A stretch of DNA of 43,375 bases from contig JAFGLY010000204.1 of assembly GCA_016927815.1 (NCBI GenBank), positions 1 through 43,375 on the forward strand, in the 5' to 3' direction. The notes below the pieces were generated by a model. The model ran no database searches and was not told the DNA's origin. It was given only the letters and a program-made list of their open reading frames with translations. This DNA is from Deltaproteobacteria bacterium. Its GTDB lineage: Bacteria > Myxococcota_A > UBA796 > JAFGLY01. Made by a program: the position numbers and the translations under genes. Shown in pieces: positions 1 through 43,375 of this stretch; positions within the stretch are counted from its first letter, which is position 1; each line of letters opens with the position of its first letter.

Positions 1-98
1 ACGCCACGGAGGGCGAGCGAGAACGGCGCGGCCCCAGCGAGCAGATCGGCGGCCGCAGCAGGGGGAATGTGAGAAATGCAGGCTAGGCGCGATCCCGA

Positions 99-127
99 TT
101 GCCGCGCCGCATCCGTCATGCTACACG
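99..127 (+). promoter_or_regulatory. Probable promoter of the rpsB operon
   Basis: TTGCCG at 99-104 is followed after 17 nt by TACACG at 122-127, preceded by TGC as in an extended -10. The spacing matches other promoters in this window (7012, 12325, 33453, 35267). The predicted start near 134 leaves a leader of about 150 nt before rpsB. This is read by eye and untested. Confidence 0.45.
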
Positions 128-133
128 CCTGGG

Positions 134-285
134 GCTCGGACCTGCCGGTCCGGGACTTCGCACGCCGGACCCCCGTACCGCTCCTCGGTGCCCCCTCGGG
201 GGTGGGAGCGGACGCCGGCGGAGGTTCAACCCACCCGGGCTTCGAGCCCACGGGCGCTCCCAAGAGGGCGGCCCCGGAGATCCAG
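134..285 (+). promoter_or_regulatory. Structured 5' leader of rpsB
   Basis: Three hairpins lie between the likely transcription start and the S2 start codon: CGGACC/GGTCCG (137-142 with 147-152), CGCTCC/GGAGCG (179-184 with 205-210) enclosing a C-run/G-run stem (191-195 with 198-202), and GGGC/GCCC (237-240 with 246-249). Ribosomal protein operons are often controlled by binding of their own product to the leader; that this one binds S2 is inference. The in-frame codons upstream of 286 (from 76) do not resemble S2. Confidence 0.35.
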
Positions 286-1089
286 ATGACCGTCTCGCTT
301 CGCGAACTCCTCGAGGCGGGCGTGCACTTCGGCCACCAGACACGCCGGTGGAACCCGAAGATGCGGCCCTACATCTACGGCCAGAAGAACCGCGTCCACA
401 TCATCGACCTGCAGAAGACCGCGCGCGCGCTGGTGGACGCCAGCCGCTTCGTCACGAACACCGTGGCCCGCGGCAAGGCCATCCTGTTCGTCGGCACCAA
501 GCGCGCCGCACAGGAGATCGTGGCTTCCGAGGCCCACCGCGCAGGCATGTTCTACGTGAACTACCGCTGGCTGGGCGGCACGTTGACCAACTTCCAGACC
601 GTCCGTCGCTCCATCGAGCGGCTCACCGCGCTCGAGCGGGCCCGCGACGAGGGCCGCTTCGAGCTCATTTCCAAGAAGGACGCTCTGGGTGCCATGCGAG
701 AGATCGAGAAGATGGAGCGTGCGCTCGGCGGGATCAAGGAGATGAAGGACCTTCCGGGGGCCCTGTTCATCATCGACCCCAAGCGGGAGGTCATCGCCGT
801 TCGAGAGGCGATCAAGCTCGGGATCCATGTGGTGGGTCTCTGTGACACCAACTGCGATCCCGACGGCATCACCCACGTGATCCCCGGGAACGACGACGCG
901 ATCAAGTCGATTCAGCTCTTCACCACGGCCATCGCCGATGCCTGCGTGGAGGGTGCGCTCGTCAGCCGCAGCGAGGCCCCCGTGGTCACGCCACGGGTCG
1001 ACGAGAGCGTGGAGATCGTGCGCCGCAGGGCGGTGCACGAGGAGGCTCGGGAAGAGGTCGTGGAAGAAGTCGAGGAAGGCGAGGAATAG
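286..1089 (+). CDS. rpsB: 30S ribosomal protein S2
   Basis: S2 (uS2) is a small-subunit ribosomal protein that helps dock S1. The 267-residue product has the family opening MTVSLRELLEAGVHFGHQ, the RRWNPKM segment, FVGTKRAAQ and MYVNYRWLGGTLTN-like blocks, and the LFIIDPKRE and GLCDTNCDPD motifs. The ATG at 286 was chosen because it gives the conserved N-terminus and has GGAGA 5 nt upstream; the frame is open from 76 but the extra 70 codons are not S2-like. The last 30 or so residues form an acidic Glu-rich tail. It is first in the rpsB-tsf-pyrH-frr operon, 28 nt before tsf. Identification is certain. Confidence 0.97.
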   Translation: MTVSLRELLEAGVHFGHQTRRWNPKMRPYIYGQKNRVHIIDLQKTARALVDASRFVTNTVARGKAILFVGTKRAAQEIVASEAHRAGMFYVNYRWLGGTLTNFQTVRRSIERLTALERARDEGRFELISKKDALGAMREIEKMERALGGIKEMKDLPGALFIIDPKREVIAVREAIKLGIHVVGLCDTNCDPDGITHVIPGNDDAIKSIQLFTTAIADACVEGALVSRSEAPVVTPRVDESVEIVRRRAVHEEAREEVVEEVEEGEE

Positions 1090-1117
1090 AGGCTGCTCTC
1101 AACAGACTGGAGGACCC

Positions 1118-1774
1118 ATGGCGACCCTGGACGACATCAAGACCCTGCGCGAGCGCACGGGGGCCGGCATCCTGGACTGCAAGAAGGCGCTCCAGGAGAG
1201 CGGCGGAGACCTGGACAAGGCCGTGGACTGGCTCCGGGCCAAGGGCCTCGCTGCCAGCGCGAAGAAGGCGGGTCGCATCGCGGCCGAGGGCCTGGTCCTC
1301 TCCTACATCCACGGCGGGGGCCGCATCGGCGTGCTCATCGAGGTGAACTGCGAGACGGACTTCGCAGCCCGCACCGAGACCTTCCAGACCCTGGTCCGGG
1401 AGCTGGGCCTGCAGATCGCAGCCCACTCCCCGGAGTGGGTGTCGGTAGAGGACGTGCCGGCCGCCGCGGTCGAGAAGGAGCGGGCCGTGCAGCGGTCGCG
1501 CGTCCTCGAGGAGGGCAAACCCGAGGCCGTGGCCGACCGCATCGTGGAAGGCCGGCTCCAGAAGTGGTACCAGGAGGTGTGCCTCCTCGAGCAGAACTGG
1601 TTCCGCGACGAGTCCAAGACGATCCGCGATCTCGTGGGCGAGGCCGTGGGATCCATAGGGGAGAACATCAAGGTTCGGCGGTTCGTCCGCTGGGCGGTGG
1701 GCGAGGGACTGGAGAAGCGCCAGGACGACTTCGCCTCAGAGGTGGCGGCCCAGGCCCAGCAGGCCCGGACCTGA
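1118..1774 (+). CDS. tsf: Elongation factor Ts
   Basis: EF-Ts is the guanine nucleotide exchange factor that regenerates EF-Tu-GTP. The N-terminal UBA-like module ([30 protein letters not shown]) and the core motif NCETDFAAR are clear. At 218 residues it is the short form with a reduced core, shorter than the roughly 280 residues of the E. coli protein. ATG 1118 has GGAGG 4-8 nt upstream and begins [17 protein letters not shown], as expected. It lies between rpsB and pyrH on the same strand, a classic bacterial arrangement. Confidence 0.97.
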
Positions 1775-1814
1775 CCACGAGCCCACGGGCGGACCCATCC
1801 CCCGGGAGGCCGCC

Positions 1815-2585
1815 ATGACAGAGCCATCGATGGACGACGGCCGAAAACCGGCCTGGAAGCGCGTTGTCCTGAAGCTGTCGGGTGAGATGCTCGCCGGGGG
1901 AACCGCGTCGGGGATCCACCCGGACGTCATCCGCCGGGTCGCAACCGAGGTGGCCCAGGTGCACGCCAGGGGCGTGCAGCTGGTGCTGGTGATCGGCGGG
2001 GGGAACCTCTTTCGGGGCGTGGCGGGTGCATCGCGCGGCATGGATCATGCCCAGGCCGACACCATGGGCATGCTCGCCACCGTCATCAACGGTCTGGCCC
2101 TCCAGGACGCGCTCGAGCAGGCCGGTTGCCCCACGCGCCTCATGACCGCGCTGTCCATGCCTCAGGTCGCGGAGCCCTTCATCCGGCGCAAGGCCCTGCG
2201 TCACCTCGACAAGGGACGCGTGGTCGTGCTCGCGGCGGGCACGGGAAACCCCTACTTCTCCACCGACACCGCGGCGGCGTTGAGGGCCACCGAGATCCAC
2301 GCCGAGGTGGTGCTCAAGGGGACCAAGGTGGACGGGGTGTTCGACCGCGACCCGGCCCAGGCACCCGACGCCGTCCGGTTCGACCGGATCACGGCCATGG
2401 AGGCCCTCGAGAGGGGCCTGAAGGTGATGGACGCCACGGCCATCGCCCTCTGCATGGACAACGGGTTGCCCATCGTGGTGTTCGACGTGACGCGGCCGGG
2501 GAACCTCCTGCGGGTGGTCCTCGGTGAGACCATCGGGACACGGGTCGACCCCGTCCGGGTCGACCCCGATCTCACTGGAGGATGA
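1815..2585 (+). CDS. pyrH: UMP kinase (uridylate kinase)
   Basis: Amino-acid kinase family enzyme converting UMP to UDP with ATP in pyrimidine nucleotide synthesis. The 256-residue protein carries [13 protein letters not shown] at residues 16-28, the GGGNLFRG loop, [14 protein letters not shown], and [17 protein letters not shown] in the phosphate-binding region. ATG 1815 has GGGAGG upstream; the first 12 or so residues extend beyond the usual start. Its TGA at 2583 directly abuts the frr ATG at 2586, so the frr ribosome-binding site lies inside pyrH and the two are probably translationally coupled. Confidence 0.96.
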
Positions 2586-3149
2586 ATGGAGGCGTACCTC
2601 GAGAGCCTGAAGGACGACATGGAACGGTGCTCGGAGGCGTTTCGGAAGGACCTCGGCACCGTGCGCACGGGCCGCGCTTCGCCCGCCATCCTGGACGGCG
2701 TCCAGGTGCCCGTGGCTTCGTACGGATCCACCCTGCCGCTCAACCAGCTCGCGACCGTCACCGCGCCCGATCCCAGGCTCCTGGTCGTGAATGCCTGGGA
2801 CAAGTCCACGCTCGGGGACATCGAGCGGGCCATCACGGCCGCCGGCTTGGGTCTCAATCCCCAGGGCGACGGCAACGTGATCCGGGTGCCCATCCCGGCG
2901 CTGACCGGCGAGCGACGCCAGGAGCTGGTCAAGGTCGTCCGGAGGCTGCAGGAGGAAGCCCGGGTCAAGGTACGGGGCGTGCGCAGGGAGTACAACGACA
3001 TCTTCCGCGACCTGGAGGCGGATCGCGAGATCACCCAGGACGACCTCGATCGCGCGCTCAAGAAGGTCCAGGACCTCACCGACGAGTACGTGAAGAAGGT
3101 AGACGCCATGGCCGCGCAGAAGGAGAAGGAGGTCCTCGACGTCGGATGA
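2586..3149 (+). CDS. frr: Ribosome recycling factor
   Basis: RRF splits post-termination ribosomes together with EF-G. The 187-residue length equals the family norm. Recognisable features are the triple-helix-bundle motif LGTVRTGRASPAILDGVQV, the hinge GSTLPLNQLATVTAPDPRLL, WDKSTLGDIERAI, and the C-terminal helix with DDLDRALKKVQDLTDEYVKK. GGAGG at the pyrH stop serves as ribosome-binding site. The 3' end overlaps uppS by 4 nt (ATGA, 3146-3149). Confidence 0.96.
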   Translation: MEAYLESLKDDMERCSEAFRKDLGTVRTGRASPAILDGVQVPVASYGSTLPLNQLATVTAPDPRLLVVNAWDKSTLGDIERAITAAGLGLNPQGDGNVIRVPIPALTGERRQELVKVVRRLQEEARVKVRGVRREYNDIFRDLEADREITQDDLDRALKKVQDLTDEYVKKVDAMAAQKEKEVLDVG

Positions 3150-3874
3150 GCCCGACCGTTCCCCGGCACATCGCGATCATCATGGACGGCAACGGCCGCT
3201 GGGCCCACGCCCGCGCCCTGCCCCGGGTGGAGGGGCACAAGGCGGGCGCCGACAGCGTCCGTGAAGCCGTGCGTACCTGCAGGGAGATCGGCGTGGAGGT
3301 CCTCACGCTCTACGGGTTCTCCACCGAGAACTGGCGCCGGCCCAGAGAGGAGGTGGAGACCTTGATGAGCCTCCTCCACCGGTACGCCCTGGAGGAGCGC
3401 CGGGAGCTTCTGGACCAGCGGATCCGCGTGCGCGTGTTGGGGCAACCCTGGCGCCTGCCGAAGATCGTGCAGCGGGCTCTCAACGATCTCTGCCTCTCCT
3501 CCGCGGCACGTCCCCACGCGATGACGTTGAACCTGGCGCTTTCCTATGGGGGCCGTTCCGAGATCGTCGACGCGGCGCGCGCACTTGCCGAAGACGTCCG
3601 ATCCTCCCGCCTCCGACCCGACGAGGTGGACGAGGCCGTGTTCGCGGCGCGCTTGCAGACCGCCGGCCAGCCGGACCCGGATCTCCTCATCCGCACGTCG
3701 GGCGAGATGCGACTGTCCAACTTTCTGCTCTGGCAGGTGGCCTATAGCGAGATCGTCGTGGTGGACACCCTCTGGCCCGACTTCAGGCGCGCCCACCTGC
3801 TCGCCGCCGTCGAGGAGTACGGCCGGCGCAGCCGCCGGTTCGGGGGGGTGCCCGGGCCATCGCCGGAGGGCTGA
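3146..3874 (+). CDS. uppS: Undecaprenyl diphosphate synthase (cis-prenyltransferase)
   Basis: Makes the C55 polyprenyl diphosphate carrier for peptidoglycan and O-antigen precursors by adding isopentenyl units to farnesyl diphosphate. The 242-residue protein starts MSPTVPRHIAIIMDGNGRWA, containing the catalytic DGNGRWA motif, followed by GHKAGADSVRE, TLYGFSTENWRRP, LNLALSYGGRSEI and PDLLIRTSGEMRLSNFLLWQ. The start at ATG 3146 overlaps the frr stop (ATGA) and gives the right length. It is followed 3 nt later by cdsA. Confidence 0.96.
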   Translation: MSPTVPRHIAIIMDGNGRWAHARALPRVEGHKAGADSVREAVRTCREIGVEVLTLYGFSTENWRRPREEVETLMSLLHRYALEERRELLDQRIRVRVLGQPWRLPKIVQRALNDLCLSSAARPHAMTLNLALSYGGRSEIVDAARALAEDVRSSRLRPDEVDEAVFAARLQTAGQPDPDLLIRTSGEMRLSNFLLWQVAYSEIVVVDTLWPDFRRAHLLAAVEEYGRRSRRFGGVPGPSPEG

Positions 3875-3877
3875 CCC

Positions 3878-4687
3878 ATGTGGATACGGATCGCGGCCGG
3901 TGTCGGCGGCCTCGCGGTGGTCCTGCCCGCCCTGCTCTTCGGCGGCGTGCTGGCCGTGGACCTGCTCTGTTGGGCTCTGCTCGTGCTGGGGTGCCTGGAG
4001 TACGGCCGGCTCGCGTTCCCCGCCGCCGAGGCCGCGGCGCGCTGGACCGTGCTCCTGGGCGGAATCGCGGTATTCGCCGCGACCGTGTACCCCTCGGGTG
4101 GGATCCTCGGGTCGGGGCTCCTCCTGACGCTCGGCGTGGCGGCGGCGTTCGTGGTGGTGATGGCCACGCGACGGGATCTCGCGGGCGCCCTGGACCGCAT
4201 GGGCCGGATCGTGCTGGGCCTCGTGTATCCGGGCCTGTTCCTGGCATGGGTCCCCCTCCTCCGGCGACTGGAACCGGACACGCTGGGTCGCGACGTGGTC
4301 CTCTTGCTCCTGGCCTGCATCTGGCTCTGCGACACGGGTGCCTACTTCGTGGGCCGCTCGCTCGGCCGCCACCGTCTCGCACCGCGTCTCTCCCCCAAGA
4401 AGACCTGGGAGGGCGCCGTGGGCGGGCTGGCGGCCTCGGTCGCGACCGCCGTGGCCTTCAGCAGGATCCTTGCACTGCCCTGGAACGACGCGTGGGCGGT
4501 GGGAATCGGCGGAGCCCTGTGCGGGGCCGCGATCGTGGGCGACCTCGCTGAATCCCTCCTCAAGCGCGCGGTGGGCGTCAAGGACTCGGGCGTGTTCCTG
4601 CCCGGCCACGGCGGCGTGCTGGACCGTCTCGACTCGGTGCTCTTCGGCGCGCCGATCCTCTACTTGGTGCTGGTGGTGCTGGGTTGA
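3878..4687 (+). CDS. cdsA: Phosphatidate cytidylyltransferase (CDP-diglyceride synthase)
   Basis: Integral membrane enzyme making CDP-diacylglycerol from phosphatidate and CTP, the branch point of phospholipid synthesis. The 269-residue protein has several hydrophobic segments and the C-terminal family signature: SPKKTWEGAVGG, GDLAESLLKRAVGVKDSG, LPGHGGVLDRLDSVLF. It sits 3 nt after uppS and overlaps the next gene by 4 nt (TTGA, 4684-4687). In most bacteria dxr separates cdsA from rseP; here it is absent. Confidence 0.95.
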   Translation: MWIRIAAGVGGLAVVLPALLFGGVLAVDLLCWALLVLGCLEYGRLAFPAAEAAARWTVLLGGIAVFAATVYPSGGILGSGLLLTLGVAAAFVVVMATRRDLAGALDRMGRIVLGLVYPGLFLAWVPLLRRLEPDTLGRDVVLLLLACIWLCDTGAYFVGRSLGRHRLAPRLSPKKTWEGAVGGLAASVATAVAFSRILALPWNDAWAVGIGGALCGAAIVGDLAESLLKRAVGVKDSGVFLPGHGGVLDRLDSVLFGAPILYLVLVVLG

Positions 4688-6360
4688 CCATTCTCGCAGC
4701 CATCCTGTTCCTCGGGATCCTGATCTTCGTCCACGAAGCCGGCCACTTCGTCGTGGCCAAGGCCTTCGGCGTCGGCGTGGACGTGTTCTCCTTCGGCTTC
4801 GGGCGCCGCCTGGTCGGATTCCACTGGCGTGGCACGGACTACCGGCTCTCGCTCATTCCCTTCGGCGGCTACGTCCGTCTCCGTGGAGCGGATCCGTTCG
4901 ACGAGGAGGAGGGGCGCGAGGCCGTCACCCTCCCCGACGGCCGACGGGTGGACCTGGTGTCCCTCCAGTCGCGGCCGGTCTGGCAGCGCCTGGCCATCTA
5001 CGCCGCAGGACCCGCGGCCAACGTGATCCTCCCGTACTTCCTCTTCGTGGTGCTCCTCATCGGAGGCGAGCCCCAGGTCGCCTCCGTGGTGGGCAGCGTG
5101 AACGGCGGCAGTCCCGCAGCCCTAGCGGGGATCCTGCCCGGCGACGAGGTGGTCGAGGTGGCGGGCCGACGGGTGGCGACCTGGATCGACCTCGAGGACG
5201 CCTGGCGGGAGGCCGGCACCTCCGGACCCGTGGTCCTGCGCGTCAACCGGGATCGGCACGACCTCATCCTGGCCGTCCCCCCCCCGGCGTCCGTGTCGGG
5301 CTCGGAAGCCGCGTGGAGCGCAGCCGACGCGGGGTTGCGCCTCGAGACGCCGTCCACGGAGATCGCGGTCCTCTCGCCGGGCAGCCCGGCGGGCCGGGCC
5401 GGGCTGGTCAGCGGGGATCGCGTGGTGTCGGTGGACGGCGTTCCCGTCGACGGATGGGGCAGCCTGTCCGCGGCACTGTCCGCCGTGGACGACTCGGTGG
5501 CCCTCGGCGTGGTGCGGGGCGACCGTCGCCTCGATCTCGTGCTCCGACGCCAACCCGCCTGGCTTCCGCCCGAGGCCGCCGCCCTCCTGGAGGGGAGCGC
5601 CATGGAGCGATGGGGGCTCACCACGGCAACGCTGGGCGTGGTCCAGGTCAGCCCCGACAGCCCGGCCGCACGCGCGGGCATCCAGGCGGGGGCCGTGCTC
5701 GTCGCCGTGGACGGGCGTCGGATGGACTCCTGGAGCGAGATCCTGGAGGCGGTGGCGGCCACGGCCGTGGAGGGGGAGAGACGCGCACGCCCGGCGGACG
5801 TGGCGATCTTCCAGGACGGCGCGTTCCGCTCGATCTCCGTGCAGCCCGACGTCATCAAGGACACGGACGCGCTCGGGCGGTACTACCACCGTCCGATTCT
5901 CGGCGTGGTCCGCGGTGGCACCTGGGCTGCGAGCCCCACCGTCCGGGTCTACTACGCCGTGCCGGATGCGTTGGTGCGTGCGGGCAGGGAGACCGTGAGC
6001 CTGGTCACGTTCACGTTGGGGCAGATCGCTCGCCTGGTCACCGGGGAGGCCTCCCCCAAGGACAGCCTGGGCGGTCCGGTCGAGATCGTCCGGCAGGCCA
6101 GCGCCGCAGCCCGGGCGGGCATCTTCGACATCGCCCGACTCCTGGGCATGATCTCGATCTCGGTAGGCATCTTCAACCTGCTTCCGGTCCCGGTGCTCGA
6201 CGGAGGGCACCTCCTGTTCTACGGGATCGAGGCCATCCGGGGGCGCCCGGTGTCCCCGGCCTTCAGGGAGCGGGCCCAGATGGTGGGGGTCATGCTTCTC
6301 GTGGCGCTCATGCTCTTCGTGTTCGTCCTGGACATCGGGCGATGCGTGGTCCCTCGGTGA
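4684..6360 (+). CDS. rseP: RseP-family site-2 membrane metalloprotease with three PDZ repeats
   Basis: Intramembrane zinc protease of the RseP/site-2 family, which in other bacteria cleaves anti-sigma factors and cleared signal peptides. The zinc motif HEAGH is at residues 17-21 in the first membrane segment, and the third ligand lies in LPVPVLDGGH (Asp506). Between them are three PDZ-like units, each with a G/DSPA..AG core and a GD/GA-VVxVxG strand, around residues 130-210, 222-300 and 312-400. At 558 residues it is about 100 longer than the two-PDZ E. coli enzyme. Start is TTG 4684, overlapping cdsA as TTGA; the next gene begins at the stop (GTGA). Substrate unknown. Confidence 0.92.
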   Translation: MTILAAILFLGILIFVHEAGHFVVAKAFGVGVDVFSFGFGRRLVGFHWRGTDYRLSLIPFGGYVRLRGADPFDEEEGREAVTLPDGRRVDLVSLQSRPVWQRLAIYAAGPAANVILPYFLFVVLLIGGEPQVASVVGSVNGGSPAALAGILPGDEVVEVAGRRVATWIDLEDAWREAGTSGPVVLRVNRDRHDLILAVPPPASVSGSEAAWSAADAGLRLETPSTEIAVLSPGSPAGRAGLVSGDRVVSVDGVPVDGWGSLSAALSAVDDSVALGVVRGDRRLDLVLRRQPAWLPPEAAALLEGSAMERWGLTTATLGVVQVSPDSPAARAGIQAGAVLVAVDGRRMDSWSEILEAVAATAVEGERRARPADVAIFQDGAFRSISVQPDVIKDTDALGRYYHRPILGVVRGGTWAASPTVRVYYAVPDALVRAGRETVSLVTFTLGQIARLVTGEASPKDSLGGPVEIVRQASAAARAGIFDIARLLGMISISVGIFNLLPVPVLDGGHLLFYGIEAIRGRPVSPAFRERAQMVGVMLLVALMLFVFVLDIGRCVVPR

Positions 6361-7037
6361 CGTCGCTCGTGCTCGGCCTCGATACCGCGGGCCCCACCGT
6401 CGGGGTGGCCCTGTGGGAGAACGGCGCCTCGGGATCCTGGAGCACGCCCCTCGAACGCGGCACGGAGCGTATCCTCGTGCCGGCCATCCGCGACGTCCTG
6501 GGGGGGCGTCGGCCCGACGCCGTAGCCGTGGCCACGGGGCCCGGGACCTTCACGGGGGTGCGCGTCGGGGTGGCCACCGCGCTGGGCCTCGCCCGGGCCT
6601 GGGGGTGCCCGGTGGCCGCGCTCTCCTCCCTGGCCGTCCGCGCCGCGTTGGCCGCGGGCGAGCCGCGGGTCCTGGCTCTCCTGGATGCCAGAAAAGAAAG
6701 GTATTACGCTGGTCTTTACGATACTCGGGATCCCGTTCCCCAGCCGTTGGACGAAGAGTGCGACGTGCCGTTTGAGGCGCTGCTCCGCTGGCTGCCCGCG
6801 GTATGCGCGGGGGACGGTGCCCTCCTCGAAGCGAAGCGCCTCGAGGCGGCTGGAGGCCGGATCCATCCCAGGGCGAGCGGTCATCCGGCCGTCGAGGCGG
6901 CACGCCTGGGTGCCCTGGCGCTCGCATCGGGCCGGACCACGGACCCTGCCCAGGTCCGGATCCGCTACATCCGGCCCCCGGATGCCACGCCGCCCGTCGG
7001 GGGTCCCGGGTTTGACAACCCCCCGGGCCCCTCCTAG
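6357..7037 (+). CDS. tsaB: tRNA threonylcarbamoyladenosine biosynthesis protein TsaB
   Basis: TsaB is the partner and scaffold of TsaD in forming t6A at position 37 of ANN-decoding tRNAs. The 226-residue protein has the ASKHA fold opening LVLGLDTAGPTVGVALWE, the dimer motif AVATGPGTFTGVRVGVATALGLA, and LALLDARKERYYAGLYD. GTG 6357 is preferred because it overlaps the rseP stop (GTGA) and puts the first strand at the N-terminus; ATG 6342, in frame, would add five residues. Codons around 6687-6735 are markedly AT-rich for this genome. The stop codon lies within the -10 of the next promoter. Confidence 0.9.
   Translation: MTSLVLGLDTAGPTVGVALWENGASGSWSTPLERGTERILVPAIRDVLGGRRPDAVAVATGPGTFTGVRVGVATALGLARAWGCPVAALSSLAVRAALAAGEPRVLALLDARKERYYAGLYDTRDPVPQPLDEECDVPFEALLRWLPAVCAGDGALLEAKRLEAAGGRIHPRASGHPAVEAARLGALALASGRTTDPAQVRIRYIRPPDATPPVGGPGFDNPPGPS
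7000..7031 (+). repeat. Inverted repeat at the end of tsaB enclosing a -35 box
   Basis: GGGG(T)CCCGGG at 7000-7010 pairs with CCCGGGCCCC at 7022-7031, a 10-bp stem with one bulged T; the 11-nt loop holds TTGACA. It could terminate the upstream operon (no T-run follows) or act as an operator over the promoter. Confidence 0.4.
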
Positions 7038-7040
7038 GCT
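7012..7040 (+). promoter_or_regulatory. Promoter of the DUF465 gene
   Basis: A consensus -35 TTGACA (7012-7017), a 17-nt spacer and -10 TAGGCT (7035-7040). The first three bases of the -10 are the tsaB stop codon TAG. The predicted transcript starts near 7047, about 24 nt before the ATG at 7071. Confidence 0.6.
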
Positions 7041-7070
7041 ACACGGGAACCCCCCGAACAGGGAGGACGG

Positions 7071-7307
7071 ATGGACGACGCCGATCGAAGGCTCATCGAG
7101 GAACTGCTCCCGAAGGATGAGGAGCTCAAGCAACTCGTGGAGGCACACGAAGCCTACGAGAGCACGCTCGACGAGATGGGCCGGCGCCGGTTCCTCTCGG
7201 ACGCAGAGCGCCAGGAGATGGCGCTCCTGAAGAAACGGAAACTGGCGGGGAAAGACAGAATTCACGAAATTCTCGCTCGTTGGCGCAAAGAGATGGGCGT
7301 CGGCTGA
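7071..7307 (+). CDS. DUF465 (YdcH-like) small coiled-coil protein
   Basis: A 78-residue, highly charged, fully helical protein with the YdcH/DUF465 pattern: LLPKDEELKQLVEAHEAYES near the N-terminus and LLKKRKLAGKDRIHEIL towards the C-terminus, separated by a short turn. Molecular function in this family is not established. ATG 7071 has GGGAGG 7 nt upstream and its own promoter at 7012. No membrane segment or signal peptide. The last codons are relatively AT-rich. Confidence 0.8.
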   Translation: MDDADRRLIEELLPKDEELKQLVEAHEAYESTLDEMGRRRFLSDAERQEMALLKKRKLAGKDRIHEILARWRKEMGVG

Positions 7308-7379
7308 CGCCCCCTGGCATCGACGCCTGCTCGCCCCGCATTCGGCCAGAGCGGGGGTCGGGTGTCCCTGGAGGTGACC

Positions 7380-8390
7380 ATGGCAGGTCGAATCCGTGCA
7401 GGTGTCGCCGGTGCCACCGGTGCCGTGGGAGGCGAGATCGTCGCCCTGCTCGGGCGCCCCGGCTCGCCCGTGTCCGAGATCGTCCCCATGGCGTCCATGG
7501 ACTCCGAGGTCCACCAGGTGGTCTTCGCCGGGGGAAACGTGACGGTCCAGAACCTCCACGCCGAGGCCCTGGAGCGCTGCGACGTGGTGTTCTTCGCCGT
7601 TCCCCGCACGGTGGCCGCGGCGCACCTGGCCGAGGCCCTCGACGCCGGTGTGGCCGTCATCGACCTCTCGGGCGCGCTCGGGCCCCAGGTGCCCCGCGTG
7701 GTCGCCTCCGTGAACCGGGTCGACCTCGAGCGGTTCGACGAGACCCGTGCCGTCGCGTGCCCCTCGGCCGCCGTGACCCTGGTCGCCACGCTTCTCCATC
7801 CCTTGAGCGTCCAGGTGAGGCGCTTGAGCGTCCGGGGCCTGCTCCTCCAACCCGCCTCGGTCCGGGGCCGGGCCGGGATCCGGGAGCTCTCCCAGCAGGT
7901 CGTGTCGCTCTTCAACAGCCGGGAACCCGAGCAACGGGTGTTCCCCCAGGGCCTGGCCTTCGACGTGGCCCCCATCCTGGGAACCCCCGGGCCGACGGGG
8001 TGGAGCGACATCGAGGTGGCCACGTCCCAGGAGGTCGCCGCTCTGTTGGGCCTCGACGCCTCGGACGTCGCCATCACCCAGATCGTGGCCCCCTGGTTCA
8101 ACGGGCTCTGCCTGGCCCTCCACGGCGTCATGGATCCCCCGCTGGGGATCGACCGCGTGGCCGACCTTCTCTCGAGCGCGCCGGACGTCCACCTCTCCCG
8201 GAACTCCGAGGACGTGCCGCGACCCCGGGGAAGCGACGGGCGCCTGGGCGTGCACGTCGGCCGGTTGCGGGCCGATCCGGCCGGGGAGGGGTTCCATCTC
8301 TGGGCCGCCGCGGATGCGCTGCGCTGGGGCGCGGCCGGCAACGCGGTGGCTGTGATGGAAGCCCTTCTGGAGGACGGCCGGATCGGGTGA
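7380..8390 (+). CDS. Aspartate-semialdehyde dehydrogenase family protein, Usg-1-like
   Basis: Homologue of ASADH, which reduces aspartyl phosphate to aspartate semialdehyde for Lys/Thr/Met synthesis. The Rossmann motif GVAGATGAVGGEIVALL opens the protein. A cysteine stands in ACPSAAVTLVATLLHPL where the catalytic Cys is expected (NCST-like), and the Gln is kept in LLQPASVRGRAG. However, the block that in ASADH reads like VRVPVFxGH, with substrate-binding Arg and catalytic His, here reads ITQIVAPWFNGLCL and lacks both. This resembles the Usg-1 branch, so catalysis is doubtful. ATG 7380 with GGAGGTG 4 nt upstream is preferred over GTG 7362. Length 336 residues. Confidence 0.75.
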   Translation: MAGRIRAGVAGATGAVGGEIVALLGRPGSPVSEIVPMASMDSEVHQVVFAGGNVTVQNLHAEALERCDVVFFAVPRTVAAAHLAEALDAGVAVIDLSGALGPQVPRVVASVNRVDLERFDETRAVACPSAAVTLVATLLHPLSVQVRRLSVRGLLLQPASVRGRAGIRELSQQVVSLFNSREPEQRVFPQGLAFDVAPILGTPGPTGWSDIEVATSQEVAALLGLDASDVAITQIVAPWFNGLCLALHGVMDPPLGIDRVADLLSSAPDVHLSRNSEDVPRPRGSDGRLGVHVGRLRADPAGEGFHLWAAADALRWGAAGNAVAVMEALLEDGRIG

Positions 8391-8517
8391 CAGGGTGTCC
8401 TGCTCCCTGGGAGGATTGTGGACACGTTGTCACGGCAGCTCCCCCTGGCGAGCGCCCCTGGCCCCCGGGTGGCGATCCGTCGCAAAAGCGCCAGGCGAGG
8501 ATGCGCTCGAAGCCGCA

Positions 8518-8547
8518 TTCGCGCTTCGGCGCGGTTCTTGCTAGGAC
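8518..8547 (+). promoter_or_regulatory. Possible promoter of the 8575 envelope gene
   Basis: TAGGAC at 8542-8547, preceded by TTGC, resembles other -10 boxes here; TTCGCG at 8518-8523 is a poor -35 with an 18-nt spacer. It sits in the 184-nt gap after the ASADH-like gene, in which nothing else was recognised. Confidence 0.3.
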
Positions 8548-8574
8548 ACCAGGGACGTCCTGGAGGACCCCCCG

Positions 8575-10971
8575 ATGATCCGTCCGGTCCTGCCTCTCCT
8601 CGCCTTTCTCCTCGCGACCCCCCGCGTGGTCGGTGCCGTGCCGAGCCGGGTGGCCGCCACGCTGGAGGCCGGCACGTCCATCCCCGACCTGGCCATCACC
8701 CCGGATGGGACCTTCCTGGGCTTCGTGGAGTCGGGCGCGGCCGAGATCTGGATCCTCGACACGCGATCCTGGGACACCACGGCCTATGCGCCCTGCGCCT
8801 CGGGCGATCCGTCCGGCATCACGCTGCGGACGACCGAGAGCGGCCTCCTGGAGGGTTTCGTGGGCTGCGGCGACGGGTCGGTCGCCCACATCGTCACCGC
8901 AGAGGACGGGACCATCGAGATCGCGGATCATGCCTTCCCCATCGGGACGGACCCCGTTCTCGCGGTCGAGAGCGACGACACCTACGTCTACGTGCTGACG
9001 GATCCCAGCAAGGGCAACCTGTGGGTTCACCGCCTCGACCCGGTCTCCTCCACCGTGGATGGGGACGGCTCCTGGCCCTCCACCCTGTCCATGGGCGGCT
9101 TCGAGGACAGCGGCGTCACCGAGGGCTTCCTCTTCCTCATCCACGGCGGTGACAACCTCTCGAAGGTGGACCTGGCCACCGGAAGCGCCTCGATCTCCCA
9201 GGAAAACCTCGGTGGACGGGACATCGTGGACGTCCACGTCCTCTCGGCCAGCGAGGTGTTCTGCGCGGACACCTCGGGGGGCGTGCTCAGGTTCGTCATC
9301 GGGACGAACGACTGGATCATCGTGCTCGACCGCGAAGACGACCTGGAATCCAACACCGCCGTCGGCGTGGACGACGTCTCGAGCGAGGCCTCCATGCTCG
9401 TGTACGACGCCGGGGCAGGCGAGCTGGTGGTGTTCTCCTACGACACCTACAGCGGGAATCCCGGATCCGAGATCCTCAGGTTCCCTGCGGAGGACGTCTC
9501 GGAGTTCGTGTTCGGGGGCGGATACGCCTTTGGTGGCGGCAGCACGGGACTCCTCCAGGTCTTCACGGACCGCCCGTGGGTGGAGGTGCTCGAGGTCTCC
9601 CCGGACAAGGCGCTCCTCGGGGAGGAGGTCGAACTCACGTTCACGTCGGACATGGAGGGCGACTGGGAGATTCGGCGGGGTGGAACGGTAGCCCGCGAGG
9701 GGACCTTGCTGGCGTCGGGGACCGTGACGAAGGCGGGCCAGGAGGTTTCGGCGATGGTGGAGGTGGATGCCTCCTTCGCGGAGGGCGCGAACGACCTGTG
9801 GGTCTTCGTGACCTCGCAATCCGGGACCCTGGGTCACGACCTCGCCACCGTCCTCGTGGACAATCCACCCAGCCGCGTGCATCTGGGCCCCGAGGCCGTC
9901 GGGTTCGGCAATGCCCAGATCACGGTGTCCTTCGACGGCATCCCCGATGCGGACCTGTCCCACTACGTCTTCTACCTCACGACCACGGCCTTCTCGCCGG
10001 AGGACTGGCCCACGGGCGGGCCGGAGTTCGACGGCCCGGACGACCAGGAGGCTCCCTTCGAGGTGTCGGCCGCACCGGGAGCGGCCGTGGTCTACACGAT
10101 CTCCCCACTGACCAACAGCCAGACGTATTACGTGGCGGTCCGTGCCTACGACCAGGGTGGCCAGGAGGGCGAGATGAGCGACGTGCAGAGTGCGACCCCT
10201 CGCAAGACCATCGCGGCCGCGGCCCTGGCGGGCGAGACCGGCGGCTGGTGCGGCACCCGGACCCCCCTGTCCCTCGGGCTCGCACTCGTCGGACTCCTCG
10301 TGGCCCTGTGTCGACGCGCCCGCCCGGCGGTTCTGGGTCTCGCCGCGTGCGCGCTCCTCCTGCCCGAGAGAGCCGAGGCCGGGTTCGCGAGCGTCGAGAT
10401 CCGCTATGGCCCCTACCACCCGGCGTCCGAGGCGGTCCAGACCGTGTACGGGAAGGACGGCCACCAGGTCCTGTGGGTGCAGGGCGGCCCGCGCTGGCAC
10501 TCCTGGATCGGCCTGGACCTGGGGGTCGGCTTCTACCAGGAACTGGCCACCACGGTCTCGGTGGACGCCTCGCACACCCCTTCGTCCGAGCACACCATGC
10601 TCACGGCGTGGCCCTTCCAGGCGGCGCTCACGGGTCGGCTCGACGTCCTGGAGGAGCAGGTGCTGGTGCCCAAGGGGAGCATCGGGCTCGACTACTGGCT
10701 CTGGCGCGAGAACTGGTACGTCAATCCGGACGTCTCGAGCGAGGACGACATCGCCGGCGGGGAACTCGGATGGCACTGGAGCGTCGGGGGCGACCTCCTC
10801 CTCGACGTCCTGGAGCCGTCGCGCGCCTCGGGCCTGGAGGCGCGGACGGGCATCGAGGACACCTACCTCACGGCCGAGTACCGCAAGCAGGTCCTCGGCC
10901 CGTGGGGGGGCGACGGGGTGAGCCTCTTCGACGGCTCCATGGTCACCATCGGCCTGCGTCTCCACTTCTGA
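8575..10971 (+). CDS. Two-part envelope protein: secreted propeller/FnIII-like half with MYXO-CTERM-like tail fused to an outer-membrane barrel
   Basis: A 798-residue protein. Residues 1-21 form a signal peptide (cleavage near VVGA). Residues 22-340 look like a beta-propeller (DLAITPDGTFLGFVES and similar strands), followed by about 200 residues of beta-sandwich ending in an FnIII-like segment (TNSQTYYVAVRAYDQGGQEG). At 553-584 comes a MYXO-CTERM-like sorting tail: GGWCGTR, a hydrophobic stretch, CRRARP. It is followed at once by a second signal-like segment (AVLGLAACALLLPERAEA, cleavage before Gly603) and a 196-residue C-terminal beta-strand region ending in Phe (GLRLHF), resembling the MXAN_2562 barrel family. 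The first half resembles the MXAN_2561 type. An in-frame GTG at 10300 could start the second half separately. Family names are from memory. Confidence 0.7.
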   Translation: MIRPVLPLLAFLLATPRVVGAVPSRVAATLEAGTSIPDLAITPDGTFLGFVESGAAEIWILDTRSWDTTAYAPCASGDPSGITLRTTESGLLEGFVGCGDGSVAHIVTAEDGTIEIADHAFPIGTDPVLAVESDDTYVYVLTDPSKGNLWVHRLDPVSSTVDGDGSWPSTLSMGGFEDSGVTEGFLFLIHGGDNLSKVDLATGSASISQENLGGRDIVDVHVLSASEVFCADTSGGVLRFVIGTNDWIIVLDREDDLESNTAVGVDDVSSEASMLVYDAGAGELVVFSYDTYSGNPGSEILRFPAEDVSEFVFGGGYAFGGGSTGLLQVFTDRPWVEVLEVSPDKALLGEEVELTFTSDMEGDWEIRRGGTVAREGTLLASGTVTKAGQEVSAMVEVDASFAEGANDLWVFVTSQSGTLGHDLATVLVDNPPSRVHLGPEAVGFGNAQITVSFDGIPDADLSHYVFYLTTTAFSPEDWPTGGPEFDGPDDQEAPFEVSAAPGAAVVYTISPLTNSQTYYVAVRAYDQGGQEGEMSDVQSATPRKTIAAAALAGETGGWCGTRTPLSLGLALVGLLVALCRRARPAVLGLAACALLLPERAEAGFASVEIRYGPYHPASEAVQTVYGKDGHQVLWVQGGPRWHSWIGLDLGVGFYQELATTVSVDASHTPSSEHTMLTAWPFQAALTGRLDVLEEQVLVPKGSIGLDYWLWRENWYVNPDVSSEDDIAGGELGWHWSVGGDLLLDVLEPSRASGLEARTGIEDTYLTAEYRKQVLGPWGGDGVSLFDGSMVTIGLRLHF

Positions 10972-10986
10972 GACCACGGGCGCGGG

Positions 10987-11745
10987 ATGCCCACCTGGCG
11001 CCTTCTCCTGGAGTACGACGGCACACTCTACGTCGGGTGGCAGCGGCAGCCACGGGGCACGAGCATCCAGGGACGCATCGAGGCTGCCCTCGCGCAGGTG
11101 CTCGGGGGCGAGGCGGTGGTCGTCCACGGCAGCGGCCGGACCGACGCCGGCGTCCACGCGCTCGGCCAGGTGGCGTCGTTTCGCGCCACCACCGTGAGGA
11201 GCGATCGGGCGATCCGAATGGGGCTCAACAGTCTGCTGCCCCGGGACATCGCCTGCCGGGCGGCCTTTCGGGTCTCGGATGCCTTCGACGCGCTCTCGAC
11301 CCCCCACTCGAAGCGGTATGCCTACCGCATCCTCGACACCGGCGAGCGCTCGCCCTTGAGGGAACGCTTCACCTGGCACACGAGGGGCGTCCTCGACGTG
11401 CCCGCCATGCAGGCGGGCGCCCGGCACCTGGTGGGGAGCTGGGACTTCGAGTCCTTCCGCGCCGGAGGCTGCAGTGCCGCCACCTCGCTCCGCACCGTGC
11501 GGGCCCTGGAGATCTGCCGTGTGGACGACGAGGTCCGCGTGGAGATCGAGGGAGACGGCTTCTTGAGGCACATGGTCCGCATCGTGGTCGGGACCCTGGT
11601 CCAGGTGGGGCAGGGCCGGATCGAACCGGAAGCCGTCGCACGGATCCGCGACGCGCGGGATCGGTCCCTGGCCGGGAGGACGGCCCCTGCGGCCGGGTTG
11701 TGCCTTCTGTGGGTGGACTATGCCGGCGCGGACGCCCCGCTCTAG
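10987..11745 (+). CDS. truA: tRNA pseudouridine(38-40) synthase
   Basis: Converts uridine to pseudouridine at positions 38-40 of the tRNA anticodon arm. The 252-residue protein has the N-terminal strand RLLLEYDGTLYVGWQRQP, the catalytic motif GRTDAGVHALGQ with nucleophile Asp53, SKRYAYRI, and FLRHMVRIVVGTLVQVGQG near the end. It begins 15 nt after the envelope gene and is probably cotranscribed; the ribosome-binding site is weak. It is convergent with the FYDLN gene across about 50 nt holding heptamer repeats. Confidence 0.95.
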   Translation: MPTWRLLLEYDGTLYVGWQRQPRGTSIQGRIEAALAQVLGGEAVVVHGSGRTDAGVHALGQVASFRATTVRSDRAIRMGLNSLLPRDIACRAAFRVSDAFDALSTPHSKRYAYRILDTGERSPLRERFTWHTRGVLDVPAMQAGARHLVGSWDFESFRAGGCSAATSLRTVRALEICRVDDEVRVEIEGDGFLRHMVRIVVGTLVQVGQGRIEPEAVARIRDARDRSLAGRTAPAAGLCLLWVDYAGADAPL

Positions 11746-11771
11746 GACCCCGGGCGCCAGAAAACAGGATT

Positions 11772-11792
11772 CTACAGCCTACAGCCTACAGC
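11772..11792 (+). repeat. Three tandem CTACAGC heptamers
   Basis: CTACAGC is repeated three times without interruption (11772-11792), between the stops of truA and the FYDLN gene. The same unit in the same orientation recurs at 12293-12320 on the other side of that gene. Confidence 0.85.
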
Positions 11793-11795
11793 CTG

Positions 11796-12122
11796 TCATG
11801 CGTCGTCGAAGTCCTCGGAGATCGGTTCCTCGTCCTCGTCGCCCTCGGGGGTTTCCAGGTCCTCGTCCTCGTCGGAGAAGTCCAGGATCTCGTCTTCGTC
11901 GACCAGGTCGGCGTCGTCGTCCGATTCGCCGACCCCGGCCTTGCGGGCCTGGTTCTCGGCCTTGAGCCGCGCCATCGCGGCCGTGCGCGGGTCCACCTTG
12001 GAATCGTCCGTGATGGACACCCCGCACTTGGGGCACCGGATCTCCTCCCGGTTCAGGTCGTAGAAACGGGCGCCACAGACCGGGCACGAATGGCGGCCAC
12101 CGAGGTTCCTCTTGGGGATCAT
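11796..12122 (-). CDS. FYDLN acid domain (TIGR02300-type) zinc-ribbon protein
   Basis: A 108-residue protein with an N-terminal zinc ribbon (HSCPVCGARFYDLN then IRCPKCGVSI, four Cys in two CxxC pairs), the FYDLN signature between them, and a long C-terminal tail of mostly Asp and Glu. Function of the family is not established; the ribbon suggests nucleic-acid or protein binding. The ATG at 12122 is chosen because the protein then starts at the conserved PKRNLGGRHSC and has GGAG 8 nt upstream; a start at 12158 would add 12 residues. It is a single gene on the minus strand between plus-strand neighbours, with heptamer repeats on both sides. Confidence 0.85.
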   Translation of the reverse strand: MIPKRNLGGRHSCPVCGARFYDLNREEIRCPKCGVSITDDSKVDPRTAAMARLKAENQARKAGVGESDDDADLVDEDEILDFSDEDEDLETPEGDEDEEPISEDFDDA

Positions 12123-12226
12123 GCGGAGTCTCCACGGGCTGGGAGCGAGGAGCCCCACCCCCTAATCCCGGGGCCGGCGGGGATCAACGTCGAGACGCGA
12201 GACCCGGAACAAGGAGGCGCGGACAC

Positions 12227-12250
12227 CTCCCTCTCCCAGGGGGAGGGGAG
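12227..12250. repeat. Imperfect hairpin between FYDLN gene and rplM
   Basis: A CTCCCT-type arm (12227-12237) faces a G/A arm (12241-12250) around a 3-nt loop: about nine pairs with one bulge and one G-U. It lies in the 295-nt divergent intergenic region, which otherwise holds the heptamer repeats and the rplM promoter. No T-run follows, so a terminator role is doubtful. Confidence 0.35.
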
Positions 12251-12292
12251 ACGGGGCGGGATGCGAGCCCCACCCGCCCTGCAGCCCAGGGC

Positions 12293-12320
12293 CTGCAGCC
12301 TACAGCCTACAGCCTACAGC
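12293..12320 (+). repeat. Four tandem CTRCAGC heptamers
   Basis: One CTGCAGC (12293-12299) and three CTACAGC (12300-12320) in tandem, running directly into CTAC and the -35 box of the rplM promoter at 12325. Copy-number change here would move sequence just upstream of that promoter. Confidence 0.85.
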
Positions 12321-12324
12321 CTAC

Positions 12325-12353
12325 TTGACATCGCACCACGCTTCCTTTAGAAA
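12325..12353 (+). promoter_or_regulatory. Promoter of rplM-rpsI
   Basis: Consensus -35 TTGACA (12325-12330), 17-nt spacer, -10 TAGAAA (12348-12353). Predicted start near 12360 gives a leader of about 58 nt before the rplM ATG. One of the best sigma-70-type matches in the window. Confidence 0.65.
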
Positions 12354-12417
12354 GGCGGGTCGCCGGAGGGGCCGGCGTGCGCCTCGGCCTCCCGTGTACC
12401 CCGTAGAGGATGCCCCC

Positions 12418-12852
12418 ATGGCCACGTATTCCGCAAAACCGGGTGAGGTTCCGCAGCGCTGGTTCGTCGTGGACGCCGAAGGACAGGTGCTCGGACGGCT
12501 CGCCACCCGCATCGCGCGCGTGCTCCGTGGCAAGCACAAGGTCCAGTTCACGCCCCACGTGGACACGGGCGACTTCGTGATCGTCGTGAACGCCGAAAAG
12601 GTCCTCCTCACGGGCCAGAAGCTGGACCAGAAGCTCTACCACCGCTACAGCGGCCACCCGGGCGGCCTGCGGTCCATCCCCGCCCGACAGGTGCTGGCGA
12701 CGGACCCCGAGCGGGCCATCCGCCAGGCCGTCGAGGGCATGCTGCCCAAGAACCTGCTCTCTCGGAAAATCCGTACCAAGCTCAAAGTCTACGCGGGTGC
12801 GGACCATCCCCACGCCGCCCAGAAGCCCGAGCCGCTTCCCGAGAGCGTGTAG
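12418..12852 (+). CDS. rplM: 50S ribosomal protein L13
   Basis: L13 (uL13) is an early-assembly large-subunit protein. The 144-residue product has [52 protein letters not shown], and [14 protein letters not shown], all in family order and length. ATG 12418 was preferred over upstream in-frame starts because it has AGAGGA upstream and begins a few residues before the conserved core. It precedes rpsI by 8 nt, the universal L13-S9 pair. Confidence 0.96.
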
Positions 12853-12860
12853 AGGAGCCC

Positions 12861-13259
12861 ATGTCCAAGACCCTCGTGCAGTTTTCCGCCACCGGTCGCC
12901 GCAAGTGCGCCACCGCGCGTGTCTTTCTCCGGCCGGGCACCGGCCGCATCACCGTGAACGGACTGGACCTGGACCGCTACTTCGAGCGCGAGACCTCCAA
13001 GATGATCCTGAGGGCGCCCTTGGAGCTCGTGGAGAGCGCGTCGTCCTTCGACGCCATCATCACGGTGGTGGGCGGTGGCAAGTCGGGGCAGGCGGGCGCC
13101 GTCCGCCATGGGCTGGCGCGGGCACTGACGCTCGCCAACCCGGAGTGGCGCGCACCCCTGAAGAAGGCGGGTTTCCTCACCCGGGACGCGCGCATGGTCG
13201 AGCGCAAGAAGTACGGCCGATCGGGCGCGCGCAAGCGGTTCCAGTACTCCAAGCGGTAG
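12861..13259 (+). CDS. rpsI: 30S ribosomal protein S9
   Basis: S9 (uS9) has a C-terminal tail that reaches the P-site tRNA. The 132-residue product contains [50 protein letters not shown], and the conserved basic end [24 protein letters not shown], described here in parts: [16 protein letters not shown] then RFQYSKR. GAGGAG lies 4 nt before ATG 12861. Second gene of the L13-S9 operon. Confidence 0.97.
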
Positions 13260-13344
13260 CCGCCCCCGCACGCACGGGTCCCAGAGGGGACCTCGGGGCG
13301 CCCAGGAGCCCGCAAGGGGACGCGGACGCATGGCGTCCGCCCCG

Positions 13345-13374
13345 TGGCCGGAGCGCCGAGCCCCGCGATAGAGG
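13345..13374 (+). promoter_or_regulatory. Weak possible promoter of kdsB
   Basis: TGGCCG (13345-13350) and TAGAGG (13369-13374) with an 18-nt spacer. The motif GCGATAG around the -10 recurs upstream of cysC (33472) and of the FG-GAP lipoprotein (37677), which is the main reason for listing it. Confidence 0.28.
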
Positions 13375-13400
13375 TTCGCTCACCCCCAGACGGGGTCGAT

Positions 13401-14129
13401 GTGCGCCTGCTCGTCGTCATCCCGGCTCGCATGGGATCCTCCCGCCTGCCGGGCAAGCCGCTCGCGGACCTCGGAGGCCGAGCGCTGGTGGTCCGCGTGC
13501 TGGAACGCGCATGGGCGGTGCCGGGGCGTCCCGACGTCCTCGTGGCCACCGACCACGAGGACGTGGCGGCCGCCGTGCGCGCGGTTGGCGGGCAGGCCGT
13601 GATCACCCGGCCCGATCACCCCTCGGGCACCGACCGCGTGTGGGAGGCGGTGCAGGGCACCAAAGCCGACGTGGTGGTCAACCTGCAGGGCGACGAGCCG
13701 TTCGTGGACCCGGCGCTGGTGGCCCGGGTGGCCCGCGCGGTCCTGGATCCGGGGGCCGAGGTGGCCACCGCGGCCTGCCCGCTCGAACCCACGGACCGAG
13801 ACCGGCCGTCGGTCGTGAAGGTCCTGGTCGACCCGGAGGGCCTGGCCCTGGACTTCTCCCGGCGCTTCGCCCCAGGCCGGACGAACCTGCGTCACCTCGG
13901 GGTCTACGCCTTTTGCAGGGCAGCCCTCGCCCGCTTCGCCGCCCTTGTGCCCTCCCCGAGGGAGCAGGCCGAGCGGCTGGAGGTGCTGCGGCTCCTGGAG
14001 GCGGGCGAGCCGGTGCGCGTGGTCTCGGCCGGCTTCGCCCCGCTATCCATCGATACCCCCGAGGACCTCGTCCTGGCCCGTCGGGTCCTGTCCCACGCCC
14101 CCGGGCAGGTTCACTCCGATCCTCCCTGA
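13401..14129 (+). CDS. kdsB: 3-deoxy-manno-octulosonate cytidylyltransferase (CMP-KDO synthetase)
   Basis: Activates KDO as CMP-KDO for the LPS inner core. The 242-residue protein has the nucleotidyltransferase opening LLVVIPARMGSSRLPGKPL, VVNLQGDEPFVDP, RHLGVYAFCR, and the REQAERLEVLRLLEAG and SIDTPEDL motifs near the C-terminus. GTG 13401 is chosen because the protein then begins directly at the first strand; the frame continues upstream to GTG 13344 but those residues are not family-like. Followed 9 nt later by pyrG. Its presence shows an LPS-bearing Gram-negative envelope. Confidence 0.92.
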   Translation: MRLLVVIPARMGSSRLPGKPLADLGGRALVVRVLERAWAVPGRPDVLVATDHEDVAAAVRAVGGQAVITRPDHPSGTDRVWEAVQGTKADVVVNLQGDEPFVDPALVARVARAVLDPGAEVATAACPLEPTDRDRPSVVKVLVDPEGLALDFSRRFAPGRTNLRHLGVYAFCRAALARFAALVPSPREQAERLEVLRLLEAGEPVRVVSAGFAPLSIDTPEDLVLARRVLSHAPGQVHSDPP

Positions 14130-16260
<2,131 letters not shown>

Positions 16261-16264
<4 letters not shown>

Positions 16265-16974
16265 CGCCCGTGCTGGAGGCTCGCAGCCTGGCGAAGTCCT
16301 TCGGAGCCCGCCGCGTGGTGGACGGCGTGGACCTCGCCGTGGCCAGCGGGGAGGTGGTCGGACTGCTCGGGCCCAACGGCGCCGGAAAGACCACGGTCTT
16401 CCGCCTGGTGGCGGGCCTGCTCGTGGCGGACTCGGGCACCGTCCTGCTCGATGGCGTGGACTTGTCTTCGTGGCCCCTGTGGCGCCGGGCCCGCGCGGGG
16501 CTCGGGTACCTGCCCCAGGTGCCCACCGTGTTCCGGGGCATCACGGTGGCCGCGAACGTCGAGATCGCCCTGGAGGCCCGCGGGGCCTCGCGCGGGGCGG
16601 CCGCGGGCGTCCTCGACGCAGCCGGTCTCGCGCACCTCGCCAGCGCCCGCGCCGAGACCCTCTCGGGCGGCGAGCGCCGGCGCCTGGAGATCGCCCGCTG
16701 CCTGGCCCAGGCCCCTCGCGTGCTGCTGCTCGACGAGCCCTTCGCGGGCCTGGACCCGGTCGCGGTGGCTGACCTCACGTCTCGGATCCGCGCACTGGCC
16801 GCCTCCGGGATGGGCGTCCTGCTCACCGATCACGCCGTTCGGGAGGCGTTCGGATCCTGCGATCGAGTGGTGGTCCTGGACCACGGGATCCTCCGGTGCA
16901 CCGGAGACCCCGCCTCGGTGGCACGGGATCCCCACGTCCGCGCCCGGTACCTCGGTCAGGATTTCCCGTTGTGA
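16261..16974 (+). CDS. lptB: LPS export ABC transporter ATP-binding protein
   Basis: Cytoplasmic ATPase that powers LPS extraction by LptFG. The 237-residue protein has Walker A GPNGAGKTT, Q-loop YLPQVPTVFRGITVAANVE, ABC signature LSGGERRRLEIAR, Walker B VLLLDEPFAGLDPVAV, the H-loop LLTDHAVREAF, and the typical LptB C-terminus YLGQDFPL. GTG 16261 overlaps the LptA-like stop. The order lptA-like, lptB, rpoN, hpf is widely conserved in proteobacteria. Confidence 0.93.
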
Positions 16975-17027
16975 GCGGCTCGAACGTCGGAATGCGCGGC
17001 CCGCCCACCGGGTCTTGCCTCTTGCGC

Positions 17028-17056
17028 CTGCCCCATCGGGCCTGGGGGCCTATAAT
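17028..17056 (+). promoter_or_regulatory. Probable promoter of rpoN
   Basis: A perfect TATAAT at 17051-17056 lies 17 nt after CTGCCC (17028-17033), a partial match to the TTGCCG -35 seen elsewhere. It falls in the 174-nt gap between lptB and rpoN and predicts a leader of about 86 nt. Confidence 0.5.
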
Positions 17057-17148
17057 GGACCTCGTGGTCCGACCTCCCGACCTCTCTCCCTTGCCTCCCG
17101 CCCGCACCCGGCCTCGTCCGGGTCACCCATCCGTTCCGAGGATCCGAC

Positions 17149-18570
17149 ATGCAGCTTGAGCTCAAGCAGAGCCTCAAGCTCACCCAGCAGCTGGTCCTCA
17201 CGCAGCAGGTCCAGCAGGCGATCAAGCTCCTGCAGCTGACCCGCCAGGAGCTGGTCAGCGAGATCCAGACGGAGCTGGTGGAGAACCCCGCCCTGGAGGA
17301 GCTGCCGGAATCCACCCTCGACGAGGTCCAGGAGGTCCGGACCGAGGTCCCCGCCCGAGAGGCCGAGGACGGCGGCCAGGATCCGGCTGAGCGCATCGAC
17401 TGGGAGCGGTTCCTCGAGGGCTACTCGTCCGGTCCCCGGCCCGGGCCCAGCAGCGCCGATTTCGAGGACCTGCCGCCCATCGAGGCCAGCCTCGTCCGTG
17501 CGCCGAGCCTGGCCGACCACCTCTGCTGGCAGATGCACCTGTTGTCCTGCACGGACCTGGAGCGGAGGGCGGCCGAGGTCATCGTCCACAACCTCGACGA
17601 GCGCGGCTACCTCGGGGCCACGATCGAGTCGGTGGCCGAGCAGGCGGGTGTGGACCTGGAGTCCGCCGAGGGCGCCCTGGAGATCGTCCAGTCGCTCGAT
17701 CCCGTGGGCTGTGGATCGCGCGACCTCAAGGAGTGCCTCCGCGTCCAGGCCCGCATCGTGGCGCCCGAGGACCCCCTGCTCGTCCGGATCATCGACCATC
17801 ACCTCGAACACATCGAGCGGCGCAACTACGCGGCCATCGCACGGGAGCTGGACATCGAGGTCGAGGACGCGGTGGAGTACCACCGCATGATCCAGAAGAT
17901 GGAGCCCACGCCCGGCCGGGACTTCTCGGACGTCGAGCACCAGTACATCACGCCCGACATCCACCTCTTCAAGGTGGGCGACGAGTGGCAGATCGTCCTC
18001 AACGAGGACGGCCTCCCGAAGCTTCGCGTGAGCCCGTACTACGAGCGGATCCTGCGCCAGGCCGCCGCCTCCAAGAAGGACCGCGAGTACATCCGGAACC
18101 GCCTGCAGTCGGCCGCATTCCTCATCCAGTCCATCCACCGCCGCCAGCGCACCATCTACCGGGTCACGCACTCCATCCTGGAGCGGCAGAAGGACTTCTT
18201 CGAGCATGGCGTGGACGCGCTGAAGCCGATGGTCCTGCGGGATGTGGCCGAGGACATCGGCGTCCACGAGTCCACGGTCTCCCGCGCCACCACGAACAAG
18301 TACCTCCAGTGCCCCTTCGGCATCTTCGAGCTGAAGTACTTCTTCAACGCGGCCATCAGCCGGATCGGCGGGGGCGACGTCGCCTCGGAGACCGTCAAGG
18401 CACGGATCAAGGGGTACATCGCACGGGAGGACCCCACGGCGCCCCTGTCCGACCAGACCCTCGTGGAGATGCTCCGGGAGGACGGCTTCCAGGTGGCGCG
18501 GCGCACGGTGGCCAAGTACCGGGACGAGCAGGGGATCCTGCCGTCCTCCAGGCGGCGGAGCATGTTCTGA
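17149..18570 (+). CDS. rpoN: RNA polymerase sigma-54 factor
   Basis: Alternative sigma factor needing AAA+ activators; central to development and motility regulation in myxobacteria. The 473-residue protein has the Gln/Leu-rich region I (LELKQSLKLTQQLVLTQQVQ, IKLLQLTRQEL), an acidic linker (about residues 45-110), the core-binding region (DPVGCGSRDLKECLRVQ), the HTH region (LRDVAEDIGVHESTVSRAT) and the RpoN box ARRTVAKYR near the C-terminus. No cognate -24/-12 promoter was seen in the window. Followed 73 nt later by the hibernation factor. Confidence 0.96.
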   Translation: MQLELKQSLKLTQQLVLTQQVQQAIKLLQLTRQELVSEIQTELVENPALEELPESTLDEVQEVRTEVPAREAEDGGQDPAERIDWERFLEGYSSGPRPGPSSADFEDLPPIEASLVRAPSLADHLCWQMHLLSCTDLERRAAEVIVHNLDERGYLGATIESVAEQAGVDLESAEGALEIVQSLDPVGCGSRDLKECLRVQARIVAPEDPLLVRIIDHHLEHIERRNYAAIARELDIEVEDAVEYHRMIQKMEPTPGRDFSDVEHQYITPDIHLFKVGDEWQIVLNEDGLPKLRVSPYYERILRQAAASKKDREYIRNRLQSAAFLIQSIHRRQRTIYRVTHSILERQKDFFEHGVDALKPMVLRDVAEDIGVHESTVSRATTNKYLQCPFGIFELKYFFNAAISRIGGGDVASETVKARIKGYIAREDPTAPLSDQTLVEMLREDGFQVARRTVAKYRDEQGILPSSRRRSMF

Positions 18571-18643
18571 CCTTCCAGGCGTTCCGCCGTCACCCCGGCG
18601 ACCCTCCGGCCGCCGGTCCTTCCACACAAGCCGAGGAGTCGCG

Positions 18644-19042
18644 ATGCGCTTCGAGGTCCAGTTCCGCAACACCGAGCCGACCGAGGCCCTGATCCGGCGC
18701 GCCCAGCGCAAGTTCGAGAAGGTGGTCAAGCATCTTCGCGAACCGGTGGAGGGGCACCTCGTCCTCACGGTGGAGCGGCACCGCCACCGGGCGGAGATCA
18801 ACGTGACGTCAGGCCGGGACACCCTCAAGGTCCAGGAGGAGACCGACGACATGTACGCGACCGTGGACCGTCTCATGCACACGCTGGAGCGCACGGCGAG
18901 ACGACTCAAGGAGCGTCAGCAGGACCGCTGGGCCTCCCAGCCGGGACAGGTGGTGGACGGTTTCACCCTGGCCCAGGCCCTGGCCGAGATCGAGGAGGAG
19001 GGAACCGGCGAGTTCGAGACCACCGAGGAGGAACCCGAGTAG
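18644..19042 (+). CDS. hpf: Ribosome hibernation promoting factor / RaiA family
   Basis: Small protein that binds the 30S decoding region and promotes inactive ribosomes in starvation. The 132-residue product shows the beta-alpha-beta-beta-beta-alpha pattern with FRNTEPTEALIRRAQRKFEK, LTVERHRHRAEINVTSG, and the closing helix DDMYATVDRLMHTLERTARRL. It lacks the long HPF dimerisation domain, and the last 30 residues are acidic (IEEEGTGEFETTEEEPE). GAGGAG precedes ATG 18644. The neighbouring rpoN supports the assignment. Confidence 0.88.
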   Translation: MRFEVQFRNTEPTEALIRRAQRKFEKVVKHLREPVEGHLVLTVERHRHRAEINVTSGRDTLKVQEETDDMYATVDRLMHTLERTARRLKERQQDRWASQPGQVVDGFTLAQALAEIEEEGTGEFETTEEEPE

Positions 19043-19079
19043 CCGCCGGGCCCGCCCGGAGGCGACGGGTTCGAACGGA

Positions 19080-19107
19080 GGAATCCGGCGTTTTCTTCGC
19101 CGGTTCC
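19080..19107 (+). terminator. Possible terminator after hpf
   Basis: GGAA(T)CCGGCG at 19080-19090 pairs with CGCCGGTTCC at 19098-19107 around a T-rich 7-nt loop: ten pairs with one bulge. No T-run follows, so efficiency as an intrinsic terminator is uncertain; its place between two transcription units fits. Confidence 0.45.
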
Positions 19108-19136
19108 CCCTGTGGGTTTCTCCTGGGCGATCCCGG

Positions 19137-19165
19137 TTGCCCGCGCCCTGGGGTCATCATAGGTG
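19137..19165 (+). promoter_or_regulatory. Promoter of metK
   Basis: TTGCCC (19137-19142), 17-nt spacer, TAGGTG (19160-19165). The predicted leader is about 52 nt with a small GTCA/TGAC hairpin. I could not recognise a known SAM-responsive riboswitch in it. Confidence 0.5.
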
Positions 19166-19223
19166 CGTCAGTCTCGCGTGACTGGAGGGCCGAGAAGCCC
19201 CGGTCGCCCTTCCCGGAGACACC

Positions 19224-20390
19224 ATGAGCCCCAACCGCTTCCTGTTCACCTCGGAGTCCGTGTCGGAAGGCCATCCGGACAAGATGTGCGACCAGATCTC
19301 GGACGCCGTCCTCGACGCCTACCTGGCCCAGGATCCGGACAGCCGGGTCGCGTGCGAGGTGCTCGTCAAGACCGGGGTGGTGATGGTCGCGGGGGAGATC
19401 ACGAGCCGGGGCCGGGTGGACATCTCCCGGGTGGCCCGCCAGGTCGTCAAAGAGATCGGATTCGACTGCTCGGAGAAGGGCTTCGACGGAAACACCTGCT
19501 CGGTCCAGGTCGCCATCGAACCCCAGTCTCCGGACATCTCCCAGGGCGTCACCGCGGGGCAGGGCCTCTTCGCCGAACAGGGCGCCGGGGACCAGGGGAT
19601 GATGTTCGGCTACGCCGTGAACGAGACCCCGGTCCTGATGCCCATGAGCATCCACTACGCCCACCGGCTCATGGAGCAGCTCGCGGTGCTGAGGCGGACC
19701 GGCCGGTTCCCCTGGATCCGGCCCGACTCGAAGAGCCAGGTGACCGTGGAGTATTGCGAGGGGCGCCCCTGCCGGATCCACACCGTGGTCGTGTCCACCC
19801 AGCACGCGGACACCGTCACCTACGACGAGATCCGGGACACGATCATCCACGAGCTCGTAAGGAAGACGATCCCTGAGGATCTCCTCGACGACCGGACGCA
19901 CTTCTACGTGAACCCCACGGGCAAGTTCGTCCTGGGAGGCCCGTTTGCCGACTGCGGCTTGACCGGGCGGAAGATCATCGTGGACAGCTACGGGGGCCAC
20001 GGCGCCCACGGAGGGGGGGCGTTCTCGGGCAAGGATCCGTCCAAGGTGGACCGATCCGCGGCCTACCTCGCCCGCTACGCGGCCAAGAACATCGTGGCCG
20101 CCGGGTTCGCCGACCGTTGCCTCGTTCAGCTCGCCTACGCCATCGGCGTGGCCCAGCCCGTCAGCATCATGGTGGACACGGGCGGCACGGGCAGGGTGGC
20201 GGACGAGCGCCTCGCCGAGTGCGTGGGCGAGGTCTTCCCCGTGACCCCTTCCCGCATCATCGAAGGCCTGGACCTGAAGCGCCCGATCTACAGAAAAACA
20301 GCCTCTTACGGACATTTCGGGCGCGAACTCCCCGAGTTCACCTGGGAGCGCACCGACCGGGTGGACGCGGTTCGGAGCTTCCTCGGATAG
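19224..20390 (+). CDS. metK: S-adenosylmethionine synthetase
   Basis: Forms S-adenosylmethionine from methionine and ATP. The 388-residue protein has [20 protein letters not shown] (ATP-binding His in GHPDK), the signature [17 protein letters not shown], the P-loop-like [19 protein letters not shown], and [16 protein letters not shown] at the C-terminus. ATG 19224 gives the family N-terminus. A short run of AT-rich codons encodes [10 protein letters not shown] near 20290. It is followed by sucC 44 nt later on the same strand. Confidence 0.97.
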
Positions 20391-20434
20391 GCCCGAGCCT
20401 CCGCTCGAGACAGGCGCTGCCAGGGAGGTGACCC

Positions 20435-21678
<1,244 letters not shown>

Positions 21679-21691
<13 letters not shown>

Positions 21692-22554
21692 TCGATGCGA
21701 ACACGCGGGTCGTCTGCCAGGGCATCACCGGATCCTACGGGTCTTTCCACGCGAAGCAGATGCTGGCGTACGGGACCCGGCTCGTGGCGGGGCAGACGCC
21801 CGGAAAGGGTGGGCAGGTCTTCGAGGACACGGTGCCCGTGTTCCACACGGTCCGCGAGGCGGTCCGCGAGACCGGAGCGGACGCCAGCGTGATCTTCGTT
21901 CCCCCCGCCCATGCGGCGGACGCCATCCTGGAGGCGGTGGACGCCGGCATCCGTGTGGTGATCCCCATCACGGAGGGCATACCGGCCAACGACATGGTCC
22001 GGGTGTGGCCCGTGGTGAAGGCTCGTGGCGTGCGGATGGTCGGTCCCAACTGCCCGGGCGTCATCTCGCCGGGGAAGTGCAAGATCGGCATCATGCCCGG
22101 CTACATCCACAAGGAGGGGAGCATCGGCGTGATCTCCCGGTCGGGCACGCTGACCTACGAGGCCGTCTGGCAGCTCACCTGCGAGGGGCTCGGCCAGTCC
22201 ACCTGCGTGGGCATGGGGGGCGACCCCGTCGTAGGCACGCGATTCGTGGACGCGCTCGATCTCTTCCAGGGCGATCCGGAGACCGAGGCGGTCGTGATGA
22301 TCGGGGAGATCGGAGGCACGGCCGAGGAAGAGGCCGCCACGTGGATCCGGGCGCACATGACCAAGCCCGTGGTGGCGTTCATCGCGGGCGCCACGGCGCC
22401 TCCAGGCCGCCGCATGGGTCATGCGGGCGCCATCATCTCGGGCGGACAGGGCACCGCCCAGGACAAGTTCCGGGCGCTCGAGGCCGCGGGTGTCCACGTG
22501 GTCCGTAGCCCGGCCGAGATGGGCCGCCGCATGCGAGAGGTCCTGGGGAGGTAG
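21679..22554 (+). CDS. sucD: Succinyl-CoA synthetase, alpha subunit
   Basis: CoA-binding subunit carrying the phosphohistidine. The 291-residue protein has the Rossmann opening [60 protein letters not shown], and the phosphorylated His in [20 protein letters not shown] 21679 lies inside sucC (13-nt overlap) with GGGAGG upstream. Followed 2 nt later by ndk, which can exchange phosphate among nucleotides made by the synthetase. Confidence 0.96.
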
Positions 22555-22556
22555 GG

Positions 22557-22976
22557 ATGGCTTCGGAGCGCACCCTTGCGATCGTCAAGCCGGACGCCGT
22601 GGCCCGGGGGCTGACCGGGACCCTGCTCGCGCGCATCGAGTCCGAGGGGTTGCGGATCGTGGCCCTGCGCATGGTTCGGTTGTCCCCCCGGGAGGTGGAG
22701 GGCTTCTACGCCGTCCATCGCGACAAGCCGTTCTTCTCGCCCCTCGTGGCGTTCATGACCTCGGGCCCGTCGGTGCTCGCCGTGCTCGAAGGGGAGGACG
22801 CCATCCGGCGCTGGCGCGCCTGCATGGGCGCCACCGATCCCATGGAAGCGGACGAGGGCACGATTCGCCGAACGTACGCCGAGAGCAAGCAGCGCAACGC
22901 GGTCCACGGATCCGATGGACCCTCGAGCGCCGCCTTCGAGATCGGCTGGTTCTTCCGCGGCCTCGACCTGGCCTGA
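22557..22976 (+). CDS. ndk: Nucleoside diphosphate kinase
   Basis: Equilibrates nucleoside di- and triphosphates through a phosphohistidine. The 139-residue protein starts MASERTLAIVKPDAVARG and has the active-site block RNAVHGSDGPSSAAFEI with the catalytic His. GGGGAGG at the sucD stop is its ribosome-binding site. Length is normal. It ends 16 nt before the convergent cation efflux gene. Confidence 0.97.
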   Translation: MASERTLAIVKPDAVARGLTGTLLARIESEGLRIVALRMVRLSPREVEGFYAVHRDKPFFSPLVAFMTSGPSVLAVLEGEDAIRRWRACMGATDPMEADEGTIRRTYAESKQRNAVHGSDGPSSAAFEIGWFFRGLDLA

Positions 22977-22992
22977 GCGGCCTGCCGGCCCC

Positions 22993-23931
22993 TCACCGGG
23001 CATCCGGCTCCAGGACGCATCCGGCCGGGGTGCAGGCGCCGAGGGCCTCGACCTCGAGCGTCGTGTGTTCGATCCGGAAGCGGTGGTCCAGGACCGCCTC
23101 CACCTCCTTCCGGATCTCCAGGTCCGGGCGTGCGCCGGAGGTCACGACGTGGGCCGTGAAGACGGACACGCGACCGTCGAGGCTCCAGACGTGCACGTCG
23201 TGCAGGTCGAGCACGCCGTCCACCCCCAGGACGGCCGCCCGGACCGCCTCGTCGTCGTATCCCTCCGGCGCGAACTGGAGCAGGATCCGGCCCGAGGCGG
23301 ACAGCAGGCGGAAGGCCCCCCACAGCACCAGCCCCGCCACCGCGAGGCCCGCCACGCTGTCCGCCGCCGGCACGCCTGCAGCGAGCAGGAGCGCGGCCAC
23401 CACGGCGGCCAGGGAGCCGAGCGCGTCTCCCAGCATGTGGAGGAGGGCGGCCTGGACGTTGAGGTTTCCGCGATCCGAGCGCCAGAGGGCCCACGCGCTG
23501 CCCAGGTTCACGGCGAGGCCCGCCACCCCCACCCCCAGCACGGGCAGGGCCGGCACGGCAGGCGGGCCCTCCAACAGGCGGCTCAGGGCCTCCCGGACGA
23601 TGAAGCCGACCGCGAGGAGCAGCCCCAGGCTGTTGAGGAAGGCCCCGAGCACCTCTGCCCGCCGCCAGCCGAAGGTCCGCTCCCGGCTGGAGCCCCGAAC
23701 GGCGAGCCAGGACGCACCCAGCGCCACGGCCAGTGCGGCCACGTCGCTGACCATGTGGGCCGCGTCGGACAGGAGGGCCAGTGAACCCGTAACCAGGCCC
23801 ACGACCGCCTCGACCGCCAGGAAGGCGGTGTTGAGGAGCAGGGCCACCACGAGTGCACGGCGAACCGGCATGCCCTCGGGATGGAGGGCATGCCCGTGGG
23901 GGCCCGTAGGATGCGCGGAGCCGTGGGCCAC
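22993..23931 (-). CDS. Cation diffusion facilitator (CzcD-like efflux protein)
   Basis: Inner-membrane proton-driven exporter of Zn2+ or similar divalent metals. The 312-residue protein has a His-rich N-terminus, six predicted membrane segments, the metal-site motifs SDAAHMVSD (TM2) and HMLGDALGS (TM5), and a cytoplasmic C-terminal domain (GVLDLHDVHVWSLDG) typical of the family. GTG 23931 lacks a Shine-Dalgarno but has TACCTT ending 6 nt upstream, suggesting a leaderless mRNA; an internal ATG at residue 21 is possible. Metal specificity cannot be read from the sequence. Confidence 0.88.
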   Translation of the reverse strand: MAHGSAHPTGPHGHALHPEGMPVRRALVVALLLNTAFLAVEAVVGLVTGSLALLSDAAHMVSDVAALAVALGASWLAVRGSSRERTFGWRRAEVLGAFLNSLGLLLAVGFIVREALSRLLEGPPAVPALPVLGVGVAGLAVNLGSAWALWRSDRGNLNVQAALLHMLGDALGSLAAVVAALLLAAGVPAADSVAGLAVAGLVLWGAFRLLSASGRILLQFAPEGYDDEAVRAAVLGVDGVLDLHDVHVWSLDGRVSVFTAHVVTSGARPDLEIRKEVEAVLDHRFRIEHTTLEVEALGACTPAGCVLEPDAR

Positions 23932-23937
23932 GGCCCG

Positions 23938-23966
23938 AAGGTAGCCACCCGGCTCGCGCCCTTCCA
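23938..23966 (-). promoter_or_regulatory. Putative leaderless promoter of the cation efflux gene
   Basis: On the minus strand TGGAAG (23966-23961), 17-nt spacer, TACCTT (23943-23938). The -10 ends 6 nt before the GTG start, so transcription should begin at or next to the start codon. Confidence 0.4.
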
Positions 23967-23979
23967 GGGCGGGGAGCCC

Positions 23980-24498
23980 CTACCGGCGTTCGATGGAGAC
24001 CTTCTGCAGGACCACCGGCTGGCGCGGGCGGTCCGAGGCGTCCGTGGGGACCCGGGAGATGGCCAGGGCCACGTCCAGCCCTTCCACCACTCGGCCGAAC
24101 ACGGAGTGGCGGCGGTCGAGGTGGGGCGTGGGGCCGACCGTGATGAAGAACTGGCTGCCGTTGGTGTCGGGACCGGCGTTGGCCATGGACAGGATCCCCG
24201 CCTGGTCGTGCCGGAGCGTGGGATGGAACTCGTCCGCGAAGCGGTAGCCGGGTCCACCCATGCCCGTGCCCAGGGGGCAGCCGCCCTGGATCATGAACCC
24301 CTCGATGACGCGGTGGAACACGAGGCCGTCGTAGAAGGGGCGCCGCACCTTCTGGCGGGTCCGCGGATCCAGCCACTCCTTCGTGCCCTCGACGAGACCG
24401 ACGAAGTTCTCGACCGTGCGGGGGGCGCGGTCGGCGAAGAGTTCCACGACGAAGCGTCCGTTCGAGGTGTCGAAGGTGGCGAGGGTCCGGGTGTCCAC
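23980..24498 (-). CDS. Peptidyl-prolyl cis-trans isomerase, cyclophilin type
   Basis: Proline isomerase that helps protein folding. The 172-residue protein is a single cyclophilin domain: [39 protein letters not shown] (catalytic Arg), [19 protein letters not shown] and [12 protein letters not shown]. There is no signal peptide, so it is probably cytoplasmic and PpiB-like. GTG 24498 has GGAGG 6 nt upstream; the frame continues further upstream into the EamA gene but without homology. It lies 29 nt after the EamA stop. Confidence 0.92.
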
Positions 24499-24527
24499 AG
24501 AAGCCTCCGTGCGCGGGGTTCGGGCTC

Positions 24528-25427
24528 CTACCCCGTACCGCCGAGGGGGACCACGGTCGGGGTGGGCCCCCGGTCCCACAACAGCACCCCCACCGATGCA
24601 CAGATGAGGACGTAGCCGGCGACCGTGGCACCGGACACGGGCTCGTCCCAGATCATCCACGCCACCGCCCCGCCCAGCAAGGGTTCCGTGAGCGTGGCCG
24701 TCGACACGCGGTTGGGTGGGATCCAGCGCAGGGCGTGGGCGAAGGAGGTGTGCCCGACGACCGTGGGCACGAGCGCGAGAAGCCCGAAGCAGACCCAGTT
24801 TTGTGCGCCGTGGTCGACGAACGGGATGTCGAGGAACGGAAAGAGGAGGAAGCAGGGGAGCGACGCGATTGCGTACAGGACGCATGCATACACCGGGGCT
24901 TCCAGGAACCGCCGCAGCCGGCGCCCGACCAGGAAGTAGGCGGTGAAGCAGAGCGCGGAAAGGAGCACGACCAGGTCGCCCCGGAACCGATCCGGCGCGG
25001 CGTCCAGGTCGTGCCAGGCGATGACCAGGATCCCCGCCATGCCCAGGGCGATCGCGATCCAGAGCCGGCGGGAGGGCCGCTCGCCGATGAGGATCCATGC
25101 TGCCAGGGACGTGGACAGAGGATTCACCGCGAAGGTGACCTGCGCGTGCGCCACGGTGGTCTCTTGCACACCCGCGATCCAGGCGATGAAGTGGGCGGAG
25201 AGCGCGAGGCCGCCCAGGACCAGGAGGGCCAGCTCCTTCCGCCCCAACCGGCGCAGGGCGGGAAGGCCCCGCCAGACGAAGGGAAGCAGCACGAGAGATG
25301 CGAGCGCGAGGCGCCAGGCGGCGATGGCGACCGCCGAGGCATCGCCGATCCGAATCAGGTTGCCGGACTGGCTCGCGGCCAGGAGACCCAGGGCCAGCAG
25401 CACGAGCACGGAGCGAGGGGTGGACAC
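24528..25427 (-). CDS. EamA/DMT-superfamily transporter
   Basis: A 299-residue membrane protein with ten predicted segments in two EamA repeats (about residues 5-135 and 150-290). The first repeat ends with [20 protein letters not shown] and the second with [20 protein letters not shown], the usual DMT pattern. Such proteins export metabolites or amino acids; the substrate is unknown. GTG 25427 lies 7 nt after a TAGGGG -10 with no clear ribosome-binding site. First gene of the minus-strand EamA, cyclophilin, efflux group. Confidence 0.85.
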
Positions 25428-25434
25428 GCCGCCG

Positions 25435-25440
25435 CCCCTA
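25435..25440 (-). promoter_or_regulatory. Putative -10 of a leaderless EamA transcript
   Basis: TAGGGG on the minus strand (25440-25435) ends 7 nt before GTG 25427. No convincing -35 was found at 17 nt. Listed because of its agreement with four other leaderless candidates. Confidence 0.3.
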
Positions 25441-25521
25441 TTCGGCGCGGGGCCGTCCCGCCTGCCCCCGGATTGCGGGTCGCCGCCTCGGGGGATTCGT
25501 CCCGGAATCGCGGTCGGGCCC

Positions 25522-25550
25522 TTTACTGACCGCGGTCAGGCTCATACGCT
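25522..25550 (+). promoter_or_regulatory. Promoter of the membrane pyrophosphatase gene
   Basis: TTTACT (25522-25527), 17-nt spacer, TACGCT (25545-25550). The spacer contains a perfect palindrome (25526-25539) that overlaps the end of the -35, so the promoter is probably regulated by a DNA-binding protein. Leader of about 65 nt before ATG 25622. Confidence 0.45.
25526..25539. promoter_or_regulatory. 14-bp palindromic operator candidate
   Basis: CTGACCGCGGTCAG is a perfect palindrome placed between -35 and -10. Position and shape suit a TetR-type repressor dimer; no regulator gene is next to it, so the identity of the binder is unknown. Confidence 0.45.
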
Positions 25551-25621
25551 GGCGAGCCTCGGCAGGCGACGACGCCTCCCCATGGCGGGGAGAGCCCACT
25601 CCGGGGTGAAGGTTGGTCCTC

Positions 25622-28066
<2,445 letters not shown>

Positions 28067-28125
28067 GGGGCCAGTCGCGGGCTCGGTGGCGAACCCCCGG
28101 ATGATGCCCCGCCTCGGAGGTGGTC

Positions 28126-29535
28126 GTGCCGGGTGACTGGATCCAAAGGTTCCACGGGGCTCTGGACGGGATCCACCAGGGGGTGATCTGGATGGACGGG
28201 TTCCTGTGGGGGCCCCCCATGCTGGTCCTCCTCCTGGGGACCCACCTCTTCCTCACCGTGCGCCTCGGGTTCGTACAGCGGTACCTGCCCACCGCGATCC
28301 GGATCTCCTTCAGCCGCAAGGGGGTCGGGGAAGGGGACGTCTCCCAGTTCGGCGCGCTGATGACGGCGCTCGCGGCGACCATCGGCACCGGCAACATCGT
28401 AGGGGTGGCCACGGCCGTGGCCCTGGGCGGGCCGGGAGCCGTCCTGTGGTGCTGGCTCACCGGCGTGTTCGGGATCGCCACCAAGTACGCGGAGGCGCTC
28501 CTCGCCGTGAAGTACCGGGTCAAGACCGCGGACGGCACCATGCTGGGCGGTCCCATGTACGCGCTGGAGCGAGGCCTGGGGCAGAAGTGGCTCGCGGTGC
28601 TGTTCTGCGTGTTCACCGCGATCGCTGCCTTCGGCATCGGCAACATGGTGCAGGCCAACTCGGTGGCGAGCCTCGTGGAGGAAACGCTGCACACCCCGAC
28701 CTGGATCACCGGGGGGATCCTGTCCCTCCTCACCGCCGGGGTGGTGGTCGGCGGCATCCGATCCATCGCACGCGTATGCGAACGGTTGGTGCCCTTCATG
28801 GCGGTTTTCTACGTGATCGGATGCCTCGTCATCCTGGCGATGCAGTGGCAGACCATCGGGAGCACCGTGGCCCTCATCGTCCACGACGCGTTTCTGCCCC
28901 AGGCAGCGGTGGGTGGCTTCACCGGCGCCGGGGTCGCCATGTCCATGCGGTACGGCGTGGCCCGGGGCCTGTTCTCCAACGAGTCGGGCCTGGGCAGCGC
29001 GCCCATCGTGGCCGCGGCCGCCCGGACCCGAAACTGCGTCCGGCAGGCGCTCGTGTCCTCCACCGGCACCTTCTGGGACACGGTGGTGGTCTGCGCGATT
29101 ACGGGCCTCGTCATCGTCAATACCGGGGCCTGGACGTCGGGCGCAGACGGAGCCGGCATCACCAAGGCCGCGTTCGAGTGGATCCCCGTGGTGGGTCCCC
29201 TGGCACTCACGGTGGGCCTCGTCACCTTCGTGTTCTCGACCATCCTCGGGTGGGAGTACTACGGGGAGCGGGCGGCGGAGTACCTCCTGGGCAAGCGCGC
29301 GATCCTGCCCTACCGGCTCACCTGGGTCCTGGTCGTCTTCGTGGGGGCCATCTCGAAGCTGGCCTTCGTCTGGGATTTCGCGGATGCCGCCAACGCGCTC
29401 ATGGCGATTCCGAACCTCGTGTCCCTCCTGCTCCTGTCCGGGGTGCTCGTGGCCGAGACCCGGCGGTACCTGTGGAGCGGGCATCTCGATGCGTACGGCG
29501 ATTCCCCGCCGGTGCCCAGCCAATTCGCTTCGTGA
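28126..29535 (+). CDS. Alanine/glycine:cation symporter (AGCS) family protein
   Basis: Na+ (or H+) coupled amino-acid importer of the APC fold. The 469-residue protein has about ten membrane segments and AGCS blocks ALMTALAATIGTGNIVGVAT, GIATKYAEALLAVKYR, DGTMLGGPMYALERGLG, SNESGLGSAPIVAAAA and GWEYYGERAAEYLLG. GTG 28126 has GGAGG 5 nt upstream and is preferred to GTG 28120. It follows hppA by 59 nt on the same strand; a cation gradient from the pyrophosphatase could drive it, which is inference. Confidence 0.9.
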   Translation: MPGDWIQRFHGALDGIHQGVIWMDGFLWGPPMLVLLLGTHLFLTVRLGFVQRYLPTAIRISFSRKGVGEGDVSQFGALMTALAATIGTGNIVGVATAVALGGPGAVLWCWLTGVFGIATKYAEALLAVKYRVKTADGTMLGGPMYALERGLGQKWLAVLFCVFTAIAAFGIGNMVQANSVASLVEETLHTPTWITGGILSLLTAGVVVGGIRSIARVCERLVPFMAVFYVIGCLVILAMQWQTIGSTVALIVHDAFLPQAAVGGFTGAGVAMSMRYGVARGLFSNESGLGSAPIVAAAARTRNCVRQALVSSTGTFWDTVVVCAITGLVIVNTGAWTSGADGAGITKAAFEWIPVVGPLALTVGLVTFVFSTILGWEYYGERAAEYLLGKRAILPYRLTWVLVVFVGAISKLAFVWDFADAANALMAIPNLVSLLLLSGVLVAETRRYLWSGHLDAYGDSPPVPSQFAS

Positions 29536-29557
29536 CCGGACCCCGACGAGATACACC
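29529..29557 (+). promoter_or_regulatory. Weak possible promoter of the HEAT/Gly-rich gene
   Basis: TTCGTG (29529-29534, overlapping the symporter stop), 17-nt spacer, TACACC (29552-29557), leader about 10 nt long to ATG 29574. The -35 match is poor. Confidence 0.28.
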
Positions 29558-29573
29558 GCGGACGGAGGCTCCC

Positions 29574-31640
29574 ATGAACCCGCTCGCCTTATTCCTGTAC
29601 GCCCCGATCGCGTTTGCCGAGACAGCCCCGCCGATCGATGCCTGTGCGGCCGACGCGGCGTTGCTGGCCGCTCTACAGGTCTTCCTGTCCGAAGAGACCG
29701 GGCAGGAGGGGGCCGAGGCCCTCGGTCGCCTCGGGGACGTGCGGGCCGTGGCGCCGCTTCAGCACGGCGCACGCACGCGCGCCGAGCCCATCGCGCTCGC
29801 TTCCGTTCGCAACCTCGCGGGCTACGGACCCGAGGGCGTGGGAGCGCTGGCCGGCCTGCTCCAAGACGAGACGCCCTCCCAGGAGGTCCGCAAGGCCGCC
29901 GCCCACGCGCTGGGGCTCGCCTCCCGGCCCGATGCGGCGGATGCGCTCGTATCCGCGCTCGAGATCGACCTGCCGCGATCGGTGCGGGCCGAGGTGGTGG
30001 AGACGATCCGACGCTGGTACCCCGACCGGGCCGCGGGGCTGGAGCGGGTGGTCGCGCGCGACGGCACGGCCTGGCTGGTGGCCGGGGGTGCGACCGGGTT
30101 CGGGATGGCCCTCGGCGCGGCCGGGCACTTCGGCCAGGCCGATCTCGAGACGGTGGGCGTGCTCACCGGCGGGCTCGCCGGGGGTACGCTGGGGTTCGTG
30201 GGCGGGCGGGTGTGGCCCATGGAGGCCGGCGACGCCGCTTTCTTGACCACCAGCGGCATGGCGTCGACGCTCGGGGGCATCATGATCGCGAACGCGGTGC
30301 ACCGCTCGAGATCTCCGGAGGACTCCACGGCCGCGATGGCGGCCGGGGTGGACCCGTACGGGAACGGGTCCTCCGATGCCGCCTGGCTCGGCGGGCTCCT
30401 GGGCGACCTGGGAGGCTTCGGGCTGGGGTACGCGCTCCGAGAGCGGCATCCCGGCAGCGTGCAGGACGCCTGGGAGGCGGTCGCCGCGTCCTCGGCGAGC
30501 GCTCTGGGGGCGAGCACGTTCATGACCTTCGTCGATCCGGACTTCGAGTACGCTGCCCAGATGGCGGGCGGGATCGGGTTCATCGCCGGCATGGGCCTGG
30601 GTCATGCCGCCGCCCCCTCCGTGAACCTCACCGACCGCGACCTGGGCCTGCTCGCCCTGGGCACCACCTACGGCACGCTCCTCGGATCCCTGGTCCCCAC
30701 GGGGGATCGGAACCGCGAGGGCCTGGGAGTGGCGGGCCTCGCGGCCGGCTACCTGGCCTCCTACGGCCTGGCCGTACCCGTGGAGATGCCCGGCGACGTG
30801 ACGACCGGCGCCTTCTCGGGGCTCGCGCTGGGTTCCCTGGCCGGTTGGGGCACGGGCCTGATGCTGCCCAACCCCGACGGTCGCATCAGTCGGGCCGAGC
30901 GGCAGACCGTCTCCGCCATCACCCTGGCGGGTGGCACGGCGGGCGCGGCGCTCGGCGGGTATCTCACCTGGCACAACCCTGCGGGGATCGCCGCCAACGA
31001 CGTCGTGCTGTCGAGCGTGGTCACCGGCTGGGCCGGGTGGCAGGCCATCGGCTGGTGGAACGTCGTGGACCAGCCGGAGGACCAGAGGGGATGGATGCCG
31101 CTCGCACCGGCTCTGGCCGGATCGGCGGCGGCCATCGCGTCGCCCCTCCTGGACGTGGACGTGGAGCGCACCCTGCCGGCTGCCTCGCTCGGGCTCTGGG
31201 GCGTGTACGTGGGCGCGGCGGGCGCCGTTCTCACGGATGCCGAGAAGCCCCTGGCCTGGTCGTTGACCGGGTCCGACGTGGGCCTGGGCCTGGGCGCGCT
31301 CCTCATGTCTCCGTGGGTCAACGCGTCCCCCCTCGTGGTCGCCCTGGCCGATGCCGGCGGGGTGGTGGGCGTGGCCGTGGGGCTCTTCGCAGCCAACTTC
31401 GCCACGGACGAGACCGATCCTCTCCTCATCGCGTCGCTCGTGGGCGGAGGGGTCGGCGCGGCGGGCGGCGCACTGGCGGGCGTGGCTCTCCAGGCCCGTC
31501 GGCCCGAGACCCGGGAGGCGCTTGGGCTCTGGCGTCCCGCCGTCCCCGACCTGCCCGGCACCTGGAGCCTCGCCCCGGCCACGCTCGCCGACGGTGACCG
31601 GGTGGCCTGGGGCGCGAGCCTGACCGCCACGGGCTGGTAA
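29574..31640 (+). CDS. Unclassified HEAT-repeat protein with about fifteen Gly/Ala-rich hydrophobic segments
   Basis: A 688-residue protein I cannot assign. A short signal peptide (cleavage near AFA, residue 15) is followed by HEAT-like helices at about 35-155 (LGRLGDVRAVAPLQHGARTR, VRKAAAHALGLASRPDAADA). The rest consists of repeating units of 35-45 residues, each with a Gly/Ala-rich hydrophobic stretch such as VGVLTGGLAGGTLGFVGG, GAFSGLALGSLAGWGTGLML and LIASLVGGGVGAAGGALAG, resembling glycine zippers, joined by short acidic loops (SPEDS, NLTDRD, NPDGRIS). It may be an envelope-embedded or oligomeric membrane protein. GGAGG precedes ATG 29574. Confidence 0.6.
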   Translation: MNPLALFLYAPIAFAETAPPIDACAADAALLAALQVFLSEETGQEGAEALGRLGDVRAVAPLQHGARTRAEPIALASVRNLAGYGPEGVGALAGLLQDETPSQEVRKAAAHALGLASRPDAADALVSALEIDLPRSVRAEVVETIRRWYPDRAAGLERVVARDGTAWLVAGGATGFGMALGAAGHFGQADLETVGVLTGGLAGGTLGFVGGRVWPMEAGDAAFLTTSGMASTLGGIMIANAVHRSRSPEDSTAAMAAGVDPYGNGSSDAAWLGGLLGDLGGFGLGYALRERHPGSVQDAWEAVAASSASALGASTFMTFVDPDFEYAAQMAGGIGFIAGMGLGHAAAPSVNLTDRDLGLLALGTTYGTLLGSLVPTGDRNREGLGVAGLAAGYLASYGLAVPVEMPGDVTTGAFSGLALGSLAGWGTGLMLPNPDGRISRAERQTVSAITLAGGTAGAALGGYLTWHNPAGIAANDVVLSSVVTGWAGWQAIGWWNVVDQPEDQRGWMPLAPALAGSAAAIASPLLDVDVERTLPAASLGLWGVYVGAAGAVLTDAEKPLAWSLTGSDVGLGLGALLMSPWVNASPLVVALADAGGVVGVAVGLFAANFATDETDPLLIASLVGGGVGAAGGALAGVALQARRPETREALGLWRPAVPDLPGTWSLAPATLADGDRVAWGASLTATGW

Positions 31641-31641
31641 C

Positions 31642-31655
31642 GCGCTTCCGAGCGC
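31642..31655. terminator. Small hairpin between convergent genes
   Basis: GCGCT-TCCG-AGCGC (31642-31655) is a 5-bp stem with a tetraloop, just after the stop of the HEAT gene and 10 nt before the convergent VWA stop. No T-run; terminator role is only plausible. Confidence 0.3.
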
Positions 31656-31665
31656 CCGGAACGGT

Positions 31666-32535
31666 TCAGGTCCGGAACAGGAAGCGCACGGCGTCGCGCG
31701 CCACGGCAGGCAGATCCTCCCAGTTCCGTGCACGGAATCGCCGGCCGCGGCCTGCCGAGGCGAGGCGACGGCAGGTCCGCGTGCCCTGTGCGTGCTCCGG
31801 GCCCACCTGGATCACGTGGAGGCGAGGGAAGCGGCCTGCGGGCCTCAACGGATCCCACCCCACGTTGGGCAGGCCGTCCGTGAACAGGAACGCGACCCGT
31901 TCGCGGCGCCGGGAGCGGGCCAGCTCGTCCGCCGCACGGGCCAGGCCCGCCTCGAGGTTGGTGTAGCCCTGGGCCGGGACTCCGAGCACCCGGCGGACCC
32001 CCTCGTGCGTGGGAACCGGCCGTCCGACCGGTACCCGCACGTGGGCAGCGGTGTCGAAGGACACCACGGCCACGTCCCCGAGGGCGAGTTGGAGGATGGC
32101 CGCGGCCACGGCCACGAGCGCGATCTTCTCGCCGGTCATGGAGAGGCTGGTGTCGAGGATCAGCACCACCTCGGCGTCCCGGGGCTCGGTGCGCCGCACC
32201 TGCAGCCGGTTGGCGGACCAGGGTGGATCGCGGTCCGTGGTGGCCTCGAGATCCAGCTCCCCGGACGCCGGAAACGTGTCCTCCACGCAGTGGACCGGGC
32301 GCCGGGCGTGCCCGAGCAGGCGCCGTGCGCGGGCGAGAACCGCCTCTGCCGTCCGAGCGCTCACATCCACCTCGAGGTGGGCCGACACCTGGGCCCCGAG
32401 CACCCGATTCGTCCGCTCGGACGCTTCCCAGCCCGCGGGCAGCGGCACCATGGCGGGCGCCAGGTCGGAAGCCACGAAGAAGGGTTGGCGCTGCGTGTCG
32501 AGAGTGGGGGGGCGGACCGTGGCCGTGCGCGTCAG
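31666..32535 (-). CDS. VWA-domain protein, partner of MoxR
   Basis: Predicted metal-dependent adhesion fold: MIDAS motif DTSLS preceded by VVLIL, the Thr in QGYTNLEAGL and the Asp in FTDGLPNVGW. MoxR/VWA pairs act as chaperone modules, often for metal insertion or complex assembly. A conventional start exists only at GTG 32475 (269 residues, no ribosome-binding site). The frame upstream reads TRTATVRPPTLDTQRQPFF, which looks like real coding sequence, and a CTG at 32535 overlaps the moxR stop as CTGA, like the other 4-nt overlaps here; this start (289 residues) is used. A -1 frameshift from moxR at a seven-A run is the alternative. Confidence 0.72.
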   Translation of the reverse strand: MTRTATVRPPTLDTQRQPFFVASDLAPAMVPLPAGWEASERTNRVLGAQVSAHLEVDVSARTAEAVLARARRLLGHARRPVHCVEDTFPASGELDLEATTDRDPPWSANRLQVRRTEPRDAEVVLILDTSLSMTGEKIALVAVAAAILQLALGDVAVVSFDTAAHVRVPVGRPVPTHEGVRRVLGVPAQGYTNLEAGLARAADELARSRRRERVAFLFTDGLPNVGWDPLRPAGRFPRLHVIQVGPEHAQGTRTCRRLASAGRGRRFRARNWEDLPAVARDAVRFLFRT

Positions 32536-33389
32536 GTCGAGCGTGGGCCTCGGCTGCCCCCCTGGACTTTTTTTGGGAGCGATCCCAGGATCTCGTCGAT
32601 GCCGTGATCGCGATCGTCCAGGAGGTCCAGGCGTGTGGGGAGCGCGAGCGCCGCGGCCCGATCCAGGTCGCCGCCCAGGGCCGTGGCCAGGTCCGCGAGC
32701 GCGACCGCTGCCCGGACCGAGGCCCCCCGGCGGACGTGGGGATCGCTCCGCGTGGCCCGCACCATGGCCACCGCTGCGGCCACCAGCTCGGGCGGAGGAC
32801 CGAGGCGCGCGCGTGAGGCCACGATGGCGCGCTCCTCGGCCTCGTCCTGGTAGTCGAGGCGGACACGCTCGAACCGGTCGAGGAGGGCCTCGGAGAGGTG
32901 GCCCGTGGCCACGAACTCGGCGGGGTTCTGGGTGGCCACCACCGCGAACCCCGGGGCAGCGCGGATCGTACCCAGGTGGGGAACCTCGATCCGACCCTCG
33001 TCCATGGCGGGCAGGAGCACGTTCTGCACGCCCTCCGGCATGCGGTTGAGCTCGTTGACGAACAGGACGCCTCCCGCCTCGAGCGCCCGGGCGAGCGGGC
33101 CCTCCTGGAAGGCTTCCGGGACGTACCCGCGGGCCATCACGGTGGGCGGATCGAATGCACCCACCAGGCGCGCCTCGGAGTAGCGGCCATCCCCGTCCAC
33201 CCGGAGGAAGGGTCGCCCGAGGCTGCCGGCCACGGCCTGCACCAGGGCCGTCTTGCCGACCCCCACCGGGCCCTCCACGAGCACGTGGCGCGCTGCGGCC
33301 AGGCAGGCGATCAGGTCCTCGATCTCCCGGGCCCGGCCCACGATGCCACAGGTCTCCTGGATGGCTCGGACATCCGGCAGGGAGGGCAT
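32532..33389 (-). CDS. MoxR-family AAA+ ATPase
   Basis: A 285-residue AAA+ protein with Walker A VEGPVGVGKTALVQAVAG, Walker B GGVLFVNELNRMPEGVQNVL, sensor 1 VVATQNPAEF, and the arginine-finger region LSEALLDRFERVRLDY. MoxR proteins work with VWA partners as assembly chaperones, and the VWA gene follows directly. ATG 33389 has GGAGG 5 nt upstream. The gene ends EILGSLPKKVQGG and stops at 32532; codons AAA AAA in this end form part of a seven-A run. Divergent from cysC. Confidence 0.9.
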   Translation of the reverse strand: MPSLPDVRAIQETCGIVGRAREIEDLIACLAAARHVLVEGPVGVGKTALVQAVAGSLGRPFLRVDGDGRYSEARLVGAFDPPTVMARGYVPEAFQEGPLARALEAGGVLFVNELNRMPEGVQNVLLPAMDEGRIEVPHLGTIRAAPGFAVVATQNPAEFVATGHLSEALLDRFERVRLDYQDEAEERAIVASRARLGPPPELVAAAVAMVRATRSDPHVRRGASVRAAVALADLATALGGDLDRAAALALPTRLDLLDDRDHGIDEILGSLPKKVQGGSRGPRST

Positions 33390-33452
33390 GGCGCCTCCAG
33401 GGAGGGGTGACGAGGACGCCCTATCCCACCACCCGGGATCCTCCCCGCGCGA

Positions 33453-33481
33453 TTGCCGCTCCCAAAGCCCTGCGATAGGGT
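33453..33481 (+). promoter_or_regulatory. Promoter of cysC
   Basis: TTGCCG (33453-33458), 17-nt spacer, TAGGGT (33476-33481) inside GCGATAGGGT. A similar GGGATAGGGC lies on the opposite strand at 33425-33416, a possible -10 for moxR. Leader to ATG 33516 about 28 nt. Confidence 0.55.
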
Positions 33482-33515
33482 CCGCCCCCTTTCGAGATCC
33501 CACCAGGAGCGGGCC

Positions 33516-34121
33516 ATGGAACGGCAGAAGGCGACCAACATCACGTGGCACGGAGCGAACGTCACCCAGGAGGAGCGGGAGGGCGCCGTCGGCCAGAAGG
33601 GCTGCGTGCTCTGGTACACGGGCCTGTCGGCCTCCGGGAAGAGCACCGTGGCCCGCCGCGTGGAGCAACTCCTGCTCGAGCGCGGTGTCTTCACGTACGT
33701 CCTCGACGGTGACAACGTCCGCCACGGACTCAACAAGGACCTCGGCTTCTCGCCGAAGGACCGCGAGGAGAACATCCGCCGCATCGGCGAGGTGGCCGCG
33801 CTCTTCGCCGACGCCGGCGTGGTCGCCATGACGGCCTTCATCAGCCCCTACCGGGCCGATCGCGACCTGGCACGCTCCAAGGTCCGGCCCGACCGGTTCT
33901 TCGAGATCTTCATGGACATCCCGGTGGAGGTCTGCGAGACCCGCGATCCCAAGGGGCTCTACCAGAAGGCCCGCGAGGGGAAGATCCCCGAGTTCACGGG
34001 CATCAGCGCACCCTACGAGGCGCCGCTCGCCCCCGAGCTACGGCTCACGGCCTCCCTCGACGTCGAGGCCTCGGCCCGGGCCGTTCTCGTCTTCCTCGAG
34101 GAGAAGGGCGTCCTCCAGTAG
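33516..34121 (+). CDS. cysC: Adenylylsulfate kinase (APS kinase)
   Basis: Phosphorylates adenosine 5'-phosphosulfate to PAPS for sulfate assimilation or sulfation. The 201-residue protein has the N-terminal [12 protein letters not shown]-loop GLSASGKST (36-44), [31 protein letters not shown] and [14 protein letters not shown], with the [12 protein letters not shown] loop near the end. ATG 33516 gives the family start and has CAGGAG upstream. No other sulfur assimilation gene is nearby, so it stands alone between moxR and the methionine sulfoxide reductase. Confidence 0.95.
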
Positions 34122-34132
34122 GCGCCAGGGCG

Positions 34133-35209
34133 TCAGCGGGCGGGTGTCGCGTACCGATCCCCCAGCACGCCCGGCCAGGGATTGCGCACGGCACAGGGCC
34201 GCCCCATGCGGACGATGTAGTCCTGGTGCCAGGCCTCGGCCGGCCAGAAGGTCCGGGCCGGTTCGATCACCGTGACGATGGGCGAGCCGAAGGCCTGCCG
34301 GTCCTCGAGTTCCGCCAACCAGGCCCGTGCCTCGCGGGCCTGGGCCTCGTCCGCCGTGAAGACGCCGCTGCGGTACTGGTCGCCCACGTCCGGACCCTGC
34401 CGATCGAGCTGGGTGGGGTCGTGCATGGCGAAGAAGCCCTCCAGCAGCTCGCGGTACGAGATGCGCGCCGGATCGAAGGTCACCTGCACGGCTTCGGCGT
34501 GCCCGGTGGTGTGGGAGCAGACCTGTTCGTAGGTGGGTGCCTCGGTGTGGCCCTGCATGTAGCCGCTCACCACGTCGAGGACGCCGGGCGCGAGCTGGAA
34601 GGTGTGCTCGACGCCCCAGAAACAGCCGCCGGCGAACCAGGCGGTCTCGGTCCGCATGGGCAGGGACTCGGGCGGCAGCGGCTCGCCCGCGGGCCGGAAC
34701 CCCAGCGCCGCGCTGTTGATGCAGTAGCGAAGGCCGGTCGGTCGGGGCCCGTCGTCGAACACGTGACCCAGGTGGGCACCGCATCGGGAACACCGGACCT
34801 CGGTACGGACCATGCCGTGGCCCTCGTCACGATGCTCCCGGACATGGGCTGGATCGAAGGGTCGGGAGAACGAGGGCCAGCCCGAGCCCGAGTGGAACTT
34901 CGCATCGCTTCGAAAGAGCGGCAGGCCGCACACCGCACAGGTGTAGGTCCCCTCCCGTTGCTCGTCGGTGAGCCTGCCCGTGAAGGGCGGCTCGGTGCCC
35001 GCACGCTGGGTGACGCGGTGGGCCTCGGGATCGAGTCCGGCGGCCAGCTCGGCCACCCGGTCGTCCGGCAGTGGGGTCACGTCGTAGGCGGACTTGGAGT
35101 AGACGGGTCGCATGGAGGGGGTCTCTCCGGGTCGGGGGGTCCCACCGGCCACGGGTGGGCTGCAAGCCGCGCTGAGGACGGCGAGGAGGAGGATCGGGAG
35201 GGGACGCAC
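34133..35209 (-). CDS. msrBA: Bifunctional methionine sulfoxide reductase, MsrB-MsrA, predicted lipoprotein
   Basis: Repairs both R- and S-methionine sulfoxide. Residues 1-16 are a lipoprotein-like signal (LLLAVLSAACSP, Cys16; the lipobox is imperfect). The MsrB domain (about 45-175) has zinc cysteines 91, 94, 140 and 143 and catalytic Cys163 in LRYCINSAALGF. The MsrA domain (about 188-345) has catalytic Cys196 in AWFAGGCFWGVEHTF. The order is B then A, the reverse of the more common A-B fusion, and export implies defence of envelope proteins. GTG 35209 starts the signal peptide. It ends 11 nt from the convergent cysC stop. Confidence 0.9.
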   Translation of the reverse strand: MRPLPILLLAVLSAACSPPVAGGTPRPGETPSMRPVYSKSAYDVTPLPDDRVAELAAGLDPEAHRVTQRAGTEPPFTGRLTDEQREGTYTCAVCGLPLFRSDAKFHSGSGWPSFSRPFDPAHVREHRDEGHGMVRTEVRCSRCGAHLGHVFDDGPRPTGLRYCINSAALGFRPAGEPLPPESLPMRTETAWFAGGCFWGVEHTFQLAPGVLDVVSGYMQGHTEAPTYEQVCSHTTGHAEAVQVTFDPARISYRELLEGFFAMHDPTQLDRQGPDVGDQYRSGVFTADEAQAREARAWLAELEDRQAFGSPIVTVIEPARTFWPAEAWHQDYIVRMGRPCAVRNPWPGVLGDRYATPAR

Positions 35210-35266
35210 GGGCGCTCCGACACGGGGAGGATCCGGCGGGCGGCCGTAACGTGACGCAACCAGGCC

Positions 35267-35295
35267 TTGGCGTGGGTTCGGGTCGGTGCTACCGT
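35267..35295 (+). promoter_or_regulatory. Promoter of the 35316 lipoprotein gene
   Basis: TTGGCG (35267-35272), 17-nt spacer, TACCGT (35290-35295) preceded by TGC as an extended -10. Leader about 14-20 nt to GTG 35316, which has a GAGAGG ribosome-binding site. Confidence 0.5.
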
Positions 35296-35315
35296 CCACG
35301 ACGAGAGGTGCTCCC

Positions 35316-35984
35316 GTGGCCATCTTGTTCGCCCCGTGGTTCCTGGTCCTCCCGCTCCTCACGTTCGCCTGCTCGGAGCCGTCCGAGGACGACACCGCCT
35401 TGGAGGACGACACGGGATCGCCTGTGGACACCCAGGACGACGGGTGCACGGACGTGGAGGGCGCAACGCCCTTCGCATTCTCGCCCGACGCGATCACCGG
35501 GATGGACGACCTGGGCAGCCTGGGTGCGGCCCTCACGATCGCAGTCGACAGCGTGGGCAGGGCTGGCCTGGTCCTCGCCTTCCGGTTCGACCTCCCCTTC
35601 TACTCCGGCGGGTTCACTCCGGGCTGCGACGTCGAGGCCACCGCCCAAGACTACGCCTGGGGCGCGATCGACCCCAGGCTCGCCCAGGCCGCCAGCCGCT
35701 GGCCGTGGCTGGCCCCCGCGTTCACGGACACCGAGGGGATCCGCGCGCTCGAGAGCGAGATGGCCGGGTTCCTGATCGTGCTCGGGAACCACGGAGATCA
35801 ACAGGTGTTCGTGGCCGCAACAGGGCGACTCACGCTCACCCGGCTGGATGGGAAGGAAGCGGTGGTGGAGGGCGACCTGGCGTTCGCCGAGGTGACGCCG
35901 GCGGGTTCGGAGGCCGAGGAGGTGCCGGGCGGGGACCGGGTGCGTCTGGACGATCTCCTGCTCACCTACCCCTACATCCCCTAG
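35316..35984 (+). CDS. Putative lipoprotein of unknown function
   Basis: A 222-residue protein with a lipoprotein signal (LVLPLLTFACSEP, Cys19) followed by an Asp/Glu/Thr-rich linker (EDDTALEDDTGSPVDTQDDG) and a compact domain of mixed strands and helices (about 45-222) that I do not recognise. The same linker style occurs in the 37704 lipoprotein. GTG 35316 has GAGAGG 7 nt upstream and gives a better signal peptide than the in-frame ATG 35286, which would lie inside the -10 region. Alone between msrBA and imuB. Confidence 0.65.
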   Translation: MAILFAPWFLVLPLLTFACSEPSEDDTALEDDTGSPVDTQDDGCTDVEGATPFAFSPDAITGMDDLGSLGAALTIAVDSVGRAGLVLAFRFDLPFYSGGFTPGCDVEATAQDYAWGAIDPRLAQAASRWPWLAPAFTDTEGIRALESEMAGFLIVLGNHGDQQVFVAATGRLTLTRLDGKEAVVEGDLAFAEVTPAGSEAEEVPGGDRVRLDDLLLTYPYIP

Positions 35985-36010
35985 CCCCGGGCCCCCGGCG
36001 CGAGAGGGAC

Positions 36011-36039
36011 TGGCGCACGTCTCGAAGTGAACCTATGTT
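36011..36039 (+). promoter_or_regulatory. Putative leaderless promoter of imuB
   Basis: TGGCGC (36011-36016), 17-nt spacer, TATGTT (36034-36039). The -10 ends 6 nt before GTG 36046, and no Shine-Dalgarno is visible. The -10 lies entirely inside a LexA-like palindrome. Confidence 0.45.
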
Positions 36040-36042
36040 CAC
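36027..36042. promoter_or_regulatory. LexA-like operator
   Basis: GTGAACCTATGTTCAC is a perfect 6-4-6 palindrome containing GAAC-N4-GTTC, the core of several LexA boxes; the right half also fits the Myxococcus motif as I recall it. It covers the -10 of imuB, an SOS gene in many bacteria, so repression by LexA is likely. Confidence 0.6.
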
Positions 36043-36045
36043 CTC

Positions 36046-37596
36046 GTGACTGCCGACCGCTGCCTCGTCGCCCACCTCCCGGGCTTCCGGCTCGAGCGCT
36101 GCGGCTACGCGTCCCAGGAGCCCGTGGCGCTCGTCGGGGAGCGAAAAAGCGCGCTCCGCGTGCTCGCGGCCACCCCGGCAGCGGTCCGCTGCGGCATCGC
36201 CCCGGGCATGACGCTCGCCCAGGCGCGGGCGCTCCTCCCCACCCTGGCCCACGAGCTGCACGACCCGGTGGCCGAGAGGCTGGATCTCGCGGAGCTCTCC
36301 CAGCGCCTCCACCGGATCTCGCCCGCTGTCGAGCCGCTTCCGCCCGACGCCCTGGCTGCGGGGCTCCGTCCCGGCCTCGAGGCCGTGGAGCGCGAGATCA
36401 TCCGCCGGGTTCAGGACGATCTCGCACGCCTGGGCCACCGGGCGCACGTGGTGGTGGCCGACGATCTTTTCGGCGCCCGTGTGCTGGCCGCCTGGGGCCG
36501 GTGCGATCGGGCCGTGCCGCCCGGGGGCCTTGGGGCTGCACTCGCACCCCTCCCGGTGGCGGCCCTCGAGCCGTCCCCGCGGGTGGCCACCCTCCTCGGC
36601 GGTCTCGGGATCCGCACGATCGGCGCCTTCGCTGCCCTCCCGCCTGCGTCGGTGGCCGGCCGCCTGGGCCCCGAAGGCACCCGCATGCACCGTCTCGCCC
36701 GGGGCGACACCCGCCGCCTGCCGCCCGCGTCCGCCGGGGATCCGGGGACCCTCACCGTGGCCCACGAACTCCCGTTTCCGGTGGATGCCCTGGAACCCCT
36801 CTACTTCGTGATCCACGGCCTGTGTCGGGATCTCTGTGCGTTGCTGGAGTCCCGGGGGCAGGGCGTTCTCCACCTCGGGCTCACGCTCGCGCTCGAGGAC
36901 GCCGAGCCCCACCGGTTCGAGATCCGCACCGGCCGGCCCATGTGCGATCCCGACCGGATGGCCCGCCTGATCCGGCGGCGGCTGGAGGGCGCGCGGCTTC
37001 CGTCCTCGGTGGTGACCGTGTCGCTCGATGCCGTGGAGAGCGCACCCTGGAGCGGGATCCAGGCTGGACTCCTCGACCGCTCGGGCGCGGCCGAGCCTCT
37101 TCCCGCCCTCGTGGCCCGCCTCGTCGAGGGGCTCGGACCCACGGCGGTCCTGCGGGCCGTGGCCCGCGACACGTGGCGACCGGAAGCGGCGTGGGCCGCC
37201 GTGCCGTTGGCCGCAGGAGACCCCTTTCCCGTGCTGGAGTCCGATTCGCGCGTCGACCCCTCGCCCCACAAGGAGGGCACGCCCGAGGAGGACCCCGTCT
37301 GGCCCCACGAGGCCTGGCGCCTCGACCTCGACGCCCCACGCCCCGCGCTGCTCCTCGCGGAACCTCGCCCCGTGGAGGCGGAGCCCTCGAGTGGCCCCCC
37401 CCGGCGGGTCCGCATCGAGGGCCGATGGTGCGAGGTGGCGGCCGTGATCGCCCAGGAGCGGCTCTCGGGCGAGTGGTGGGCCGATCCCATCGATCGAGAC
37501 TGCTGGATCCTCGACCTGGCCGACGGCCGTCGGGTGTGGATCGGCCGGGCCTGGGGTCATGCCCTGCTGTACGGTGCCTTCGACCAGGGGCCGTAG
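36046..37596 (+). CDS. imuB: ImuB-like catalytically degenerate Y-family polymerase homologue
   Basis: ImuB helps the ImuA-ImuB-DnaE2 mutasome in damage-induced mutagenesis. The 516-residue protein has the Y-family architecture: CLVAHLPGFRLE where active polymerases carry their first catalytic Asp, RCGIAPGMTLAQARALLPTL, an HhH-like region GLGIRTIGAFAALPPASVAG, and a little-finger-like half ending with an ImuB-type tail (RRVRIEGRWCEV, ERLSGEWWADP, RDCWILDLADGRRVWIG). The catalytic carboxylates I expect are absent, as in ImuB. Neither imuA nor dnaE2 is adjacent. GTG 36046 lies just after the LexA-like palindrome. Confidence 0.82.
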   Translation: MTADRCLVAHLPGFRLERCGYASQEPVALVGERKSALRVLAATPAAVRCGIAPGMTLAQARALLPTLAHELHDPVAERLDLAELSQRLHRISPAVEPLPPDALAAGLRPGLEAVEREIIRRVQDDLARLGHRAHVVVADDLFGARVLAAWGRCDRAVPPGGLGAALAPLPVAALEPSPRVATLLGGLGIRTIGAFAALPPASVAGRLGPEGTRMHRLARGDTRRLPPASAGDPGTLTVAHELPFPVDALEPLYFVIHGLCRDLCALLESRGQGVLHLGLTLALEDAEPHRFEIRTGRPMCDPDRMARLIRRRLEGARLPSSVVTVSLDAVESAPWSGIQAGLLDRSGAAEPLPALVARLVEGLGPTAVLRAVARDTWRPEAAWAAVPLAAGDPFPVLESDSRVDPSPHKEGTPEEDPVWPHEAWRLDLDAPRPALLLAEPRPVEAEPSSGPPRRVRIEGRWCEVAAVIAQERLSGEWWADPIDRDCWILDLADGRRVWIGRAWGHALLYGAFDQGP

Positions 37597-37703
37597 ACGA
37601 CGGCCGGGTTCGGGGGCTCCCGTCCCCGGCGCCTGATCCGGGTCGGTGTCCGCGCGGCGGATCTCGGCCCCTCCCTGCGATAGGGGCTCGACGGAGGTGC
37701 CCC

Positions 37704-40142
37704 ATGATCCGGTCGCCCGCCCTCGCGTGGTTCGTCTTCCTCCCCCTTCTGGCCTGCGACAGCACCGAGGAGCCCGACGACACGAGCGGACCGGAGGACA
37801 CCTCGGAGACGGCCGCCGGCGAGCCCCAGCCCGGCGAGGCGTTCGACCGCTGGTGCCTGGGCCGGGACTGGCAGGACACGCTCGTCCCGGGCGTGGTGGG
37901 CGCGGTCTCGGGTGCCTTCCCGTCCAGCCTGTCCGAGGAGTACCGCCTCGAGGGCGTGGTGGAGACCGACAAGGTGGTGCCCCCGCACCCCTTCCACGTC
38001 ACCCGCATCCAGATGGCGTTCGCAGCGGGTCCCGGACGGGCCCGCATCCGGATCATGGGTGCCTGGGGCCGCTCCTACCCGGGAGAGTGGCCCGACCTGG
38101 ACGCCGGGGAGTGGAACCTGATCGAGCCGATCGAGATCGACATCCCCGAGGACGCCGGAGCCGCCGTCTGGCAGGAGGTGGACGTCTCCTCGCTCGGGCT
38201 GTTCCTGGAGCCCACCCAGCACTACATGATCGTCCACGAGTACCCCTCCGACGGCGACCCGGGGGTCTACTTCGTCAGCGCACCGTCGGACGAGTCCGAC
38301 CGCGGCCTCCTGCTCATCCCGGGCGAGGACATGCCCTGGGGTATCGGCGGAAACTTCAAGATGCAGCTTACAGGCGAGTTCTTCTGCCAGTGGGACGACG
38401 ACGAGCGCTGGTTCGAGGACGTCACCGCCACGCAGCCCTTCGCCGAGGACTCCTCGGGGATGGTGGGCGTGGTGGATCTCGACGGCGACGGACACCAGGA
38501 CGTCTGGAACTACGATGCGGGCCCCACGATCTACCTCGGCGACGGACAGGGCCACTTCGAGGTGCCCGCCGTCGATCCGCTGGCCGAGGCCCGGACCGCA
38601 TCGTTCCTGATCTTTGGGGACATCGACAACGACGGAGACCCCGATGCCTTCGCCGCCGTGTACACCGGTGCCGACTCGGATGGGGACCGGTCGACCCTCG
38701 CCGAGGGCGACTGCAACGACGCCGACGACTCCATCGAGCCAGGCGAGGACGAGGTCGTGGACTATCGGGACAACGACTGTGACGGGATCGCCGACGACGG
38801 CACCGACACCAGCGACCACGACCTGGACGGGTCGTCCATCGCGGACGGCGATTGCGACGACACGCTCACGAGCGTCCATCCCAAGGCGCCCGAGCTCCAC
38901 GACGGCATCGACAACGACTGCGACGGCGAGACCGACGAGGACTGGACCTCGTTCGTCCTGACGAACGACGGTACGGGCCTGCTCCACCGCGTCGAGGCGT
39001 CCGGGATCCAGGCGGTGGAGCCCAGCACGGCGGGCGGCTTCGGCGACGGCGACCTGGACGGTCGGCTCGACCTCTACTTCGGCAACTGGCTCGAGCAGTA
39101 CCCCAACGACCCCGCGGTCCAGGACCGCTACTACGAGGGACTCGGCGACGGGACCTTCCGGTACGCCTCGGAGGAGGCGGGTCTCCTCCTGCCCGAGGCC
39201 TTCTCCGTGTACGGCGTCAACTGGAACGACTACAACGACGACGGCTGCCCCGACATCTTCGTGGGCAACTACCACCTGTACGACAACCAGCTCTGGGAGA
39301 ACCAGTGCGACGGCACCTTCGTGGACGTGGCCCTGGAGGTCGGGGTGGCCCACGACGACGAGCCCAGCCCCTATGCGAACCTCCCGGGCGGCCACACCTA
39401 CGGAGGGGAGTGGGGGGATTTCGACAACGACGGCGACTGGGACTCCTTCATCTGCAACCTGTCCCACCCGCGCACGCAGCCGTGGGCGGATCCCAGCATG
39501 TTCGTCGTGAACCAGGGCCCGCCCGACTACACGTTCACCAACGAGCGCGAGGCCCGGGGGTTCATCTACGACGAGGGCGACGTCAACGCCCAGTGGGGCG
39601 ACTTCGACAACGACATGGACATCGACCTCGCCGTCGCGTCGCTCTACTCGGGCCATCGTGCCCGGATCTACCGGAACGACGGTGGGAGGTTCACGGACGT
39701 CACCTACGAGATGGGGGTCGACGTGGAGGACGCCATCGCCGTGGTCTGGGTCGACGTGGACGAGGACGGCGACGAGGACCTCTTCGTCGGTGACCGCTTC
39801 CTCTCCCCCTACCTCCACCTCTTCGTCAACCGCGTGGGCCAGGACGCCCACTGGGTGGACCTCGTGGTCGAGGGCACGGACACCAACCGGGATGGGGCCG
39901 GTGCGAAGGTCGTCCTCGAGGCGGGCGGAGTCACCCAGATGCGCATCGCGCAGGACGGGAACGGGCACTGGAACACCCAGAAGCCCCGCACGCTCCACTT
40001 CGGGCTCGGCTCGCACACCACGGTCGACGCGGTCTCGGTCCGCTGGGTGGCGGGCGGCACCGAGACCTTCACCGGCGTCGGCGTGGACGGCCGGTTCCGC
40101 CTCGTGGAAGGGACCGGCGTCGCGGTGCCCGAGTCGCGCTGA
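37704..40142 (+). CDS. Large lipoprotein with FG-GAP/VCBS repeats, MopE-like metal motif and ASPIC/UnbV domain
   Basis: An 812-residue secreted protein: lipoprotein signal (FLPLLACDS, Cys18) and an Asp/Thr/Glu-rich linker, an unassigned domain to about 235, then repeated calcium-loop motifs of FG-GAP type (VVDLDGDGHQDVWNY, DIDNDGDPDAFAA, GDFDNDGDWDSFICN, GDFDNDMDIDLAVAS). Between them are two MopE-like units (GDCNDADDSIEPGEDE and GDCDDTLTSVHPKAPELHDG, then DNDCDGETDED). The C-terminus is ASPIC/UnbV-like (GAGAKVVLEAGGVTQMR, LHFGLGSHTTVDAVSVRW). Probably a calcium-stabilised propeller on the cell surface; ligand unknown. GGAGG precedes ATG 37704; TAGGGG at 37681 is a weak -10. Confidence 0.82.
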   Translation: MIRSPALAWFVFLPLLACDSTEEPDDTSGPEDTSETAAGEPQPGEAFDRWCLGRDWQDTLVPGVVGAVSGAFPSSLSEEYRLEGVVETDKVVPPHPFHVTRIQMAFAAGPGRARIRIMGAWGRSYPGEWPDLDAGEWNLIEPIEIDIPEDAGAAVWQEVDVSSLGLFLEPTQHYMIVHEYPSDGDPGVYFVSAPSDESDRGLLLIPGEDMPWGIGGNFKMQLTGEFFCQWDDDERWFEDVTATQPFAEDSSGMVGVVDLDGDGHQDVWNYDAGPTIYLGDGQGHFEVPAVDPLAEARTASFLIFGDIDNDGDPDAFAAVYTGADSDGDRSTLAEGDCNDADDSIEPGEDEVVDYRDNDCDGIADDGTDTSDHDLDGSSIADGDCDDTLTSVHPKAPELHDGIDNDCDGETDEDWTSFVLTNDGTGLLHRVEASGIQAVEPSTAGGFGDGDLDGRLDLYFGNWLEQYPNDPAVQDRYYEGLGDGTFRYASEEAGLLLPEAFSVYGVNWNDYNDDGCPDIFVGNYHLYDNQLWENQCDGTFVDVALEVGVAHDDEPSPYANLPGGHTYGGEWGDFDNDGDWDSFICNLSHPRTQPWADPSMFVVNQGPPDYTFTNEREARGFIYDEGDVNAQWGDFDNDMDIDLAVASLYSGHRARIYRNDGGRFTDVTYEMGVDVEDAIAVVWVDVDEDGDEDLFVGDRFLSPYLHLFVNRVGQDAHWVDLVVEGTDTNRDGAGAKVVLEAGGVTQMRIAQDGNGHWNTQKPRTLHFGLGSHTTVDAVSVRWVAGGTETFTGVGVDGRFRLVEGTGVAVPESR

Positions 40143-40270
40143 AACGGTAGGGGGGGGGTCGCGCATCGGAGTTCATGTCGGCTCCCGGTGCCGAGATCGT
40201 CGAGCGGAACGAGGGCATCGACACGGACGCCATCGAGGCGGTGCTTCCCATCCCCTACCCCCGGGGTCGG

Positions 40271-40299
40271 GTGCCGGGGGAGGGAGGTCCGGATAGCCT
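40271..40299 (+). promoter_or_regulatory. Putative leaderless promoter of the 40306 gene
   Basis: GTGCCG (40271-40276), 17-nt spacer, TAGCCT (40294-40299); the -10 ends 6 nt before ATG 40306. Confidence 0.45.
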
Positions 40300-40305
40300 C
40301 CGAGC

Positions 40306-41757
40306 ATGACCGGTGTCCTCCCGCCTGCCCGGACCCGACCCGCAGCGGGATGGCAGGCGGGGATCGCCGCGCTCGCCGCGATGGGCCTCCTGGCCTGGAT
40401 CACCTCGGGCCGTCCCGGGGTCTCCTTCGTGGACTTCGTCACGTTCGCGGACCGTGCGCATCACCTGGGCGATCCGTCGGCCTGGATGCACGCCCTCTAC
40501 CCCGTGGGCTACCCGCTGCTGCTCGCGGCGGGCCGTGCGGTGCTCGGAGACGTGGTGCTCGCAGGCGAGGTCCTCGGCGTTCTCGCCGGGTCCTTCCTGG
40601 TCTGGACCGCCGCCCGATCCCTGGGCCTGGGCGCGGCGCTCTGGCTCCTCGGATCCGGGACGATCCTGGCCGGTGGCGTGCTCGAGGGCACCGATCTCCC
40701 CGCAGCGGCGCTCTCCGTGGCGGCGCTCCTCTCGGCGGCGCATGCCCGCGACGCGGGGCACGGCCGAGAGGCGCTGCGATGGTCGGCGTGGGCGGGCGTG
40801 CTGGCGGGCGCGGCGTGCCTCGTGCGCTACACGGCGGTCCCCGTGCCGATCCTGGTCCTGGTGGCCGCGCCTCGCCGGGGCGCGGCGCTGGCCGGCATCG
40901 CGATCCTCCTGGTGCCACACCTCGCGGGGGCCTGGATCGCGGGGGAGTCCCCCCTTCCCGACCAGCGGGGCAACCTCGGCATCGCCTGGGGACCGCACGG
41001 ATCGCCATGGCATCCGGATACCCTCCGGCGATGGCCCGACGGTTTCGTGCGGGCGATGGGCCACGCGGCGCCCGGCGTCGCCGGAGGCCTCGGCCTCGCG
41101 GGCCTGGCGGTCGGCCTCCTGCTCCGGGATCGCCGGGCGGCGCTCCTGGGTGGACTGGCCGTCGTCCACAGTTCCGTGTTGGCCATGCTCTTTTCCAATC
41201 CACGCCTCGCGCTGCCGGCACACGCGTGCGTCCTCCTCGGAGCCACCTTCCTCCCCCCGGGACTGGCGGCGTGGCTCGCCCGGCGACCCGGCACCGCCCG
41301 CTACGCGCTCCTGGCCGGCAGGGGGGGAGCGTTCGTCCTCGGCGTCCTGGGCCTGGTGCTCGCCGCCCGGGCAGCTCCTGCGCTCCGGGTGCCGCCTCCC
41401 GAGGCCCAGGCCGTGTCGCTGCTCGCCCAGCGGGCGGGTGGGCTCTCGGGACCGTTCCTCTCCAACTCGCCCTGGTTTCATGTGCGACGGGACGGGTGGG
41501 TGGAGGGAGCCGTCCAGATCCGCTCGGTGGCCGCCGATCCCCGGACGTTCGGACCCGAGGACCTCGCGCGGGTCATGGACCGGGGACGGGTTCCCTACGT
41601 GGCCCTGGAGATCGGGCGATTGACGCGGGACCTGCCCGGCCTCTCCCCGCTCGTCCAGGTCCGCGTTCCCGGATTCCGGCGCCTCTTGAGGGCCCAGGGA
41701 TGGATGGTGCTGGTACGCGAACCGCCCGTAAGCCTCATCGCTCCGGATGCGGCTTGA
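40306..41757 (+). CDS. Polytopic membrane protein, probable GT-C-fold glycosyltransferase
   Basis: A 483-residue protein with about ten to twelve hydrophobic segments up to residue 370, then a soluble C-terminal part (about 375-483). The layout resembles GT39/ArnT-like enzymes: after the first segment comes SFVDFVTFADRAHHLGDPS where an acidic catalytic loop is expected, then HALYPVGYPLLLAAGRAV, and later ACLVRYTAVPVPILVL. Such enzymes transfer sugars from polyprenyl carriers. No decisive motif was seen, so substrate and even activity are open. No ribosome-binding site fits ATG 40306. The 3' end overlaps the convergent thioesterase by 23 nt. Confidence 0.6.
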   Translation: MTGVLPPARTRPAAGWQAGIAALAAMGLLAWITSGRPGVSFVDFVTFADRAHHLGDPSAWMHALYPVGYPLLLAAGRAVLGDVVLAGEVLGVLAGSFLVWTAARSLGLGAALWLLGSGTILAGGVLEGTDLPAAALSVAALLSAAHARDAGHGREALRWSAWAGVLAGAACLVRYTAVPVPILVLVAAPRRGAALAGIAILLVPHLAGAWIAGESPLPDQRGNLGIAWGPHGSPWHPDTLRRWPDGFVRAMGHAAPGVAGGLGLAGLAVGLLLRDRRAALLGGLAVVHSSVLAMLFSNPRLALPAHACVLLGATFLPPGLAAWLARRPGTARYALLAGRGGAFVLGVLGLVLAARAAPALRVPPPEAQAVSLLAQRAGGLSGPFLSNSPWFHVRRDGWVEGAVQIRSVAADPRTFGPEDLARVMDRGRVPYVALEIGRLTRDLPGLSPLVQVRVPGFRRLLRAQGWMVLVREPPVSLIAPDAA

Positions 41758-42238
41758 GGAACGTGTCGGGCATGCGGACCGCCACGACCTCGCCCCGAGC
41801 GCACACCTGCCCCTCCACGGAGAGGGTGGCCTCCACGATCACCTTCCGCGCCCCGATCTCCCGGGCACGCCCGCGCACGACGAGCGGAGGCCCCAGCGGG
41901 GTCGGTCTCAGGTAGTCCACGTGGAGGGAGGCGGTGACGAACCGGTAGGGCGGATCGCCGTTGATCGGTCTGCCCTCGGCCCGAGCCGAGGCTGCGGCCG
42001 CGGTGCCGGTGCCGTGGCAGTCGATGAGCGAGGCGATGAGGCCTCCGTAGACGAAGCCCGGGATCGCGATGTGGTAGGGCTCGGGCGTGAACCTGCAGAC
42101 GGTCTCGTCGCCGTCCCAGAAGGACCGGATGTGGTAGCCGTGCGGGTTGAGCCTCCCGCACCCGAAGCACCAGGAGAAATCGTCGGGGTACAGGTCTTGG
42201 AACGCGGGAACGTCTCCAGGCTCGGAATGCTGCGGCAT
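41735..42238 (-). CDS. PaaI-type hotdog-fold thioesterase
   Basis: A 167-residue acyl-CoA thioesterase-like protein. Hotdog features are WCFGCGRLNPHGYHIRSFWD near the start, the active-site helix GFVYGGLIASLIDCHGTGTA (Gly-rich turn then Asp), TASLHVDYLRPTPLGPPLVV, and the closing strands KVIVEATLSVEGQVCARGEV. The CFGCG..NPxG opening is typical of this branch. ATG 42238 has GAGGTG 5 nt upstream. Its physiological acyl-CoA substrate is unknown. Divergent from the 42312 lipoprotein gene. Confidence 0.82.
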   Translation of the reverse strand: MPQHSEPGDVPAFQDLYPDDFSWCFGCGRLNPHGYHIRSFWDGDETVCRFTPEPYHIAIPGFVYGGLIASLIDCHGTGTAAAASARAEGRPINGDPPYRFVTASLHVDYLRPTPLGPPLVVRGRAREIGARKVIVEATLSVEGQVCARGEVVAVRMPDTFLKPHPER

Positions 42239-42299
42239 GGACACCTCGGTACACGGGGACCGGGCAACGTAGCGTGGCCAGCGCGAGCCTGCCGTGGGA

Positions 42300-42305
42300 T
42301 ACCCT
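42300..42305 (+). promoter_or_regulatory. Putative -10 of a leaderless transcript at 42312
   Basis: TACCCT ends 6 nt before ATG 42312, and no Shine-Dalgarno is present. No good -35 at 17 nt; TGGCCA at 42275-42280 would give a 19-nt spacer. Confidence 0.35.
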
Positions 42306-42311
42306 GACTCC

Positions 42312-43097
42312 ATGCGACCTCTCCTCCTCTCGGCCCTGGGGTTCTGCACCGCGTGCGCTCCCCCGGACGTCCGCTCGATCGACGCGCTGATCCGCACCGC
42401 GTCTCCCATCGCATGGGCCGGCACCCTGGCCTGGGCCGCCGCCTCGGGAGACGGGGGGCCGTGTGCTCGGGTGGAGGCGCCGGACGAGCTCGTCCTCGCG
42501 GTCGGCCCCGCGTGCCCGCCCGCGCTCGGGGCCGCACCGGCAGGGGAGGCCCACGTCACGCTCGTGGAGGTCTCGGACGACGCGCTGCGTTTCTCGGCCG
42601 CATTCGGAGGCCTCGCCGTGGACGGCCGCACGCCGGTGCTCTCCGACCTCGGGGCGGCGACGGTGACCCCCCGGTTCGGGGGCCTCCTGGTGGCGTGGGC
42701 CGACACCGACGTCGCGGCGGTCGGAGAGGCGGCCGACGTGGTGCAGGGCACCTGGGTGGTCGCGGTCGACGTCGGGCCGACGCCTGCCGACGTGTCCGAC
42801 GACCGGTGGACCCTGCAGGGAGCCCGCCAGTGGGTGGCCACGGGGTCCTACGGGTCCGCCGTCATCGAGTCGGGGTTGACGCTGGTGGAGACCCGACCGT
42901 CCTGCAGGTTGAATCCGACCTCTGGAACGGCGACCATCGAGACCGTCCAGGGCCGGGCCTCCAATGCCGGGATCGACCTCGGCACGGTGTCCTTCCACGA
43001 CGCGTGCGACGGCCGGGCCACCTTCGTGAGCGCCGGATCCAGCGGGGCCTCCGTCGGGGAGGAGGTCGACCTCCTCGCGGGAGCACGGGACGGATGA
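42312..43097 (+). CDS. Putative lipoprotein of unknown function
   Basis: A 261-residue protein with an N-terminal signal containing two cysteines (LLLSALGFCTACAPP); Cys15 is the likelier lipidation site. The mature part is rich in Ala, Gly, Val and Asp and looks like a beta-rich domain, with a pair of cysteines late in the sequence (PSCRLNP and HDACDGR) that could form a disulfide. I do not recognise a family. ATG 42312 gives the best signal; the start appears leaderless. Last gene of the window. Confidence 0.6.
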   Translation: MRPLLLSALGFCTACAPPDVRSIDALIRTASPIAWAGTLAWAAASGDGGPCARVEAPDELVLAVGPACPPALGAAPAGEAHVTLVEVSDDALRFSAAFGGLAVDGRTPVLSDLGAATVTPRFGGLLVAWADTDVAAVGEAADVVQGTWVVAVDVGPTPADVSDDRWTLQGARQWVATGSYGSAVIESGLTLVETRPSCRLNPTSGTATIETVQGRASNAGIDLGTVSFHDACDGRATFVSAGSSGASVGEEVDLLAGARDG

Positions 43098-43278
43098 ACG
43101 CGTCGGGCCAGGAACCTGCCGCGTCGTCCATGGGGGGCCGGACCTCGAGCGCCCAGGCATCCATCGAGGCCCTACGAGGCGGCACCGGAAGAACAGGCGC
43201 CTCTCATCGCCCGTGTCGATGGTGCTCCACCCGCGCTATCCCCAGGATTCAAGCGGATTCCGAGAGCCGTTGACAGGT
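43098..43278. other. Intergenic stretch with no recognised feature
   Basis: No open frame with family features, tRNA or clear promoter was found. TTGACA at 43270-43275 has no matching -10 at the proper distance. Confidence 0.5.
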
Positions 43279-43375
43279 GGGGCACAACCCCTGCCGCGCA
43301 GGGGTGGCACTTGTGCCCCGCCTGGAGCCCCGAAATGGGGCACAACCCCCTACCCTGCCGCGCAGGGGTGGCACT
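43279..43375. repeat. Repeated nested hairpin element, cut by the window edge
   Basis: GGGGCACAA (43279-43287) pairs with TTGTGCCCC (43311-43319), and inside it CCCCTGC (43288-43294) pairs with GCAGGGG (43298-43304). A second copy starts at 43337 with GGGGCACAA, carries a 6-nt insertion, and shares CTGCCGCGCAGGGG and TGGCACT up to the last base. Spacing between copies is 58 nt. It looks like an intergenic repeat family rather than a gene. Confidence 0.7.

Follow-up and report, generated by a model that had tools for sequence, protein, structure and literature searches.

How many proteins does a gene make when a tag that should close a surface protein lies in the middle of its reading frame? 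The question is raised by a gene in the window (the whole stretch of 43,375 nucleotides analysed here, contig JAFGLY010000204.1 of assembly GCA_016927815.1, from a Deltaproteobacteria bacterium). The gene is a single continuous ATG frame of 798 codons and 798 aa at 8575-10971 on the forward strand, according to the open reading frame list and its translation. A sequence-only reading had claimed that two families known elsewhere as neighbouring separate genes, MXAN_2561 and MXAN_2562, are fused in this frame, and had offered two mechanisms for making the products: processing of a polyprotein, or internal initiation at GTG 10300. Here, we weigh these possibilities using family models, predicted structures, and the structure of the gene in relatives.

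Parts of the protein

Structure prediction gave a propeller followed by two Ig/fn3-like domains in the first half of the protein and an eight-stranded barrel in the second, in keeping with the two-part layout that had been claimed (Table 1). In the AlphaFold2 run on the whole protein (six sequences; mean pLDDT 79.3), pLDDT in the propeller is mostly 75-95, and the eight strands are preceded by two helices of low confidence (565-581 and 583-594); pLDDT in this junction hairpin is under 50. The propeller resembles WD40 propellers in Foldseek and has a profile match to the 1l0q surface-layer propeller. The second Ig/fn3-like domain extends into the MXAN_2561-like region, and the hydrophobic N-terminal segment also occurs in the full-length orthologues that were compared.

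Table 1. Coordinates in the window of the fused gene, its predicted parts, and its neighbours
Feature	Position	Strand	Basis
Fused ORF, 798 aa, one open frame	8575..10971	+	Orthologous frames at 54/59 order loci
N-terminal signal peptide, residues ~1-22, MIRPVLPLLAFLLATPRVVGAV	8575..8640	+	Sequence
Beta-propeller, residues ~25-330	8647..9564	+	AlphaFold2, Foldseek, profile match
Two Ig/fn3-like domains, residues ~336-430 and ~442-540	9580..10194	+	NCBIfam and AlphaFold2
Internal MYXO-CTERM-like tag, residues 553-584 (Cys559 motif, TM helix, RRAR)	10231..10326	+	Alignment and orthologue TIGR03901 matches
Cys559 codon, predicted lipidation/myxosortase residue	10249..10251	+	Invariant column
In-frame GTG, proposed internal start, judged not to be conserved as a start	10300..10302	+	Start-codon comparison in relatives
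Second, internal signal peptide, residues ~584-602, ending A600-E-A602; predicted cut 602|603	10324..10380	+	Conserved A600/A602
MXAN_2562-type eight-stranded outer-membrane barrel, residues 603-798	10381..10968	+	NF040596, AlphaFold2, Foldseek
Upstream neighbour, semialdehyde dehydrogenase (asd-like)	7362..8390	+	Pfam PF01118/PF02774
Downstream neighbour truA, 15 nt past the fusion	10987..11745	+	Pfam PF01416

The C-terminal half is predicted to be an outer-membrane barrel of eight strands that is MXAN_2562-like over its full length and falls just below the curated cut-off. The MXAN_2562 barrel model of NCBIfam, NF040596, covers residues 606-798 (model positions 3-208 of 208) and scores 95.3 bits against the whole protein and 99.3 bits against the C-terminal part, with a curated cut-off of 100; it matches 24 of 24 aligned orthologues at E<=1 and exceeds the cut-off in 13 of 58 relatives. 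Modelled alone, this half forms eight strands (AlphaFold2, pLDDT 82.6) that match OmpA, NspA, OmpX, and OmpW in Foldseek, and it terminates in an aromatic Phe (...RLHF).

Towards the end of the first half, the tag region appears weakly MXAN_2561-like. NF045522, an equivalog model for MXAN_2561, matches residues 506-581 only (model positions 222-302 of 304) at 22.9 bits, under its cut-off of 150 for a whole-model match, and it has no match to the N-terminal ~330 residues of the window protein, the beta-propeller. The NF045522 match recurs at E<=1 in 24 of 24 aligned orthologues. With both family models finding their halves at these scores, the objection that the halves might lack homology to two separate families falls away.

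Residues 553-584 (ETGGWCGTRTPLSLGLALVGLLVALCRRARPA) combine a Cys motif (GGWCGT), a hydrophobic segment, and an Arg cluster (CRRARP), so the features of a MYXO-CTERM tag (Cys motif, TM helix, Arg cluster) are present in the sequence. The MYXO-CTERM model TIGR03901 found no match to the window tag in genome-wide, NCBIfam, and isolated-tail searches (cut-off 20 bits). It matches 5 of 24 aligned orthologues at E<=1, and scores above the cut-off were obtained for two hand-picked orthologue tails (23.3 and 26.9 bits) and for a C-terminal tail of a genus with split genes, g8 (20.6 bits); in this test, one query, the L059 tail, had Arg in place of Ala as its third residue, which lies beyond the part that matched. 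We call the window tag MYXO-CTERM-like by homology because its orthologues match TIGR03901, and since the model does not see the window tag itself, its predicted recognition by a myxosortase rests on those orthologues. The position of the tag is not C-terminal: ~215 residues of the window protein lie downstream of it, and eight other tags read in the same genome stop 0-27 residues short of the protein end. Directly after it comes AVLGLAACALLLPERAEA|GF, a second signal-peptide-like segment (ending PERAEA|GF), and then the barrel. Inspection of the sequence thus bore out both the mid-protein tag that had been described and the second signal-peptide-like segment and Phe-ending barrel said to follow it at once. 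An n-region, an h-region, and an AxA before the mature part, the features expected of a signal peptidase I site, are all present at the internal site.

Candidates for the enzymes that such a junction would call for are encoded in the window's genome. A myxosortase-core protease (L181, G000:C168:143284-143586) scores 117.8 bits against a cut-off of 100, with its best subfamily models below their cut-offs (MrtP, 162.7 against 250; MrtX, 126.5 against 180), and signal peptidase I, GspD, and BamA are encoded as well. Lipidation of the Cys in tags of the MYXO-CTERM class is a proposal (Guo, Haft and Wall, PMC11980579).

One frame or two in relatives

The barrel model was found in 55 of 58 same-order genomes, mostly within frames of ~790-900 aa. 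In the order set of 59 loci (53 fetched, five more, and the window), 54 are fused at the same place, one frame running through the Cys motif, the helix, an Arg cluster, another hydrophobic segment, and AxA; this count includes L072, which has both halves in one frame and a hairpin that was not located. The remaining five, all from genus g8, are split. The claimed fusion is therefore real, and "fused here, separate elsewhere" was an understatement. An asd-like gene accompanies 50 of the 53 fetched order loci and truA 47 of the 53, and the locus, in this asd-X-truA context, is orthologous across the order. A scan of genome contigs with a single protein found no relatives, and a smaller alignment (A2) used as the query on genome contigs found five.

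Some further features of these loci were noted in passing. Window positions 7362-13259 form a housekeeping cluster, with rplM-like and rpsI-like genes after truA, and genes of both kinds also lie downstream in L184 and L187. The latter belongs to a MAG titled Klebsiella pneumoniae and has the locus as a fused frame at 40% identity; the title is probably a mislabel. In L072 (G019), a long acidic Ser/Asp-rich repeat (DSAGDDSAGDD) separates the junction from the barrel.

Genus g8 is nested within the fused f2 clade on the barrel tree (SH-aLRT 99 for f2), and the break between its two genes falls precisely at the boundary of tag and second signal peptide. The upstream gene has an Arg-rich C-terminal tag at its end, and the barrel gene has its own ATG and its own signal peptide, a few nucleotides downstream or overlapping. 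The halves can therefore function without being covalently joined, and this fission, a natural one, provides the best evidence that they act as separate proteins.

Across the phylum, the barrel occurs in 275 of 379 genomes. Outside the order, where loci were assigned as fused or split by eye from junction print-outs, fused junctions were read in f13 (8/8 read), in part of f16, and in f24, f46, and f59, and three of the f16 fused loci are on single-contig genomes (G065, G130, G182); of the remaining families most are split, as are the class-mates that were read. In f34 (L130-L134) and f30 (L135-L137) the locus is of the same type and the frame is also continuous, with CFI-box-CTERM in place of MYXO-CTERM as the anchor (NF041770, a domain match of 97.6 bits in L130 and 72.2 bits in L135, cut-off 40) and the TM helix, Arg cluster, second signal peptide, and barrel retained after it. 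The claim that MXAN_2561 and MXAN_2562 are adjacent separate genes elsewhere holds in G213, where the match to MXAN_2561 (C37:576383-577330) immediately precedes, on the same strand, the one to MXAN_2562 (C37:577467-578042). When both models were run on ten further genomes from f43, f19, and f53, the two matches proved to be close together, on one contig and in the same orientation, in several (G213, G205, G356, G285, G274, G344, G233). A tree of the barrel with 136 rows requires 9 changes of the fused label, at least 6 of them forced by well-supported branches; this was a quick tree with no bootstraps and no inferred root, on which gain and loss are generally not separable. In the window's order, fusion is the rule, and it also recurs in other parts of the phylum.

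The junction itself is constrained. In an alignment of 24 sequences with 31-48% identity to the window protein, Cys559 never varies, and conservation is at least 90% for Arg580, Arg581, Ala600, and Ala602, while the flanking hydrophobic residues drift; across fused frames, the Arg-rich loop is ~3-15 residues long. Of the 54 fused orthologues, 45 follow a strict Cys-TM-RR-TM-AxA grammar ahead of the barrel, versus 0.02% of shuffled segments, which exceeds chance; the window itself narrowly fails the strict form because PERAEA is charged. A looser script recorded AxA, a motif easily met in Ala-rich segments, in 51 of the 54 fused loci, and of the others L071 has AxA by eye, L168 has GRA, and in L072 it was not located. 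In 11 of 11 close pairs, some of which share members, dN/dS for the hairpin is below 1 (0.18-0.69), which points to purifying selection.

A probable route from one chain to two proteins

In the reading that we consider probable, the product of the gene is a polyprotein, and signal peptidase I and a myxosortase would cut its hairpin to give two proteins. The parts follow one another in a conserved frame, as signal peptide 1, ectodomain, MYXO-CTERM-like anchor, Arg loop, internal signal peptide (AxA), and barrel, and because of this order the predicted topology would place the first half out, run the tag helix out-to-in and the second segment in-to-out, and leave the barrel out. The first half would be exported by the Sec machinery until the anchor helix stopped transfer and left the Arg loop in the cytoplasm, where the loop would double as the cytoplasmic tail of the tag and the n-region of the second signal peptide. 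That signal peptide would then re-initiate export, signal peptidase I would cut at A-E-A|G (602|603) and release the barrel, which BAM would assemble into the outer membrane, and the myxosortase would cut near Cys559 to leave the surface half lipid-anchored. Since the predicted cutting sites are conserved across the order, one long chain is most likely made and then cut, and as a single translation event would serve both proteins, they would be produced 1:1.

The other mechanism that had been offered, internal initiation, strikes us as unlikely. It would have the barrel translated from an in-frame start inside the tag, with the long frame an incidental or minor product; GTG 10300 is indeed present and would yield a textbook signal peptide (MALCRRARPAVLGLAACALLLPERAEA), and many relatives have an in-frame GTG or ATG near the junction. 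However, among 51 scorable fused relatives (53 less L071 and L078, which were wrongly anchored), the possible n-region lacks ATG, GTG, and TTG in 10 and has an ATG in no more than 10, just 2 have a start codon preceded by a motif of Shine-Dalgarno type, and the start positions are scattered. With no internal start codon conserved, initiation at GTG 10300 is disfavoured. Further, the split genus starts its barrel at a clear ATG, and internal initiation offers no reason for an order-wide loss of the stop codon.

Somewhat less probable again is a bipartite protein that is never cut, in which the surface half remains covalently attached to the barrel, like the passenger of an autotransporter, and the hairpin is a linker. 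The frame is continuous, and the order of an N-terminal passenger and a C-terminal barrel resembles that of type V secretion proteins. But this linker would consist of two hydrophobic helices, an Arg-rich loop, and an AxA end, which should sit in the inner membrane and be cut, and the genes are separate in the nested genus g8 and in other families.

That a sequencing error or drift recently removed a stop codon and joined two genes without functional meaning is highly improbable and is already contradicted by the comparative data, for although the window comes from a draft assembly of 216 contigs and long frames stay open by chance in high-GC genomes, the identical fusion recurs at 54 of the 59 loci in the order and on three single-contig genomes from another family, the hairpin is under purifying selection, and the other frames have no stop near the junction. 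An indel near 10300 separating two frames, which had been named as grounds for abandoning the fusion, was examined as a candidate and rejected: beyond the junction, one of the other frames runs on for 593 nt before its next stop and the third is open to 12350, which leaves no two tidy genes, and 54 of the 59 order loci have the fused frame.

For the cut polyprotein as a wider pattern, we judge the following, on balance, somewhat better than even: a conserved envelope polyprotein in which a sorting tag and an internal signal peptide share an Arg loop and are served by two proteases, with repeated switching between one frame and two in Myxococcota and a swappable anchor (MYXO-CTERM or CFI-box-CTERM). 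If so, a sorting tag in mid-protein would be a regular, order-wide arrangement and not a single odd case, the gene would be a natural bacterial polyprotein whose halves are sent to different places in the envelope, and the barrel would be indicated as a functional partner of the surface protein. The existence of fused and split versions at one locus makes the C-terminal requirement of MYXO-CTERM tags directly testable.

Comparison with known systems

The closest counterparts by family model are the MXAN_2561/MXAN_2562 pair (NF045522 and NF040596), which share with the window gene the barrel family, the type of tag that ends the first protein, and, in other lineages, adjacency of the genes. In contrast to that pair, the window gene is one frame, has an extra N-terminal propeller, and is MXAN_2561-like only over the last ~80 residues of its first half, and both of its scores are under the curated cut-offs. 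A literature search on MXAN_2561 found no paper. FbcH of Bradyrhizobium, a cytochrome b/c1 polyprotein cut at an internal signal peptide, is likewise a bacterial polyprotein with such a cut, but its products are subunits of a respiratory complex and it has neither a sorting tag nor an outer-membrane barrel. Our literature searches on FbcH and on internal-signal polyproteins returned nothing usable.

An internal MYXO-CTERM has been described in MXAN_5598 of Myxococcus xanthus, where an atypical tag joins a predicted adhesin region to an outer-membrane barrel and the authors, who report no second case of this atypical kind, suggest that the N-terminal portion is processed (Guo, Haft and Wall, PMC11980579). 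The window gene resembles it in having an internal tag between surface region and barrel. MXAN_5598 is nevertheless a different protein, with a large adhesin, a barrel plus OmpA domains, and a location at a cell-division cluster. The same authors liken the combined architecture of TraA and TraB to a MYXO-CTERM plus barrel fusion and compare it with MXAN_5598 (PMC11980579). TraA and TraB are alike in that a surface receptor carrying MYXO-CTERM is paired with an envelope protein encoded by the next gene, but they are separate proteins whose ORFs overlap by four bases (PMC3325183), with a PA14 and Cys-rich receptor and an OmpA-domain partner, and the likeness drawn is one of architecture. In Haloferax volcanii, an internal tripartite tag processed by ArtA is cited as functional though not C-terminal (ref. 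46 of PMC11980579); it is alike in that a C-terminal-type sorting tag works at a non-terminal position and differs in being archaeal, with another enzyme and another tag.

The kind of protein is thus already known from one example, and since the MXAN_5598 fusion has been reported, the window gene is a widely conserved variant and not the first of its type. Unlike the fusion in that report, the window-type fusion is order-wide and interconverts with separate genes. As far as the searched literature shows, four things are new: conservation throughout an order, the recurrence of both fused and split states at a single locus, a second predicted cutting site that is conserved, and the swapped anchor module.
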